64,000 bases of DNA from the NCBI GenBank assembly GCA_026415035.1, contig JAOAHX010000001.1:186001-250000 (forward strand). Reading direction: 5' to 3'. Position numbers and translations under genes: made by a program. The notes beneath the pieces are model-generated. The model saw only the letters and a program-made list of their open reading frames with translations, was not told where the DNA came from and made no database searches. Shown in pieces: positions 1 through 64,000 of this stretch (positions are counted from its first letter, which is position 1; every line of letters begins with the position of its first letter). This DNA comes from Thermodesulfobacteriota bacterium (GTDB lineage: Bacteria > Desulfobacterota > BSN033 > UBA1163).

Positions 1-258
1 TCGGACCTCGAAGCGGGTGACCTCTTCGCTCTCGATCCGTTCGTTGATCTCCTTGAGCCAGCCGTCGACTTTGATCTTCAGCTGCTTCATCAGCTGGACA
101 TAATGGGAATCCTGAGGCTCTTTTTCTTCCTCCTGCGCCCAGGCGATTCCAAGGGGGAAGGCCCTCGGTGCGGTTTGAAAGGCGGAAATAAGGGACGAGG
201 TCACCCAAAGGAGGACGAGAGGAAAGAGAAGCGAGGGGCGGACGATCCGTTTTCTCAT
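1..258 (-). CDS. Exported protein of unknown function (N-terminal part)
   Basis: The gene runs off the left edge, so only the first 86 codons are visible. The protein opens with a basic start (MRKRIV), a hydrophobic stretch of about 15 residues and a small-residue region ending near AWAQ, which looks like a Sec signal peptide with cleavage around residue 41. The mature part is charged and probably helical (KQLKIKVDGWLKEINERIE). No family was recognised from this fragment. It lies just downstream of tRNA-Arg on the same strand, with the tRNA 3' end 38 bases before its ATG, so it may be read through from the tRNA promoter. Expected location is the periplasm or cell envelope. Confidence 0.6.
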   Translation of the reverse strand, partial: MRKRIVRPSLLFPLVLLWVTSSLISAFQTAPRAFPLGIAWAQEEEKEPQDSHYVQLMKQLKIKVDGWLKEINERIESEEVTRFEVR

Positions 259-296
259 TAGAACCCCTTCCCTTCTTCGAGCGGGCTCAAAAATGA

Positions 297-373
297 TGGT
301 GGGCGATGCGGGAGTCGAACCCACGGCCTTTGGTTCCGGAGACCAACGCTCTATCCAGCTGAGCTAATCGCCC
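297..373 (-). tRNA. tRNA-Arg (anticodon CCG)
   Basis: The reverse complement folds as a complete cloverleaf. The acceptor stem is GGGCGAT/ATCGCCC, the D arm is GCTC...GAGC, and the anticodon stem TTGGT/ACCAA carries the loop CTCCGGA. The variable loop is AGGCC and the T arm is GTGGG-TTCGACT-CCCGC. Loop position 34-36 reads CCG, which decodes CGG (Arg). Discriminator A and an encoded CCA follow at 300-297, giving 77 nt in total. The enzyme that charges it, ArgS, is encoded at 13.4-15.4 kb. Confidence 0.96.
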
Positions 374-384
374 ACCTGAAATAT

Positions 385-413
385 TCTTTAACAATTTCCG
401 AAGGGCCTGTCAA
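385..413 (-). promoter_or_regulatory. Sigma-70-type promoter of tRNA-Arg
   Basis: On the minus strand, TTGACA (408-413) is followed after 17 bases by TAAAGA (385-390). The tRNA 5' end is 11 bases further on, which is a normal leader length. The -35 is perfect and the -10 matches four of six positions. Confidence 0.7.
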
Positions 414-578
414 TCCTCCGAGAGGTCTTCGTTCTGATCCGCACCCTATCGGGGTTTTGGTCGAAGACAGGGCCTGGGTTTCATCCTCAGGGGAAAATTT
501 TTGGCTACCCCTTTGACCTGTTTAGGAAACCGTGGCCCCATGGGGTCCGGGAAATTCCCTCAAAGGGGTTATAAAAAC

Positions 579-983
579 CTATAGGTATCCTTTATCCCTT
601 AGGTGAGCCGTTATTTTGAGAACCAATGTTTCGGCTTCGTTTTTAAGACGAAGGAAGTCCTCTTTCGTGAAAAGATACGAAAGATTGTAGTCGGCCTCCT
701 CTCGATATTTCATAAGCTTCGAATAAGTGTGGGCATCCTCTGCCCCAAAAACCCCAGTCTTAACAAAATGGAGGCTGAATAGGCGAAGCGCCCCTTCATG
801 GCTCCTGGGTTCGAGCCCTTTTGTCAGAAGCAGTCCCCGGACATGATAGAGGAGAACATAATAGAGTTTTGAAATCGCATCCTTAATGAAGCCGTTGGCG
901 AAGAGAAGATCTGCGGCTCTCTGAGCCTCCCTGGCTTGGCCCATATCTTCTTCGATGTTAACTTTCTTATTCCTCTCGATCAC
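579..983 (-). CDS. HEPN domain protein, partner of the MNT nucleotidyltransferase
   Basis: This 134-aa all-helical protein resembles the PF05168-type HEPN family: an alpha-helical ISKLYYVLLYHVRGLLL segment, then EPRSHEGALRLF and a KYREEADYNL helix. HEPN proteins encoded beside minimal nucleotidyltransferases act as RNase toxins or as partners in AMP-transfer toxin-antitoxin pairs. The canonical RX4-6H catalytic motif of HepT-type toxins is not evident here, so nuclease activity is doubtful. Its ATG overlaps the stop of the upstream MNT gene by 4 bp (980-983), so the two are translated together. The function is inferred from family and pairing only. Confidence 0.75.
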   Translation of the reverse strand: MIERNKKVNIEEDMGQAREAQRAADLLFANGFIKDAISKLYYVLLYHVRGLLLTKGLEPRSHEGALRLFSLHFVKTGVFGAEDAHTYSKLMKYREEADYNLSYLFTKEDFLRLKNEAETLVLKITAHLRDKGYL

Positions 984-1300
984 AGAGGGACTCCCTCTCT
1001 CTCGATGTCGAGGGCGATCCTCCGTTCCCTTTCCTTCAGACGGACGAAGTCCCCCTCCGACATTAGAAGGACCGATAGCACCCTTTCATGTTTTAACTCC
1101 CAGGCCGCAGCCACATCGTAAATTTCGTCCCTCAATTCTGGAGACCATTGACGGACGATTACGGCTAAATCGATATCCGACTCCTCCTCGAAATCGCCCC
1201 TCGCCTGCGAACCGAAGAGGATGACCTTGAGGATTTGATCGCCGTATCGCTTTTTCAGGGTCTCTTTAAATTCTATCAGGATCGTCCGGTCGAGATCCAT
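980..1300 (-). CDS. Minimal nucleotidyltransferase (MNT) domain protein
   Basis: The 106-aa protein carries the polymerase-beta-type nucleotidyltransferase signature: LFGSQARGD (28-36) followed by SDIDLAV, giving catalytic Asp42 and Asp44. Such proteins (COG1708/MntA group) transfer AMP to a partner HEPN protein, and some pairs work as toxin-antitoxin modules. The partner gene follows with a 4-bp overlap. A good promoter lies 19 bases upstream. The gene is next to a tRNA, a common landing area for small accessory modules, but no attachment-site repeat was found. Confidence 0.8.
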   Translation of the reverse strand: MDLDRTILIEFKETLKKRYGDQILKVILFGSQARGDFEEESDIDLAVIVRQWSPELRDEIYDVAAAWELKHERVLSVLLMSEGDFVRLKERERRIALDIEREGVPL

Positions 1301-1318
1301 CTTTTCACGCCCTGGGAC

Positions 1319-1347
1319 ATTATAATGGAAGCGGGGAAGGCTGACAA
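1319..1347 (-). promoter_or_regulatory. Promoter of the MNT/HEPN pair
   Basis: On the minus strand, TTGTCA (1342-1347), a 17-base spacer and a perfect TATAAT (1319-1324) lie just upstream of the MNT start codon at 1300. Predicted transcription starts about 12 bases before the ATG, so the leader is very short. Confidence 0.7.
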
Positions 1348-1378
1348 GGAATATCCTCCGGATAGGATCAGGAAGGGG

Positions 1379-1406
1379 TTGACAACAAGAACGGGATTTC
1401 TATGAT
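1379..1406 (+). promoter_or_regulatory. Promoter of the sixA-like gene
   Basis: TTGACA (1379-1384), a 16-base spacer and TATGAT (1401-1406) precede the sixA-like gene. The leader contains a strong ribosome site, GGGGAGGTGATGGG, directly before the ATG at 1430. Confidence 0.65.
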
Positions 1407-1429
1407 AATCGAACAGGGGAGGTGATGGG

Positions 1430-1888
1430 ATGAAACTCTACCTCGTTCAACACGGAGAGGCGAGGCCTGAAAGGGAGGATCCGGAGCGATCCCTTACGGA
1501 CTTCGGAAGAGACGAAATCCAGCGCGTCTCAAGGGTGGCCAAACTTATGGGGGTCCTCCCAGCGGTGGTCTATCACAGTGGAAAACGACGGGCCAGGCAG
1601 ACGGCGGAAATCTTGGGTGAGGCCTTGAATCTCCCCCTCAAGCAGGAAGAAGGCCTCAATCCCAACGATCCCATCCAGCCCTGGGTCGAAAGGATCTCGA
1701 GGGAGAGGAGGGATCTTATGATCGTTGGCCACCTCCCCTTCCTCGATCACCTCGCCTCCTTCCTCATCTGTGGGAACGAAAAGGCCAGGGTCATCCTCTT
1801 CCGTTACGGGGCGATCGTCTGTCTCGAACAGAAGGAGGATCAGGGATGGGCGATCCGCTGGGTCCTCAGCCCGGAAATGATCCCCTGA
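1430..1888 (+). CDS. sixA: SixA-like phosphohistidine phosphatase (histidine phosphatase superfamily)
   Basis: The 152-aa protein has the histidine-phosphatase architecture. The N-terminal catalytic motif is in the QHGEA form (QHG instead of RHG, typical of SixA), then come KRRARQTAEIL and a C-terminal MIVGHLPFL containing the second catalytic His. SixA enzymes remove phosphate from phosphohistidine, classically on the ArcB HPt domain and more broadly on PTS phosphocarriers. A ptsI gene lies at the far end of this window, although linkage proves nothing. The gene is monocistronic and convergent with the DUF35 gene, whose stop lies 5 bases after its own. The SD region (GGAGGTGAT) is perfectly complementary to the loop of the small RNA at 28.9 kb. 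Confidence 0.85.
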   Translation: MKLYLVQHGEARPEREDPERSLTDFGRDEIQRVSRVAKLMGVLPAVVYHSGKRRARQTAEILGEALNLPLKQEEGLNPNDPIQPWVERISRERRDLMIVGHLPFLDHLASFLICGNEKARVILFRYGAIVCLEQKEDQGWAIRWVLSPEMIP

Positions 1889-1893
1889 GAGGT

Positions 1894-2337
1894 TCAGGCC
1901 TCGAGGGGTTCGAGGACGATCGTCACCTTTCCGTCGGGCAGGGTGAAGGGGGAGGCCTTCATCTTCATCCCCACCCTGAGCTTCTTCACATCCACCTTCG
2001 GGATCCAGCCCATCAAGGTCAAGCCGTTCTCCACCTGAAGGAGGCCGATCGGACAGGGTTCGAACTGGACACTCGAAAAGGGCATGAGGGGCTGTCGGAC
2101 AGCGAAGTGCTCCGGCGGGACATGGATCCTCGTGAACGTAAGCAATCTCCCCTCGGCCCCGATCTCCCTCCACTCCATCTCGCTCTCCATGCAGGAGGGA
2201 CAATCGGCCTGGGGAGGATAGAACCGCCTTCCGCATCGCTTGCACAAGGTGGACATGATCCTTCCTGCGGCAAGATCGCTGGCGAACCGGCCCACCTTGG
2301 TCTGGTTGATAAAAAGGGAGAAGTCCTTGAACTCCAT
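1894..2337 (-). CDS. DUF35 OB-fold/zinc-ribbon protein, thiolase partner
   Basis: This 147-aa protein has an N-terminal rubredoxin-like zinc ribbon (CKRCGRRFYPPQADCPSC, two CxxC pairs) and a C-terminal OB fold, the DUF35 layout. DUF35 proteins form complexes with thiolases, for example archaeal acetoacetyl-CoA thiolase/HMG-CoA synthase and the BbsA/BbsB pair of anaerobic toluene degradation. They help bind or channel acyl-CoA. The ATG at 2337 was chosen over a longer in-frame start because it follows the thiolase stop by one base and has an AGGAGG site inside the thiolase 3' end. It is the last gene of the liv/acyl-CoA operon. Confidence 0.88.
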   Translation of the reverse strand: MEFKDFSLFINQTKVGRFASDLAAGRIMSTLCKRCGRRFYPPQADCPSCMESEMEWREIGAEGRLLTFTRIHVPPEHFAVRQPLMPFSSVQFEPCPIGLLQVENGLTLMGWIPKVDVKKLRVGMKMKASPFTLPDGKVTIVLEPLEA

Positions 2338-2338
2338 C

Positions 2339-3496
2339 TCACTGCCTCCTGAAGATGTGGACGAACGAGACCTGTCCGGATCCGCCCACGTTGTGGGTGA
2401 GGCCGATCTCCGCATCCTTCACCTGCCTCGGCCCGGCCTCCCCCCTCAACTGCTTCGTGATCTCGATCGCCATCGAGACCCCCGTGGCGCCGAGCGGATG
2501 GCCTTTGGCCTTCAAGCCCCCATCGACGTTAACCGGGATGCGGCCGCCGAGGTAGGTCTCTTTGGCCTCGATCAGCTTCCCTCCCTCGCCCTTCTCGCAG
2601 AAGCCCAGGTCCTCGTAAGCGACGATTTCGGCGATCGTGAAGCAGTCATGGACCGTGGCGACGTCGATCTCCGAAGGCCCCACGCCCGCCATCTTGTAGG
2701 CGACCCTTGCAGCCTCCCGCGTTGCCTGGAGGGAGGTCAGGCTCTTCCGATCCCCTATCCTCATGGTGTCAGTGCCGCATCCGAGGCCAACCACCCAAAC
2801 TGGCTTCTCAGAGATCGACTTTGCCTTCTCCTCCGACGCAAGGATCAGGGCCGCTGCCCCGTCGGTGATCAAGCTACAGTCATAGAGCTTGAGGGGATAG
2901 GCCACGGTGAAAGAGGTGAGGGCCTTTTCGAGGGTGATCTCCTTCTGCATGTGGGCATAGGGGTTGAGGCTTCCGTAATAATGGTTCTTGACCGCCACGG
3001 CCGCCAGCTGTTCCTCGGTCGTTCCATACTCTGCCATATGGGCGTTGGCGATCATGGCATAATAGCCCGGGAAGGTCGTCCCGAAGGGATACTCCCAGAT
3101 GGCATCTCCCGCGCGGCCCATGATCTCCGTGGCCATGCTCGTCGGCACCTCGGTCATCTTCTCGACTCCCACCACAAGGACGATGTCGGCAAGCCCCGAG
3201 GCAATGTGCAACCACCCGGTTCTCAGGGCGGCACTGCCGGTCGCACAGGCGGCCTCGACCCGATAATTGGGTTTGTGATGAAAACCGATATAGTCGTGGA
3301 CTTGAGCGGAGGGTTGAATCCCGAAAGAGAATTCATCGCAGGCCACCCCGGTCACCATGCTGTCCACGTCTTTCAGAGAGAGTTTCGCATCCTCGAGGCA
3401 GGCCTTGACCGCCTCGAAGACCATCTCCCGGAGAGAGGCATCCGACCTCACCCCGAACTTTCCGTGTCCGATCCCGACCACCGCCACCTTTCTCAT
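2339..3496 (-). CDS. Thiolase family protein (acetyl-CoA acyltransferase, SCP-x/BbsB type)
   Basis: The 385-aa thiolase-fold enzyme has the nucleophilic Cys in EAACATGS (about residue 84), VHDCF and GHPLGATG histidine/cysteine regions, and GGSG near the C-terminus. The sequence is of the non-decarboxylating lipid-transfer-protein type that works with a DUF35 partner, which is encoded immediately downstream. Expected reaction: CoA-dependent cleavage of a 3-ketoacyl-CoA (or the reverse condensation). Co-location with two acyl-CoA ligases and a Liv-type importer suggests the final thiolytic step of a dedicated acid-degradation pathway. The substrate cannot be told from sequence. Confidence 0.88.
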   Translation of the reverse strand: MRKVAVVGIGHGKFGVRSDASLREMVFEAVKACLEDAKLSLKDVDSMVTGVACDEFSFGIQPSAQVHDYIGFHHKPNYRVEAACATGSAALRTGWLHIASGLADIVLVVGVEKMTEVPTSMATEIMGRAGDAIWEYPFGTTFPGYYAMIANAHMAEYGTTEEQLAAVAVKNHYYGSLNPYAHMQKEITLEKALTSFTVAYPLKLYDCSLITDGAAALILASEEKAKSISEKPVWVVGLGCGTDTMRIGDRKSLTSLQATREAARVAYKMAGVGPSEIDVATVHDCFTIAEIVAYEDLGFCEKGEGGKLIEAKETYLGGRIPVNVDGGLKAKGHPLGATGVSMAIEITKQLRGEAGPRQVKDAEIGLTHNVGGSGQVSFVHIFRRQ

Positions 3497-3542
3497 CGCA
3501 TCCCCATCCTTTCCGTTCCCCTTTTTATTAATGGCGTCACGT

Positions 3543-5054
3543 CTAAGGCTTCCCGTATAACTCCTTCACCTTCGGCCGATCGATCGACCCGTCCTCCCTT
3601 TTGGGCAGGGCCTCCACGAACTGAACGTATCCCGGTTTTTTATAGCGGGCAATTCTCCCACCTACAAAATCGATCAACTCCTGGGCGGTCAGGCTGGCCC
3701 CGGGTTTCAAAACGCAGACCGCCTTGATCCCCTCGCCGAACTTCGGATCGGGGACGCCGATGACCGAAACCTCCGCCACGGCCGGATGTTCGAGGATCGT
3801 CTTTTCGACCTCCACGGGATAGACATTTTCCCCCCCGGGCTTGATCAGCTCCTTCTCGGCCTTCCTCCCTGCAAACCAGAGGTATCCATCCTCATCGAAC
3901 CGGCCCGCATCTCCCGTATGGTGCCATCCCTCCCGGAAGGTGTGCCGGTTCAACTCCTCTTCGCCCCAGTATCCGAGGAAGACCAGGGGACCCCGAACCA
4001 CGATCTCGCCCACCTTCCCCGTCTCCACCTCTTTGTCAAATTCGTCCACGATCTTGATGTCGGCCAGGGGACCGGGCTTGCCCGCACAGCCGGCCTTTTC
4101 GAGATTGGAACAGACGCTCGTCAAGCCCATCGTCTCGGTCTGCCCATAGACCAGCCAGAACTGGCCATGGCCGAGCTTTTCGAATCGTTTGATCGTCTCC
4201 TGAAGGTCGATCCCGAAGACGTGCTTCAACGTGGAGAGGGAGCATTCTCCTTTGGCTTGTTCATCGAGGAGCTGGAGGAGGATGGGCGGAAAATCTCCGA
4301 TCATCGTGATCTTCTCCTGATCGATCATCTGGCCGGCCACCTTCGCATCGAACTTCGACATCATCACATTCCTTCCGCCCACATGCAGGATGACCAGGGC
4401 TCCGAAAAGGCCTGCGATGTGAAAGAGGGGGAGGATATGGAGGTAGGAATCCTCCCGGGTGAGGCCCATGATGGCGATATTCTGCATCGTCAGGGCGATC
4501 AGATTGTGGTGGCTCAAGACCGCGCCCCTGGGTTTCCCCAAGACCGCGGCGGTATGGATGATGAGGAAGGGATCGTCCCCTCCCACTTCCGCAGGTTCCG
4601 CAGGTTCGGCTTGGAGGAGGCTCTGGAAGGGGGTGTACCCCTCTGCCCCGCTTTCGAAGGTCACGAACTCTCTCAAAAAGGGGCAGGAGGGTCGAAGTTC
4701 GTCGATCATCTTTTGAAAATCGGAATCGACGACGATCATCACGGGTTCCGTGTTCGTCAGGTTATACTTGACCTCTTCGGCCGAAAGCCGGAAGTTGATC
4801 GGGACCAGGATCGCTCCTGCGGAGGCTGCCGCTCCCATCAGCGGAAAGAAGTGGGCATGATTTTTGGCCAAGATCCCGATCCGGTCGCCTTTCTTGATGC
4901 CCCTGGCCTTCAGCCCTCCTGCCACCGCATTGGCCTGGTCGAAGAGCGCCCCATAGGTCACCTTCTCGGCGCCGGACTGAAGGGCCACCTGGTTCTTAAA
5001 GAGCTTCGCATTCCTCTTAAAAATATTGTAGACGGTGAAACTTCGAAGCATCAT
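3543..5054 (-). CDS. AMP-binding acyl-CoA ligase family protein with altered catalytic motifs
   Basis: The 503-aa member of the acyl-adenylate superfamily keeps YGQTETMG (A5), TGDAGRFDEDGYLWFAGR (A7/A8) and the small C-terminal domain. Two hallmarks are changed. The P-loop normally written TSGTTGxPKG reads TAAVLGKPRG, and the A10 motif normally LPKxxxGKIxR reads LPKREDGSIDR, with Ser where the catalytic Lys should be. It may be a divergent ligase subfamily, a half-reaction enzyme or a non-catalytic partner of the canonical ligase encoded just upstream. Start codons at 5054 and 5051 both follow AAGGAG. It sits in the middle of the liv/acyl-CoA operon. Confidence 0.85.
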   Translation of the reverse strand: MMLRSFTVYNIFKRNAKLFKNQVALQSGAEKVTYGALFDQANAVAGGLKARGIKKGDRIGILAKNHAHFFPLMGAAASAGAILVPINFRLSAEEVKYNLTNTEPVMIVVDSDFQKMIDELRPSCPFLREFVTFESGAEGYTPFQSLLQAEPAEPAEVGGDDPFLIIHTAAVLGKPRGAVLSHHNLIALTMQNIAIMGLTREDSYLHILPLFHIAGLFGALVILHVGGRNVMMSKFDAKVAGQMIDQEKITMIGDFPPILLQLLDEQAKGECSLSTLKHVFGIDLQETIKRFEKLGHGQFWLVYGQTETMGLTSVCSNLEKAGCAGKPGPLADIKIVDEFDKEVETGKVGEIVVRGPLVFLGYWGEEELNRHTFREGWHHTGDAGRFDEDGYLWFAGRKAEKELIKPGGENVYPVEVEKTILEHPAVAEVSVIGVPDPKFGEGIKAVCVLKPGASLTAQELIDFVGGRIARYKKPGYVQFVEALPKREDGSIDRPKVKELYGKP

Positions 5055-5069
5055 CTCCTTGCCCCCCTC

Positions 5070-6716
5070 CTAAACGATTTTTCTTCGCTCTTCCTCTCTC
5101 AGTTCCCTTCTCAAGAACTTGCCCACCTTCGACTTCGGGAGCATGTCCCGGAATTCGATATATTGAGGAACCTTGTAAGGAGCCAGTTTCTCCTTGCACC
5201 ACTTGATCAGCTCGTATCCGCTCACCCCTTTGATATCCTCTTTGAGGACGACAAAGGCCTTGATCCGTTCGCCCACCTTCTCGTCGGGGACCCCCACCAC
5301 GCTGGCGGCGATCACGGCGGGATGTTCCTGAAGGACCCGTTCGACCTCGGCCGCCGCGATCCGATAGCCCTTGTGTTTGATGAGATCGACCGACCGATCC
5401 CTAAAATAGAGCCAACGGTCCGGGTCGACCTCCACGATGTCTTTCGTTCGATACCAGACCTCCCCCTCGATTTCGATGAAGCACTGAGCGGTCTCCTGGG
5501 GTTTGTTCCAGTAGGAGCGGACCGCATAGGGCGAGGTGGCCAGCAATTCTCCGGGCTCGCCAGGAGGGACAGGCTCCAGGGTGTCGGGATCGACCAAACG
5601 ATACTTGCTTCCCGGCGAAATCTTCCCTGCCGCCCCTTCAGGTGGCACCCCGTCGCTGGCATAGCTGAGGGAGATGGCCCCACAGAGTTCGGTGGCTCCG
5701 TAACCCTGATAGAGGGGGATCCCGAACCGCTTGTACCAACGGTTGGCCACCTCGGTCGGAAGCACATCCCCTCCCGTGCCGCAGTACTTCAGGGAACTCA
5801 GGTCGTAATAGTCCAGCCGATCGTGCTCTAAGATCATCCGGTACAGGGCAGGGACGGCAAACATCCGTGTCGCCCGGTATCGTTCGATATGGTCGAAGAG
5901 GGCATCGAGGACCACCCTCGGCATGACGATGAGCGGCTCACCGGTGACCAGGAGGGGAGTGAACCCGTCCATCTGGCCGATGACATGGTAGAGGGGCGCG
6001 GCCAGAAGGGAGACTCCCTGTCCCAAGGGCACCACCGCCTCCGCGGCCCTGGCCCATTCACGGATTCGATAAAGAAAGAGCCCGGCAGAGAGGGGGACCC
6101 CTTTTGGAAACCCGGTGGTCCCTCCTGTATAGAGCATCACCGCGGTCTGTTCCGGCCTCCCTTCGTAAGCCGGAAGAGAAGCGAGCAGTCCCCTTTTCAT
6201 CAAATCACGAAAAGAAATGAAGGCCTCGCCCTTCGGGATCTTCCCTTTCGGAACCCTGCCGAACCCTCGTCCGAAAAACCGCTTCCAGGCGGGCAGAAGT
6301 TCGACCATATTGGTGTAGATGACCTTTCGGATGGGGGTCTCGTCCAGGACATCGATGACGTAGCTCAGGTTCGTATCCATGCAGAAGATGATCTCGGCCC
6401 CCACATCGTTGGCCATATATCGAATGTCATAAGCGGTATAGACGGGCGCGACCATGACAGGGATGGCCTCCAACCGCTGAAGGGCGAGCCATGCGAGGAT
6501 CGTCTGGGGGAGGTTGTAAAGATAGACGATGACCTTCTCCTCCCTCTTCACGCCCAGCTCGTATAGGCCAGCCGCCAGATGGGCGACCATGTCCTGAAGT
6601 TTGGAGAAGGTGTATCGCTCTCCAAGGAAAATGAGGGCGGTCCGGTCGGGGGATCGTCTGACCACCTCTTCGAAAGCCCCATAAGTAGTATGGGCCATCC
6701 CGTCCTCCATCGGCAT
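5070..6716 (-). CDS. AMP-forming acyl-CoA synthetase
   Basis: The 548-aa enzyme has all superfamily motifs: LYTGGTTGFPKG (A3 P-loop), YGATELCG (A5), YRTKDIVEVDPDRW (A7 region), FRDRSVDLIKHKGYRI (A8) and LPKSKVGKFLRREL (A10 with the catalytic Lys). It should activate a carboxylic acid with ATP to the acyl-AMP and then the CoA thioester. The substrate may be a medium- or long-chain or aromatic acid and cannot be read from the motifs. In-frame ATG codons at 6716, 6710 and 6698 all lie near GGAG sites (GAGGAG, GGAGGAC), so the exact start is uncertain by six codons. It follows livF by 6 bases and precedes a divergent paralogue, which argues for activation of whatever the Liv transporter imports. 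Confidence 0.9.
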   Translation of the reverse strand: MPMEDGMAHTTYGAFEEVVRRSPDRTALIFLGERYTFSKLQDMVAHLAAGLYELGVKREEKVIVYLYNLPQTILAWLALQRLEAIPVMVAPVYTAYDIRYMANDVGAEIIFCMDTNLSYVIDVLDETPIRKVIYTNMVELLPAWKRFFGRGFGRVPKGKIPKGEAFISFRDLMKRGLLASLPAYEGRPEQTAVMLYTGGTTGFPKGVPLSAGLFLYRIREWARAAEAVVPLGQGVSLLAAPLYHVIGQMDGFTPLLVTGEPLIVMPRVVLDALFDHIERYRATRMFAVPALYRMILEHDRLDYYDLSSLKYCGTGGDVLPTEVANRWYKRFGIPLYQGYGATELCGAISLSYASDGVPPEGAAGKISPGSKYRLVDPDTLEPVPPGEPGELLATSPYAVRSYWNKPQETAQCFIEIEGEVWYRTKDIVEVDPDRWLYFRDRSVDLIKHKGYRIAAAEVERVLQEHPAVIAASVVGVPDEKVGERIKAFVVLKEDIKGVSGYELIKWCKEKLAPYKVPQYIEFRDMLPKSKVGKFLRRELREEERRKIV

Positions 6717-6722
6717 CGCTCC

Positions 6723-7475
6723 TCATGCCCCCATGAAGGAGGATCTCACCTCGGGGTTTTCCCGCAATTCCTGACCTGTCCCTTGGAGGGTGAGCATCCC
6801 GTTTTCGATGATGTAACCGCGGTCCACGATGGGAAGCAGGGGCCTGGCGAACTGTTCGGCCACGAGCACGGTGATCCCCTCCTGCCGGATCTGCTTGATC
6901 GCCTGGATCAGACTCTTCTGCATGGCCGGGCTGAGGCCCAACAGGGGTTCGTCGAGGAGCAACAGTTTGGGCCGGGTCATCAGGGCCATGCCGATGGCCA
7001 GCATCTGCTGTTCGCCTCCGCTGCAGAATCCCGCCTTCCTCTTCCTGAGGGCCTTCAGGGGCGGAAAGATCTGATAGACGAAATCATAGGTCTTCTGAAT
7101 CTCCTTGTCCTTCCTCAGGTAGGTGCTGATCCTCAGATTCTCCTCGACATCGCTGTCCGGAAAGATCGGGTGACGCTCCCGGCTCAGGGCGATCCCCTTG
7201 CGGATTCGCAGGCTCGGTTTGGTCGAGAGGATCTCCTCCCCTTCGAACCAGACCTCGCCCATGAGGGTGATCCTCTCCCCGCCCTTTCGTTCCTCCTTCA
7301 CCTTCATGTCGATGATCAGGCCGGAGATCGTATTCATGAGGGTCGTCTTGCCCGCGCTGTTCGATCCCAAGGCGCTGACGATCTCGCCCCGGAAGACCTC
7401 GAGGCTCAGGTCGTTCAAGGCCAGGGCATTTTCAAAAAAGACCATCAGGTTTTTGACTTCGAGCATCCTCTCCAT
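6723..7475 (-). CDS. livF: Branched-chain amino acid-type ABC transporter ATP-binding protein LivF
   Basis: This ABC ATPase of about 250 aa has Walker A GSNSAGKTT, signature CSGGEQQ and Walker B LLLLDEP, followed by the LivF-like ending with a short C-terminus. Together with LivG it powers a HAAT-family importer. In anaerobes such systems often carry aromatic or aliphatic acids rather than amino acids, and here the gene is followed at once by two acyl-CoA ligases. A GTG at 7481 and ATGs at 7475 and 7466 are possible starts; 7475 was chosen as the first ATG. The region between Walker A and the signature holds a charged insertion (MKVKEERKGGERI) not typical of LivF. Confidence 0.88.
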   Translation of the reverse strand: MERMLEVKNLMVFFENALALNDLSLEVFRGEIVSALGSNSAGKTTLMNTISGLIIDMKVKEERKGGERITLMGEVWFEGEEILSTKPSLRIRKGIALSRERHPIFPDSDVEENLRISTYLRKDKEIQKTYDFVYQIFPPLKALRKRKAGFCSGGEQQMLAIGMALMTRPKLLLLDEPLLGLSPAMQKSLIQAIKQIRQEGITVLVAEQFARPLLPIVDRGYIIENGMLTLQGTGQELRENPEVRSSFMGA

Positions 7476-7505
7476 GGTCACCCGAAAAGGATCTTCTCTC
7501 TCCCC

Positions 7506-8264
7506 TCACCCTTCCACTTCAGTGCCGAGATAGGCCTTTTGGACCTCCTCACACTCCATGGCCTCTGCCGGAGGGCCGTCCGCGATCTTCCGGCCGAAGT
7601 TGAGAACGATCACCCGGTTGGCCACCCTGAAAAGTTCTTTGAGTCGATGCTCGACCATCACAATGGTCAGTCCTTCCCTGTTGAATTTTTCGATCAAGGG
7701 AAGGGTGGCCGCCACCTCGGACATGGCCATCCCTGAGAAGAGTTCATCGAGGATCAACAGCTCCGGACGAAGGGCCAGGCATCGGGCAAGGTCGAGCCGT
7801 TTCAGATAGCCGTGGGGAAGGCTTCCAGCGGTCTTGTAAGGAACGGCGGAGTCCCGTTCGAAGCCGAGGTCATCGAGGAGGTCGATCGCCACATCGTCCC
7901 TTTCTCCGTACCTCCCGCCTCCCAGCCTCTTCACCCTCGGGGAGTAAAGGGGGACGATGAGGTTCTTGAAGGCCGCAAGTTTATGAAAGGCCCGAACCAT
8001 CTGGAAGCTCCTCGAGATCCCGAGATTGGCGATCCGGTAGGGGGCCTTCCCCGTGATATCGACCCCTTTGAAGATTACCCGACCGGAGGTCGGCTTTACG
8101 AATCCGGTGATGAGGTTGATCAAGGTGGTCTTCCCCGATCCGTTGGGGCCGATGATCCCCAAGAATTCGCCCCTCTTCAAGGTGAAACTGACGTCCTCAA
8201 CGGCCACCACGCCGCCGAAGTTCTTGGTCAGGTTTTCAACCTTCAAGAGGAGATCGTCCTGCAT
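7506..8264 (-). CDS. livG: Branched-chain amino acid-type ABC transporter ATP-binding protein LivG
   Basis: The 252-aa ABC ATPase has Walker A GPNGSGKTT, the LivG-type NLITGFVKPTSG segment and a Walker B LLILDELF in which the usual Pro after Glu is Leu. The signature region, SLPHGYLKRLDLARCLALRP, is a variant of the usual PYGxQRRLEIARAL. The ATG follows the livM stop codon directly (TAGATG), so the two are tightly coupled. It is the second ATPase of the importer. Confidence 0.88.
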   Translation of the reverse strand: MQDDLLLKVENLTKNFGGVVAVEDVSFTLKRGEFLGIIGPNGSGKTTLINLITGFVKPTSGRVIFKGVDITGKAPYRIANLGISRSFQMVRAFHKLAAFKNLIVPLYSPRVKRLGGGRYGERDDVAIDLLDDLGFERDSAVPYKTAGSLPHGYLKRLDLARCLALRPELLILDELFSGMAMSEVAATLPLIEKFNREGLTIVMVEHRLKELFRVANRVIVLNFGRKIADGPPAEAMECEEVQKAYLGTEVEG

Positions 8265-9278
8265 CTATACCCTCACATCCCTCTCAAACTGGTGATACTT
8301 CCTCTCGATATAGTGGAAGAGCCCCTCGGGGATGAGAACGAGTGCGGCGATCAAGATGGCCCCATAAAGGGCCATCCTCAACCCTCCCAAGGCTCGGAGG
8401 GCCTCTGAAAGGGGGACCAAGATGAATGTCCCCAGGGTGGCCCCGGCAAAGCTCCCCGGTCCTCCCAAGACCGCACTCGCCAAGGGAAGGACCGTATAAT
8501 CGAGGGCGAAGACCGACCGACCGACAAACTGGTAGTAGTGGGTCATCAGGGCCCCCGCAAAACAACCCACCAGTCCGGCAATGAAGATGGCCGATGCCTT
8601 GTACCAGTAGATGTTGATCCCCCCGGCCATCACCACCCGGTCATCCTCCCGGATGCCCCTCAGGACCATCCCGTAATCTTCGTTGATCAGTTTGCGGAAC
8701 CCGAAGAGGCACAAGATGACACCAATGGCCCCTAAATACATGGCGAAGAGGCTTCCCGGAAAAGGGGTCAGGGAGAGCAGTCCATGGGTCCCCCCCAAGA
8801 TATCGAGGGTCTCGATGAGGTGGGCAAAGAGGAGGGGCAGAATCAGGGTCACCATGGAGAAGTAGACGCCCCTCAACCTCAGGACCGAGACGAGCAGGAG
8901 GGTGCAAAGGAGGGCCCCTCCGAGGGTGGCCACTGGGATGGTCAAAAGGAGGCTCATCTTGAAATAATGGTTCAACCCTCCGCTAATATAGGCCCCCACC
9001 CCAAAGAAGAGCGCCTGGCCCAATGAGACCAGTCCCACGGAGGCCATCAAATCCCAGCTCAAAGCCAGAAGGGCAAACATGCAAGAGTAGAAGAAGACCT
9101 TCTCCCAGTACCCTCCCTTCACCAGAAGAGGAAGGACGAGCAGAAGGAGGACCGGCAGGAGGCGGGGGAGAAACAGATAGGTCATATCCCGGAGCGAGGC
9201 GAGGACATAGATCGTATCCGTCCTCGCCTTGATCCCCCGATCGATTCGCTCCCTCCGATATCGGACCGCTTCCGCCAT
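8265..9278 (-). CDS. livM: Branched-chain amino acid-type ABC transporter permease LivM
   Basis: This 337-aa inner-membrane protein has about nine to ten hydrophobic segments and the LivM landmarks LSWDLMASVGLVSLGQALFF and AVLGGPGSFAGATLGT. It has a hydrophilic N-terminus rich in Arg (YRRERIDRGIKART) and a basic C-terminal tail. It forms the translocation path together with LivH. The start at 9278 is one base after the livH stop. Confidence 0.9.
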   Translation of the reverse strand: MAEAVRYRRERIDRGIKARTDTIYVLASLRDMTYLFLPRLLPVLLLLVLPLLVKGGYWEKVFFYSCMFALLALSWDLMASVGLVSLGQALFFGVGAYISGGLNHYFKMSLLLTIPVATLGGALLCTLLLVSVLRLRGVYFSMVTLILPLLFAHLIETLDILGGTHGLLSLTPFPGSLFAMYLGAIGVILCLFGFRKLINEDYGMVLRGIREDDRVVMAGGINIYWYKASAIFIAGLVGCFAGALMTHYYQFVGRSVFALDYTVLPLASAVLGGPGSFAGATLGTFILVPLSEALRALGGLRMALYGAILIAALVLIPEGLFHYIERKYHQFERDVRV

Positions 9279-9279
9279 C

Positions 9280-10146
9280 TCAGACCCTCTCCTCTAATTC
9301 TTTATACTTTCCGAAGAGACCGGAAGGCTTCACCGCGAGGATGATGACGATGGCCCCCAAGGTGACGACCGTCAGCCATTGGGCCTTGAAGAAGGTCGCC
9401 ACCAAAATCTGACAGAAGCCGAGGATGAAACTGGCAACCACGATCCCAGGGACGCTCTCCAGCCCGCCTACAATCCCCACGGCCAGGGCATAGATGAGGA
9501 TGTCGTATCCCACCTCTGTGTCGATCGAACCCAGGGGGAGGATGGCGAGCCCGGCCACCACGGCCAGGGCCGAGCCGAAGGCGAGGCTGAGGGCTCCGGT
9601 CCAGTCCGAATCGATCCCGAGGGAGATGGCCGTCCGCTCGTTCTGGGCGATCGCCCTGAAGGAGAGGCCGATCCGGGTCCGGTGGGTGAAGAGATAGAGG
9701 AAGAGGAGGAGGGCGATGCCGATGCCCACGAGGAAGATCCTCTGGTAATCGAGCCAGACCCGGCCGATCTGGACGCTCCCTTTCACAAACTCCGGTAGGA
9801 CGTAGGTGAACCCTGAAAATCCCAAATACCTCATCACCTCGATGATGACGATGGCCGCGGCCAGGGTCGCGATCACCTCGTTGATGGCCAACCCTCTCAG
9901 ACGGAGCAACAACCCCCAGTAGAGGAGAAAGCCGAGAAACCCCACGAGGAGGATGGAGAGGAGGGCGGAAAGGAGATAGGGGAGTCCCACCTGGTTGAGA
10001 AAGACCCAGGTGAGAATCCCCCCTAAGAGATAGAAGGCGCCGTGGGCAAAGTTGGGCACGCCGCTGATGCCAAAGGTGAGGCTGAACCCGATGGCCATCA
10101 GGGCCAGGGTGACGCTGTTGGTGATGCCGTAGATGAAAATTTCCAT
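9280..10146 (-). CDS. livH: Branched-chain amino acid-type ABC transporter permease LivH
   Basis: The 288-aa polytopic membrane protein has the LivH signatures ITNSVTLALMAIGFSLTFG near the N-terminus, NFAHGAFYLLGG, and IVGGLESVPGIVVASFILG towards the C-terminus. It is the second permease of the importer. It begins 12 bases after the stop of the binding-protein gene with a GAGAAG ribosome site. Confidence 0.9.
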   Translation of the reverse strand: MEIFIYGITNSVTLALMAIGFSLTFGISGVPNFAHGAFYLLGGILTWVFLNQVGLPYLLSALLSILLVGFLGFLLYWGLLLRLRGLAINEVIATLAAAIVIIEVMRYLGFSGFTYVLPEFVKGSVQIGRVWLDYQRIFLVGIGIALLLFLYLFTHRTRIGLSFRAIAQNERTAISLGIDSDWTGALSLAFGSALAVVAGLAILPLGSIDTEVGYDILIYALAVGIVGGLESVPGIVVASFILGFCQILVATFFKAQWLTVVTLGAIVIILAVKPSGLFGKYKELEERV

Positions 10147-10158
10147 CTTCTCGGATCG

Positions 10159-11451
10159 TCACTTCATCCAAGGAGCCAGCTCGATCTTGGCCTCGGCGAC
10201 GAGCTCCGGAAAGACCGGAACCATCTTGCCCGCCCTCCACTGGTAGGCCACGATGATGGAAGCCTCCTTCGGATTTCCATCGAAGATCTGATTGTGGGTG
10301 GCCTTGTCGAATCGGATCCTGCCTGAAATGCCCATCATGTCGGTTGCCTCCACCGCCGCGACAAATTTATCCGGATCCTTCGAGGGGACAAACCCTGCCC
10401 GTTCGATGGCCTCCTTCAGGATGTAGACCGCGTCATAGGCGGAGGAGACGACTCGAGGATCGTCCATGGCAGGATACTTTCGATCTGCCCATTTCTTATG
10501 AAAATAGGCTGACTGGGGCAAGGCCTTCACCGGTGCGGCAGTGCCACCTGGGAAGGGCAGGACGATGACGTAATCGAGGTCTTCTCCATAGGTTGCCCAG
10601 GCTTTCGGCGAGGTGACCACGGCGAAATCGAGGAAGAGCATGGTGGGGATCCTCATCGACTTCCACTGCTTGAAGCAGACCGGAAGGGTGGGCATATCCC
10701 CCACCACATAGAGCATCTGGGCCCCTGACCCCCTCGCCTTGCCCAGGATGGGTGAAAAATCATTGGTGCCCACGGGGACGAGCTCCATCCCGGTCATCTT
10801 CCATCCCATCCCCTCCAGTCGGGTCTTCAGGGTCTCGGCCGTGGCCTTCGCCCAGAGGGTGTCCTGGACGATGGCAAAGATCTTGTCGTGGCCGAACTGT
10901 TTTCGAAGGGCGTCGATCGTCATAGCCGCGGTCGTCCCCACATAGATCGAGTTGGTCGTGGCCCGGAACCAGTATTTATATTTCTCCGGGTCTCCCTTAT
11001 AGATCTCGATCAACCGGGGGGTCTGGGCGATCGTCTGTAACGTGATCATCTTGTACTTGGCGATGAGGTCCATAGTGGCCACCATCGCCTCGGACCGGAA
11101 GGGGGCCACGATTAAGGCATCGGGTTTCTCGTCGGTGATCAGCTTGTCCACGGCCATCAGGGCGGAATGGACAGGGGTGCCCGGCTCGCCACATCTCGTA
11201 TCCGCGGTCACCAACTTCAGTGGCCGCTTCACCTTTTCATCCTTGATGGGAATGCCCCCTGCACTGTTGATCTCATCAATGGCCATCTCGACCGCAAGTT
11301 TGGCGGACTTGACGAGCGGCTGGAAAAAGGACGATGGCATCCCGAGGACGATCGGCTTTCCCTGTCCGAGGGCCGTTGAATAGAAAAACAGAATGGAAAG
11401 AAGGCCGAGCGCAAAAGCACAAAAACCCTTTCGAAAAAGCACATTTTTCAT
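10159..11451 (-). CDS. Periplasmic substrate-binding protein of a Liv-type ABC transporter
   Basis: The 430-aa Leu/Ile/Val-binding-protein-family protein (type I periplasmic binding fold) has a clear signal peptide, with a hydrophobic core FCAFALGLLSILFFYSTALG and cleavage near ALGQG. The mature part begins KPIVLGMPSSFFQP and contains VEMAIDEINSAGGIPI, typical of HAAT binding proteins. The ATG at 11451 follows AAAGGAGGTGGGAGGAG. A 30-codon longer in-frame ORF lacks a signal-peptide start and was rejected. It is the first gene of the liv/ligase/thiolase operon. The ligand is unknown, and the downstream enzymes favour an organic acid over an amino acid. Confidence 0.9.
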   Translation of the reverse strand: MKNVLFRKGFCAFALGLLSILFFYSTALGQGKPIVLGMPSSFFQPLVKSAKLAVEMAIDEINSAGGIPIKDEKVKRPLKLVTADTRCGEPGTPVHSALMAVDKLITDEKPDALIVAPFRSEAMVATMDLIAKYKMITLQTIAQTPRLIEIYKGDPEKYKYWFRATTNSIYVGTTAAMTIDALRKQFGHDKIFAIVQDTLWAKATAETLKTRLEGMGWKMTGMELVPVGTNDFSPILGKARGSGAQMLYVVGDMPTLPVCFKQWKSMRIPTMLFLDFAVVTSPKAWATYGEDLDYVIVLPFPGGTAAPVKALPQSAYFHKKWADRKYPAMDDPRVVSSAYDAVYILKEAIERAGFVPSKDPDKFVAAVEATDMMGISGRIRFDKATHNQIFDGNPKEASIIVAYQWRAGKMVPVFPELVAEAKIELAPWMK

Positions 11452-11541
11452 CTCCTCCCACCTCCTTTGAAATGATTGGTTCGATTGGGGATCCGAGATC
11501 CCCTTTAACCCCCTCCCACCTTCTCGTGGACGGTGGAGCAT

Positions 11542-11570
11542 CTTTTACCAATTTAAGAAGGACTTGTCAA
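11542..11570 (-). promoter_or_regulatory. Promoter of the liv/acyl-CoA operon
   Basis: On the minus strand, TTGACA (11565-11570), a 17-base spacer and TAAAAG (11542-11547) start two bases after the hbd stop codon. The roughly 85-base leader holds a perfect 7-bp hairpin (GGGGATC-TCG-GATCCCC, 11487-11503) before the strong ribosome site. No U-run follows the hairpin, so it is not an intrinsic terminator, but it could be a protein or attenuation site. Confidence 0.7.
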
Positions 11571-11572
11571 TA

Positions 11573-12427
11573 TCAGGTGTAGTTGTAAAATCCTCTCCCG
11601 GTCTTTCGGCCGAGAAGGCCTGCCCGGACCATCTTTCGAAGAAGGGGACAGGGCCGATACTTCGAATCGCCCAGCTCCTGGTAGAGATTCTCCTGAACCA
11701 TCAGAAGGGTGTCGAGTCCGATCAAGTCCGCCAAGGCCAGGGGTCCCATGGGGTGATTCACGCCGAGTACCATGGCCCGGTCGATGTCCTCTGCAGAGGC
11801 AATCCCCTCTTGAAGAACGAAGATCGCTTCGTTGATCATGGGGACGAAGATCCGGTTTACGACAAACCCCGGCGCCTCGTTGACCAAGATGGGGGTCTTC
11901 CCCAACCTCTCGGCCAGGCTTTTTATCACCTGATAGGTCTCCTCGGAGGTGGCCTGTCCTTTAATGATCTCCACCAGCTTCATGGCCGGGACAGGATTGA
12001 AGAAGTGCATTCCAATCACCTTCTCGGGCCTACGGGTCACTGAGGCGATCTCGGTGATGGAAAGTCCCGAGGTGTTGGAGGCCAGGATCGTCTCTTGGGC
12101 ACAAAGCTGATCGAGTTCCTTGTAGACCTCCTTCTTGAGATCCATATTTTCGACCACCGCCTCGATCACCACCTCTGCCCTCTTGACCGCCTCCACGAGG
12201 TCGAGGGTCCCGTTGATCCTGGACAGGAGGGCCTCGGCTTGCCCGGTGGTCATCTTGCCTTTGCTTTGGGCCCTTTCGAGGTTCTTCCTGATCTGCTCGA
12301 GGCCCTTTTGAACAAACCGGGCCTCGATATCCCTCATCGAGACCTCAAAACCGGCCTCTGCACAGACCTGGGCGATCCCCGATCCCATCAGCCCCGCACC
12401 CAACACGCATATCTTTTTGATTTCCAT
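11573..12427 (-). CDS. 3-hydroxyacyl-CoA (3-hydroxybutyryl-CoA) dehydrogenase
   Basis: This 284-aa NAD-dependent dehydrogenase has the Rossmann motif GAGLMGSGIAQ at the N-terminus, then EDMDL-type NAD contacts (VENMDLKKEVY), SNTSGLSITEIA, and the catalytic HFFNPVPAMKLVEII with the active His. NEAPGFVVNRI follows and an all-helical C-terminal domain ends in GRKTGRGFYNYT. It should oxidise 3-hydroxyacyl-CoA to the 3-ketoacyl-CoA, or reduce in reverse, which would feed the thiolase of the downstream operon. An ATG at 12427 is preferred to the GTG two codons earlier because of its spacing from AGGAAAGGGGGG. It is probably co-transcribed with the MEMO gene 36 bases upstream. Confidence 0.92.
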   Translation of the reverse strand: MEIKKICVLGAGLMGSGIAQVCAEAGFEVSMRDIEARFVQKGLEQIRKNLERAQSKGKMTTGQAEALLSRINGTLDLVEAVKRAEVVIEAVVENMDLKKEVYKELDQLCAQETILASNTSGLSITEIASVTRRPEKVIGMHFFNPVPAMKLVEIIKGQATSEETYQVIKSLAERLGKTPILVNEAPGFVVNRIFVPMINEAIFVLQEGIASAEDIDRAMVLGVNHPMGPLALADLIGLDTLLMVQENLYQELGDSKYRPCPLLRKMVRAGLLGRKTGRGFYNYT

Positions 12428-12463
12428 GGTCACCCCCCTTTCCTGAGATCCCCCAACAATTTC

Positions 12464-13318
12464 TTACCCTCCCTCATAGACAATTCCTGCGTACCCGACG
12501 AAGCTCTCGTCTGGCAGGATGTCATAACTGGTGTAATAATCGATCAGCCGTCCCTTAACGGAACCCAGATATTTGCACGTGGCGATGGCAGAGGCCGCTG
12601 CGCCTGCGCTGCAGGCGCTGTCCTGCTCGTTGGCATGTGCGATCAGTCCTTCGGCGTCCATCTTCAAGGCGAAATCGATGAACTTCCGATCGTTCTCCTC
12701 CCTCACCCACCGAAGGGCTGAAGGACCGGTTCCCCGGCTCACAAACCCATAATTGGGGCCATAATGGGTAAGGTCTGTCGAGCCGACGGCCAGGAGGCTT
12801 AACCCCTTTTGCTTCGATATCCTCCCAACCTCCTCCCCCAGGGCGATCGCTTGGAGGGAGGAGGGCGACCGGATGGTCAGAAGTTTTGAGTTGGGGAAGA
12901 AGTACCGGAGCATCGGAAGATGAATCTCGAGGGTGTTGTCGCCGCTTGCAGGGCTCTCCGGCTTCAGATCGATCCTCCGGCCAAGCTCCTTCGATACCTC
13001 CGTGTCGATCTCCATCGGACCGAAGGGCGTCTCCCACTGGTTCTCCATCACCATCCTTGGAAGGTCATCCGGGCCGAGATGACCTCCGTAGAGGACGATG
13101 AGATCGACCTTCCCCGCGGACTGTTTGAGGAGATGGAAGACCCTCGCGGCCAACTTCCCTGAAAAATACCAGCCGGCGTGGGGGACCATCCCTCCCTTCA
13201 GACCTTTCAATCCAGAAGGAGGCGACCATCCTTCCAAAAACGATTCGATCTCCCTCTGGCATTCCCTCTTTTCAACCGGATACCAACCCCTCGGTAAATT
13301 TCTCCTCCGGATGTTCAT
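12464..13318 (-). CDS. MEMO family protein (AmmeMemoRadiSam system protein B)
   Basis: The 284-aa protein matches the MEMO/AmmeMemoRadiSam-B family, a fold related to class III extradiol dioxygenases. Landmarks are an N-terminal GWYPVEK, VPHAGWYFSG (first His), a GGHLGP segment, NTLEIHLPML (second His region), STDLTHYGPNYG and a late DSACSAGAAA. In many genomes it is found with an AMMECR1 protein and a radical-SAM protein, and neither is present nearby. The biochemical role of bacterial MEMO proteins is not settled. Metal-binding residues appear intact. It lies between argS and the acyl-CoA dehydrogenase gene on the same strand. Confidence 0.88.
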   Translation of the reverse strand: MNIRRRNLPRGWYPVEKRECQREIESFLEGWSPPSGLKGLKGGMVPHAGWYFSGKLAARVFHLLKQSAGKVDLIVLYGGHLGPDDLPRMVMENQWETPFGPMEIDTEVSKELGRRIDLKPESPASGDNTLEIHLPMLRYFFPNSKLLTIRSPSSLQAIALGEEVGRISKQKGLSLLAVGSTDLTHYGPNYGFVSRGTGPSALRWVREENDRKFIDFALKMDAEGLIAHANEQDSACSAGAAASAIATCKYLGSVKGRLIDYYTSYDILPDESFVGYAGIVYEGG

Positions 13319-13397
13319 CGAAACCCCCTTGCTTTAGGCACGGTCCCCCGAACCGTTTGAAAAGAACGTCTTGTGACTTATCCCTCGGATTGGGTCC

Positions 13398-15359
13398 CTA
13401 AATCCTCTCCAATGTTGGCATACCCAGGAGCCGGAGGGTATTGGCCATCACAATCTGGAAGGCCTTCACCAAGGAGAGACGGAAGGCCCGGAGATTTTGG
13501 TCCTGAAGATGGATGAAAGGGGTCTGGATTTCAGCCCCTGGATCGGGATGTTCATAAAAATTCGTAAAGGCGGTGGCGAGGTCGAAGGCATATTCCGCCA
13601 GATTCGAGACCCTGAGGGTCCGGCCCGTTCGATGGACGACCGAAGGAAAGATCGATAACACCTCCACCAGATTTCTCTCCGTCTCGGTCAGAGAAGGAGG
13701 GATTGGCCTTTCCTTCCCATCGACATCGATGCCCCTCTCCTCGGCCTTCCTCAGGATGCTGCAGGCCCTGGCGTGGGCATACTCGAGATAGATCCCGGTG
13801 TCGCCTGTCGTCTTCAGAGCCTCCTCAAAATCGAAGACGATCTGGCTCTCGAGGGTGAATTTAATCAGGTAGTACCGGATGGCGGCGGAGGCGAGGGCTT
13901 CGGCAACCGTCGGCTCGAGGGGATGATCCGCCTTCTCCCACACCTTCTTCTTCACCATCTCGATGAAATCCTTGGCCTTCACGCCCATCCCGGAGCGACC
14001 CGACATGGCAACGGACTTCTTCTCCTCCACCTCTTCAACTCCCAAGAGCCTTGCGGCTTGGGCGGAGAGGTTGACCACCTCGTAGGCCAGATGGACCGAC
14101 CGTTCCGCCTCTCGATGGAAGCCCATCTGGCGAAGGCACTCGATGACCACCTCCTGGGGATAACTCTGCCGTACGTCGATCACGTTGATGACCCGCTCGG
14201 CCCGTCCAAACCGTTTCGGGAGCCGATCCCCCGGGACCCCATCGGGCGCCGTCGTCCAGAGCTCCTCTCCATTGGCCTGGATTGCCCATTTTTTGTACAG
14301 GAAATCTTTTTCGAGCAGACCGAACTTCCAGAGCTGATAGGCGATGTCCTTTCCCGTGTAGGTGACGCTCCCGTTGGAGCGCACCAGGATCTTGTCGAGG
14401 CTCTTAGGACCATCGTTCGTCTCGACGATCCCGCCGAAAGGAACGACCCAGCATCCCTGATTAGGTCCTTCGGTTTCATAACGAAGGGCCCCTTTCTCCT
14501 TGAGAAGCCCGAAGGTCGCCTCCCAGAACCCCTGGCGGAGGATGTCCGATTCCCAGTTGAGAAGATCATAAAAGATGGAGAGTTTCCCGACGGTTTCAAG
14601 ATGGGACTGGACAATCCGTGTGGCAAGATCCTTGGCAAAGACGGAAACGGGGGGTCTCCCTCCCTCGATCTGATGGAGCACCTCTTGCCGTCTTTCCCTC
14701 AACAGGGGGTTCCTCTCCATCTCCCCCTGAAACCGAGCATAGAGGTCCCAGCAGAAATAGTCGAGGGGCTGATCCTTCGGGACCTTTTCCCATATCGGGG
14801 TGAAATCGGGATCCTCAGGCTTGAACCAAGGGGGGTCGAGATAGAGCAGGGCTGTGACCACATCGACCACCTGTACCCCGGTATCGTCGATATAATTACA
14901 GACCTCGGTCTCGAAACCGAGCCACCTTAAAACTCGGGCTACGGTGTCGCCCAGAACCGCATTCCGGAGGTGGCCGATATGCATCGCCTTGTTGGGATTG
15001 ACGCTCGTGTGTTCGATGAAGACCTTTGCGGATTCGACCGGGGAAGGCCGACCGTACCGATCGGCCTTCTCAAAGATTTGTGGGAGAAGATGACCGGCAA
15101 CCGCGGACCAATCGACCTTGAAATTGATATAACCCGGTGGGGTGATGCTCACCTCACGGAGATAAGGGGGGAGGTGGGGCTTGAGGGCCTCGGCCAGTTC
15201 TTTGGCGATCTCCATCGGAGGGCGTCGCCTTTCTTTAGCGAGGAGAAGGCAGATGGCACTCGAGTAGTCTCCCATCTCCTTCTGGGGCGGAACATTGAGG
15301 GGAACCTCTCTCAAGCCGGTCACCCTCTTAAGGATCTCTCCAACCTCCTCTTTGATCAT
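13398..15359 (-). CDS. argS: Arginyl-tRNA synthetase
   Basis: The 653-aa class I synthetase has an N-terminal Add-1 domain (KEMGDYSSAICLLLAKE), the signature EHTSVNPNKAMHIGHLRNA with HIGH, and the KMSK-equivalent region MSGRSGMGVKAKD. A C-terminal anticodon-binding DALR domain runs from about residue 530 and ends RLLGMPTLERI. It attaches arginine to tRNA-Arg such as the CCG isoacceptor at 0.3 kb. The ATG at 15359 begins the conserved N-terminus (MIKEEVGEIL). The 19-codon upstream extension overlaps the predicted promoter and was rejected. Confidence 0.96.
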   Translation of the reverse strand: MIKEEVGEILKRVTGLREVPLNVPPQKEMGDYSSAICLLLAKERRRPPMEIAKELAEALKPHLPPYLREVSITPPGYINFKVDWSAVAGHLLPQIFEKADRYGRPSPVESAKVFIEHTSVNPNKAMHIGHLRNAVLGDTVARVLRWLGFETEVCNYIDDTGVQVVDVVTALLYLDPPWFKPEDPDFTPIWEKVPKDQPLDYFCWDLYARFQGEMERNPLLRERRQEVLHQIEGGRPPVSVFAKDLATRIVQSHLETVGKLSIFYDLLNWESDILRQGFWEATFGLLKEKGALRYETEGPNQGCWVVPFGGIVETNDGPKSLDKILVRSNGSVTYTGKDIAYQLWKFGLLEKDFLYKKWAIQANGEELWTTAPDGVPGDRLPKRFGRAERVINVIDVRQSYPQEVVIECLRQMGFHREAERSVHLAYEVVNLSAQAARLLGVEEVEEKKSVAMSGRSGMGVKAKDFIEMVKKKVWEKADHPLEPTVAEALASAAIRYYLIKFTLESQIVFDFEEALKTTGDTGIYLEYAHARACSILRKAEERGIDVDGKERPIPPSLTETERNLVEVLSIFPSVVHRTGRTLRVSNLAEYAFDLATAFTNFYEHPDPGAEIQTPFIHLQDQNLRAFRLSLVKAFQIVMANTLRLLGMPTLERI

Positions 15360-15386
15360 CCTCTGACCCCTCCATCGCGTTGACCA

Positions 15387-15416
15387 ATTATGGTGAAGGA
15401 TCGATGAAAAAGTCAA
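15387..15416 (-). promoter_or_regulatory. Promoter of argS
   Basis: On the minus strand, TTGACT (15411-15416), an 18-base spacer and CATAAT (15387-15392) lie 28 bases upstream of the argS ATG. It is divergent from the uxaE-operon promoter at 15448-15477; the two -35 boxes are 31 bases apart. Confidence 0.65.
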
Positions 15417-15447
15417 GCAGGAACCGGGCCTTAAACCGCCTCAAAAA

Positions 15448-15477
15448 TTGACAGACCGAGAAACAGAAAGATATAAT
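15448..15477 (+). promoter_or_regulatory. Promoter of the UxaE/transaldolase-like/TIM-barrel operon
   Basis: A perfect TTGACA (15448-15453), an 18-base spacer and a perfect TATAAT (15472-15477) precede a leader of about 65 bases. This is one of the best consensus promoters in the window, so the sugar-acid operon is probably well expressed unless repressed. No clear operator palindrome was found. Confidence 0.75.
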
Positions 15478-15550
15478 CGATTGGATCGCAAACGACCGAA
15501 ACCCTTCGCAAGAACCTTTAAACGACCAGATGGACCCGAGGTCATGAAAG

Positions 15551-17089
15551 ATGGGCTTCCTTGATCTCCACGGCCCCCCCACCATCGAGACCCTCCCCAG
15601 GATTCTTCAGACCTTACCCCTCGAGGTCCAAAGAATCTATCCCGACTCGTTTCGGGCTCGAAAAGGCCTCCTTTACGGAATGATCCGAACAGGGCGCGGG
15701 AAGAAACTCCTCGTCTTTGGAAAGAAGGAGGACCTCCGAAAGGACCCCTTCGTGGGAGAGGTCTTCGAAGACTCCCCCTCGGTGAAGATCTGCGAGCAAT
15801 CCCTCGAAAATGTCCCCGTCCTGATGGAGCTCTTCCCTTTTACCCGGCCTGTCCCTGTTCTTGGGGCGAAGGCCACCATCGGAACGGGAGACCGTCTCGG
15901 TTTGGCCACGCCAGGCCATATCCGGGCGATCCGAAAATTTAACGTCCGGCCCGTTTTGGCCCAGCAATCGAGTCGCGAAAATGGCCAAACCGGAAGGACA
16001 TTCGAAGCGGTGATCGCCGATGCGGCCTGGTCGGTCTTTCAGGAGGGTTATGAAGAGGGCTATGGCGCGGATGCCGACCATCTGAAATCGCTTGACGAGG
16101 TGAAACAGGCCTTGAGGTCGGGCATCACCATGATCACCCTCGATCCCACAGACTTGCTGGCCATCGAGACCCTCTCGCTTCCCACGAGGATCATCGAGCG
16201 AAGGTTCAAGGAGGTGATCGACCCTGGCGATGCAGACGTGCTCTTCCACCTCTTCCTCGACAAAGAGTTTCGATTCAGCGGAGAGCGCGGCGATCTCTCC
16301 ATCCGGTTCTCAGAAGAAGAGGTGAAACGTTATGCCCTCTATTTTCATCCAGCCCTCCATTTCACCGAAGAGGCCTACCAACTGATTGAGCGACACACCG
16401 GGAAAAGACCTCTCATCGACCTCGAATGGTCCATCGATGAATCGCCCCTGACAACCTCTCCGGCTGCCCACCTCTTCCTGGTCGTCGCCCTCCACCATCG
16501 GGGGGTTCGGATAAGCTCCTTCGCCCCCCGCCTTGTCGGGGACTTCCAAAAAGGGATCGATTATCTTGGAGACCTCTCCGCTTTCAGAGATCTCCTCTAC
16601 CAACACCATCTCATCAGTCAGCATTATGGGACCTATAAACTCTCTCTCCACTCCGGAAGCGATAAGTTTTCGATCTTGCCCATCCTCGGTCAAACCACCC
16701 AGGGAAGGTTCCATCTCAAGACCTCAGGGACGAGCTGGCTCGAGGCGGTTCGGCTCATCAGCCAGAGGGATCCCTCCCTCTTCAGGGAGATGTACCTGAA
16801 CGCCCTATCCGGCTTCCCAGGGGCCTCAAGCCAATATCCCTCGACTCCCGAGCTACCGGACCTTCCGCATCCGGATAGCCTGGCCGATTCGGACCTCCCT
16901 TTTCTCCTCGATCATCCTCCCTTGAGACAACTTTTCCACATCACCTACGGCCTCCTGTTAAAGAGTCAACTACGGGACCGCATCTATCAGAGAACCTTTC
17001 AAGATGAGGAAGCCTATGCCTCGCTCCTCGAGGAGCACATCGGAAATCATCTCTTCCACCTCGGGGCCGAAAGGAGAGAAACGGGATGA
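15551..17089 (+). CDS. UxaE-like tagaturonate epimerase family protein
   Basis: The 512-aa protein resembles the UxaE family, described in Thermotoga as a D-tagaturonate/D-fructuronate epimerase of hexuronate catabolism. Recognisable blocks are GTGDRLGLATPGH (111-123), VLAQQSSRENGQTGRTF, GADADHLKS (172-180), a TLDPTDLL turn and LSLHSGSDKFSILP. The conserved Asp, His and Glu residues of these blocks probably bind a metal. No uronate isomerase or mannonate/altronate enzyme is present nearby, so the true substrate may differ. The gene heads a three-gene operon and overlaps the next start by 4 bp. Assignment rests on motif memory, with fair confidence in the family and low confidence in the substrate. 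Confidence 0.75.
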   Translation: MGFLDLHGPPTIETLPRILQTLPLEVQRIYPDSFRARKGLLYGMIRTGRGKKLLVFGKKEDLRKDPFVGEVFEDSPSVKICEQSLENVPVLMELFPFTRPVPVLGAKATIGTGDRLGLATPGHIRAIRKFNVRPVLAQQSSRENGQTGRTFEAVIADAAWSVFQEGYEEGYGADADHLKSLDEVKQALRSGITMITLDPTDLLAIETLSLPTRIIERRFKEVIDPGDADVLFHLFLDKEFRFSGERGDLSIRFSEEEVKRYALYFHPALHFTEEAYQLIERHTGKRPLIDLEWSIDESPLTTSPAAHLFLVVALHHRGVRISSFAPRLVGDFQKGIDYLGDLSAFRDLLYQHHLISQHYGTYKLSLHSGSDKFSILPILGQTTQGRFHLKTSGTSWLEAVRLISQRDPSLFREMYLNALSGFPGASSQYPSTPELPDLPHPDSLADSDLPFLLDHPPLRQLFHITYGLLLKSQLRDRIYQRTFQDEEAYASLLEEHIGNHLFHLGAERRETG

Positions 17090-19239
17090 AGGCATTGACC
17101 CAGGAGAATCTCCAAGAAATCCTTCAATCGGATCGACCCCAAAATCTCTCGTTCCGTGAAAGCCCGCCCATTCCGGACGACCACGTCGCTCATCTCCTTG
17201 CCCTCATCCAGAGGGGACAAACGGCCCTGGCCGCGGATCACCTCCTCTTCCCGGAGATCAACGGAAGGTTGTCCGAAACCGTAGGAGGCCTCATCCAAAA
17301 ACTGAACCTTCTCTTCTACCAGTCAAAACTCTCTCCCCGGGAGACCCAAAAGACCCTAAAACAAAAGGTCCATTTCAGGCAGCATGCCTATGAAGTCCTC
17401 CTTGAGATGGCCTTGAACTTCTTCGGCCTGGAAAGTCGCTGGCTCGACGAAAGGGAAAAAACGGAATCGGTCGGATTCATTCTCAACACGTTGGGAGCCT
17501 GGGAAGACTTGGAGAGGGAGGAGGGTTCGGTCTCGGTCGCCAAGGCGGTGATCCACCAATGGCTTCTTAAAATGAAGAGGGTTCAGAGGGGCGGTAGCAT
17601 GGTGGCGAAAACCGCCTCCCGAATGGAAGAGAAGATCGACTGGAACGGTCCCCTCTTCCGTCAACTCTTGACCCTGGCGCAGAGGGAAATCCAGCAAAAC
17701 CCTTATTACCAGATGGTCAACAACGGGCTCTGCAGGTTCGGCAATGACTACGCCCTCGGTCTGAGATGGCTTAGGCATTTGGGATTTGAGCAGGTCTCCA
17801 CCAATCCTGTGCTCGCCGCCAGGGCCTATCAAGACGAACCGGGCCTGACCGACCTCCTGTTGGCGGAGGTGAGAGGTTGTCCGGAGGGAAGGCGCTGGTT
17901 GTCCCAACCTCGCCGTTACGGAGAGGACATCGCTCTCTACGCCACCCTCCTCTGCCTCTGGGAAAACCTCTACGTCTTCCGTCCCCTCTTCTTCAATCTT
18001 CGCGAGACCTCCGGAGGCGGGGTGGTCAGTTTCCAGCTCAATCCCAACGTTGCCCACCAGGTCGAGGAGAGCTTGAGGGATGTCTTCAAGGCATTCTCCC
18101 TCGCCTCCGAAAGATTGGCCCTCTACGATCAATACCTTCTGGCGGGGTACCGGATAGACGGCTGGAAAGGGAGGCCCAATCTGGTCATCAAGGTGGCTGC
18201 CACCACCGGGGCCGCCCGGGCGATCACTCGCATGATCAACGCCTTTGGCTTTGGATCCAACATTACGGTCGATTTCAGCGTAAGCCAGGAGGCCACCCTC
18301 CTCCTCGAGGAGATGGAGGGGATGGCCGAGGCCCTTAAAAAGGGGATCCAACCCACCCAGGTCTATGTGACCAATATGGGCGGACGGCTCGAGAGCCACC
18401 TGAGAGAGATCAAACTGGAGGAGCTCTTCCGCGATTTAAAAGAGGCCGTGGGCGAAGAGGAGGCCCTTCGGAGGGTCCTGAAACTCTCCGAGGCCAATGG
18501 GACGAAGGAAAAAGTGGCTCAAGGGAGGACCTACGAAGAGAAGGTGATCGCCGCCACCCGGTATGCAAACGGACAGAGGACGATCGACGATCCCATCTAT
18601 GAGGCCCTCGCACCGATCGCAACCAAAGAGACCCTCCGATCCCTCGAGGAGGCCATCGCAACGGCAGGCACGCTGGTGGCCAGAAGGGTCTGGTTCATCT
18701 TCTTTTCGGAACAGAATCGGGAACGCTGGATCGCCTATCTGTCCAAGAAGAAAGGCCTCACCCAAAACCAGGCCCGGCAGATCATGGATCGGATTTATTA
18801 TCTCCCTGCTTCGAAAAGGAAACCCTTCGACACCCTCTGGACCCTCTCCTCCCGGAATCTCGTCCATACGGAATTTCCGGACCATCAGGAGAACGTGAGA
18901 AGGATGGCCGAAGACCCCCATGTCGACCTGATGGAATACCGGGAGTCTATCGCGGACAACATGCCGGCCGGCATCCTCGATGAGCTCAGTCGGATCGAAG
19001 ACTTCAGAAAGGCCTTCGAACTTAACCGGGAACTGGCGAAGGTCTTCGAAGAGGCTGGCCTCTGCGGAGACTTCGGCCTCGGCGGGCTCGACCCTTCGGA
19101 ATGGCCGACCTTTGGACCGGTCGTCAAAACCCTCTTTGAATTCAAAAAGGCCTATGATACATTTAAAGAGGAGGTCTCCTGCCTCGTCAAAGGGGCGGGC
19201 CGGGAAGGTGGTCGATGCAAGAGGAAAGGAAAACGATGA
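17086..19239 (+). CDS. Long transaldolase-like protein
   Basis: The 717-aa protein has a transaldolase-like core at about residues 210-430. It contains QVSTNPVLAARA (the STNP loop), NLVIKVAATTGAARAI with the probable Schiff-base Lys369, NITVDFSVSQ, and a later GGRLESHL. The first 190 residues (helical) and the last 250 have no assignment I can make; normal transaldolases are only about 220-330 aa. The usual catalytic Asp of the first beta strand is not obvious (CRFGNDYALG). It overlaps the UxaE-like gene by 4 bp and the TIM-barrel gene by 4 bp, so all three are translationally coupled. A transaldolase or aldolase step on a sugar acid is a reasonable guess, but it is not shown. Confidence 0.72.
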   Translation: MKALTQENLQEILQSDRPQNLSFRESPPIPDDHVAHLLALIQRGQTALAADHLLFPEINGRLSETVGGLIQKLNLLFYQSKLSPRETQKTLKQKVHFRQHAYEVLLEMALNFFGLESRWLDEREKTESVGFILNTLGAWEDLEREEGSVSVAKAVIHQWLLKMKRVQRGGSMVAKTASRMEEKIDWNGPLFRQLLTLAQREIQQNPYYQMVNNGLCRFGNDYALGLRWLRHLGFEQVSTNPVLAARAYQDEPGLTDLLLAEVRGCPEGRRWLSQPRRYGEDIALYATLLCLWENLYVFRPLFFNLRETSGGGVVSFQLNPNVAHQVEESLRDVFKAFSLASERLALYDQYLLAGYRIDGWKGRPNLVIKVAATTGAARAITRMINAFGFGSNITVDFSVSQEATLLLEEMEGMAEALKKGIQPTQVYVTNMGGRLESHLREIKLEELFRDLKEAVGEEEALRRVLKLSEANGTKEKVAQGRTYEEKVIAATRYANGQRTIDDPIYEALAPIATKETLRSLEEAIATAGTLVARRVWFIFFSEQNRERWIAYLSKKKGLTQNQARQIMDRIYYLPASKRKPFDTLWTLSSRNLVHTEFPDHQENVRRMAEDPHVDLMEYRESIADNMPAGILDELSRIEDFRKAFELNRELAKVFEEAGLCGDFGLGGLDPSEWPTFGPVVKTLFEFKKAYDTFKEEVSCLVKGAGREGGRCKRKGKR

Positions 19240-20087
19240 GTCGAAAGGTTCCGTTCAAGATTGCCATCTGCAACGAACTCTTTCAGGGATGGCCCATCGA
19301 AAAGGTCTTCGAATACGCCTCAAAGACGGGGTACGACGGCGTGGAGATCTCTCCCTTCACCCTTGCCGATTCGGTCACCGAGATCTCTCCCAAGCGAAGG
19401 AATGCCATCCGGCGTGCGGCCGAAGAGAATGGCGTCGAGATCGTCGGCCTTCATTGGCTGTTGGTCAAGCCCGAAGGCCTTTACATCAACCATCCGGATG
19501 AGTTCATCCGGATTCGAACCCAGGAGTACATGGAGGCCCTCATCCACTTCTGCGCCGACATCGGCGGCAAGGTCCTGGTCCACGGATCCCCCCACCAGAG
19601 GACGATCCAACCAGGGTGGAATATAAAGGATTCCTGGGATTATGCGGCCGAAACCTTTCGCGTCGTTCTCAAAACCGCCCGACAGCGGAACGTCTTCTAC
19701 TGTCTTGAACCCCTCTCCCCGCAGCAGACCAACTTCATCAATACCATCGAGGACGCCCTCCGGTTCGTGAGGGAGCTCCGGCACCCCAATTTCAAGATCG
19801 TCTTCGACTGCCGGAGCGCGGCCTCGACCGAACGTTCCCTGACCGAGGCCCTCCGAAGGAGTATCGAATCGGGATACCTCCGCCACATCCATGTCAATGA
19901 TGCCAATGGCCTGGGTCCTGGTTTCGGAGCCATCCGATTTCTGCCCCTATTGAGACTCCTCCTCCAGAAGGGATACAAAGGATACCTCTCGGTCGAGGTC
20001 TTCAACTTCGACCACGATCCCCAGACCATTGCCAGCCGAAGCCTTGGATACCTCAAAGGGATATTGGAAGCCCTGACCGAGGGTTAA
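19236..20087 (+). CDS. Sugar phosphate isomerase/epimerase (xylose-isomerase-like TIM barrel)
   Basis: The protein of about 283 aa belongs to the AP endonuclease 2/xylose-isomerase-like TIM barrel group. Repeated strand ends carry likely metal ligands: GYDGVEISP, VLVHGSP, YCLEPLSP (Glu), IVFDCRSA (Asp), HIHVNDANG (His/Asp) and YLSVEVFNFD (Glu). Such enzymes epimerise ketoses or inositol-type sugars using a divalent metal. The ATG at 19236 forms an ATGA overlap with the upstream stop; an alternative ATG at 19215 would add seven residues and also has a ribosome site. It closes the UxaE/transaldolase-like operon and probably works in the same pathway. Confidence 0.82.
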   Translation: MSRKVPFKIAICNELFQGWPIEKVFEYASKTGYDGVEISPFTLADSVTEISPKRRNAIRRAAEENGVEIVGLHWLLVKPEGLYINHPDEFIRIRTQEYMEALIHFCADIGGKVLVHGSPHQRTIQPGWNIKDSWDYAAETFRVVLKTARQRNVFYCLEPLSPQQTNFINTIEDALRFVRELRHPNFKIVFDCRSAASTERSLTEALRRSIESGYLRHIHVNDANGLGPGFGAIRFLPLLRLLLQKGYKGYLSVEVFNFDHDPQTIASRSLGYLKGILEALTEG

Positions 20088-20183
20088 TCGCCTGCCAAAA
20101 GAATGAACATTTGGCATCTTCCATGACAAATTTATTCCCTCTTGGATGGCTTATTTTTTTAAAATACCAATAGTTTTAAGAAG

Positions 20184-20211
20184 TTTAAGAATCATTCATT
20201 GATGGTATAAA
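20184..20211 (+). promoter_or_regulatory. Possible promoter upstream of the kinase-like gene
   Basis: TTTAAG (20184-20189), a 16-base spacer and TATAAA (20206-20211) lie in an AT-rich gap between the sugar operon and the kinase-like gene. The -35 match is weak. No ribosome site of note lies before the ATG at 20252. Confidence 0.4.
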
Positions 20212-20251
20212 ATTTGCATTTCTTATTAGGGCCCACTTAGGTGTTTCGAAA

Positions 20252-21184
20252 ATGAGGATTACGCCAAAAAATATGGAAGAAATGGTCAAAGACCTGGCCG
20301 AAGTCCATGAATCCCATGAACTTCCCAGGATTAAGCCGAAACCTGAGCCGTTCCCTGTCCCGCCGGATCCCAAAACACCCCCATCCCAAGAGAGAGGCCC
20401 CACCCTGGAAGTTCAAAACAATCACCTCTTTCCCCTAATGCTCGAATTGATCGATCGCGTCCGGGGAAGCCTTGCTGCCATGAAAACCCTGGCCTTCTAC
20501 TCCCGGGAGAATTTCAAGAACCCTGAACTGGGCGAATACTTCTATCGGGTCGTCTCGGATGACATCGAAAAGACGATCTCCCTCCTCGACTGTTTCTGTG
20601 ACTACGTCAACGTGAACACGCCGGTCAAAAAATCGGATACGATTCGGAAATTGATCGAAGAAATTCTGTCGGAAAACCAGCAAGAACTGGAGGGCAAACA
20701 GATTAAGATCATTCGGAAGCAGTTCGACCCTGAATTGCCCGAGACCACCCTGACCGATGAGCAGCTGAGGTTCATCTTCAACTCGATCTTTCAGTACCTT
20801 CTCTTCTCCATCACCGAGAGAGGAAGGATCGGCATCATGACCCGATCGATCGATCCCGAGGATTGGACCGGTCAGCAGAAGGCGCTTTTACAGAAAAATC
20901 AAAAATATATTGAGGTGCTCATCGTTTTTACCCAACTGAACGTGACCAGAGAGAGCATTGACCTTCTTCCTCCACTATCCCCAGAGGACCAAGAAAAGCG
21001 AATGGATATCTTCCTCCAACTGGTGAAAAGGACCCTCGAGAAGAACCGGGGGACGATGGAGTCCCAATGGGACCCGGAAAAAAGGATGACGATCATCTCC
21101 ATCGTCTTACCGATAGAAAGGCGAAATGTCTTTCAATTTTTGTCACCCCAAGACCGGTTGAAGAAGATAGAGAGAAAAGAATAA
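20252..21184 (+). CDS. Degenerate histidine-kinase-like protein (no phospho-acceptor His)
   Basis: The 310-aa soluble protein has a Pro-rich N-terminus (about 1-50). A helical segment (LMLELIDRVRGSLAAMKTLAFYSREN) has the spacing of a DHp domain but lacks the His of an H-box. A C-terminal domain (DEQLRFIFNSIFQYLLFSITERGRIGIMTR) is reminiscent of the N-box of an HATPase domain, but no DxGxG-type ATP-binding box is visible. It may be an inactive sensor-kinase relative, perhaps a scaffold, and family assignment is tentative. A 65-aa acidic ORF follows 45 bases downstream and is likely co-transcribed. Confidence 0.55.
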   Translation: MRITPKNMEEMVKDLAEVHESHELPRIKPKPEPFPVPPDPKTPPSQERGPTLEVQNNHLFPLMLELIDRVRGSLAAMKTLAFYSRENFKNPELGEYFYRVVSDDIEKTISLLDCFCDYVNVNTPVKKSDTIRKLIEEILSENQQELEGKQIKIIRKQFDPELPETTLTDEQLRFIFNSIFQYLLFSITERGRIGIMTRSIDPEDWTGQQKALLQKNQKYIEVLIVFTQLNVTRESIDLLPPLSPEDQEKRMDIFLQLVKRTLEKNRGTMESQWDPEKRMTIISIVLPIERRNVFQFLSPQDRLKKIERKE

Positions 21185-21229
21185 GGAGGGAACCCCCTTC
21201 CCGCGGTAAGGAGAAAGGAGTTGGCCTCG

Positions 21230-21427
21230 ATGAAGGATTTTGACAACCATATCAGTTTTGAAAGGTGGTCGGAAATGATGGCCAGGGACATCTACGTCTA
21301 TGAGGAAGATAAACCCCGATCCCTTGCTAAACTCTTTGAGATGTTTGGCGATGATTTTGAAGAGGACGAGTCCACCTTCGCCCAGGCCGATCAGAAGACC
21401 TCCTCTCGGTCAACGAAAGCTTTTTGA
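21230..21427 (+). CDS. Small acidic hypothetical protein
   Basis: The 65-aa hydrophilic protein has an acidic middle (YEEDKPRS, FGDDFEEDEST) and a basic tail. An upstream in-frame TTG was rejected in favour of the ATG at 21230, which has AAGGAG nine bases before it. The 3' end overlaps the convergent flavoprotein gene by 18 bases. No family was recognised. Position directly after the kinase-like gene suggests a shared transcript. Confidence 0.5.
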   Translation: MKDFDNHISFERWSEMMARDIYVYEEDKPRSLAKLFEMFGDDFEEDESTFAQADQKTSSRSTKAF

Positions 21428-22819
21428 GAGCTCCTCGGCCACATGAATCCCACTGAGGAATTCCCCTTCCATCCCTAATTGGGGATAGTTCACCCTCCCT
21501 GAAACATAGACGCTCCTTGAGATCTTGATCGGCACGATCCCTTCCCACCATCGGAAATGGGAGGGCTTTCCGTAGATATAATGAGGATAGGACCAGCAAT
21601 CGCCCTGCTCTTCGATCCACCGACGGTCGATAAACTCCAAAGAATCCTCAAGGAAGGGAAAGAGACGGTTCAAATGAGCGATCACCCCTGTCTCGAGTTC
21701 GGAAATCGGCCTCCTCCCGCTCTCATCGAAAGGCATCAGGGCTTCGGCGGTGAGGCCAATTTTCCCTTCAGGGGCTGAGGCCTCCTCTCCCAGCCGGCCC
21801 AAGCGGAGGAAGAGGAGGTTTCCTCCCTCGAGAGGTTTTTCCGGGTCAAGTAGGGAGACGAGCTGGCCTCCCATGCCAACGGGAACCACCCTTTTACGAA
21901 TGCCCGCGCAAAAGGGAATGACTTTGTAGCGGGGCCGAATCCTTCCCCTCCACTTGAAAAGGAAGTCTCTCTTCTTCCCAAATAGGTTTGAGAAGGAATG
22001 GGGAGGAGTATTGATGACGAAACGTTGGCACTGGAGGGGACCCCTTCCTTCTTTCAGGTAGACCCTTACCTCCCCTCGCCACCTCACCTCCACCCTTTCG
22101 ACCTCATCGGTCTCCTGGATGAGGCCTCCGTTGTGGAGAAGGGTGTGAAGGAGACCTCGCTCCACTCGGCCGAGATCCACCTGGACCCTTGGTCCCGTCT
22201 CTCCATATTCGATCAGGCGGGCAAGGAGGGGGAGCGGATAAGAATCCAAATACAGATAGCTCCGCGAGAGGGCCTGGAGTTGAAGGACGGTTTCAAATTC
22301 CTTCGAAAGAGGAGGGAGGCAATCGTCGACCCTCCTTGCCCTGAGGAATCGATCCAATGGGAAGGCCCTGTTGAAAAAGGAAGGAGGGGCAAAGGGGAAC
22401 GGATCCTGCCTTCTCCGCTCTAAGGCTTCATAGAAAGCCTCGATTGGACCGAGCTCCTTGGGGAATTCTCTCTGCCATTCCTTTCGCAAAAGGGTACGAT
22501 CCCGATATAGGTCGATTCGGGCCTCGGGTAAAAGGACCTGAAACGCGACGGATCTCTTCAGCCCCGCCCCTGCCTCTCGATACCCGGGTCCTTGCTCGGG
22601 GAAGGGGATTTTCCTTAACAGGTCTATGGGAATGGTTTCGTCCAAGGGGGTAGAAAAAAAAACGAACCGGTATCCCTCCCTCTCGTAGTAGGGACGGTAT
22701 CGTCTCTCTTTGAGCAAGACAATCTTCCTTCCCTCCTTGGCGAGGAGGCTTGCGGCAATCAGACCGCTCAACCCGTCGCCCAAGAAGATGACATCGAAGT
22801 CGGTCCCGGGTGAAATCAT
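21410..22819 (-). CDS. FAD-dependent oxidoreductase, carotenoid desaturase/amine oxidase-like
   Basis: This flavoprotein of about 469 aa starts with a dinucleotide-binding fold (FDVIFLGDGLSGLIAASLLAKEG, GxGxxG as GDGLSG). It ends with the second FAD-contact motif typical of phytoene desaturase/carotene isomerase-like enzymes (VYVSGRVNYPQLGMEGEFLSGIHVAEEL). The substrate-binding middle is divergent. The ATG at 22819 was chosen over a GTG two codons earlier. It lies 20 bases after purM on the same strand and is probably co-transcribed with it. The reaction is unknown; a lipid or isoprenoid redox step would fit the fold. It could also be a NAD(P)-binding protein of another subgroup. Confidence 0.75.
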   Translation of the reverse strand: MISPGTDFDVIFLGDGLSGLIAASLLAKEGRKIVLLKERRYRPYYEREGYRFVFFSTPLDETIPIDLLRKIPFPEQGPGYREAGAGLKRSVAFQVLLPEARIDLYRDRTLLRKEWQREFPKELGPIEAFYEALERRRQDPFPFAPPSFFNRAFPLDRFLRARRVDDCLPPLSKEFETVLQLQALSRSYLYLDSYPLPLLARLIEYGETGPRVQVDLGRVERGLLHTLLHNGGLIQETDEVERVEVRWRGEVRVYLKEGRGPLQCQRFVINTPPHSFSNLFGKKRDFLFKWRGRIRPRYKVIPFCAGIRKRVVPVGMGGQLVSLLDPEKPLEGGNLLFLRLGRLGEEASAPEGKIGLTAEALMPFDESGRRPISELETGVIAHLNRLFPFLEDSLEFIDRRWIEEQGDCWSYPHYIYGKPSHFRWWEGIVPIKISRSVYVSGRVNYPQLGMEGEFLSGIHVAEELSKSFR

Positions 22820-22839
22820 GAACACCCCAAAGGCAAGGA

Positions 22840-23880
22840 TTAGACATATTCAATGGGAGGTTCTCCTGGATCCGCTTTCACGATCTCTCCGATCAGAAAG
22901 GCCTTTTCCCCTAAGGCGCGAAGTCTTCCCAGAATCTTATCGGCCTCATCCCGGGGGACGACGAGAACCATCCCGATTCCGTTGTTGAAGGTCCGAAACA
23001 TCTCCTCCTCTTCGATTTTTCCCATCGCCTTCAGAAAGGGGAAGATGGGCGGAACTTCCCATGCCCCCTTTCGCACGATCGCCTTATATCCAGGGGGGAG
23101 GATCCTCGGCAGATTTCCCGTGATCCCTCCCCCGGTGATGTGGGCTATCCCCGACACCTCAAAGGTGTCAACGAGATTTAGAATCGTCTTGACATAGATC
23201 CGGGTGGGCCGGAGCAGTTCCACCCCCAATACCTCTCCGATTTCGTCCACTCTTTGGCGGAGATCCATACGGTGATGTTCCAGAAGGATTTTCCTCACCA
23301 GAGAGTAGCCGTTGCTATGGAGACCGCTCGAGGCGATGCCGATCAACTGGTCTTCTGCGGTCACTCTCGATCCATCGATCAGACGGTCGGCTTCGGCGAT
23401 ACCTACGGTAAACCCCGCCAGGTCATATTCTCCCTCCTGATAAAATCCAGGCATCTCTGCGGTCTCGCCACCGATAAGGGAGCATTCCGCTTCCCGGCAT
23501 CCCCGCACGATGCCGCCGACCACCTGGACCGCCTTCTCCGGATCGAGCTTCGAGGTGGCCAGGTAGTCGAGAAGGAAGAGGGGCTTGGCGCCACAGACGA
23601 CGATGTCATTGACACACATGGCCACCAAATCGATGCCCACGGTATCATGTCGGTCCATCAGAAAGGCAATCTTTAACTTCGTTCCGACGCCATCGGTGGA
23701 AGAGACCAAGACGGGCCGTTTAAAGGAGGAAAGGTCGAGGGAGACGCACCCGGCAAAACCCCCGACCTTCGTCAGGACCCCAGGCCGGAAAGTCGATTCG
23801 ACCATGCCTTGAATGGCCCTGACAAAGGCTTCCCCCCTCTCGATATCCACGCCCGAATCTTTGTACGTAAAGGAATCCAT
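22840..23880 (-). CDS. purM: Phosphoribosylformylglycinamidine cyclo-ligase (AIR synthetase)
   Basis: The 346-aa enzyme matches PurM over its full length, with YKDSGVDIERGEAFV at the N-terminus, LVSSTDGVGTKLKIA, IDLVAMCVNDIVVCGAKPLFLLDYLA, GGETAEMPGFY and SGIAHITGGGITGNLPRILP. It converts FGAM with ATP to AIR in purine synthesis. The ATG at 23880 with GAGGAGACGGAG upstream was preferred to a 12-codon longer ORF. purC is elsewhere in the window (54 kb), so purine genes are scattered. Confidence 0.96.
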   Translation of the reverse strand: MDSFTYKDSGVDIERGEAFVRAIQGMVESTFRPGVLTKVGGFAGCVSLDLSSFKRPVLVSSTDGVGTKLKIAFLMDRHDTVGIDLVAMCVNDIVVCGAKPLFLLDYLATSKLDPEKAVQVVGGIVRGCREAECSLIGGETAEMPGFYQEGEYDLAGFTVGIAEADRLIDGSRVTAEDQLIGIASSGLHSNGYSLVRKILLEHHRMDLRQRVDEIGEVLGVELLRPTRIYVKTILNLVDTFEVSGIAHITGGGITGNLPRILPPGYKAIVRKGAWEVPPIFPFLKAMGKIEEEEMFRTFNNGIGMVLVVPRDEADKILGRLRALGEKAFLIGEIVKADPGEPPIEYV

Positions 23881-23956
23881 CTCCGTCTCCTCTCCCCTCG
23901 TTCTTGCCAATCCCACCGGTCCGTTCCATGAGGAGAAATCGCAACGGCCTCTTCCA

Positions 23957-23986
23957 ATCTTAATCGATCAAAAATGAAATTGACAA
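23957..23986 (-). promoter_or_regulatory. Promoter of purM
   Basis: On the minus strand, TTGTCA (23981-23986), an 18-base spacer and TAAGAT (23957-23962). Its -35 box overlaps that of the divergent plus-strand promoter (23980-23985) by five bases, so the two promoters must compete for polymerase. Confidence 0.6.
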
Positions 23987-24008
23987 GGCGATCCGTATCT
24001 GCTAAGGT
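23980..24008 (+). promoter_or_regulatory. Promoter of the small exported protein gene
   Basis: TTGACA (23980-23985), a 17-base spacer and TAAGGT (24003-24008). A strong AGGAGGGG ribosome site precedes the ATG at 24031. The -35 is shared with the divergent purM promoter. Confidence 0.6.
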
Positions 24009-24030
24009 TTAAAAAAATTCAGGAGGGGAT

Positions 24031-24375
24031 ATGACACCCAAAAACCGAACTCTTTGGTTCCTCATCCTCCTCGTCACTTTCTTAACCTTCGCCACAAGCC
24101 CTGCGCTCTCGGCGGGGGATCAGTGGAAAAGTGACGATCCGTCCACACACCAATGGAGCATGCTTGACCTCCTGGTGGCCAGGCCCATGGGCGTGTTGGG
24201 CTCGTTGGTTGGGGTGGGGCTCTTCATCACGAGCCTTCCCTTCACCATCTCCGTGGATGTGTTCTCTAAAATCCAACATCAGCCCTCCTCGGCCATCAAG
24301 GATGCGGCGACGATGTTTATCCTCGAACCGTTGAAATTCTCCTTCACTCGGGAATTTCCCGACGAAAACATGTAA
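24031..24375 (+). CDS. Small exported/membrane protein of unknown function
   Basis: The 114-aa protein has a signal peptide (basic N-terminus, core LWFLILLVTFLTFA, cleavage near ALSA-GD). A second hydrophobic segment, MGVLGSLVGVGLFITSLPFTI, follows and the protein ends EPLKFSFTREFPDENM. Proteins with this plan (a Gly-rich membrane segment, SLPF, then a P-x-x-F/Y-T/S-F-R ending) occur widely in proteobacteria without known function. Likely location is the inner membrane or periplasm. The promoter and ribosome site are good, so the gene is probably real. Confidence 0.7.
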   Translation: MTPKNRTLWFLILLVTFLTFATSPALSAGDQWKSDDPSTHQWSMLDLLVARPMGVLGSLVGVGLFITSLPFTISVDVFSKIQHQPSSAIKDAATMFILEPLKFSFTREFPDENM

Positions 24376-24384
24376 GTTCCGCCC

Positions 24385-24573
24385 TCACCAGATTTCGCGG
24401 ACCTTTTCTTCTTCTTTCAGCTTTCGATGGCAGAAAGGGCAGGGTTTCCCTTCTTTGATGAGGATTTCTTTCATCATCTCAATCAGCTCATGATCCTCTA
24501 AAATCTGTTTGACGATGTGAGGATGGGGTTTCCTGTCATATTTCCGATAAGGAAAACTGCTTTTACCACCCAT
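24385..24573 (-). CDS. Small hypothetical protein with one CxxC motif
   Basis: The 62-aa basic protein ends with a CPFC pair (PCPFCHRKLKEEEKV) and has a helical middle (KQILEDHELIEMMKEIL). The ribosome site GGGAGGATCGCC before the ATG is strong, which supports it as a real gene. A single CxxC could bind metal as a dimer or act in redox chemistry. It is convergent with the exported-protein gene, with 9 bases between stops. Confidence 0.6.
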   Translation of the reverse strand: MGGKSSFPYRKYDRKPHPHIVKQILEDHELIEMMKEILIKEGKPCPFCHRKLKEEEKVREIW

Positions 24574-24633
24574 GGCGATCCTCCCTTCCAGGCGTCGTGG
24601 GACCTCTTTTCTTGGACGGCCTCCGATGGCCCT

Positions 24634-24680
24634 GGGGGTCCTGGTTCACCCGATTAACCCTGAAAGGACCCCCCTTTTTA
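24634..24680 (+). terminator. Probable intrinsic terminator (plus strand)
   Basis: A 9-bp GC-rich stem GGGGGTCCT/AGGACCCCC (24634-24642 and 24665-24673) has a nested GGTT/AACC helix in its loop and is followed by CTTTTTA. It would end plus-strand transcription, for example read-through from the exported-protein gene at 24031-24375. The rest of the 24574-24855 gap holds no other clear feature. Confidence 0.55.
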
Positions 24681-24855
24681 TGTCGGAGTTCAACGCTTCC
24701 TGAAATCGATTTCACCCTTTTTGAAACCCTCTCATCTTATTATAACCTATGGAACAAACTCGGAGTGGCCCTGGCCAGGCCTCTTGGGGCTTAAACCGCT
24801 CCCAGCACAAACCGTCCCATCATTCTGGATCTGCCATAGGATGAAGAGGGAAGGA

Positions 24856-25254
24856 CTACTGGGTCAGGGTATAGAGAAAGTCTTTCAAGCGTTGCAAATG
24901 GTCAGGAGAGATGTCCACAAACTTTAACCCGGTTCGGTAATCGCCCCAGTCCTTCTCGAGATGAAGATCGATCCACACAACCTCCCCGATTATCTCCACC
25001 ACATTCATGTGGGCCCCGTAATGAAAAAAGAGCTTTAAGGCGAGTTGTTGCCCGATCTTCATCTTCTCGGGGAGGTAGACCAACAATCCTCCCTCGCTCG
25101 CATTGAGGGCCCGTCCCGTCCGGGTCGATGAGGAATTGAGGGTTTGATATTCGATCGGAAGATCGATGGAAAACCGGGGATACTTCCTCCTCTCAAGATT
25201 CGCAATCCCAATCCGCCCCTTCCCTTCCTGTTTCTCACCTGCCCCCGCCTCCAT
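24856..25254 (-). CDS. PilZ domain protein (c-di-GMP receptor type)
   Basis: This protein is about 132 aa (145 aa if the ATG at 25293, overlapping the upstream stop, is used). It has a PilZ domain with the c-di-GMP-binding RxxxR box in ERRKYPRF and the NASEGG ((D/N)xSxxG) motif. The beta-barrel strands VVEIIGEVVWIDLH and DYRTGLKFVDI follow. Family members bind c-di-GMP and act on motility, polysaccharide or adhesion systems, often as single-domain adaptors. It is the second of two tandem PilZ genes behind the Fe-S fusion gene. Confidence 0.82.
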   Translation of the reverse strand: MEAGAGEKQEGKGRIGIANLERRKYPRFSIDLPIEYQTLNSSSTRTGRALNASEGGLLVYLPEKMKIGQQLALKLFFHYGAHMNVVEIIGEVVWIDLHLEKDWGDYRTGLKFVDISPDHLQRLKDFLYTLTQ

Positions 25255-25273
25255 CCCTAACCCCTTCTTTTTG

Positions 25274-25681
25274 TCATGCCTCCTCAAGGGCATGATGGTT
25301 CTCTAAAAGTTCTCTCAATTTTTGGTAGTCGCTGTTTTGCATCCGAAGAAACTTCAACCCGTATTTGTAACCCTTCCAATCTTCCTCCCAATGGAGGTCC
25401 TTCCAGACGATCTCGGCCAAGACCTCGAAATTGGCCAGTTCAAACCCTTTGGGAAAAAGGACGGCGACGTTCAATTTCGTGCCAATCGATAGGTTTTTCA
25501 CCGATTGAATGAGCAGGCCCAATTCGCTCGCATTGAGGGTTAGCCCTCCGTAAAGGGAGGGGCCCTGGGTCATCTGGTATTCGAGGGGTAAATGGAGAGG
25601 CCTTCGTTTCGCTTTCCGGCGATCCCTCACACCTTTCAATCCTTCCACGGAATGCCTCCGATCATCTAAAGGGGTTTCCAT
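25274..25681 (-). CDS. PilZ domain protein
   Basis: The 135-aa protein has the RxxxR-type basic box (RDRRKAKRRP), NASELG and the strands FEVLAEIVWKDLHW and YKYGLKFLRM. The ATG at 25681 lies inside the 3' end of the upstream gene (16-bp overlap), so translation is coupled to it. A 25-codon longer ORF would sit wholly inside that gene and was rejected. It resembles the neighbouring PilZ proteins at 24.9 and 27.8 kb (shared VW-D-W...YGLKF pattern), which suggests local duplication. Confidence 0.8.
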   Translation of the reverse strand: METPLDDRRHSVEGLKGVRDRRKAKRRPLHLPLEYQMTQGPSLYGGLTLNASELGLLIQSVKNLSIGTKLNVAVLFPKGFELANFEVLAEIVWKDLHWEEDWKGYKYGLKFLRMQNSDYQKLRELLENHHALEEA

Positions 25682-27426
25682 ACCATGCCCTTCTCTGCAG
25701 GGTCGATATCGGTAAAATGTTTCGGACAAAAATGGACCATGGGACAAGGGGAACACAACGGCTGGGTGGGCAAACAGAAACCTTCTGGGGCACCGATTCG
25801 TTTCAACGGGTCCTCGATCTTCAAAGGGTCTTCTGGAAAAACAATCCGGGCGAAGGCCTGGATCTTCTTGTCTCCCATCGAACCCTTCCCTTGGTATAGG
25901 TCAAAGAGTGGATGGACCACGCCTAATCGGGCGGCCACGCGAAAGAGCCCCTCTTGAACATCAACCTCCAGATCCGAAATATCCGGGACGATTTCGGGAG
26001 CTTCGTCATGGAGGAGCCGGATGACCCAACGGCTGTTCGAACCCGTCATATGGGGAATGGTGCGGATCAGACGATCCAGGTCCGTGGTCTTCCATCCTTC
26101 CCTTTCCAAGATCCGATTGGCCACCTCCTTAAGCCTGGGGATGGCTCGAATATAGAGTTCTCTCCACACCTCCGGTGGAAAGAAGAGGTCTCCCTGCAGA
26201 ACAGGGATGTCTTTTTCTGAAATCTCCTCTTGAAGGGTCGGTGGGAAGACCTTTTGAGTATTATCGAGAGCCACCGAGGTGAGATGGGATTGGTTGAAGC
26301 GTGCGTAGATCAAGGCGGCCAAGAGAAACCCTCGGATCTGGCCCCGATCCTTCTCTCTTGGAAGAGTTCGGTACCACGAAAGGAACGGATCTTTGGAACG
26401 TGGATCCATCTCCTCAACGGTCCGACGAAAGGCCTCGAGCCAGGGATAGGTCGATGATTCTCCGGGTTCGAGAAGCTTAAGGTCAGAGAGGCTTTCGGCG
26501 CTCCCCTTTCCATCGATCCTGACCGGGGTCTGGAAAGGTCCCTCCATCTCTTCTTCGGTCACATCCAGGCGAAGCTCTTCTTTTTGATGCCCTTCCAACC
26601 GACCGGAATCCTCCCTGGGAATCGGTCCCTCCCCAGGGGATTCGACGAGGATCTCCTCCTCCCGTCGATCTTGGCTTGGAGCGGAATAGAGGTCTTCCTT
26701 CTTTTCCTCTTCGCTCCATTCGGCCTGGAAGATGTCCGGCCCCATTTCCGAGACCTCCTTCGCCTCCTCAACCCCTTTCTCTCGATCCTCTTGGGCGGCC
26801 ATCGGTTTAGGGATCGTGAATGGCACCTCGACCCAGTCCCTCCTCTTTCGAGAATCCTTCACGGAGAGAAGGCTTCCCGAAGCGGTCTTGAAGGCCAGAC
26901 CAAATGTCTTGACCGGAAGATCTCTTTCGAAAAGGGCTTTAAACGGCGCCGAGGCGTTCAAAGGTAGGGGGTCAAAGGGAAGCGGGATCTCTTCGAATGC
27001 GAGCAGCTCGTGATGTTCATCCAGGGCTTGGATCAGCGCCCAAACCTCGTTCAGTTCTTTGGGAGAAATGTTCTTGACCTTCCCGAGGACTTGCCAGTAG
27101 CCCTCGGAGGTCCTTCGGACCATCGCCGATTCGAGCGCCAAGGCGCCATTCCCTTCGGGGTGGGGCTCAAGAGCGATAGGGCATAGGGACCGCCGCCTCT
27201 CGATAGAAACGGAAGCCCCGAATTGCTCGAGAGCCTTGGCCAGTCGCTCAGCCTTTTTAAAAGGGATGTCTTTTTTAATAACGATCGGGCTACGTTGCGC
27301 GATGTTGATTAACTGTTGAAGAGGGAGTCCGTATTTTTCCGAAAATCGACTGCAGAAAGAGAGTCTCTCCTCTTCTGAGTTCTGCCCGATCCCCTCAAGA
27401 ATCACCCGATAGAGCTTCTCTTCCAT
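25666..27426 (-). CDS. Multidomain protein with endonuclease III-type [4Fe-4S] signature
   Basis: The 586-aa protein is a mosaic. About residues 5-75 resemble the L7/L12 C-terminal-like fold (SPIVIKKDIPFKKAERL, ALEQFGASVSIE). About 95-190 look like an FxLYD-type beta domain (VLGKVKNISPKELNEVW). About 190-310 are acidic and low-complexity. About 320-586 resemble a HhH-GPD DNA glycosylase: TIPHMTGSNSRWVIRLL and EGLFRVAARLGV align with the HhH and FRVxNRLG regions of Nth. The end carries C551-x6-C558-x2-C561-x5-C567, exactly the Nth/MutY cluster spacing. The Lys and Asp catalytic residues of Nth do not appear conserved. Function is unknown. It is coupled to two PilZ genes. Confidence 0.7.
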   Translation of the reverse strand: MEEKLYRVILEGIGQNSEEERLSFCSRFSEKYGLPLQQLINIAQRSPIVIKKDIPFKKAERLAKALEQFGASVSIERRRSLCPIALEPHPEGNGALALESAMVRRTSEGYWQVLGKVKNISPKELNEVWALIQALDEHHELLAFEEIPLPFDPLPLNASAPFKALFERDLPVKTFGLAFKTASGSLLSVKDSRKRRDWVEVPFTIPKPMAAQEDREKGVEEAKEVSEMGPDIFQAEWSEEEKKEDLYSAPSQDRREEEILVESPGEGPIPREDSGRLEGHQKEELRLDVTEEEMEGPFQTPVRIDGKGSAESLSDLKLLEPGESSTYPWLEAFRRTVEEMDPRSKDPFLSWYRTLPREKDRGQIRGFLLAALIYARFNQSHLTSVALDNTQKVFPPTLQEEISEKDIPVLQGDLFFPPEVWRELYIRAIPRLKEVANRILEREGWKTTDLDRLIRTIPHMTGSNSRWVIRLLHDEAPEIVPDISDLEVDVQEGLFRVAARLGVVHPLFDLYQGKGSMGDKKIQAFARIVFPEDPLKIEDPLKRIGAPEGFCLPTQPLCSPCPMVHFCPKHFTDIDPAEKGMVWKPL

Positions 27427-27519
27427 TTTTTCGGTTCTCTCACTTCATCTGATGGCCTCTTGGACAAACCGTCCCTAAAAGCTACGCGATCTTCGGGATG
27501 GAGAAGACAATCCTTAATT

Positions 27520-27548
27520 CTATTAATTTTTAAAAAAAGTCAAGTCAA
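27520..27548 (-). promoter_or_regulatory. Promoter of the Fe-S fusion/PilZ operon
   Basis: On the minus strand, TTGACT (27543-27548), a 17-base spacer and TAATAG (27520-27525). A second TTGACT overlaps it at 27538-27543. The leader to the ATG at 27426 is about 85 bases. The gap 27427-27621 holds nothing else that I can support. Confidence 0.55.
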
Positions 27549-27621
27549 TTTTTGGGATCCACGAAGACCGGGGGGAAAACTTGAAGACCTTTAGGAAGGG
27601 AGGCGCGGTTTCGGGACTGGG

Positions 27622-28086
27622 CTATTTCCCGATCTCCTTGAGCAATTGGATCAAGCGATTGTAATCCGCCTCTTCGATGTGGACGAACTGGAGGCCATAA
27701 CGATATTCTCCATAGCTCTCCCTGGCAGCAAAATCAGACCACACGATTTTGGCCACCGCCTTGATCGTGTTGAACTCCAAGCCCTGGACGTAAAGAATCT
27801 CTATTTTAAGGAGCTCACCGATCGCCAACCGCTGGGGTAAATACACCAGAAGTCCACCCTCGCTCACATTGGCGACCATTCCTCCGTAGGTTTCCTTTTC
27901 TTCGATCCGCGAGTAATCGAGGGGGAACTCCGCGGCATACCGGGGGTGTTTCCTCTTCTCAACGGCAAAGACCCCCATTCTTTTTTCTGGGTTTGTTCTG
28001 TTGTTCATGACCATAAATTGTGCATATTCAATGCCATCTACAGGAAATGGGGTTTGCAAATGAGATTTAGAGTCTAATTTGGTCAT
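27622..28086 (-). CDS. PilZ domain protein
   Basis: The ORF is up to 154 aa, with a PilZ domain from about residue 42: EKRKHPRYAAEFPLDY (RxxxR), NVSEGGLLVYLP and YRYGLQFVHIEEADYN. No ribosome site fits the first ATG, and internal ATGs at 28014, 28008 and 27978 are alternatives, so the N-terminus is uncertain. A role in c-di-GMP binding is expected from the intact motifs. It is the third PilZ gene within 3.3 kb and is separated from the Fe-S fusion gene by its own intergenic region. Confidence 0.8.
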   Translation of the reverse strand: MTKLDSKSHLQTPFPVDGIEYAQFMVMNNRTNPEKRMGVFAVEKRKHPRYAAEFPLDYSRIEEKETYGGMVANVSEGGLLVYLPQRLAIGELLKIEILYVQGLEFNTIKAVAKIVWSDFAARESYGEYRYGLQFVHIEEADYNRLIQLLKEIGK

Positions 28087-28251
28087 TTTTTTGCCAAGGC
28101 GGTATCTTTATTTGCGGTTTTTTGTAAAAATAAGAATTTGCAAAAAAAATACCAAATATATAAAATTTTTTATTTTTGTGAACATTAAAAAAATGTCTGT
28201 AAATTCAATTGGTTATTAAATTACCTATCCAATGCCTATGAAAAAATTTTT
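28087..28251 (+). other. Very AT-rich intergenic stretch
   Basis: This gap is dominated by A and T tracts, in contrast to the GC-rich coding around it. A 14-base perfect palindrome, GAAAAAATTTTTTC (28240-28253), overlaps the stop codon of the DUF4124 gene. It may contain the promoter of the PilZ gene, but no unambiguous -35/-10 pair was found. Confidence 0.5.
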
Positions 28252-28776
28252 TCACTTGACCCATTCGGCCTTGGCTTTATAGAATTCTGCCTCCTCCGGG
28301 ATCTTTTTCTCCAACATCATTTTGGCCTCTTCGGTCAAGCTCCTGTAATGATCCATCTCTTGTTTGATCCTGTCCCTTTCTTGCCGGATCTGTTGCCTCG
28401 CGATGGTAGTCTTCGCATCGTTGAATTTTTCGGTAAGCTCGTTATATTTGACTCTCAATTCCTCCAATTTTTCTTGGGCCGATTTCAACCGCTTCCTCCA
28501 TTCTTCGACTCGGTTTCTCCAGTATTCTTCACCCCTTCCCAACCGGTCCTTATAAGGCTCGCCCTTGCTCTCTCTCGGGGAGGCCTCCCCTGATCTGAGC
28601 GCGGGCCTTTCTTCCTTCACCCCGACTTCATCTGCCTTTGACCGGTATTTTTCGGGGACATTGGTTGGGTCGTCGGTAAAATGGACCACCCCTTTCTCGT
28701 CTACCCATTTATAGATCTGGCCATAACTCACTTTGGTTATGCCGATTATGAGGAGAAAAAGGAGTAATTTTTTCAT
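28252..28776 (-). CDS. DUF4124 domain exported protein with coiled coil
   Basis: The protein of about 174 aa has a short signal peptide (MKKLLLFLLIIGITKVSYG) followed at once by the DUF4124 motif IYKWVDEKGVVHFTDDP. A charged linker and a long coiled coil (about 85-165, EEWRKRLKSAQEKLEELRVKY and onwards) follow. DUF4124 proteins are periplasmic or envelope proteins of unknown role, common in proteobacteria. The ATG at 28776 has GAGG before it; a start three codons upstream is possible. Its promoter side faces the divergent small RNA. Confidence 0.8.
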   Translation of the reverse strand: MKKLLLFLLIIGITKVSYGQIYKWVDEKGVVHFTDDPTNVPEKYRSKADEVGVKEERPALRSGEASPRESKGEPYKDRLGRGEEYWRNRVEEWRKRLKSAQEKLEELRVKYNELTEKFNDAKTTIARQQIRQERDRIKQEMDHYRSLTEEAKMMLEKKIPEEAEFYKAKAEWVK

Positions 28777-28820
28777 CGGCCTCATTTCAGCAAATTTTAT
28801 GCCACTTTTTTATTTTTCCA

Positions 28821-28849
28821 TTGATATTTTCGAGGATATCTTTTATAAT
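28821..28849 (+). promoter_or_regulatory. Consensus promoter of the candidate small RNA
   Basis: TTGATA (28821-28826), a 17-base spacer and a perfect TATAAT (28844-28849). The first base of the predicted transcript, seven bases past the -10, is G28856, which is also the first base of hairpin 1. No coding sequence follows, which points to an RNA gene. Confidence 0.75.
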
Positions 28850-28855
28850 ATATCT

Positions 28856-28954
28856 GCCGGTACATCAAACCATATCACCTCCTATTTCACCCCCATTTGG
28901 TGTACTGGCGGGGATCAGTTATGGCCCTCCTCTAACTGATCCCTTTTTATTTTT
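28856..28954 (+). ncRNA. Candidate small regulatory RNA with anti-Shine-Dalgarno loops
   Basis: The predicted transcript of about 99 nt consists almost entirely of two hairpins. Hairpin 1 pairs 28856-28869 with 28896-28909 (14 continuous pairs, two of them G-U) around a 26-nt unpaired loop. That loop contains AUCACCUCCU (28874-28883), ten bases identical to the anti-SD tail of 16S rRNA, plus a CACCCCC run. Hairpin 2 (28911-28943) is the terminator, and its loop also has CCCUCCUC. A consensus promoter starts exactly at the hairpin and a U-tract ends it. CU-rich loops of this kind in known small RNAs (for example RsaE and cuckoo-type RNAs) block ribosome binding sites. A similar role is inferred. 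No known family could be assigned. Confidence 0.7.
28911..28954 (+). terminator. Intrinsic terminator of the small RNA
   Basis: An 11-bp perfect stem, GGGATCAGTTA/TAACTGATCCC (28911-28921 and 28933-28943), with loop TGGCCCTCCTC, is followed by TTTTTATTTTT. The T-tract is on the plus strand only, which fixes the direction. Confidence 0.85.
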
Positions 28955-29212
28955 CACGAAAAATTTCCGTTTCTATAAAACAATCCCAACCATAAATCAA
29001 CCCCAAAAAATTTAAAAGTGGATTGATATCGATCTGTTTCAATCGGTTTTCACAATTTTTGTTCATACCCTGTTGAAAACCGGAGCTCTTCCCCCCGGCA
29101 GATGCCTTTTGGCCTTAGGATTTATCATTTCGCCTATTTTTTGGGCATCAAAAATCCTTTGATTTTTGCTTTGTTGGAAAATTCTTGGATGGGGATTGGG
29201 GCGATGGCCCTT
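28955..29212 (+). other. AT-rich gap between the small RNA and the VWA gene
   Basis: No gene is seen on either strand. It holds a 9-bp inverted repeat CGGTTTTCA/TGAAAACCG (29044-29052 and 29074-29082) and an 8-bp hairpin CAAAAATC/GATTTTTG (29149-29168). The latter might serve as a weak terminator for the minus-strand VWA operon. A short plus-strand ORF that runs into the VWA gene is judged spurious. Confidence 0.45.
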
Positions 29213-30838
29213 CTACCGGTTTTTCTCGAGGGGGTTGAAATACTCCCGAATCCTGCCCAGCACGATATGGGGGATGTCCTCCTTCTTTTTTACGAGGAAG
29301 AGGCTGATGTTCTTTTTCTTTTCGACGGCCTTCCCAAAGCGTGAGGCGTAGGGATTTTCACCGATATGCACAGCGGTCACCCGGTTTTGGATCTTTCCAA
29401 AAAAACTGATCAACGATTCCAGATTGGTGATCTTCATGTCCGTGATGATAAAGAGATCGGGTTCCTTTTTCCTTTTGATCAACGGAAGGATGTCCTCCAG
29501 GTCAAGCGCCGTCCCCCCGCCGAAATATTTACACAAGGCCCGGTAAATCTCCTGACGATTGGTTGTATAATCGAGGATCTCCCGCCCTCCCATGGGTGCA
29601 TCGCTGAAATTGTACACGGCCACCTTCGAATTGTTCTTGAGATAGGCATTGGTGACACAAGCCGCTCCCAGAACGGCATAGGAGAGGTTTTTTCGAGGGT
29701 TGATCATGCTTCCAGACGAATCGATGATGATGAGGCAGTCTGGTGTGCCCTCCATCCTCCCTCGACCCACCCCCTCTTTCTTCTTCCAGGTCTGGGTGAT
29801 CCCGGGCATAATTTTCCCGAAGCTGGTCCAGATGTCGATATCCTGGAACGGGGCCCCCACCTCCCAAGGGGCATGGGAATGGGGGTGGAGAACACCCGAT
29901 GATTCGAGAGGAAGTTTTTTAAGGGGGATGGAATAATTCTCGGCCAGTTTCATGTAAAAAAGAATATCGGCATCGATGGCCGTTCCCTTGCCACGCCCCA
30001 TGCCCCCTTCCATTCCGTATCCTACTTCTTTCAGCTCTGAGGAGAAATCTTCGACCACCTCTCTGAATTCCGAGAGGACCATGGTTTTTTGAGCGTAATC
30101 CCTCAACCCCTGATCGATCTCCTCATAGGTATAGTGGTTCAAGTCATGCTCTCCCAGGGGGTTGGAATCCCCCTTCCCTCCGCCGGACTCCTTCCTTTGC
30201 TGCTCCATGACGAGAAGGGGTTTGATCGACCGGGCAAACTTCCGGATGCTTTCCATCCATCGGGACCGGTCCAGATAGGGGATTCTCGCAAGCCTCCGGA
30301 TGACCTCCTCGTGGGCTTTCTTGGAGGTGGAGATGCCCAGATCGACCCCCCAGATTTTTTGGTAGACCGAGGCGATCACCTCCTCCACCGGGCCTTTTTT
30401 TAAGTTTCGATACAGTTCGGGGATGTCGGTCGGACGTTTCTTGACACAATGGGTGTCGGCGATCATATCGATAAAATGGGCGGCGGCCCGTTTAGCAATC
30501 TCCTTGTCGCCCATCACTTTCTTGGCCTCTGCGTAAAGGGAGAGGTGAGTTTGAAAATCCCATGGGCAGAAGGTATAGTGAGTGATCCCGTGGTCCAGGA
30601 GGGCCTCGATCAGCACCTCCTCATCCATCTTCCCCTTCATGGTCGTGACGAAGGCGGGATTGATGGTCAGCTGCTTCTCTTTCATCTCCAAGCCGACCCT
30701 ATCGTTCCCCTCGTTGCCTTCGCCACCTTTGTCCTCGATCTTCCCCACCTTCGGCATGGGGATCTCGGGATAGAGGTGCTTTCTCCGGAGCCTGGGCCAC
30801 ATTTCTTCAATGAGGGCTTGGATCCTTTCCTCTTCCAT
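29213..30838 (-). CDS. VWA (von Willebrand factor A) domain protein
   Basis: The soluble 541-aa protein has a C-terminal VWA domain with a complete MIDAS: DSSGSM at 373-378, the Thr of GGGTALD near 443 and ITDMK near 467. The N-terminal 300 residues are charged, with a DHGITHYTFCPWD segment reminiscent of the inactive metallopeptidase-like regions that precede some VWA domains (DUF2201-type), but this is weak. The start MEEERIQ at 30838 follows AGAGGAAGG. It is the last gene of the MoxR-GXGXG-VWA set. Pairing of MoxR ATPases with VWA proteins is well established (for example RavA/ViaA), usually for metal insertion or complex remodelling. Confidence 0.85.
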   Translation of the reverse strand: MEEERIQALIEEMWPRLRRKHLYPEIPMPKVGKIEDKGGEGNEGNDRVGLEMKEKQLTINPAFVTTMKGKMDEEVLIEALLDHGITHYTFCPWDFQTHLSLYAEAKKVMGDKEIAKRAAAHFIDMIADTHCVKKRPTDIPELYRNLKKGPVEEVIASVYQKIWGVDLGISTSKKAHEEVIRRLARIPYLDRSRWMESIRKFARSIKPLLVMEQQRKESGGGKGDSNPLGEHDLNHYTYEEIDQGLRDYAQKTMVLSEFREVVEDFSSELKEVGYGMEGGMGRGKGTAIDADILFYMKLAENYSIPLKKLPLESSGVLHPHSHAPWEVGAPFQDIDIWTSFGKIMPGITQTWKKKEGVGRGRMEGTPDCLIIIDSSGSMINPRKNLSYAVLGAACVTNAYLKNNSKVAVYNFSDAPMGGREILDYTTNRQEIYRALCKYFGGGTALDLEDILPLIKRKKEPDLFIITDMKITNLESLISFFGKIQNRVTAVHIGENPYASRFGKAVEKKKNISLFLVKKKEDIPHIVLGRIREYFNPLEKNR

Positions 30839-30853
30839 CCTTCCTCTCACCCT

Positions 30854-31606
30854 TTAGTAATATTGGTTGGGGAATCGGGCCTTTCCTGGGTAGACGAGCC
30901 GATCCCTCTCGTATATTTTCCCCTCGACGATATTCCCGAGCCCCCTCACTCTCCCTTCCGCATAGATCTCGCCACCCATCATCCATTCGCCGGTATGAAG
31001 ACCGATATTCTTTCGGACAAGAATCTTTCCGGAGCGCATCCCCGCCCCGGTCCAATTCTTTGTATTTCCTTCGATGATCAACTCGCCCCCCTCGAGGCCG
31101 ATCCCGGTAAAATCGCCGGTATCGCCCTCGATGATCAATCGCTTCCCTTTGGGAAGACGGAATCCGATGAGGTTGATCTCCGTCTTGAGCTCCGAAAGTT
31201 TCAATACGATCTCCTCCTCCTTCGCATAATTGCAGAGGGCGGAGATGTAGATCCCGGCCGGTCCCGGAATCAGGTAGGGGCCCTTCTGGGGGCTCTCGAG
31301 GGCGAAACAGAAGTCTTCGATGTCCTCGGCCGTATAATCGATCTCCTTCACATATTTCTCTGCCACCTCATAGGCTCGAATGATTGTATTGTACTGGACC
31401 ATCCAGACCAGTTCCTTCGCCTCTTCTTCGAGAAGCTTTTCGTAGCCCTGGCGGATCTGATTCATGGTCGCCTCGGTCGTCTGAACGATCCGGTCCAGAG
31501 GGATCTCTTTCGGTTGATAAGTATAGGTCGTAAATTCCTCAAAAGGATTGAGGAGTCGCCGTAGTCCCTGTCCGAGAGAGAGATTCACGGAATCGTCACG
31601 GTCCAT
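30854..31606 (-). CDS. GXGXG beta-helix protein (glutamate synthase C-terminal/FwdC-like)
   Basis: In this 250-aa protein the second half is a run of GxxGxxxGxG-type repeats: EGDTGDFTGIGLEGGELIIEG, GNTKNWTGAGMRSGKILV and HTGEWMMGGEIYAEG. This is the right-handed beta-helix found at the C-terminus of glutamate synthase and in subunit C of formylmethanofuran dehydrogenase. The first half is helical and unassigned. No glutamate synthase or formylmethanofuran dehydrogenase catalytic subunit is present nearby. It sits 11 bases after the AAA gene and 15 bases before the VWA gene, so it is part of that operon and probably a structural or substrate component of the machine. Confidence 0.78.
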   Translation of the reverse strand: MDRDDSVNLSLGQGLRRLLNPFEEFTTYTYQPKEIPLDRIVQTTEATMNQIRQGYEKLLEEEAKELVWMVQYNTIIRAYEVAEKYVKEIDYTAEDIEDFCFALESPQKGPYLIPGPAGIYISALCNYAKEEEIVLKLSELKTEINLIGFRLPKGKRLIIEGDTGDFTGIGLEGGELIIEGNTKNWTGAGMRSGKILVRKNIGLHTGEWMMGGEIYAEGRVRGLGNIVEGKIYERDRLVYPGKARFPNQYY

Positions 31607-31617
31607 AAGGCCCCCGA

Positions 31618-32958
31618 TCAGGGCTGGATCTTCCGGTGGCGGAGATCCTTCTTGATTTCAGCATAGATGGGGTGGTCCCCTTCCAGCGGCTCCAAAGACT
31701 CCCCCTGAAAAATCTTGGACCCCAAGGCCAGGGCATCCTTCAAGTGCTCGCTCTGCTCCCTGTAGCGCTGAGAAACGATCCTCACCGCTTCCTTGGCGAG
31801 GAAGATCTGGAAGGGATCATCCCGCTTGGTCTTCTCCTTCTGGGAGAGCACCTCCTCTTTCCATTGAATCCGATGGGAGAGGGCAAAGGGGGTGATGGCT
31901 TTGACATGTTCGAGGTCGATTTCCGAATCGCCCAAAAACCAAGCCAACCCCTGGGAATAGAGCTTGATCGAGGCGGGGAGACGGTTGGAGGCGCAATTTT
32001 TGATTTGGTGGCAGAGATAGCCCGTATAGTGGCATCCTTCCTCACAATGTTCGACGATCCTCTTCTGTCCGTAGCGATCACAGAAGGAGAGCTCGGCCAG
32101 CAGCATCCGGGTGAAGGCACTTGCATCCAAATCCCACTCCAGACGGCTCATCTCGGCCCGGATCCGGTCGCGGTCCTCCCGCCGTAGCGGCGCGATCCCC
32201 AGGGCCTCTCGGAGGTAATCCCCGAACATGTTGCAGGCCTCCTCCAGCTTTGGGAGTTTCTTCTCATAGGCGACCTTCGACTTCAGGATGCGATGGAACT
32301 CCTTCTCAAATTTGGGATGCCGGAGGATCTGATCCTTCTCCTTCAATTTGCCGATGGAAAAGGAGAGGTTGGGACCGGGATATCGAGATTCCACGATCAC
32401 GTCGAACCGATCCACGAGGGGGGCGATGATCGTATTCGTGCCCCCGTCCTGATAGTTGGCCGTGGCAAAGAGGCAATACTCTTCGTTGATGATCATCTCG
32501 TTCAGATATTCCCAGTTTCCACGGTCGACGCCATCGAGGATCATGCTCTGTTTGGTCTCGGGAAGGCGGTTGATCTCGTCCACGATCTTGACCGGCACCT
32601 GGGAGAAATTGGACCAGACCACATCCTCCTCCCCCCGGTTCAGTTTCCCGAGGTCGGGTCTTCCGATGATCTTCTCTTCGGTCTGTTCGGGATGGCCCGA
32701 GACCTCGCTTCCCCAGATCACCCCGAGGGGATACTGGTAGATCAAGGAGCAAACAAACTCGGCCGAGGTCGTTTTGCCCAACCCTGGCTCTCCGATGATC
32801 AACTCCTTCCCCCTGACGAGACCGGTCAAAAGGCTCAAAAGGATGGTGGAGTTATACCACTCCCCTTTGATTTCCACATCGGGGCGGTTGAAATAGAGAT
32901 GGTCGCTGATAAATTCATAAATGGTCTTGACCTGTTGTTGATAGCCATTCTTTTCCAC
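31618..32958 (-). CDS. MoxR-like AAA ATPase with four-cysteine cluster
   Basis: The protein is about 446 aa from a GTG start. Walker A is GEPGLGKTT (56-64) and Walker B is VKIVDEIN (123-130). Sensor-type FATANYQ and an RFDVIVE arginine-finger region follow, as in MoxR/RavA ATPases. A C-terminal insert holds Cys305-x3-Cys309-x6-Cys316-x5-Cys322, plus Cys293, which suggests a metal or Fe-S site. An ORF extends 24 codons upstream but covers the promoter; the GTG at 32958 has AAAGAGGG seven bases before it. It forms an operon with the GXGXG and VWA genes. MoxR ATPases usually act as chaperones that load cofactors or remodel enzyme complexes. Confidence 0.82.
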   Translation of the reverse strand: MEKNGYQQQVKTIYEFISDHLYFNRPDVEIKGEWYNSTILLSLLTGLVRGKELIIGEPGLGKTTSAEFVCSLIYQYPLGVIWGSEVSGHPEQTEEKIIGRPDLGKLNRGEEDVVWSNFSQVPVKIVDEINRLPETKQSMILDGVDRGNWEYLNEMIINEEYCLFATANYQDGGTNTIIAPLVDRFDVIVESRYPGPNLSFSIGKLKEKDQILRHPKFEKEFHRILKSKVAYEKKLPKLEEACNMFGDYLREALGIAPLRREDRDRIRAEMSRLEWDLDASAFTRMLLAELSFCDRYGQKRIVEHCEEGCHYTGYLCHQIKNCASNRLPASIKLYSQGLAWFLGDSEIDLEHVKAITPFALSHRIQWKEEVLSQKEKTKRDDPFQIFLAKEAVRIVSQRYREQSEHLKDALALGSKIFQGESLEPLEGDHPIYAEIKKDLRHRKIQP

Positions 32959-33000
32959 GTTCGAACCCTCTTTTTCCCTCAAGTTAAAACACCTAAAAAT

Positions 33001-33030
33001 ATCATAACACGGTCGCTCGTCGAAAGACAA
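33001..33030 (-). promoter_or_regulatory. Promoter of the MoxR-GXGXG-VWA operon
   Basis: On the minus strand, TTGTCT (33025-33030), an 18-base spacer and TATGAT (33001-33006) start nine bases after the HD-gene stop codon. It separates this module from the housekeeping operon upstream and supports the downstream GTG start. Confidence 0.55.
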
Positions 33031-33038
33031 ATCGGAGA

Positions 33039-34472
33039 TCAGAGATTGGTCTCGTAGGAGGTGAACCAGGCGCCGGAGGTGAGGGCCCTCCTGGCCGCCT
33101 GGCTCAGTGGGCGGTCGTGTCGATGGTCGAGGGCATAGACCCGGCAGATGGCCACCTTGGCTGGGATATACTGGAAGAGGGTCCGGAGGGGTTCTTTTGA
33201 GACCCTTCGGCTGGCTGGGTCGTAGATCAACAGGGTGGTTCCGGCCGTGTCGTGCCAGGGGTTGAGGGGTCGGGGATCATGGTAGGCCATGTCGACATGA
33301 AACTCCACCTTTCTCAGGGAACCGGGCAGAAACCGTTCGATCCTCCTCTTCACCTCTTCCGGCGTCAGGAAGGTAGCATGACCGACCTCCATCTCCTGAA
33401 GGGTCAACCTCTCTTCGAAAACGCTCCTCCATTTCAGCTTCCTCGAAAGGATCTCCGCCCACTTCTCTCCCAATCTCCTCTCCTTTTGAGAGGTCGACCG
33501 CTTCCACTCCGCCACCCGTTCCATGAGGAACCAGTCCGTGAGGGTGAGATATTGGTCGATCTCCTCTAAGGGGTGGAAGGGGCAGAGGATCTCCATCGAC
33601 TCCCGGAAGATCTCCTGGAGCTGAAGGTCGATCGAACGCGTCGTCCGATGATAGTAGACATTGGAATAGAGATAGAGTCGGGCATTGAGGAACATGGCCA
33701 GGGCATCCATCCCTTTCTGGTCCAGGACCAATCCCTCTTTCTTGAAGGAGGTGTAGTAGAGCAGGCGCCTCCAGTCGATCGGACCGATGGAGACCCCGGT
33801 CATATAGGCATCCCGAAGGACGTAATCGATGTTGTCGCAGGTGTAGATCCCCCTGAAAAGGTGTTGGAGGAATTGGAGCCATTTGGGTTGGTTTCGTCCC
33901 CCGGGTGGAGAAGGTCTTTTGATGAGAAAGGCCACCTGTTCAGGGTCGAGGGTCTCGGTCGATCGGAAGGGGCCGCTCAGGCTCCTCCGGATCTTTTTAA
34001 TAAGAGGGCCGACCTTCTCCCGAATCAGGTGTTGTCCGATCTCCTCATGGTTCGTTTGAAACCGAACGAGGTACTGTTCGTCGAAAAAATGGCAGAAAGG
34101 GCCATGGCCGACGTCGTGAAGGAGGCCCGCCACCCTCAGAAGGCATTCCAGATAGGGGAAAGAAGGAAGTTCGGACCGAAACACTTCGAAGAGGGAAGGG
34201 TAGAGATGCTGGGCAAAAAGCCCTGCCAGGTGCATCGTCCCAAGGGAGTGTTGAAAACGGGTATGTTCTGCGGAAGGAAAGACCCAACGAGCGCTCTGAA
34301 GCTGAAAGATGCGCCGCAGCCGCTGGACAGGGGGAGAGTCGATGAGGTCCCTTTCCGTCTTTTCGCCCGGAACCCGGTCGGTCATCACGATATAATGATA
34401 GATGGGATCAGCGATCAGGCTGGTCCACTGACCTTCGGGAGCCTTCCCCCTCCTATTTTTATCGTCCCTCAT
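33039..34472 (-). CDS. HD superfamily phosphohydrolase
   Basis: The 477-aa protein belongs to the SAMHD1/dNTPase-like HD group. It has [36 protein letters not shown] at the start (residues about 48-82; Arg-Leu-Arg and first His), then [17 protein letters not shown] with the HD pair, and a long C-terminal region. Relatives hydrolyse dNTPs or other nucleotides, but many remain uncharacterised. It starts within the rpoZ stop (ATGA overlap). A second HD protein of the dGTPase-like type is at 47.7 kb, so this one probably has another nucleotide substrate. Confidence 0.85.
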
Positions 34473-34693
34473 TGGGTTTCTTGAGCAGGCCGGGGCTGCC
34501 TCTCTCTGGCCTGTTTAAATTTGACCTTTCCGGCCGCGATCTCCCGGAGGGCGGTGACGATCGGCCGGTTCTCTGTCTCGATGAGCGGTTTCGCCCCCTT
34601 CATCAGCATCTTGGCTCGTTTGGCAGTGAGGATGACCAGATCAAACCGGCTCTCCACCTCTTTCAAGCAGTCTTCCACCGTGACTCTCGCCAT
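34469..34693 (-). CDS. rpoZ: RNA polymerase omega subunit
   Basis: The 74-aa protein starts [28 protein letters not shown] and contains [15 protein letters not shown], matching RpoZ. Omega assists assembly of RNA polymerase and, in proteobacteria, ppGpp sensing. The ATG at 34693 has a strong AAAGGAGG site and lies 53 bases inside the 3' end of gmk, so the two genes overlap in different frames. gmk-rpoZ order is conserved in many bacteria, but overlaps of this size are unusual. Confidence 0.92.
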
Positions 34694-35300
34694 AAGGATC
34701 CTCCTTTTTTCGTCTCTCTTCAACCATGATCGACTTCAGACGTTTTACCGCATCCTCGATCCGGTCGTTGACGAGGAGATGATCATACCAGTGGGCCTCC
34801 TTGAGATCCTCCTTCGCATGGGCGAGGCGAAATTGGATGGTCTCATGGGAGTCCAGTCCCCTGCCCACCAATCTCTCCCGGAGGACCTCAAGGGACGGGG
34901 GGAGGACGAAGATCAGGACCGCGTTTCGCAGTTTGGCTTTCGCCTGCCTGGCCCCCTGCGGATCGATGTCGAGGATCAGATCGATCCCTTCCTCCCTCAG
35001 GGCCTCTTCCTGGATCCGCGCGGTTCCGTAATAGTGGCCCAGCACTTCCGCCCATTCTAAAAATTGATCCCCCTCGATCATCTTCCGAAAGACCTCTGGG
35101 GTGACGAAGTGATAATCGACCCCCTCTCGCTCATTGGCCCTCGGAGGTCTCGTCGTGTAAGAAACAGAAAACCGGAGGCCCGGAAGCTCCTCCAGGACCC
35201 TTCGGATCAGGGTCGTCTTGCCGGCCCCGGAGGGGGCCGAGAGGATGAAGACCAACCCCCTTCCTTTCCCTTGATCGAGACCCTCTGGCTCCTGTCCCAT
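34641..35300 (-). CDS. gmk: Guanylate kinase
   Basis: The 219-aa enzyme has P-loop [31 protein letters not shown], and [14 protein letters not shown]; it converts GMP to GDP with ATP. The usual core ends near [14 protein letters not shown], and a 21-residue tail ([13 protein letters not shown]... to PV) is encoded in the region that also encodes the start of rpoZ. It is preceded 31 bases upstream by yicC, a common arrangement. The small remA/DUF370 gene often found between them is absent. Confidence 0.95.
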
Positions 35301-35331
35301 CTTCTCCCTCTTTCAGGCTTGGCGGATTCGC

Positions 35332-36210
35332 CTACTCGACATTCTGAACCTGCTCCCGGATCTTTTCCAGCTCGCTTTTGATCTCGACCACCCGTTGAGA
35401 CATATAGGCGTCGCTTGCTTTGGAGCTGATCGTGTTGACCTCCCGATGGATCTCCTGGAGCAAAAAGTCCATCTTCCTTCCCACGGCCTCCCGCTCCTCG
35501 AAGAGGCTGGCGAGCTGTTGAAGATGGCTCTTGGTCCTGACGATCTCCTCGGTGACATCGAGCCGCTCCGTCAACAGGGCGATCTCCTGCTGGAACCGGA
35601 GCGGGTCGACCTCCACCCCTTGGAGAAGCCCCTTCAGCCTCTCCCGAAACCTCTCCTGGTAGGCTTCGAGATGGGAAGGGAGGCGGGTTTCGATCGCCTC
35701 GAGGTGATGTTGAATCTGGGACAATCGTATCCGGAGATCTCTTGCAAGAGCCTCTCCTTCTGCCCGTCTCATCTCGTCCAGGCCGTCGAGAGATCTCTGG
35801 AGGATCGGGAGCATCTCCCTCCAGTAAGGCTCCACCTCTCCGGATTCTTCCTTGGCCACGATCACGTCTTTGGCCCCCGCCAACAACTCCAGCGTAATCT
35901 CCCCTTGAAGATGGAATCTCTCCTTTAATTCGAGGAGGGCCCGGACATACTGATCGGCGAGCTCCGTGTCGATTTGGAGTCGGATCTTCTCATCTGCCGT
36001 GGCCTCCAATTTTACCGAGAGATCGATCCTCCCTCGAGAGGCCCGGGACCGGATGAGCTCTCGGATCCTTGGTTCAAAGACGCTCAGCCGTTTCGGAAGT
36101 TTGAGGTTGATGTCGCTGTAACGGTGGTTGACGGAACGGACCTCCACCGTCAGCCTCCCCAGCGTCGTCTCCCCTTCCCCTTTTCCATAGCCGGTCATCG
36201 ACCTCAGCAT
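35332..36210 (-). CDS. yicC: YicC family endoribonuclease
   Basis: The 292-aa protein matches YicC end to end: MLRSMTGYGKGEGE, VEVRSVNHRYSDINLKLPKRL, and the C-terminal EREAVGRKMDFLLQEIHREVNTISSKASD and VVEIKSELEKIREQVQNVE. Escherichia coli YicC is an endoribonuclease that promotes decay of the small RNA RyhB, so RNA turnover is the likely role. It overlaps the DUF4416 gene by 7 bases (ATGCTGA) and precedes gmk. Confidence 0.93.
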   Translation of the reverse strand: MLRSMTGYGKGEGETTLGRLTVEVRSVNHRYSDINLKLPKRLSVFEPRIRELIRSRASRGRIDLSVKLEATADEKIRLQIDTELADQYVRALLELKERFHLQGEITLELLAGAKDVIVAKEESGEVEPYWREMLPILQRSLDGLDEMRRAEGEALARDLRIRLSQIQHHLEAIETRLPSHLEAYQERFRERLKGLLQGVEVDPLRFQQEIALLTERLDVTEEIVRTKSHLQQLASLFEEREAVGRKMDFLLQEIHREVNTISSKASDAYMSQRVVEIKSELEKIREQVQNVE

Positions 36211-36749
36211 CTTCGCCCTTGAGTCTCCCTGAGTTTCAGAAGATAACGTTTACGGATCTGGTTGAACATTTGGAGGGTCTGTTCCTGCCGGTAATCCGGA
36301 TAGGTCCATTCCAGGGGTTGGAACGACCCCTTCCTGTAGATGAGCGTCAAGTCGGCGTAGATTCCCTTGGAAAGATAGGGCCGATGGGCATACCCCTTCG
36401 TCGTCGCCAGAACGATGTGCTCGAGGCAGAGGTATCCGGGATCGATATTGACCTGCCTACGTCCCTCGACCGTGGACCATCTCGCCTCTATCCGATTCGT
36501 ATTCAATTTGATCTCGGGCAAGGACTCCCTGGGAATGAGGGAGGCGAAGGTGACGAAATGGCGAAACAGGCCGGTTCCCATTTCCCTGGCATAGTAGTCG
36601 GTGAAATCGAAAGGCAGTCTCTCGCTCATCCAATCGATCGCTCCGTACTCCTGTTGCAAGTCCTCCAAGGCCTTACCCAAAATGGATTCTGCGTTGAAAA
36701 TCACGCTCATAAATAGGGTCACCGGCAGGGGCGTTCTCGGCTCTCCCAA
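36204..36749 (-). CDS. DUF4416 family protein
   Basis: The 181-aa protein has the family pattern: LFMSVIFNAE near the start, DFTDYYAREMGTGLFRHFV, NIDPGYLCLEHIVLATTKGYAHRPYL and a Tyr-rich end (WTYPDYRQEQTLQMFNQIRKRYLLKLR). No function is known for DUF4416. The start is a TTG at 36749 with AAGGGGTG at good distance. It sits between tlyA and yicC, an arrangement seen in Desulfobacterota and related phyla. Confidence 0.85.
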   Translation of the reverse strand: MGEPRTPLPVTLFMSVIFNAESILGKALEDLQQEYGAIDWMSERLPFDFTDYYAREMGTGLFRHFVTFASLIPRESLPEIKLNTNRIEARWSTVEGRRQVNIDPGYLCLEHIVLATTKGYAHRPYLSKGIYADLTLIYRKGSFQPLEWTYPDYRQEQTLQMFNQIRKRYLLKLRETQGRRC

Positions 36750-36752
36750 GGT

Positions 36753-37490
36753 TCACCCCTTCTTCAGGTAGATGAAAAATTCCTTATTCCCCTTGGGTCC
36801 CAGAAGGGGGGATTCGACCACGCCGAGGACCTCCAGCCCGAGGTCTCGACAGTGCCCGGCGATCCGCTCGATCACCTTCTGATGGAGGCGAGGGTCGCGA
36901 ACCACCCCTCCCTTCCCGACCTCCCCCTTTCCCACCTCAAATTGGGGTTTGATGAGGCAGAGAATCCGTCCCCGGGGTTGAAGGAACTGGAGGAGGTGAG
37001 AAAGAAACTTCTCCACAGAGATAAAGGAGGTGTCGATCAGGATCAGATCGATCGGCTCGGGGATCTCCTCCCTCTTGAGGTAGCGGACGTTTCGCCTTTC
37101 TAAATTCACCACCCTCGGATCTTGTCGAAGGGTCCAGGCGAGCTGCCCATATCCCACATCGACGGCATAGACCTTTTTGGCCCCTTCCTTCAGAATGCAA
37201 TCGGTAAACCCTCCGGTGGAGGCCCCGACATCCATGACGACCCATCCGGTGGGATCGATCTGGAAGGCCTCGACCGCCCCTTTCAACTTCCTCCCCCCCC
37301 GGCTCACATAAGGCCCCTCCTCCCCGAGAAGCCTGATCTCCGCCTCGCGCCGAACCCAGGCCCCAGGCTTATCGACGACGGTTTCCCCGACGAGCACTCT
37401 CCCTTCCATGATCAGGGCCCTGGCCTTTTCACGGGTCGAGGCCAGGCCGCGCTCGAGGAGGAGTTTGTCGAGCCTTTCCCTTCCCGTCAC
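36753..37490 (-). CDS. tlyA: TlyA family rRNA (cytidine-2'-O)-methyltransferase
   Basis: The 245-aa protein has an N-terminal S4 RNA-binding domain ([22 protein letters not shown]) followed by an FtsJ-like Rossmann methyltransferase domain: [20 protein letters not shown] (SAM motif I), [13 protein letters not shown] and a [11 protein letters not shown] motif IV. TlyA proteins methylate ribosomal RNA. It begins at a GTG that overlaps the dxs stop (GTGA), and dxs-tlyA linkage is common. Confidence 0.92.
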
Positions 37491-39367
37491 CCCTCGACCA
37501 TCGCCTTGGCCTCGCGGAAGATCCCCTTCTCATCGAGTCCATACTTTTCTCTAAGGAGCGATTGAGGGCCGTGCTCGATGAAACGGTCTGGAAGCCCCAA
37601 CCGCTTCACCGGGATGGAGAGAAGCCCCTGTTCTTGTAAAAGTTCGAGGACCGCGCTTCCGAACCCTCCCATCAATACGTTCTCTTCGATGGTGAGGATC
37701 CGCTTGACCTTTTTAGCCCAGTGGCAGAGGAGATCGGCATCGAGGGGCTTGAGAAAGCGGCTGTTCAAGACGGCCGCCTCGATGCCCACCTCTTCGAGCC
37801 GTTTTGCCGCCTCCAGGGAGGGATGGACCGTCGAGCCGATGGCCACGAGGAGGATGTCCTTCCCCTCACGGAGTATCTCCCCTCGCCCGATCTCGAGAGA
37901 TCGAAGGGGTTCCCTCCTTTGGACCCCAAGCCCCCTTGACCGGGGATAACGAAGGGCGACCGGAGAGGGACAGCTGATGGCCGTTTTTATCATGTGTCGA
38001 AACTCTTCCTCGTCCTTGGGGACCATGACGATCAGATTGGGAATGGATCTGAGGTAAGAGAGATCGAAGAGCCCGTGATGGGTCGGGCCATCCTCTCCCA
38101 CGATACCCGCCCGGTCGAGGGCGAAAACGACCGGGAGGTTTTGGAGGCAGACGTCCTGGTGGATCTGGTCATAGGCCCTCTGGAGAAAGGTGGAATAAAT
38201 CGCCACGACCGGTTTCAGGCCCCCCAAGGCCAGCCCTGCGGCAAAGGTGACCGCGTGCTGTTCCGCAATCCCAATGTCATAGAACCGATCTGGAAACCTC
38301 TTCGAAAACTCCTCCAGCCCCGTTCCGCTCTGCATGGCTGCGGTGATCGCAACGAGCCTGGGGTCTTCCATGGCCAGCTCGCACAACGTCTCTCCGAAGA
38401 CCTCGGTATAGGTGGGAGGGGAGGAGGGAGGGATGGGATTCATCCTTCCGGTCTTGAGGTCGAAAGGCGGGACGCTGTGGTAAAAGGAGGGGTTCTCCTC
38501 CGAAGGGGGATATCCCTTCCCCTTTTTCGTGATGACGTGGACGAGAAAGGGACCCTTCAATTTCTTGATGTTCTGGAAATTCTCAATCAGGTGTTCGAGG
38601 CGATGGCCATCGATCGGCCCGATGTATTTCAGACCGAGCTCCTCGAAGAGGAGGCCGGGCATGAAAAGGCCCTTCAGGGACTCCTCGGCCTTCTTAACAA
38701 ATCGGAGGGCCGACTTGCCGATGCCCGGAAGGGTCTCTAAAAATCCTTTCATCTCGTCCCGAAAACGATTGACAAATTGGCCGGTCATCAATCGATTCAG
38801 GTAAGAGGAGAAGGCCCCCACGTTCCTCGAAATTGACATCTCATTGTCGTTCAGGACCACGATGAGGTCGCGCTCGAGGTGGCCGGCCTGGTTTAGGCCC
38901 TCGAAGGCAAGGCCCGCGGTCATGGAGCCGTCTCCGATGATGGCAATGGCCCTCCCTCCCTCTCCTTTGAGCCTCAAGGCCTCGGCCATGCCCAGGGCGG
39001 CGGAGATGGAGGTCCCGCTATGGCCGGAGTCGAAGGTGTCATAAGGGCTTTCGTCCCTCTTCGGAAAACCGCTGATCCCCTCGTACTGTCTGAGCGTATG
39101 AAAACGGCTCCGTCTCCCCGTGAGCAGTTTGTGGGCGTAGGTCTGATGGCCCACGTCCCAAAGCAGCTTGTCCCTCGGCGGGTCAAAGACATAGTGAAGG
39201 GCGATGGTCAGCTCCACCGCACCCAGATTGGAAGAGAGGTGTCCGCCGTTTTTTGAGACCGTCTCCAGGATCTCCTCGCGGACCTCTTGGCAGAGCCTTC
39301 GAAGTTCTTCAAGATCGAGCGATTTCAGGTCGTGGGGGTGTTGGATCTGATCTAAGACCTTGCCCAT
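37487..39367 (-). CDS. dxs: 1-deoxy-D-xylulose-5-phosphate synthase
   Basis: The 626-aa thiamine-diphosphate enzyme has [18 protein letters not shown], the ThDP-binding [44 protein letters not shown] and [14 protein letters not shown]. It condenses pyruvate with glyceraldehyde 3-phosphate, the entry step of the MEP isoprenoid pathway. The pathway partners ispG (55.5 kb) and ispA (next gene upstream in the operon) are also in the window. Confidence 0.97.
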
Positions 39368-39370
39368 CGT

Positions 39371-40270
39371 TCACAAATCCCTCCGGACGATATATCTTGC
39401 GATCTCCCGGAGCGGATCCGCCTCGGACCCGAAGGGCTGGAGGGCACTGACCGCAGATTCCACCAGCTCCTCCGCCCTTCTTTTAGAGGCTTGGATTCCC
39501 ATGACGGCCGGATAGGTGGCCTTCTGCTTCTTCACATCGCTTCCGGTGCTCTTTCCCATGATCTCCGATTTGCCCTCTATGTTCAGAATATCGTCAACGA
39601 TCTGAAAGGCCAGGCCGACCATCTTCCCGTACCGGGAGATGGCCTTCAGGGCCTGCTCAGACCCTTGGCCGAGCAGGGCCCCTGCACGAACGGAGGCGAG
39701 GATGAGGGCACCCGTTTTATGGGTGTGGATGTACTCCACCCTGGCGAAGTCGACCTCTTTGCCTTCCGATTCGATATCCGCCACCTGGCCTCCGACCATC
39801 CCATAGACCCCTGAAGCCTTGGCCACCTCATGGACCACGCTGAGGACGATCCCGGGATTTTGGGTGGGGTCCCGGGTCATCAGGCAGAAGGCCTCGGTCA
39901 ACAAGGCATCACCCGCCAAGATGGCGATGGCCTCTCCGAAGACCCTGTGGCAGGTCAACTTCCCTCTCCGGTATTCATCGTTGTCGAGGGCGGGAAGATC
40001 GTCATGGATCAACGAGTAGGTATGGATCATCTCCAACCCACAGGCAAAGGGGAGGATCTGATCGCCTTGGCCTCCCACGGCCTCGAAGGCGGCCATGGAG
40101 AGGATGGGTCGAATTCTCTTTCCGCCGCTGAAGAGGCTATGGCGGATCGCCCGACGAAGGGAAACGGGATAGCCTTGCCCCAGATCCAGACCCTCCAAAG
40201 GGGGAAAGAGCTCCTCCAAGGCCCGGTCCACAATCTCCCGTTTCTCTCTCAAATAAACCTGGATGTCCAT
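39371..40270 (-). CDS. ispA: Farnesyl/geranylgeranyl diphosphate synthase family protein
   Basis: The 299-aa trans-prenyltransferase has the first Asp-rich motif HDDLPALDNDEYRRG and a second one altered to VDDILN (usually DDxxD). GGKRIRPIL, THKTGALI and KKQKATYPAVMG are also present. It elongates IPP/DMAPP to FPP or GGPP. It lies in the conserved order xseB-ispA-dxs. The exact chain length is not predictable from this reading. Confidence 0.93.
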   Translation of the reverse strand: MDIQVYLREKREIVDRALEELFPPLEGLDLGQGYPVSLRRAIRHSLFSGGKRIRPILSMAAFEAVGGQGDQILPFACGLEMIHTYSLIHDDLPALDNDEYRRGKLTCHRVFGEAIAILAGDALLTEAFCLMTRDPTQNPGIVLSVVHEVAKASGVYGMVGGQVADIESEGKEVDFARVEYIHTHKTGALILASVRAGALLGQGSEQALKAISRYGKMVGLAFQIVDDILNIEGKSEIMGKSTGSDVKKQKATYPAVMGIQASKRRAEELVESAVSALQPFGSEADPLREIARYIVRRDL

Positions 40271-40307
40271 CGGATCGCGAAAGCCCCTTTGTCCACCTTT
40301 CCCTCTC

Positions 40308-40565
40308 TCATTCCTCCTCGCCGGCCGGAGATTCGGAGAGACTCGAGGGATCGAAGGGTTCTGCTCTCATCTCCCCCTCCTTCCCTTTCAGAAGGATCTC
40401 CACCCGTCTTTCGGCCTCCTCCAGTTTCTTCGAGCAGACCCGGGAGAGCCGAATCCCTTCTTCAAACAATTTCAACGACTCCTCGAGGGATATATTTCCC
40501 TCTTCGAGGCGGTTCACGATCTTTTCCAGTTTATTCAAGGCATCTTCGAATCTCTCTTTCGCCAT
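40308..40565 (-). CDS. xseB: Exodeoxyribonuclease VII small subunit
   Basis: The 85-aa helical protein has the XseB pattern: FEDALNKLEKIVNRLEEGNISLEESLKLFEEGIRLSRVCSKKLEEAE. With XseA it forms a single-strand-specific exonuclease. The C-terminus is a short charged tail. It starts 108 bases after xseA stops; that gap is AT-rich and could hold a secondary promoter, but no clear boxes were seen. Confidence 0.94.
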   Translation of the reverse strand: MAKERFEDALNKLEKIVNRLEEGNISLEESLKLFEEGIRLSRVCSKKLEEAERRVEILLKGKEGEMRAEPFDPSSLSESPAGEEE

Positions 40566-40673
40566 AATCGCTTCTCGACCTCTTCCTTAAGAGAGGGAAA
40601 ACCGGCCTCGGCCTGGGATTTCGCTCCTGTTGGTTATCAAATGTTTAATAATAATTTTTTCTTCCCTTGATCG

Positions 40674-42014
40674 TCAAGATTCAAAGCGGTCCTCCACCCT
40701 GCAGTGCAACCTCCCCCGGCTCAGGGTGACCTCCACCTCTTCCCCGCAGGTCACCTCCCTGTAATCCCGAACGATATCGAGGGAGGGCATCTTCCTCGTC
40801 AAGCTGTAGCCCCGTTCGAGCACCGCCAAGGGGTTCAAGGATTCCAGCTTTCCAACGATCCCTCTCCAAGCCTCTCTTCGGACCTCGATGAGGTGACCGA
40901 TCCTCTGATTCAATCGATGGCCCCAATCGGCAAGGGCAGACCTGTGCCTCTTGATCTTTTGAGCGGGATTCTGGAGATGAAGCCGTTGGGTGAAAAAGTC
41001 CACGGCCTCCTTCCTTCTTCCGAGCTCGGAGAAGAGGGACCGCCTGAACCGGAGGCCCAGATCGTCCAGCCTCAAATAAGCCTCCTCGATTCGCCTCTTG
41101 GGGTCGACGAGGGCCTTGAGAAGGTAGGCCAGCTCGGACCGGTAGCGGCCGATCCCTCGACCCATGGTGGTCTCGAGCCGGTATCGGAGATATTCGATCT
41201 GACGCTGGACCTCCCTTTTATCTCTTACGACCATCTCGGCTGCGGCAGAGGGAGTCGGTGCCCTCAAGTCTGCCACAAAGTCCGCGATGGTGTAGTCGGT
41301 CTCGTGCCCAACGGCCGAGATGATCGGGATCTTCGATCGGTAGATGGCCCGTGCCACCGCCTCATCGTTGAACGCCCATAAGTCCTCCAAAGCCCCTCCT
41401 CCCCTTCCCACGATGATCACATCCACGTTTTTGCAGCGGTTGAAGTATCCGATGGCCTCCACGATCTCCTGAGGGGCCCCCTCGCCCTGAACCCGGACCG
41501 GATAGAGCAAAAGGCGGACATTTTCAAAACGGCGATGGATGATCCGGATCATGTCCTGGATGACGGCGCCCGTGGGGGAGGTGATGATCCCGATCGTCTG
41601 CGGCAGGAAGGGGAGCGGTTTCTTATGGGAGGGGTCGAAGAGACCCTCCTTCTCCAGCCGCTCCTTCAATTGCAGAAAGGCCAGCTGGAGGGCGCCCAAC
41701 CCTTTGGGCTCCATCGCCTCCAGGATCAGTTGATACTCCCCCCTCTTTTCATAGAGGCCTATCCGGCCCCTGCAGATCACATGGAGACCATCCTCGGGAA
41801 GGAATTTCAAGGTCCTGGCCTGGGTCCTGAAGAGGACCGCCCGGATCTGGCTGAGGTCGTCTTTCAGGGTGAAGTAGAGATGCCCCGAAGGCGGAATCCT
41901 CAGGTTGGATATCTCCCCCTCGACCCAGAGGTCGGGAAACCTTTCCTCGAGCATCTCTTTGATCTGTTGGGTCAGCTCCGTAACGGTAAGGATGTATCGG
42001 AAAGGTAGCTGCAT
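40674..42014 (-). CDS. xseA: Exodeoxyribonuclease VII large subunit
   Basis: The 446-aa protein has the N-terminal OB fold (LTQQIKEMLEERFPDLWVEGEISNLRIPPSGHLYFTLKD). The catalytic domain follows (IGIITSPTGAVIQDMI, VDVIIVGRGGGALEDLWAFNDEAVARAIY, PIISAVGHETDYTIADFVADLRAPTPSAAAE), then a long coiled coil. It begins the minus-strand housekeeping operon that continues to the HD gene. The ribosome site is weak (TAAGGC). Confidence 0.95.
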   Translation of the reverse strand: MQLPFRYILTVTELTQQIKEMLEERFPDLWVEGEISNLRIPPSGHLYFTLKDDLSQIRAVLFRTQARTLKFLPEDGLHVICRGRIGLYEKRGEYQLILEAMEPKGLGALQLAFLQLKERLEKEGLFDPSHKKPLPFLPQTIGIITSPTGAVIQDMIRIIHRRFENVRLLLYPVRVQGEGAPQEIVEAIGYFNRCKNVDVIIVGRGGGALEDLWAFNDEAVARAIYRSKIPIISAVGHETDYTIADFVADLRAPTPSAAAEMVVRDKREVQRQIEYLRYRLETTMGRGIGRYRSELAYLLKALVDPKRRIEEAYLRLDDLGLRFRRSLFSELGRRKEAVDFFTQRLHLQNPAQKIKRHRSALADWGHRLNQRIGHLIEVRREAWRGIVGKLESLNPLAVLERGYSLTRKMPSLDIVRDYREVTCGEEVEVTLSRGRLHCRVEDRFES

Positions 42015-42168
42015 GCCTTAGCTCATGAGGACTCCGTTGCCCCCGCTTCCACTCCTGAGTAAGGGATGGAACCGAAACAGGCCTGCCCGATCCGAGGGTA
42101 AAAAGGATTCCCGATCGAAGAAAAGGGCCTCTCCCCCTCAGACCCAAAAAACTTGTGGAGGCTACGGT

Positions 42169-42492
42169 CTAAAGCTCCTCGATCCGATGTGCTTCAACCC
42201 GTTCTGAAACATGGGCCTCTTGGGCCAAATCTCCCATGGAGACTTCAGAAATCCTTCGGATTTGCCATCCGGCGAGATAAAACGGAAGGTCCCCTCTGAT
42301 CACCCGGTGAAGGCCGGCGCCATCGGAAGCGGCCTTTCTTCTCGACTTGCCAAAAATTTTTGGATCATCCCAGTGGGGCTCCCCTTGGCTATTGGCATAA
42401 TATAAACGGAGATAGAAATGCAACCTGTCTCTTTTCGCATCTTCATACTCTGAACCTCTCTTCGGCGAGGGTGAATTGACACCCGTTTTCAA
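42169..42492 (-). CDS. Doubtful hypothetical ORF
   Basis: The 107-codon ORF starts at TTG and has no ribosome site at a sensible distance. The product is hydrophilic with a plausible composition (LHFYLRLYYANSQGEPHWDD, RRISEVSMGDLAQEAHVSE), but no family was recognised. Its start lies inside the plus-strand promoter of the glycerate kinase gene. It may be a real small gene with a poor start or a gene remnant; chance is equally likely. Confidence 0.25.
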   Translation of the reverse strand: MKTGVNSPSPKRGSEYEDAKRDRLHFYLRLYYANSQGEPHWDDPKIFGKSRRKAASDGAGLHRVIRGDLPFYLAGWQIRRISEVSMGDLAQEAHVSERVEAHRIEEL

Positions 42493-42504
42493 TTTAGTTA
42501 TAAA
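42476..42504 (+). promoter_or_regulatory. Promoter of the glycerate kinase gene
   Basis: TTGACA (42476-42481), a 17-base spacer and TATAAA (42499-42504). It leaves a leader of only about 18 bases before the TTG start at 42529, with AGGGAGG positioned correctly, and so supports the TTG. Confidence 0.7.
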
Positions 42505-42528
42505 CTTCCCGTTGTCAGGGAGGATTTT

Positions 42529-43881
42529 TTGGCCCCTTTTACGCTGTCAGAGATGCGCGAGATTGCAAGGGCCGCCTTTCTAAAGGCGGTTTCTGCGGTC
42601 GATCCTTACGACAAACTGAAATCGATCCTGCACCTCGACAAGAGTCGCTTGATCATCGACCCCCCAGACCGGAAGGAAGAGGTCTTCCCTCTCGATCAAT
42701 TTGACAGGATCTTCCTCGTGGGCACGGGTAAAGCCTCGTCCCCTATGGCCAAGGCCATCGAAGAGGTCATGGGAGATAGAATCTTCAAGGGGCTGATCAC
42801 CACCAAATACGGCCATGGCCTTCCCTTGAAGTATACCGAGGTGATCGAAGCCGGCCACCCGATCCCCGATCAGAAGGGGCTCGAAGGGGCCCAGAGGATC
42901 AAGGCGCTCCTGCAGGAAACCGGTCCGAAGGACCTCGTCTTCTTCCTCCTTTCGGGAGGGGGTTCAGCCCTTCTTCCCCTTCCTGCCGAGGGGATCACGC
43001 TCGAGGAGAAGCAGGAGTTGACCCAGCTTCTGCTCGACTGCGGGGCTGACATCAAAGAGATCAACACGATTCGAAAACACCTCTCCCAGATCAAAGGGGG
43101 ATGGTTGGCTCGATGGGCTTACCCCTCCACCGTCATCACCTTCATCCTTTCGGACGTGGTGGGAGATCCCCTCGACGTGATCGGCTCCGGCCCGACCGTT
43201 CCGGATCCCTCCACCTTCAATGAGGCCTGGGAAATCCTCAAGAAATACGACCTGATCCACGAGGTCGCCCCATCGATTCTGGAACATCTTCGTGCCGGGG
43301 TCGAAGGGAAACTTGAAGAAACCCCCAAGGTGGGGGATCGGGCCTTCGAAAAGGTCCGTCACCTGATCATCGGATCAAATATCCTTGCCCTGATGGCTGC
43401 AGAGAAAGAGATCTCCCGGGCAGGTTTCAACACCCTCACCCTCTCCTCCTCCGTTGTGGGAGAGACGAGGGAGGCAGCCAGGTTCCACGGCGCTCTCGTC
43501 AGAGAGGTCTTCGCCACCGGAAGACCGGTGCCAAGGCCGGCCTGCCTTCTCTCGGGTGGGGAAACGACGGTGACGATCCGCGGGACCGGCCTCGGCGGAA
43601 GAAACCAGGAGTTCGTGCTGGCCGGCGCCATCGAAATCGATGGCCTTGAAAAGACCGTCCTTCTGAGCGGGGGGACCGATGGGACCGATGGCCCGACCGA
43701 TGCCGCGGGCGCCCTCGCCGACCATCGGACGATTGCGAGAGCCCGAGAGATGGGCCTGGATCCCTTGAAGTTCCTCCAGAATAACGACTCCTACCGTTTT
43801 TTTGAACGCTTGGGCGACCTTCTGGTCACAGGTCCGACGCGGACCAACGTGATGGACATTCACATCCTTTTAATCGATTGA
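42529..43881 (+). CDS. Glycerate 2-kinase (DUF4147/MOFRL family)
   Basis: The 450-aa protein has the family layout: an N-terminal DUF4147 domain (FLVGTGKASSPMAKAIEEVMG, VIEAGHPIPDQKGLEGAQRI, FFLLSGGGSALLPLPAEGI, DIKEINTIRKHLSQIKGG) and a C-terminal MOFRL domain (LLSGGETTVTIRGTGLGGRNQEFVL, LSGGTDGTDGPTDAAGA). It phosphorylates D-glycerate to 2-phosphoglycerate. The start is TTG, supported by promoter and ribosome site. It could link to serine, glyoxylate or sugar-acid catabolism; the UxaE operon in this window is a possible source of glycerate or tartronate-type intermediates, but this is speculative. Confidence 0.9.
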   Translation: MAPFTLSEMREIARAAFLKAVSAVDPYDKLKSILHLDKSRLIIDPPDRKEEVFPLDQFDRIFLVGTGKASSPMAKAIEEVMGDRIFKGLITTKYGHGLPLKYTEVIEAGHPIPDQKGLEGAQRIKALLQETGPKDLVFFLLSGGGSALLPLPAEGITLEEKQELTQLLLDCGADIKEINTIRKHLSQIKGGWLARWAYPSTVITFILSDVVGDPLDVIGSGPTVPDPSTFNEAWEILKKYDLIHEVAPSILEHLRAGVEGKLEETPKVGDRAFEKVRHLIIGSNILALMAAEKEISRAGFNTLTLSSSVVGETREAARFHGALVREVFATGRPVPRPACLLSGGETTVTIRGTGLGGRNQEFVLAGAIEIDGLEKTVLLSGGTDGTDGPTDAAGALADHRTIARAREMGLDPLKFLQNNDSYRFFERLGDLLVTGPTRTNVMDIHILLID

Positions 43882-43971
43882 ACTCCCCCCCGCAGGACGG
43901 CACGGGGGCCTATCCTAAAACCCCCCGAAAGCCAGGAGACCTCCTGCTGGACGATACGGAAAGAGGAACCG

Positions 43972-44346
43972 ATGAGCTACGAGCTGACCGTTTCATCGCG
44001 ATTCTCCGGAGCCCACCGGCTCCGTTACCTCCATGGAAAATGCGAGGAACTGCACGGCCACAACTGGAAGGTGGAGGTTTCGGTCTCGGCCACCAAATTA
44101 AACCGGGAGGGGGTGGCCATCGACTTTAAGATTCTGAAGCAGAAGGTGGAGAAGGTGTTGAAGACCTTGGACCATACCTTCCTCAACGACCTCCCCTATT
44201 TTTCAGGCGTGGAACCCTCCTCCGAACATATTGCCAAGTATATCTTCGACCATCTGAAGAAAGAGTTGAAAGGGACCTCCGTCACCCTCAAAAGGGTGAC
44301 CGCCTGGGAATCGGAGGACGCAGGGGCCACCTATTACGGGAGATAG
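43972..44346 (+). CDS. queD: 6-carboxy-5,6,7,8-tetrahydropterin synthase (QueD/PTPS family)
   Basis: The 124-aa protein starts MSYELTVSSRFSGAHRL and has the zinc ligands GAHRL and LHGHNW, a catalytic Cys in GKCEELHGH, and a late ESEDAGATYYGR. It converts dihydroneopterin triphosphate to the carboxy-tetrahydropterin of queuosine/7-deazapurine synthesis. FolE2, which makes its substrate from GTP, is encoded one base after its stop. queC and queE are not in the window. A PTPS-type role in folate cannot be excluded. Confidence 0.9.
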   Translation: MSYELTVSSRFSGAHRLRYLHGKCEELHGHNWKVEVSVSATKLNREGVAIDFKILKQKVEKVLKTLDHTFLNDLPYFSGVEPSSEHIAKYIFDHLKKELKGTSVTLKRVTAWESEDAGATYYGR

Positions 44347-44347
44347 G

Positions 44348-45121
44348 ATGGACGACGTCCAGAACAAGAAGGATCACCGAAAGATCGAGATCAACAAGGT
44401 CGGGGTGAAGAACATCCGTTACCCCATCACCGTCCTCGACAAGGCCAAGGGGGTCCAACATACCGTGGCCAGCGTCAACATGTACGTCGACCTCCCCCAT
44501 CGCTTCAAGGGGACCCATATGAGCCGGTTCGTGGAGATCCTCAATAAATATAAAGGGGATATCGCCATCAAAAATTTTTCAAAGATCCTCAGGGAGATGA
44601 AGACCAAACTGAGGGCCAAATCGGCCCACCTGGAGGTCGAGTTTCCTTACTTCATCGAAAAGGAGGCGCCGGTGACGCGCGCCAAAAGCTTGATGGAGTA
44701 TATCTGCCGGTTTACCGGCTCGAGCAACGAGAAGGAGGATTTCACCGTGGGCATCGTGGTGCCGATCACCACCGTCTGCCCCTGCTCGAAGGCCATCAGC
44801 GAGGCCGGGGCCCACAATCAGCGGTCGATCGTCACGGTCAACCTCCGGTTCAAGAAGTTCATCTGGATCGAAGACATCATCCGCCTGGTTGAGGAAAGCG
44901 CCTCCTGCGACCTCTACTCGATCTTGAAACGCCCCGACGAAAAGTACGTCACCGAGAAGGCCTATGGAAACCCGATGTTCGTGGAGGATGTGGTGAGGGA
45001 GGTGGCCAGGAAGTTAAAGAAGGATAAGAACATCACCTGGTTCACCGTCGAATCGGAAAACTTCGAATCGATCCACAACCACAGCGCCTATGCCTTCGTG
45101 GAGAGAAATTCCAATCCCTGA
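44348..45121 (+). CDS. folE2: GTP cyclohydrolase FolE2 (type IB)
   Basis: The 257-aa tunnel-fold enzyme matches FolE2: INKVGVKNIRYPITVLDKAKG, SVNMYVDLPHRFKGTHMSRFVEIL and the metal-binding region PITTVCPCSKAISEAGAHNQRS with the conserved Cys. It makes 7,8-dihydroneopterin triphosphate from GTP for folate and queuosine. FolE2 works with metals other than zinc in many bacteria. Its TGA abuts the convergent acyl-CoA dehydrogenase stop (TGATCA), leaving no space for a separate terminator. Confidence 0.95.
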   Translation: MDDVQNKKDHRKIEINKVGVKNIRYPITVLDKAKGVQHTVASVNMYVDLPHRFKGTHMSRFVEILNKYKGDIAIKNFSKILREMKTKLRAKSAHLEVEFPYFIEKEAPVTRAKSLMEYICRFTGSSNEKEDFTVGIVVPITTVCPCSKAISEAGAHNQRSIVTVNLRFKKFIWIEDIIRLVEESASCDLYSILKRPDEKYVTEKAYGNPMFVEDVVREVARKLKKDKNITWFTVESENFESIHNHSAYAFVERNSNP

Positions 45122-46273
45122 TCAGAGCTTCAGGACCTTCCGCGCGATGTTGAGCCTCTGAATCTCGGACGTCCCGTCCAGGATCTCCTCAAATTTCACC
45201 TCCCGCCAGTACCTCGAAATGGGATACTCATCCATCAGGCCGTATCCCCCATGGATCTGCACCCCTTTGTCCGCGCACCGTTTGGCCACTTCCGAGGCGA
45301 AGACCTTGGCATAGGTGGAGGTGGCGAAATAGTTCTCTTTATTGTCTTTCTGCCAGGCCGCCTTGTAAACCATCAACCTGGCCAATTCGATCTCCATGAT
45401 CATATCGGCCAGCTTGAACTGGATGGCCTGGAATTTCGAAATCGGCCTGCCGAACTGCTCCCTTTCCTTGGCATAGGCGAGGGAGACATCGAAGATGGCC
45501 TGGGCCAATCCCACCGAATGGGCCCCGAAACCGATCCGGCTGGTCTGAAGGGCCATCATGAATTGATTATAGCCTCTCTCCGGATTCCCCAGGATATTCT
45601 CCTTGGGAACGCGGCAATCGTCGAAGATCAGCTCCCGGGTCTCCGAGGCCTTCCAGCCCATCTTTTTATATTTCTCTCCGAACGTGTAGCCCGGTGTGCC
45701 GGTGGGGACGATGATATTGGATATCCGTTTCCTCGACCCAGACCCCTCTCCGGTCACCGCGGCGATCACCACCAGGCTATTGTGCTTCAGGCCTGCATTT
45801 GTGATGAACTGTTTGGTCCCGTTGATCACCCATTCGTCCCCGTCCAAGACCGCCTTCGTTTGAATCGCATTGGCGTCGGAGCCTGCCTGGGCCTCGGTCA
45901 GGCCGAAGGCCCCGATATGCTCTCCGGTGGCCAGGGGGGTCAGCCATTTCTCCTTCTGTTGTTCCGTCCCGAAGGTGAGGATGAGGTTCATCGGAAGGGT
46001 GACCGAATCGAGGAGAGAGACCCCGAGGGAGGCATCACCCCGGCTGATCTCCTCGATGGCGATCATCGTCGAAACCCAATCCATCGCCCCCCCGCCATAC
46101 TCTTCGGGGATCGGGATTCCTACGATCCCCAGCTCTCCCATCTTCTTCCACACCTCGTACGGAAACTGGCCCGTCGCATCCATCTCCTCCGCGATGGGGG
46201 CCACCTCGTTTTTAACGAAATTCCTACAGAGATCGCGGATCATCTGCTGTTCGGTGGTTAAGGTGAAATCCAT
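45122..46273 (-). CDS. Acyl-CoA dehydrogenase
   Basis: The 383-aa flavoprotein has AFGLTEAQAGSDANAI (FAD/substrate motif), KYKKMGWKASETRELIFDDCRVP, REQFGRPISKFQAIQFKLADM and QIHGGYGLMDEYPISRYWRE. The usual catalytic motif YEGTSEIQ reads LDGTSEIQRLNIARKVL, so the general base Glu is replaced by Asp at that position. It should desaturate an acyl-CoA and pass electrons to ETF; the Asp may tune substrate or reversibility. The ribosome site GGAGGAGGA and the promoter are strong. It could serve the same pathway as the ligases, hydroxyacyl-CoA dehydrogenase and thiolase of the first 12 kb. Confidence 0.92.
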   Translation of the reverse strand: MDFTLTTEQQMIRDLCRNFVKNEVAPIAEEMDATGQFPYEVWKKMGELGIVGIPIPEEYGGGAMDWVSTMIAIEEISRGDASLGVSLLDSVTLPMNLILTFGTEQQKEKWLTPLATGEHIGAFGLTEAQAGSDANAIQTKAVLDGDEWVINGTKQFITNAGLKHNSLVVIAAVTGEGSGSRKRISNIIVPTGTPGYTFGEKYKKMGWKASETRELIFDDCRVPKENILGNPERGYNQFMMALQTSRIGFGAHSVGLAQAIFDVSLAYAKEREQFGRPISKFQAIQFKLADMIMEIELARLMVYKAAWQKDNKENYFATSTYAKVFASEVAKRCADKGVQIHGGYGLMDEYPISRYWREVKFEEILDGTSEIQRLNIARKVLKL

Positions 46274-46325
46274 TCCTCCTCCTCCTTCTCGTCCCTCATT
46301 GGTGGGCCTCTCTCGGTTGGAAAAA

Positions 46326-46355
46326 TTATTAACCTAACTCAAAATCAATTGTCAA
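46326..46355 (-). promoter_or_regulatory. Promoter of the acyl-CoA dehydrogenase gene
   Basis: On the minus strand, TTGACA (46350-46355), an 18-base spacer and TAATAA (46326-46331), 53 bases before the ATG. Confidence 0.65.
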
Positions 46356-46378
46356 TCGAAGAGATTCGATCCTCCTTT

Positions 46379-47683
46379 TTATCGTTTCAGAAAAGGATCG
46401 ACGACGGGCGCGAGGTCGATATCGAAATCGTAACGCACCCGAACCGTCGGCTGATCGATCCTGATCTTTCGCCTAAGGTCAGCCGGCGTGGCCAGGACCA
46501 CGGTCTCACAATCCGAATTCCGGAGGGTCGCCTCGAGGTCCCGGATCTGCTCTTCCGAATAGCCCATGGCGGGTAGGACCGTTTGAATGTGAGGATACTG
46601 TTCGAAAACCTCCTTCAAGGTGCCGACGGCGAAGGGCCTGGGATCGACCAGCTCAGCCCCCAACCTCCTCGAAAGGGCCGCCCCAGCCCCTTCGGACATG
46701 CCCCCGTGGGTGAGGGTGGGGCCGTCCTCGATGACCATCACCCTTCGGCCCTCCACCCAATCCGGTCGCTCCGCCTCGATCACCGAGGCCGTCTCCATCA
46801 CCCTTGCCGAAGGATTGATCCTAAAGATGTTTTCGTGGATCCGTTCCAGGGCCTCCTTCCCTCCCTCATTCACCTTGGTGATTAGGATGAGGTCGGCCCT
46901 CCGGAGGTTCACCTCTCCGGGGTAATAGCTTCTCTCGTGGCCGGGGCGGAGGGCATCGATCAGGACGATTTCGAGGTCAGAGCGGAGGAAGGGAAAGTCG
47001 TTATTGCCCCCGTCCCAGAGGAGGATCTCAGAAGACCCCTCCGCGGCCTTCAGGACCTCCTCGTAGTCGACGCCCGCATAGACCGTGATCCCCTTCTCCA
47101 CCAACGGCTCGAACTCTTCCCTTTCTTCGATCGTGCAGGCCTCTCGGTCGACCTCCTCGAGGGTTGAAAATCGGAGGACCGGTTTGAAGGTGCAGTAGGC
47201 CATGGGATGCCGAATCACGGAAACCTTCACCCCCTTCTTAAAGAGCAGGGAGGCCAGCTTCCGGGTGATCACCGACTTCCCACAACCGGTCCGCACCGCG
47301 CAGACGGAGATCACCGGAAGGCGACTTCTCAGCATCGTCTCGTCCGGCCCGAGGAGGATAAAATTCTTGCCCAGGGACAAGACCAAGGAGGCTTTCGACA
47401 TGAGCTCCTCGTGGGAGATGTCGCTGTAGGAGAAGGCGACCAGTTGGGCCCTTCCTTCGGCAAGCAGGCGAGGAAGGTCCTCTTCCGGATAGATCGGGAT
47501 CCCTTCGGGATAGAGGGGTCCGCTCAACGTCGGCGGATAGGTCCGGTGGGCGATGAAGGGGATCTGCGAGGCGGTGAAGGCGACCACTCGATAGTCGGGC
47601 CGATGCCTGAAGAAGGTGTTGAAATTGTGGAAGTCCCTACCTCCGGCTCCCATGATGATCACGTCCACGACCTCTTTCCTCAT
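46379..47683 (-). CDS. Cyclic 2,3-diphosphoglycerate synthetase-like GTPase (COG2403 type)
   Basis: The 434-aa protein opens with a Rossmann-like start (VDVIIMGAGGRDFHNFNTFFR), has a P-loop VRTGCGKSVITRKLASLL in the middle, LWDGGNNDFPF, and DLILITKVNE of a G4-like type. This is the pattern of proteins annotated as cyclic 2,3-diphosphoglycerate synthetase or predicted GTPase. In methanogens such enzymes make cDPG; in bacteria the role is unproven. The ATG at 47683 is preferred, as the longer ORF would run into the dGTPase gene. It lies 17 bases after that gene. Confidence 0.82.
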   Translation of the reverse strand: MRKEVVDVIIMGAGGRDFHNFNTFFRHRPDYRVVAFTASQIPFIAHRTYPPTLSGPLYPEGIPIYPEEDLPRLLAEGRAQLVAFSYSDISHEELMSKASLVLSLGKNFILLGPDETMLRSRLPVISVCAVRTGCGKSVITRKLASLLFKKGVKVSVIRHPMAYCTFKPVLRFSTLEEVDREACTIEEREEFEPLVEKGITVYAGVDYEEVLKAAEGSSEILLWDGGNNDFPFLRSDLEIVLIDALRPGHERSYYPGEVNLRRADLILITKVNEGGKEALERIHENIFRINPSARVMETASVIEAERPDWVEGRRVMVIEDGPTLTHGGMSEGAGAALSRRLGAELVDPRPFAVGTLKEVFEQYPHIQTVLPAMGYSEEQIRDLEATLRNSDCETVVLATPADLRRKIRIDQPTVRVRYDFDIDLAPVVDPFLKR

Positions 47684-47700
47684 CGTCCCGACTCCAATCC

Positions 47701-48759
47701 TTATCCCGCCATCCAGGGAAGGGGAAGGAAGATCTTCTCGTAAAGGTTGAACGCATACCGGTCGGTCATGCCGGCCAGGAAGTCTATGACGCACCGCTGC
47801 AAGGAATCATAGAGGGTCTGTCTCTCGATCAGGGTCAAAAAACGGTCGGGATGGTCCATGAAGAAATAGTAAAGTTCTCTCAGGATCTTGGCCGCCTTGT
47901 GAAAATCGGCATGGACCGTCTCGTTCTCGTAGACCCGCTCCCAGAGAAACTCCCGGAGGTCCCACATGGCCGAGTGGACTTCCTCGGAAATGGAGAGCCT
48001 TCCCCCTCCGACCCGTAACGACTCCCGGACGATGTCCTGGACCATCGTGTTGATCCTCTCCGAATGGGTCCTCCCCAACCGTCTGAGACAGGGCTCGGGA
48101 AGGTCCTCCAAAGAGATCACCCCGCCCCGGATCGCATCATCGATGTCGTGGTTGATATAGGCGATCATATCGGCCAGACGGACCACCTGACCCTCCAGGG
48201 TCGAGGCCATGGAGGCTTGGTCTTCGCAAAGGATTTCACCCTTCCCTTTGGAATGTTTCAAGATCCCGTCCCGGACCTCAAAGGTGAGGTTTAACCCCTT
48301 TCCATCCTTCTCGAGAAGGTCCACGATCCGGAGGCTCTGCTCCGCATGGCTGAACCCACCCTGGAGGATTTCGTTCAGGGTCTCCTCCCCCGCATGGCCG
48401 AAGGGCGTATGGCCTAAGTCGTGGCCGAGGGCGATCGCCTCGGTCAGATCCTCGTTGAGCCGAAGGGCCTTGGAGATCGTCCGGGCAATTTGGGAGACCT
48501 CGAGGGTGTGGGTCAGCCGGGTCCGGTAATGGTCTCCGGTGGGAGCGAGAAAGACCTGGGTCTTATGTTTCAACCTTCGGAAGGACTTCGAGTGGATGAT
48601 CCGATCCCGGTCGTGCTGAAAGGCCGGCCTCAGAGGACATTCCTCTTCGGGAACGAGCCTGCCCTTGCTCATCGAGCTCAGGGTGGCAAAGGGCGAAAGG
48701 GTCCTTCGCTCAAGCTCCTCCAGCTGCTCCCTTATGGTCCTCCGATCCCCGAGATTCAA
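47701..48759 (-). CDS. dgt: Deoxyguanosinetriphosphate triphosphohydrolase-like protein
   Basis: The 352-aa HD protein has [46 protein letters not shown] (His), and [23 protein letters not shown] (HD). This is the short dGTPase-like subfamily, which hydrolyses dNTPs to the nucleoside and triphosphate. A TTG start at 48759 with GGGAGG eight bases upstream fits the usual N-terminus ([11 protein letters not shown]). The start codon abuts the -35 of the divergent cca promoter. Confidence 0.92.
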
Positions 48760-48789
48760 TTGACAAGCCTCCCGGCCATCGACTATCCT
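48760..48789 (+). promoter_or_regulatory. Promoter of the cca-rsmD-coaD genes
   Basis: TTGACA (48760-48765), an 18-base spacer and TATCCT (48784-48789). It begins at the base after the divergent dgt start codon, so polymerase binding here would overlap the dgt ribosome-site region. Confidence 0.55.
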
Positions 48790-48856
48790 TTGGAAAGAAA
48801 GTTATCATAAAAAAGAAGGTTTATCAAACGGGGCCTCCCAAGGGCCAAGGTGAACC

Positions 48857-50290
48857 GTGATCGAGAAGAAGCTCATCCAAAGGGTCATGGATGACCCCAT
48901 CTTGCGAAAACTCTCCACCCTTGCCAAGCAGAAGGATGTCCCCTTCTACTTGGTCGGGGGCTATCTGCGAGATCTCCTCCTCCAACGCCCACCGCCCCGA
49001 ACCGGACCGTCCGGATTTGACTATGACTTCACCCTCCCCAAACCCTACACGGGCTTCCTCTCCGTCCTGGAACAGGCCCTCCAATTCCACTTCTTCAAGG
49101 TCGGAAAGGAGGAAGCAGGCACCCTCACCTTCCGGATGATCCGGAAGGGCGTCTCGATCGACGTCACCCTCCTCCAAGGCGAGACGGTCGAAGAGGACCT
49201 TCTCAGACGGGATTTCACGATCAACGCCATTGCCGTCTCCCTCCGGGATGAAACCTGCCATGCGGTCGAGAAGGCTTTCGAAGACATCGAGAGAAGGGTC
49301 CTCCGGGCGGTCACCCCTCGGTCCATCGAACAGGACCCCTTGCGGATCCTCCGGGCGATTCGCTACTTCTGCACCCTTGAGGGGTTCACCCTCGATCTCG
49401 AACTGGAGGAAGAGATCGTTCGGAACAGGGCGGAGCTCCTGAGGATGCCGAGTGAGCGGATCAAGATGGAACTGGACCGAATCCTCCTCTCCCCTCAACC
49501 CGGCCTGGGCATCCGGGCCCTTCATGAACTCGGCCTCCTCTTCATCCTCTTCCCCGAACTGAAAGGGCTCGAAGGACTGGGCCAGAACGGCCACCACCAC
49601 CTGCCGGTCCTCTCCCACGTCCTGTTGATGATCGATAAGATCGCCTGGGCAGAAGATTGGTTGGCCCGAAAAGGGGAACCCCTCGTCCTCACCCCTGAGA
49701 AGAGGCTCTGTCTCTATTATGCCGCCCTCTTCCACGACCTCGGAAAACAGGATACCCTCTTTAGGGACGAAGACGGCAAGGTCCATTTCTACCACCACGA
49801 GTCCTTCTCTTCCAAGAGGGCCGAGGCGATCCTGGAGCGGTTGAAGTTCTCCAACGAATCGAAAGACCTCGTCCTCCGCCTCATTCAGCGCCATATGAGG
49901 ATCCTCAACCTCTCGCAGGAGACGGGCGAATCGGCCCTCAAACGTCTGGTCAATCAAATGGGAGAGGCCACCCCCCTGCTGGTCCTTCACACCCTCGCAG
50001 ACAAAGAGGCCAGCCGAGGGATCCTCTCCGTCAAGAACGACGAGAGGGTGGAAGGCCACTGCCTCCGAATCCTCAAACTTTTCGGGAGAAAGGAGATCCT
50101 CCACCCCCCGCCCCTCATCACCGGCCACGACGTCCTCGAAAAAGGGGTCCCGCCGGGACCCCAGGTGGGGAAGGTCCTCAATTTCATCCGTCAAAAACAG
50201 ATCGAAGGGGAGATCAAAAGTCGCCAGGAGGCGCTCGAGCTCCTAAACCGTTACCCCTCGATTGACAAGTCTTCGGATAATCCTTTATAA
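48857..50290 (+). CDS. cca: CCA tRNA nucleotidyltransferase / poly(A) polymerase family protein with HD domain
   Basis: The 477-aa class II nucleotidyltransferase has YLVGGYLRDLLL, GFDYDFTLP (catalytic carboxylates), RRDFTINAIAVSL and EQDPLRILRAIRYFCTLEGF. A C-terminal HD domain (HLPVLSHVLLMIDKI, LYYAALFHDLGKQDTLF) follows. It repairs or adds the 3' CCA of tRNAs. The tRNA-Arg in this window already encodes CCA, so a repair role is likely. The start is GTG with AAGGTG upstream. Confidence 0.88.
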   Translation: MIEKKLIQRVMDDPILRKLSTLAKQKDVPFYLVGGYLRDLLLQRPPPRTGPSGFDYDFTLPKPYTGFLSVLEQALQFHFFKVGKEEAGTLTFRMIRKGVSIDVTLLQGETVEEDLLRRDFTINAIAVSLRDETCHAVEKAFEDIERRVLRAVTPRSIEQDPLRILRAIRYFCTLEGFTLDLELEEEIVRNRAELLRMPSERIKMELDRILLSPQPGLGIRALHELGLLFILFPELKGLEGLGQNGHHHLPVLSHVLLMIDKIAWAEDWLARKGEPLVLTPEKRLCLYYAALFHDLGKQDTLFRDEDGKVHFYHHESFSSKRAEAILERLKFSNESKDLVLRLIQRHMRILNLSQETGESALKRLVNQMGEATPLLVLHTLADKEASRGILSVKNDERVEGHCLRILKLFGRKEILHPPPLITGHDVLEKGVPPGPQVGKVLNFIRQKQIEGEIKSRQEALELLNRYPSIDKSSDNPL

Positions 50291-50325
50291 GCTTTTTGAC
50301 CCCGACCACGGAGAAGATCCCATCG

Positions 50326-50910
50326 ATGCGCGTCATCAGCGGCTCCTCCAAGGGCAGAAGGCTCGTCGCCCCGAGAGGACAGGGGCTTCGTCCCACCTCG
50401 GATCGGGTGAAGGAGTGCCTCTTCAACCTCATCGGAGAGGTGGAGGGAAGGGTCGTCCTCGATCTCTTTGCAGGGACAGGAAGCCTCGGCATCGAGGCCT
50501 TGAGCCGAGGGGCCAAGCGGGCCGTCTTCGTGGAAAGGGCCAGGGAGGCCCTCAGGCGGATGAAACAGAATCTGTCCCAGTGCGGGATGGAGGATCGGGC
50601 CGAGATCCTTCCGAAGGAGGTGGGCCGGGCCATCGGCCTTCTGGGCCGAAGGGGCGAGACCTTCGACCTCATCCTGATGGACCCTCCTTATGAAGAGGGA
50701 TGGATTCGGCACACCTTCGAGAAGTTGAAACGCCATCCCATCCATCGTTCCGGCGCGCTTCTGGTGATCGAACACAGTCGCCGGGAACCGCTCCCCGAAG
50801 AGACAGGAGGATGGGGGCTTCTGAAACAGCGGGAAGTGGGGGATACGGTCATCTCGATCCTACGGAAGCAGGGAGGTCCCTCCGATGGCACGGAAGAAGA
50901 AAGGAGATAA
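50326..50910 (+). CDS. rsmD: 16S rRNA (guanine(966)-N(2))-methyltransferase RsmD
   Basis: The protein of about 194 aa starts with the conserved MRVISGSSKGRRLVAPRG, followed by RPTSDRVKECLFNLIG, SAM motif I VLDLFAGTGSLGIEALSRGA and catalytic LILMDPPYE. It methylates G966 of 16S rRNA. An upstream in-frame TTG would add ten unconserved residues and was rejected. It is followed by coaD, the standard order. Confidence 0.94.
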   Translation: MRVISGSSKGRRLVAPRGQGLRPTSDRVKECLFNLIGEVEGRVVLDLFAGTGSLGIEALSRGAKRAVFVERAREALRRMKQNLSQCGMEDRAEILPKEVGRAIGLLGRRGETFDLILMDPPYEEGWIRHTFEKLKRHPIHRSGALLVIEHSRREPLPEETGGWGLLKQREVGDTVISILRKQGGPSDGTEEERR

Positions 50911-50917
50911 GGTGGTT

Positions 50918-51436
50918 ATGGGCAAAGTGGCCATCTACCCCGGATCCTTCGACCCTCTGACCTACGGTCATATCGACATCGTCGAGAGGGCCCTGGAGAT
51001 CTTCGACAAGGTGATCCTCGCCATCGCCCACGATGCGGAGAAAAGACCCCTCTTCACGGTGGAGGAGCGGGTGGAGATGGCGAAAGCGATCTTCAAAGAC
51101 AACCCCAATGTCATCGTCGACAGCTTCAAGGGGCTTCTGGTCAACTATGTGGAAAAGACCAATGCGAAGGTCTTGTTGAGAGGGCTTCGGGCGACCTCGG
51201 ACTTCGAATATGAATTCCATATGGCCTCGATGAATCGAAGCCTGAGCAGCCATCTCGATACCCTCTTCATGATGACCAGCAAAGATTACTTCTTCGTCTC
51301 CTCCCGCACCATCAAACAGGTGGCCAAACTCGGCGGAACCGTAGAGGGGCTCGTTCCGGATTTAGTGGCCCGACGGTTGAAGGAGAAGTTCAAGTTGCCC
51401 GTCGCCAAGAAACGGTTGCTCGGATGGGATGACTGA
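50918..51436 (+). CDS. coaD: Phosphopantetheine adenylyltransferase
   Basis: The protein of about 172 aa has the nucleotidyltransferase signature AIYPGSFDPLTYGHIDIVERAL (TxGH), LLRGLRATSDFEYEFHMASMNRSL and FVSSRTIKQVAKLGG (ISSTxIRE-like). It transfers AMP to 4'-phosphopantetheine in CoA synthesis. An ATG at 50885 (GGGAGG upstream) would add MARKKKGDKVV and overlap rsmD by 26 bases; the ATG at 50918 matches the family N-terminus and was chosen. Confidence 0.94.
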   Translation: MGKVAIYPGSFDPLTYGHIDIVERALEIFDKVILAIAHDAEKRPLFTVEERVEMAKAIFKDNPNVIVDSFKGLLVNYVEKTNAKVLLRGLRATSDFEYEFHMASMNRSLSSHLDTLFMMTSKDYFFVSSRTIKQVAKLGGTVEGLVPDLVARRLKEKFKLPVAKKRLLGWDD

Positions 51437-51469
51437 GACGACGGGACACACCGCGAGAGGCCAAGGGAG

Positions 51470-52750
51470 ATGAGGAGGTTGATCCTCTGCGATTTTGACG
51501 GAACGGTGAGCCTCCATGACCTCGGGTACCTCCTCCTAAGCCGGTTCAGCCTCGGAAACTGGGAGGCCATCGATCGGGATTATGGCGAGGGGAAGATCGG
51601 GTCGAGGGAGGCCTACAGCCAAATCGCCCTCCTCTTGAAAGCGGAGGAATCCGAGGTCCTCCCTTTTGTTCGATCCCATTCGCAAATCGATCCCTCTTTC
51701 GAACCCTTTGCCCGCTATTGCAAGGAAAGCGGGATCGACCTCAAGATCGTGAGCGACGGTCTCGACATTTACATCCGGACCGTCCTCGAAATCCATGGAC
51801 TTTCGGACATCCCTTTTTATGCCAACGAGGCCAAGTTTGGAAGGGATGGAACGATCGAGCTCTCCTTTCCTCACGGGAACGATGCCTGCGGTCGCTGCGG
51901 CCTCTGCAAGCGAAAAATCGTCCAGGCCCACCGGGGAGAATACGACAGGATCTATTATGTGGGAAACGGGCTTTCCGATCGTTGCGGGGCCCGGGAGTCG
52001 GACCTGGTTTTTGCAAAGGACGACCTCTATTTCTTCTGCATTGAGGCGGATCTCCCCTGCCATGCCTTCGATAGGTTCCGCGACATCCACAACGACCTGA
52101 CCAAGAAGATCCGGGGGGTCCTCTTCGACCTGGATGGGACCCTGATCGAGGCCTACGGCGCAATCTACCTCGGGCTCCAGGAGGTCTTCCAACAGGCGGG
52201 CCGAAGGATCTTCCCCTACGAGGAGCTGGGCCGATATTTAAAGGCCGATCTCGAATCGACGCTCCACCAGTTCTTCTCCCCCGAAGAGACCCAACGATGG
52301 ATTCCCGTGATGCGGAAAAAGTACGAAGAGGTCTACCTCGAACACACCCATTTCCTGGACGGGGCCGAAGAGACGGTCTCCTCCCTTTATGAGAGAGGAC
52401 TGAGGCTCGGGGTGGCCTCCAACAAGTTCGGCCGTTTCTCGAGGGCGGCCCTCCAACATCTCGGGGTCTCCCAATGCTTTCGATCGGTCCTCGGGGCGGG
52501 CGATGTCCCGAGAAACAAACCCTTCCCAGATATGATTCATGCGGTCTTGAGGGAGCTGGAGTTAAAACCCGAAGAGGGGATCTTCGTTGGGGACACCCTG
52601 ACCGATATCGAAGCGGGAAAGGCGGCAGGGATTGACGTCTATGCCCTCCCCACAGGCTTTCACACGAAGCAGGAGCTCTCCCGCAGGAGGCCCAAACGGA
52701 TCTTGAGGCATCTGAGGGAGTTAATCGAGCTCGTCGATCGGCCCTTATGA
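51470..52750 (+). CDS. Fusion of two HAD-family phosphatases
   Basis: The 426-aa protein has two complete HAD modules. The first (about 1-210) is MtnX/phosphoserine-phosphatase-like: CDFDGTVSLHD with Asp8/Asp10, a KIVSDGLD motif II, and YYVGNGLSDRCGA. It has a CGRCGLCKRK triplet (Cys140, 143, 146) that could bind zinc. The second (about 215-426) is phosphoglycolate-phosphatase-like: LFDLDGTLIEAYG with Asp220/Asp222, GVASNKFGR, and GIFVGDTLTDIEAGKAAG. Both sets of catalytic Asp appear intact. The substrates are unknown. It follows coaD by 33 bases and probably shares its transcript. Confidence 0.83.
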   Translation: MRRLILCDFDGTVSLHDLGYLLLSRFSLGNWEAIDRDYGEGKIGSREAYSQIALLLKAEESEVLPFVRSHSQIDPSFEPFARYCKESGIDLKIVSDGLDIYIRTVLEIHGLSDIPFYANEAKFGRDGTIELSFPHGNDACGRCGLCKRKIVQAHRGEYDRIYYVGNGLSDRCGARESDLVFAKDDLYFFCIEADLPCHAFDRFRDIHNDLTKKIRGVLFDLDGTLIEAYGAIYLGLQEVFQQAGRRIFPYEELGRYLKADLESTLHQFFSPEETQRWIPVMRKKYEEVYLEHTHFLDGAEETVSSLYERGLRLGVASNKFGRFSRAALQHLGVSQCFRSVLGAGDVPRNKPFPDMIHAVLRELELKPEEGIFVGDTLTDIEAGKAAGIDVYALPTGFHTKQELSRRRPKRILRHLRELIELVDRPL

Positions 52751-52953
52751 TTTAAGGGGGCTCCGCCTGAGAAGGGGTTCATGGCCATGGCCTCCTCTTC
52801 AGGGCCCCACGGCACGGGAACGGCTCCCCTCCCGATGGGGTGCAGAGAGATGCCTTCGACCCAACCCCACCTGTCTCATGGGCGTTCAGGGGCGAGTTGA
52901 CCTTCGGTGGGCAAGGCGTGAGGGGCAGGTAAAGAGGGAGGCAGGGGGATTTG

Positions 52954-53844
52954 TCAATTCTCGTTCTTCTCCCCTTCCTCCTGCCGTTTCAAAAAGGCCT
53001 GGATGTAGATGACGTTATCCTCTTTCGGCTCTTCCTTCTTCGGTGGGACAGAAGCCCTGCCCGTCTTCACATGGGCCTCCTCGAGCCTCTGGATCATCTC
53101 CGCGAGCTTGGGATCCTGACTGACGAGATGCTGGACCTGCTGGTCGAAGTAGTGGCTTGCGTTTGCGAGCTTCGAAAGGTCGATCTCCGCCCGGATCAAT
53201 CGGTTCAATTTCTGGAGCAGGCCATGGACGACCTTCACGTTTCTTGCCTGAAGATACTGAGGAGCGTGCCCCCAGAGGCTCAGGGCCTTGATCCCCCGCT
53301 TTCGAGCCATCTCGAGCAGGAAGGTGTGAATGCTGATGGGGCCGGTATACTCGGTGAATTGAAGACCCGCCTCAAGGAGTTCCTCCTCCAGGGCCTCGGA
53401 ATTGAAGACCGCGCTCACCACCGTGGGAAAGGTGTGGGGAATGGAATCGTAGGTCCCTCCCAAGGTAATGATCGGTTGGGCCTCGAACCGTTGGGCCACC
53501 TCGAGAAAGAGCTGCGAGAAGGCCTCCCATTGAAAGTGGGGTTCGACCCCAGAAAAAAGGAGGAGATCCCGGTCGGGCGCAAGATGGGCATAATAAAAGT
53601 CGTTTCTCGGGAGGACGAGCTCCCTCAACCTCCCCTCGACGATGATCCCGATGGGACGCCGGGCGGACAGATCGTAAAAATGGCCCAACGGGATGGAGGC
53701 CAAGGGTTTCGCCTTGAGCTGATCGATTAGGTATTGAAGGGAAAAGGAGGAGACCTCCGCCGCATTCGGCCATCCTTCGAACCCGGCGATCAGCAGGGGT
53801 CTCCGAAGTTGTGGAAATTCGTGATAGAGGACCTTTTCCATCAT
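52954..53844 (-). CDS. PAC2 family protein
   Basis: The protein of about 296 aa has the PAC2 (proteasome assembly chaperone 2-like) pattern: [64 protein letters not shown], and [12 protein letters not shown]. The C-terminus is a charged helical tail. Bacterial PAC2 proteins have no settled function, and no proteasome genes are nearby. The ATG at 53844 overlaps the purC stop by four bases. The 203-base gap downstream (52751-52953) has no clear feature. Confidence 0.82.
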
Positions 53845-54749
53845 TCCCCGTCCCCCTTGAAAGGCCTCCCCGTGAGCCTTTGGTAGGCTTCGAGGTACTT
53901 CTCCCTCGTCTTTTGGATCACCTCCTCGGGCAGCTCCGGCGCCGGAGGGGTCTTGTTCCACCGGATCGAAAGGAGGTAATCTCTCAGATACTGTTTATCG
54001 AAGCTCTTTTGGGGCCCTCCGGGCTGATAGGCCTCTTTGGGCCAGAACCGGGACGAATCAGGGGTGAGCAGTTCATCGATGAGGAGCAGCTTTCCCTCCA
54101 AGACCCCGAATTCCATCTTCGTATCGGCGATCAGGATGCCCCTTCTCTCCGCGAAGTCCCTCGCCTTCTCGTAGATGGCGATGGAGAGGGAACGGAGCTG
54201 CCTGGCCCACTGCTTTCCGACGATCGTCTCCACCCTTTCAAAGGGGATGTTCTCGTCATGCAGCCCTCGCTCCGCTTTCGTGGCGGGCGTGAAGATCGGC
54301 GTTTCGAGACGGGCCGATTCGACCAACCCCTCGGGCAACGAAAGATCGCAGACCTTTCCGGTTCGCCTATATTCCTCCCAGCCCGATCCGGTGAGATAGC
54401 CCCTCACCACGCACTCGACCGGAAGCGGATCGGCCTTTTTCACCAGCATGGAGCGGCCTCTCAAGAGCTCCTGGTAAGGACGGCAGGTTTCGGGAAACTC
54501 CTCGACCCGGGTCGAAAGGAGGTGGTTGGGAACGATGTCCCGGGTAAGCTCGAACCAGAAGGCGGAGAGTTGCGTGAGGACCTTCCCCTTGTCCGGAATC
54601 GGGTTGGGCATGACCACATCGAAGGCCGAGATGCGATCGGTGGCGACGATCAAGAGGCATTCGCCGAGGTCGTAAAGGTCCCTCACCTTTCCCCTCCCCA
54701 CCAGGGGAAGGGAGGGCAAAACGGTTTCATAGAGGACCGAAGATGGCAT
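53841..54749 (-). CDS. purC: Phosphoribosylaminoimidazole-succinocarboxamide synthase
   Basis: The 302-aa long-form SAICAR synthetase has [78 protein letters not shown] and [16 protein letters not shown]. It joins aspartate to CAIR in purine synthesis. The ATG at 54749 begins the conserved part; twelve further upstream codons were not kept. It is coupled to the PAC2 gene by a 4-bp overlap. Confidence 0.95.
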
Positions 54750-54804
54750 GAGTGTCCTTTTCGGTATCGACCGTGGCCTTTCCAAAAAGTATATAACACT
54801 TCAT

Positions 54805-54832
54805 TTGACATTTCCATAAAAGATGTTAATTT
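54805..54832 (+). promoter_or_regulatory. Possible promoter of the CDP-alcohol phosphotransferase gene
   Basis: TTGACA (54805-54810), a 16-base spacer and TAATTT (54827-54832) lie just before the ATG at 54845. That leaves a leader of only a few bases and no clear ribosome site, so translation may be near-leaderless. The -10 is weak. Confidence 0.4.
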
Positions 54833-54844
54833 CATTGCCACACC

Positions 54845-55435
54845 ATGCTCAGCGACAAACTCGGCCATCGCCTCGACGCCTATCTCTATCCTCCCTTTCG
54901 AAAACTCTTTGGGAGGCGCGGCAACCCTCACCTCCTCACCTTCCTCGGCTTCGTCTCCATGCTGGTCGCCTCGTGGCTCCTCTATCTGGGCGACTGGACG
55001 TTGGCCGGGATCCTGATCGTCCTCTCCGGCCTCTTCGATCTCCTCGATGGGGCGGTTGCCCGAAACTTAGGGAAAGTGACCCCCCTCGGAGCCTTCCTCG
55101 ATTCCGTGATGGACCGATATTCGGACCTGATCCTCCTCCTCGGCCTCACCGCCCATTACGGAAGAAAGGGAGAGGAGGGACTGGTGGTCCTCACCTTCGC
55201 GGTGGCCATCGGCGTGGCCCTCATCCCTTATGTCCGGGCCAAGGCCGAATCCCTCCACGTCTCCTGTCATGTGGGTTGGATGGAACGGGCCGAGAGGATC
55301 ATCCTCCTCTCGGTGGGAACGCTCTTCAACTGGATGGAGACGATCCTTTGGGTCCTGGCCTTCCTCACCCACCTCACGGTGATGCACCGGATCTTCCATG
55401 TGTGGAAGGCCTTTCGAAAGGCGAAGGGGTCTTAG
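54845..55435 (+). CDS. CDP-alcohol phosphatidyltransferase family protein
   Basis: The 196-aa membrane protein has about five hydrophobic segments and the family signature DGAVARNLGKVTPLGAFLDSVMDRYSD (DG-x2-AR-x8-G-x3-D-x3-D) with all Asp present. It transfers a phosphatidyl or similar group from a CDP-alcohol, for example to inositol phosphate or glycerol phosphate. The family cannot be resolved to a substrate from sequence alone; PgsA- or archaetidylinositol-phosphate-synthase-like enzymes are alternatives. It is a single gene between divergent purC and convergent ispG. Confidence 0.87.
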   Translation: MLSDKLGHRLDAYLYPPFRKLFGRRGNPHLLTFLGFVSMLVASWLLYLGDWTLAGILIVLSGLFDLLDGAVARNLGKVTPLGAFLDSVMDRYSDLILLLGLTAHYGRKGEEGLVVLTFAVAIGVALIPYVRAKAESLHVSCHVGWMERAERIILLSVGTLFNWMETILWVLAFLTHLTVMHRIFHVWKAFRKAKGS

Positions 55436-55451
55436 CACATGGCCGGACCCG

Positions 55452-56519
55452 TCATTTCCTCCGCTCCGCCCTCCGGTGGATCTCTTCCAGGAGGGCCGCC
55501 AAAAACTCCTCCTCCCTCACCTTCCTGACGATCTTTCCCTGCCGGAACAAGACGCCGGATCCCCTGCCGCCGGCGATCCCGAGGTCCGCCTCGCGGGCCT
55601 CTCCCGGACCGTTGACCACACAACCCATGATGGCCACGGTCATGGGCGTGGAGATCTTTTCGACCTCCTTCTCCACCCTCCTCACCAAGCGGGGAAGGTC
55701 GATCTCGCAGCGGCCGCAGGTGGGGCAGGAGACGATCTCCACGCCCCTCTCCCGGATCTTGAGGGCCCTCAAGATTTCGTAACCGACGCGGACCTCTTCC
55801 ACGGGGTCGCCCGTAAGGGAGACCCGGATCGTATCTCCGATCCCCTCGTGGAGGAGAAGACCGATGCCGATGGCCGATTTTACGATCGCCCCGTATCCCC
55901 TTCCCGCCTCCGTGATCCCGAGGTGGAGGGGATAATCCGATCGCTCGGAGAAGAGGCGGTAGGCCTCGATCGTCCTCAGGACATCGGAGGCCTTGAGGGA
56001 TACCTTGATCAGGTGAAAGTCGAGGCTCTCCAAGGTTTCGATCGTCCTCAGGGCGCTCGTCACCATGGCCTCAGCCGTTGGCCCGCCGAAACGCTTCAGG
56101 AGGTCCTTCTCGAGGGAACCGGCATTGATCCCGATGCGAATGGGGATCGCGCGCTGCTTCGCCTCCAGGACGATGGCCTTCAACCGCTCTCGACCTCCGA
56201 TGTTGCCCGGGTTGATCCTCACCCCGTCGGCCCCCGATCTCATGGAAAGAAGGGCCAAACGGTAGTTGAAATGGATATCGGCAATCAAGGGGATGTCGAT
56301 TCGCTTCTTGATCTCGGAGAGGGCCAGGGCCGCCTCCTCGTCCGGGACCGCCACCCGTACGATCTCACATCCCGCGGCTTCGAGCCGTCGGATCTGCGCC
56401 ACCGTCTTGTGCACATCCCGGGTATCGGTCTTGGTCATCGACTGGACCGAGATGGGAGCCTCCCCCCCCACCTTGACCGAACCGATCGAAACCTGACGGG
56501 TCTTTCTCCTAAGGATCAC
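55452..56519 (-). CDS. ispG: 4-hydroxy-3-methylbut-2-enyl-diphosphate synthase
   Basis: The 355-aa Fe-S enzyme has VGGEAPISVQSMTKTDTRDV, GADGVRINPGNIG, and the cluster ligands SCPTCGRCEIDL with the later GCVVNGPGEAREADLGIAGG. It reduces MEcPP to HMBPP in the MEP pathway, which dxs (38 kb) begins. It starts at a GTG that overlaps the RND-pump stop (GTGA), an odd partner for this gene. Confidence 0.96.
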   Translation of the reverse strand: MILRRKTRQVSIGSVKVGGEAPISVQSMTKTDTRDVHKTVAQIRRLEAAGCEIVRVAVPDEEAALALSEIKKRIDIPLIADIHFNYRLALLSMRSGADGVRINPGNIGGRERLKAIVLEAKQRAIPIRIGINAGSLEKDLLKRFGGPTAEAMVTSALRTIETLESLDFHLIKVSLKASDVLRTIEAYRLFSERSDYPLHLGITEAGRGYGAIVKSAIGIGLLLHEGIGDTIRVSLTGDPVEEVRVGYEILRALKIRERGVEIVSCPTCGRCEIDLPRLVRRVEKEVEKISTPMTVAIMGCVVNGPGEAREADLGIAGGRGSGVLFRQGKIVRKVREEEFLAALLEEIHRRAERRK

Positions 56520-59500
56520 CGGAGCCTTCTCTTCTCCACGATGAAGTAGAGGGTCGGGATGAAGACCAGGGTGAGGAACATGGAGACGAGGAGCCCTCCG
56601 ATCACCGCAACGGCCATGGAGGCATTGGCCTCTGCGCCTTCCCCCAGGCCGAGGGCCATCGGGAGGAGACCGAAGACCGTTGTCAAGGAGGTCATCAAGA
56701 TGGGCCGGAGCCTCACCCGACCTCCCTCCACCACGGCCTCTTCCAGATCGAGATGCTCCTCCTTCCGGAGCCGGTTCATGTAGTCAATCAGGATGATCGC
56801 ATTGCTGACGACGATCCCCACCATCATGATGATCCCGATGAAGGAGATGACGCTCAAGGTGTGTCCCGTGAGGAAGAGGGCCCAGATCACGCCGATGATC
56901 CCGAGGGGAACGGAGAACATGATGAGGAAGGGATGGAGGAGAGAGCCGAACTGGGAGGCCAGGACCATATAGACCAGGACGATCGCCAACCCCAAGGCAA
57001 AGAGGAGCGTTTCGAAGGCCTCCTTCTGCTCCTCCCGGGCCCCCTTCAGGAGGATGGAGAATCCCTTGGGGACCTCCATTCTCGAGATCCTCTCCTCGAT
57101 CTCGCTGGCGACCGATCCCAGATCTCGTCCGGAGATGTTGGCCGTGACGAAGACGACCCGCTGTTGATACTTCCTTTCGATCTGGGAAGGAGAGGTCTGG
57201 CGGACGACGTCGGCCACCTGTCTTAAAGGCACGACCTTCCCTCCGGAGACGGGCACAGGGATTTGATAGAGATCTTCGGGCGTGTTCCGATCCTCCTCCC
57301 GCAGCCTCACCCTCACCTTACGTTCGCGGCCCGTCTTCGGGTCGATGTAGAGGGAAGCCTCGAGGCCCTCGATGGCCCCCCTGACGTTCTCGGCGACCTT
57401 CGCCGTCGAAAGCCCGAGGCTTGCCAATCGATCCGGTTTGAACCTGATCTGGTATTCCGGAAGGCCCTCCTCCCGGCTGACCTGGATATCGGTGACGCCC
57501 CGAACCTCCCGGAGCATGGCCTCCACCTCTCGGGCCAGGCGGCTCCCCGTGGCGATGTCGTATCCGATGATCTCCACGCTGATCGGGTCATCTGCCCCGA
57601 AGCTGATCACCCTCGAAATGATCCCACCGGGAAAGACATGGATCAGAGCGCCCGGGATCCGCCTCACCTTCTCCCTCAGGGATCGGGCGATTGCCTCCGA
57701 GGAGCGTTCTCTCTCCGACTGGTCCACGAGCATCAGGGAGGCGTTCCCGGTATGGGGTCCGGCAAATCGGCCCCCGAAAATGATGGACCGCCCCCTTCCG
57801 GTCCCGGCCCTGGCCCAGAGAGACTTCAATTCGGGAACCTCTGAGAAGATCACCGTTTCGACCTCCTTTATCACCTTCTTCGTCTCCTCGAGCGATGCCC
57901 CCACGGGAAGTCGCACCGACATCCGCACCTGTCCTTCATCCGAAGGCGGAAAAAATTCGGTTCCGAGGAGGGGGATGAGAAGGAGGGATCCTCCGAAGGC
58001 CAGGACCATGCCCGAGACGACCAGCCTTCGATGGGAAAGGGCATACCGGAGGGTCCTTTGATAGTGTCCGTCCAGCCAGAGGAAGAGCGGTTGGGTCTTG
58101 AGCAGGATTCGATCGGCAAAGGAAGGCGCCTGGTCCACCCTCTTCGGTTTGAGGAATTTTGCCGTCAGCAGGGGGATGAGGGTGAGGGAGTCGAAGAGGG
58201 AGGCCAAAAGGGAGAAGGCGACGGTATAGGCCATCTGGACGAAGAGGAGGGCTGCGATCCCTTTGACGAAAGCGAGGGGGAGGAAGACGATGATGCTGGT
58301 CAGCGTGGCCGCGATGACGGGTTTGCTCACCTCGGAAGCCCCTCGATAGGAGGCCTCCTCCGGGGGTTCCCCCCGCTCGAGGTGCCGGTTGATATTCTCG
58401 AGGACGACGATCGCGTCGTCCACCAATCGGCCGACGCCGAGGGCCAGGCCCCCTAAGGTCATGATGTTGAGGGTGAACTTCCCGAAATGGAGCATGACGA
58501 AGGTGGCGATGATGGAAAGCGGGATGGAGTGGGCGATGATCACCGTGCTCGTCACGTTCCTGAGAAAGACAAGGATGACGAGGACCGCAAGCAAGGCCCC
58601 CATCATCGCCTCCTTCTGGAGGTTCTGGATCGACTTCCGGATGAAGGTGGATTGGTCCGACACCACCTCCAGGGTCACCCCTTTGGGCAGCTCTTTCTGG
58701 ATTTGGGGGAGGGCCTTGAGCACCTGGTCGACCACGGCGACGGTATTCCCGCCGACCTGTTTCTGAACGCCGATGACCACGCCCCTCACCCCGTTGACAT
58801 GGACCTCGGTCTGGATGTCCTCGTAACCCTCCTTCACCGTCCCGATATCGCCCAATCGGATGGGAAATCCGTTGAGGTTGGAGACGACGATCTCCTTCAG
58901 GTCGCCCGGGTTCGCGGCCCGGCCCACCGTGCGGACGTTGTACTCTCTCTTTCCGGTGTTGAGGCTTCCGCCTGGAAGATCGATGAAATTCGCCCTGACC
59001 GCCTGGGCCACTTGGGCGATGGAGAGATTGAGGCTCTCCAGTTTCGACCGATCCAGATCGACCTGGACCTCCCGAACCAATCCGCCAAAGACGTTGGCCG
59101 AGGCCACTCCCTTCAACCCCTCGAGCCGAGGGGCGATGAAATCCTCCCCTAACTCCCTGAGCTCATAGTCCTCGAGCGGCCCGGTCAGGGCAAGGACGAT
59201 CACCGATATCTGGGAGGGGTCGAATTTGATGATGACGGGCGATTTGGCCTCGTCAGGCAGCAGGTCGAGGATCTCGTTCAGATGGCGCTGGATGTCCGTG
59301 GAGGCAAGGTCGAGGTCCGTCCCCCAGTAGAACTCGACCGTCACCACCGAGGTCCCCTCCCTCGATCTGGAGGAGACGTGCCGGACGTTCTGGATCCGGC
59401 TCACCCGCTTCTCGATCGGCCGGGAGACCATCATTTCGATATCCTCGGGGCTTGCCCCCGGGTAATCGGTCACGATGGTGACCACAGGATAGGAGATCTC

Positions 59501-59614
59501 CGGGAAGAGATCGATGGCGAGGTTCGAAAAGGCGATCATCCCGAGCAGGAGGATCCCGATGGCGACCATGAACCGGCCTACCGGGTTCTTGAGAGATCCA
59601 CGGATGAGGTCCAC
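56516..59614 (-). CDS. RND family efflux transporter, inner-membrane pump (AcrB-like)
   Basis: The 1032-aa protein has 12 predicted membrane helices and two large periplasmic loops. The N-terminus (LIRGSLKNPVGRFMVAIGILLLGMIAFSNLAIDLFPEISYP) and TM4 GRLVDDAIVVLENINRH with the proton-relay Asp pair are typical. AHSIPLSIIATFVMLH and the C-terminal AIILIDYMNRLRKEE complete the picture. It exports hydrophobic compounds with the adaptor encoded 6 bases upstream. No outer-membrane TolC gene is present in the operon, so one must be supplied elsewhere. Substrate unknown. Confidence 0.94.
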   Translation of the reverse strand: MDLIRGSLKNPVGRFMVAIGILLLGMIAFSNLAIDLFPEISYPVVTIVTDYPGASPEDIEMMVSRPIEKRVSRIQNVRHVSSRSREGTSVVTVEFYWGTDLDLASTDIQRHLNEILDLLPDEAKSPVIIKFDPSQISVIVLALTGPLEDYELRELGEDFIAPRLEGLKGVASANVFGGLVREVQVDLDRSKLESLNLSIAQVAQAVRANFIDLPGGSLNTGKREYNVRTVGRAANPGDLKEIVVSNLNGFPIRLGDIGTVKEGYEDIQTEVHVNGVRGVVIGVQKQVGGNTVAVVDQVLKALPQIQKELPKGVTLEVVSDQSTFIRKSIQNLQKEAMMGALLAVLVILVFLRNVTSTVIIAHSIPLSIIATFVMLHFGKFTLNIMTLGGLALGVGRLVDDAIVVLENINRHLERGEPPEEASYRGASEVSKPVIAATLTSIIVFLPLAFVKGIAALLFVQMAYTVAFSLLASLFDSLTLIPLLTAKFLKPKRVDQAPSFADRILLKTQPLFLWLDGHYQRTLRYALSHRRLVVSGMVLAFGGSLLLIPLLGTEFFPPSDEGQVRMSVRLPVGASLEETKKVIKEVETVIFSEVPELKSLWARAGTGRGRSIIFGGRFAGPHTGNASLMLVDQSERERSSEAIARSLREKVRRIPGALIHVFPGGIISRVISFGADDPISVEIIGYDIATGSRLAREVEAMLREVRGVTDIQVSREEGLPEYQIRFKPDRLASLGLSTAKVAENVRGAIEGLEASLYIDPKTGRERKVRVRLREEDRNTPEDLYQIPVPVSGGKVVPLRQVADVVRQTSPSQIERKYQQRVVFVTANISGRDLGSVASEIEERISRMEVPKGFSILLKGAREEQKEAFETLLFALGLAIVLVYMVLASQFGSLLHPFLIMFSVPLGIIGVIWALFLTGHTLSVISFIGIIMMVGIVVSNAIILIDYMNRLRKEEHLDLEEAVVEGGRVRLRPILMTSLTTVFGLLPMALGLGEGAEANASMAVAVIGGLLVSMFLTLVFIPTLYFIVEKRRLR

Positions 59615-59620
59615 GGGAGC

Positions 59621-63395
<3,775 letters not shown>

Positions 63396-63486
63396 GGTCG
63401 GTCTCCTCCTGGACTGAATTTTATCGGTGGCCCGCCGAACAGGGGGCTTTCATCTCTTCTTCCATAGGCCCTGGGCTTGGAAGAGG

Positions 63487-64000
63487 TTAAGCCCTCAGGA
63501 CCTCCGACATCGACTGGACGACCTCCTCGGGAAGGCGCTGGTTGACCCACGTCCGGACCACCCGTTTGATCTCCCGGGCCGTCGAATACTGGAAGAGACG
63601 CTCCGTCATCTCCCTCACCTCACCGGCCTTGACCATCCGGAGCATCTTCTTCACCTTGGGAATGGCCGCCGGGGTCATGCTGAACTCCTCCAGCCCCAAA
63701 CCGAATAACACTAACACATAGGCGGGTTCGGCGGCCATCTCTCCGCATAGGGCGACGGGGATGCCCGCCTCCCGGGCAGACTGGACCACTCCCCGGACGA
63801 TCCTCAGGATGGCGGGGTGGAGGGGCTCGTAGAGATAGGAGACGTGTTCATTGATCCGGTCCACGGCCAGGGCATACTGAATGAGGTCGTTCGTCCCGAT
63901 GCTGAAAAAATCGACCTCCCGGGCCAGCAGATCGGCCGTGACCGAGGCCGAAGGGATCTCGATCATCGCCCCCACCTTGATGGATCGGTCGAAGGGGACC
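63487..64000 (-). CDS. ptsI: Phosphoenolpyruvate-protein phosphotransferase (PTS enzyme I), C-terminal part
   Basis: The gene enters from the right edge; only the last 170 codons are visible. They cover the end of the PEP-binding TIM barrel: GAMIEIPSASVTADLLAREVDFFSIGTNDLIQY, then the catalytic Cys in ALCGEMAAEP and GLGLEEFSMTPAAIP. A roughly 40-residue C-terminal extension (EMTERLFQYSTAREIKRVV) lies beyond the core. Enzyme I passes phosphate from PEP to HPr. No sugar EII genes are in the window, so a regulatory PTS is possible. Confidence 0.93.
   Translation of the reverse strand, partial: VPFDRSIKVGAMIEIPSASVTADLLAREVDFFSIGTNDLIQYALAVDRINEHVSYLYEPLHPAILRIVRGVVQSAREAGIPVALCGEMAAEPAYVLVLFGLGLEEFSMTPAAIPKVKKMLRMVKAGEVREMTERLFQYSTAREIKRVVRTWVNQRLPEEVVQSMSEVLRA

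Follow-up and report, generated by a model that had tools for sequence, protein, structure and literature searches.

Does the short intergenic stretch at positions 28821-28954 of the window (the whole 64,000-nucleotide piece of Thermodesulfobacteriota bacterium DNA analysed here; genome G000) encode a small RNA that exposes an anti-Shine-Dalgarno (anti-SD) sequence, and which messenger RNA would its loops recognize? Based on sequence reading and on the same placement in the homologues, a sigma70-type promoter (TTGATA at 28821-28826, 17-bp spacer, TATAAT at 28844-28849; plus strand) precedes a predicted start at G28856, seven bases past the -10 box; fold, conservation and covariation delimit from there a plus-strand gene of approximately 99 nt (28856-28954) that ends within a U-tract. 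Hairpin 1 (28856-28909; fold and covariation) consists of a 14-bp stem (28856-28869 with 28896-28909) and a 26-nt C/U-rich loop, CCATATCACCTCCTATTTCACCCCCA (28870-28895), which is proposed from the pairing analyses as the target-recognition loop and contains ATCACCTCCT at 28874-28883 (RNA form AUCACCUCCU) as well as CACCCCC. Separated by a single base (28910), the intrinsic terminator follows on the same strand (28911-28954; reading, fold and covariation): an 11-bp stem (28911-28921/28933-28943) encloses the C/U-rich loop TGGCCCTCCTC (28922-28932; RNA form CCCUCCUC), possibly a second pairing loop, and is followed by the U-tract (28944-28954). All of these elements were located to the base where the original prediction had placed them; its statement that the RNA is free of reading frames was borne out as well, as no credible ORF runs across the sRNA and the mechanically called frames that cross it are short and have TTG starts far upstream.

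The calculated minimum free energy of the sRNA (-38.4 kcal/mol) is far lower than that of shuffled sequences (-18.7 +/- 2.8 kcal/mol; z = -7.0; 0 of 200 shuffles as stable), and the stretch is present in a single copy within G000. In agreement with its earlier description as an undescribed RNA, the Rfam 15 covariance models gave no match at the sRNA locus at gathering or at relaxed (E<=5) thresholds, the sole match in the window being a tRNA away from it. BLAST analysis over 59 relatives revealed the sRNA in 16 of the 17 genomes of G000's own family (f1) and no convincing score outside f1; G012 harbors two copies, the other sRNA-bearing f1 genomes one. A covariance model built from 17 sequences of these 16 genomes (G012 entering twice) additionally detected divergent homologues in two of the four genomes of the sister family f2 (G021 and G022; E ~1e-11). 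In wider searches of the phylum (297 and 395 genomes), no clear homologue emerged outside the class (one marginal match among the 395, in G294, with E 0.006), and when 84,980 species genomes were scanned for exact matches to the terminator hairpin, these were limited to this lineage, including the records Deltaproteobacteria bacterium RBG_16_49_23 and 'Syntrophaceae bacterium' UBA1163. Two weak model matches were rejected as sRNA genes: that of G010, where the region appears coding, and that of G016 (G016:C189), which is the antisense of an M23 peptidase leader (see below). In a third family, the marginal match of G019 (L052:985-1094, minus strand; E 0.096) comprises a promoter-like box, a stem with the loop UUUACCUCCC and a long terminator hairpin whose loop contains GCCCCCC; despite the similar promoter and the two hairpins with C-rich loops, its marginal score makes it no more than a possible distant homologue.

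Both stems of the homologues are conserved with compensatory changes. Within f1, 9 of the 14 pairs of stem 1 were altered on both sides (11 of 14 with f2 included), while the terminator stem and loop are almost invariant; f2 adds two compensatory pairs to the terminator stem (UA to CG). Altogether 13 pairs changed on both sides, values that none of 500 shuffles reached, and slid controls scored far lower. In the plus-strand reading the alignment holds 26 G-U versus 5 A-C cells, which favors this strand. In f1, TTGAT-like -35 and TATAAT-like -10 boxes precede the hairpin at a constant position, and in f2 the promoter is conserved as TTGAAT-N17-TATAAT. Judged from these sequence data, the element is a real, previously uncatalogued sRNA gene, to all appearance transcribed independently, and not a product of chance.

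The sRNA occupies the same locus in nearly every bearing genome. It is divergent to the gene of a DUF4124/coiled-coil secreted protein (28252-28785, minus strand) in f1 and also in f2, which argues for an inherited chromosomal locus and against a mobile repeat; on its other side, the convergent gene of a VWA-domain protein (29213-30850, minus strand) is the neighbour in f1. In the wider surroundings, the gene of a GXGXG/FwdC-like protein (30854-31606, minus strand), its formylmethanofuran dehydrogenase subunit C domain scoring below cut-off, lies between the VWA and AAA genes, and three PilZ-type proteins are clustered beside the sRNA locus (24856-28086, minus strand; Pfam comparison of the 154-aa protein only). 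Between the sRNA promoter and the DUF4124 gene, a sigma54-like element, TGGCA-N6-TTGC (~28781-28796, minus strand), is present in 16 of 16 f1 loci; it is near the sigma54 consensus TGGCAC-N5-TTGC, is retained in G001 even though no DUF4124 gene was detected there, and is not evident in f2. If this element is a promoter, the DUF4124 mRNA would start a few bases before the ATG (28776-28796) and would have no usual SD sequence in most relatives. The second copy of G012 (L022:1491-1588; G012:C56) is diverged and situated at a separate locus without a DUF4124 neighbour. At the syntenic place of G020 (f2), the DUF4124 gene is present, and promoter, hairpin 1 and half of the terminator are missing, the terminator 3' half alone remaining (L170, about 2075-2110); this clean loss implies that at least one lineage can do without the sRNA, unless the G020 assembly is faulty there. 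The best DUF4124 relative of G010 (L172), a genome in which the sRNA was not found, contains an in-frame TAG; this genome may have lost the sRNA and its neighbour jointly.

The original prediction had centered on a copy of the 16S rRNA anti-SD sequence in the hairpin loop. In G000 such a copy is present, as AUCACCUCCU is identical to the general bacterial 16S 3' tail, which served as the reference. The stretch is, however, altered in G016, G014, G008, G001, G004, G002 and the second G012 copy and gone from the f2 loops, the variants of this loop half among the relatives being CACCCCC, GCGCCUCC, CACCUCA, CACCACC, UCUCUCU and UCCCACU; the 16S-tail copy was therefore rejected as the feature that selection keeps. 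Better kept than AUCACCUCCU are GUUUCACCYCC and the CCCUCCU of the terminator loop, and most loops retain ACCUCC or CCUCC while the remainder varies. By this comparison, the conserved property is the C/U-rich loops including a specific UUUCACC part, and the more general proposal of plus-strand C/U-rich loops suited to pairing with SD sequences is supported. The target suggested earlier, the SD sequence GGAGGTGAT preceding a sixA-like gene (window position 1418), does match the loop perfectly but is not distinguished by this: the 9-mer occurs 7 times in the window (once as the complement of the sRNA itself), a 9-nt match to the loop is reached by 6 of 266 sampled gene starts, and the gene, being no better than many other SDs, was discarded as a special target.

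A different candidate surfaced via the family-wide covariance model search, namely the M23 peptidase leader of G016 (GGGGTGAAACAAGGAGGT): the weak match in this genome is the antisense of the leader GGGGTGAAACAAGGAGGTAATTTTG, immediately 5' of the M23 start codon. The corresponding gene of G000, which codes for a peptidoglycan peptidase, is located on another contig, outside the window, between a tldD/pmbA-like gene and secA (names from reading the translations). In its product the M23 domain is complete (Pfam E 1.5e-30), and the NCBIfam models that come closest, MepM and Pgp3, both stay below cut-off. Between the loop part CTCCTATTTCACCC (within 28879-28893) and the leader sequence GGGTGAAATAGGAG (G000:C20:42558-42571), 14 contiguous Watson-Crick pairs are counted over the SD, compared with a maximum of 9 at 266 other starts, sampled from the contig of the window (~10% of the G000 genome). 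When the 16-nt loop complement was compared with both strands of the whole G000 genome at <=1 mismatch, the sRNA itself and the M23 leader were the only matches (~0.07 expected in random sequence by our arithmetic); none of the seven 2-mismatch matches precedes a convincing gene start. Most M23 leaders of f1 carry a TGAAACAAGGRG-like site over the SD (e.g. G003 GGGTGAAACAAGGGG, G005 GGGTGAAACAAGGAGGG, G001 ATGAAACAAGGGG), and paralogous M23-like genes of the same genomes are without it; in several genomes there is an additional, shorter gene that resembles the N-terminal half of the M23 protein, likewise without the site (L112-L118). The mean contiguous pairing of the loops with the M23 leader of the own genome amounts to 10.1 bp, that with the VWA, FwdC-like, PilZ, DUF4124 and SecA leaders to 5.0-6.1 bp. 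An exact 12-nt search with TGAAACAAGGRG in 17 genomes gave 53 places; besides the sRNA loci, M23 was the only recurring gene start (six genomes), all other gene-start matches being singletons.

Loop and leader also changed together. The loop junction of G000 is unlike that of all relatives (CUCC-UAUUUCACC versus CUCCUUGUUUCACC; one base deleted and one substitution), and its M23 leader mirrors this change exactly (GGGTGAAATAGGAG versus GGGTGAAACAAGGRG elsewhere). In G012, the M23 target AAGGAGCTT (GGAGCTT) suits the second-copy loop AAGCUCCUU better than the first-copy loop, with 13-14 contiguous pairs, one or more of them G-U. Complementarity between the loop and the M23 ribosome-binding region is, as far as sequence comparison can establish it, shown to recur across the family and to follow the loop changes. 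Exceptions exist: the M23 leader of G009 is without the site and that of G004 keeps 8 nt of it; the G002 and G006 assemblies did not yield an M23 gene, and G015 yielded the N-terminal paralogue only. Pairing with the own leader was modestly better than with swapped leaders (219 of 5000 permutations as good), a test that is inflated by relatedness. In f2, loop and M23 leader match over 8 bp (AGGUGAAA with UUUCACCU), and the C-to-U change of the loop between f1 and f2 is met by a G-to-A change in the leader; this is weak evidence, since G017 and G020, in which the sRNA was not detected, keep the same leader as the other f2 genomes.

The explanation that accounts best for these observations is probably that of a trans-acting base-pairing sRNA which pairs with the ribosome-binding site in the M23 leader and blocks M23 translation, with other strong SDs as possible secondary targets. 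A general anti-SD silencer, of the kind proposed for redundant anti-SD motifs in the alpha-r14 RNAs, whose loops would pair with many strong SDs without a principal target and for which M23 would be one of many, is considered unlikely, yet several observations speak for it: 15 of the 266 sampled starts reach a hybrid energy of -26.3 kcal/mol or better, so that M23 is not singled out; there are two C/U-rich loops; and ACCUCC or CCUCC persists in most loops of the homologues within an otherwise variable context. Hybrid energy is, however, uninformative as a target finder because the loop binds any G-rich SD, and its equal values rather make a weaker action on other G-rich SDs likely. Against a general silencer stand the GGGTGAAAC/U part upstream of the SD, which is what is shared with M23 and is unneeded for generic SD pairing, the uniqueness of M23 as a recurring gene start with an extended match, and the joint change of loop and leader in G000. 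A further-reaching version of the M23 explanation, to which we give slightly less than an even chance, is that the sRNA is specific to the lineage and has evolved together with what is in essence a single mRNA, that of the M23 gene before secA, its anti-SD loop having become gene-specific by extension into the bases upstream of the SD.

Mechanistically, the rigid hairpin 1 presents the 26-nt C/U-rich loop, which is predicted to pair with the M23 leader over a stretch that begins ~8 nt before the SD and includes the SD itself; the pairing would exclude the 30S subunit and thereby lower the synthesis of the M23 peptidase. Hfq on the U-tail probably assists: it is encoded in 23 of 23 class genomes, and chaperoned pairing is for this reason possible. 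The terminator loop and the ACCUCC part may allow weaker silencing of other strong-SD mRNAs. As the C/U-rich loop matches the M23 ribosome-binding site, the sRNA most likely turns M23 translation off. The opposite sign, an activation by opening of an inhibitory leader structure or by protection of the mRNA, has a precedent in PmaR of Agrobacterium, a C-rich-loop RNA with a positive effect on the majority of its targets (PMC6234868). It appears improbable here, since the SD itself lies within the paired stretch, and pairing at this site as a rule prevents initiation. More doubtful still is that the RNA, instead of base pairing, serves as a decoy for a protein recognizing the 16S 3' tail, such as Era, which binds this region: the exact AUCACCUCC in the open loop of G000 would suit such a role, but several homologues have a changed version of this stretch and f2 has none, whereas the parts relevant for pairing persist, and the complementarity to M23 would be left unexplained. 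That the minus strand is the functional RNA, of the CsrA-sequestering type with GGA-bearing loops (reading of the reverse complement places AGGAGG and GAGGAGG in loops), can practically be dismissed in view of promoter and U-tract on the plus strand of the homologues and of the G-U excess there.

The inhibitory M23 explanation places the RNA among the trans-acting CU-rich-loop sRNAs: it has an own promoter and terminator, a conserved structure, an accessible C/U-rich loop and conserved complementarity to the ribosome-binding site of a trans-encoded mRNA. The alpha-r14/NfeR1 ('cuckoo') RNAs of alphaproteobacteria likewise present anti-SD motifs in hairpin loops, by which targets are silenced at the translation initiation region (PMC10746234); in contrast to their three hairpins with an identical CCUCCUCCC in each loop and variable stems, the window sRNA has two hairpins with different loops, belongs to another lineage and shows a longer, gene-specific match. 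The C/U-rich sites of LhrC in Listeria are distributed over a stem-loop and the terminator loop, and the RNA blocks the SD of lapB (PMC4132741); this firmicute RNA, however, exists in five copies with UCCC motifs in three redundant CU-rich sites including a single-stranded linker, whereas the window sRNA has two sites only and no sequence match to it (no Rfam hit). The actinobacterial 6C/B11 RNA also pairs with ribosome-binding sites via two C-rich loops (PMC10470900), but both of these are runs of cytosines in another phylum, whereas the G000 loops (CACCCCC and GGCCCUCCUC) lack a C6 run, and the window sRNA gave no Rfam hit. PmaR resembles it in shape (long stem with one large C-rich loop) and in cell-wall-related targets and differs in its mostly positive regulation as well as in sequence, lineage and individual targets (PMC6234868). 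By these comparisons, the window sRNA represents a new RNA family with a predicted function that is known already, the occlusion of ribosome-binding sites by C/U-rich-loop sRNAs.

Genomes alone have thus supplied an uncultured class of deltaproteobacteria with a structured sRNA family, its covariance model and a candidate mRNA target. The G000 case, a species in which loop and target changed together, indicates how an anti-SD loop, often regarded as promiscuous, can become specific for one gene when its pairing reaches past the SD. If the further-reaching version with essentially one co-evolved mRNA holds, cell-wall cleavage would be coupled in these bacteria to the signal that controls the sRNA and its conserved sigma54-like upstream element.
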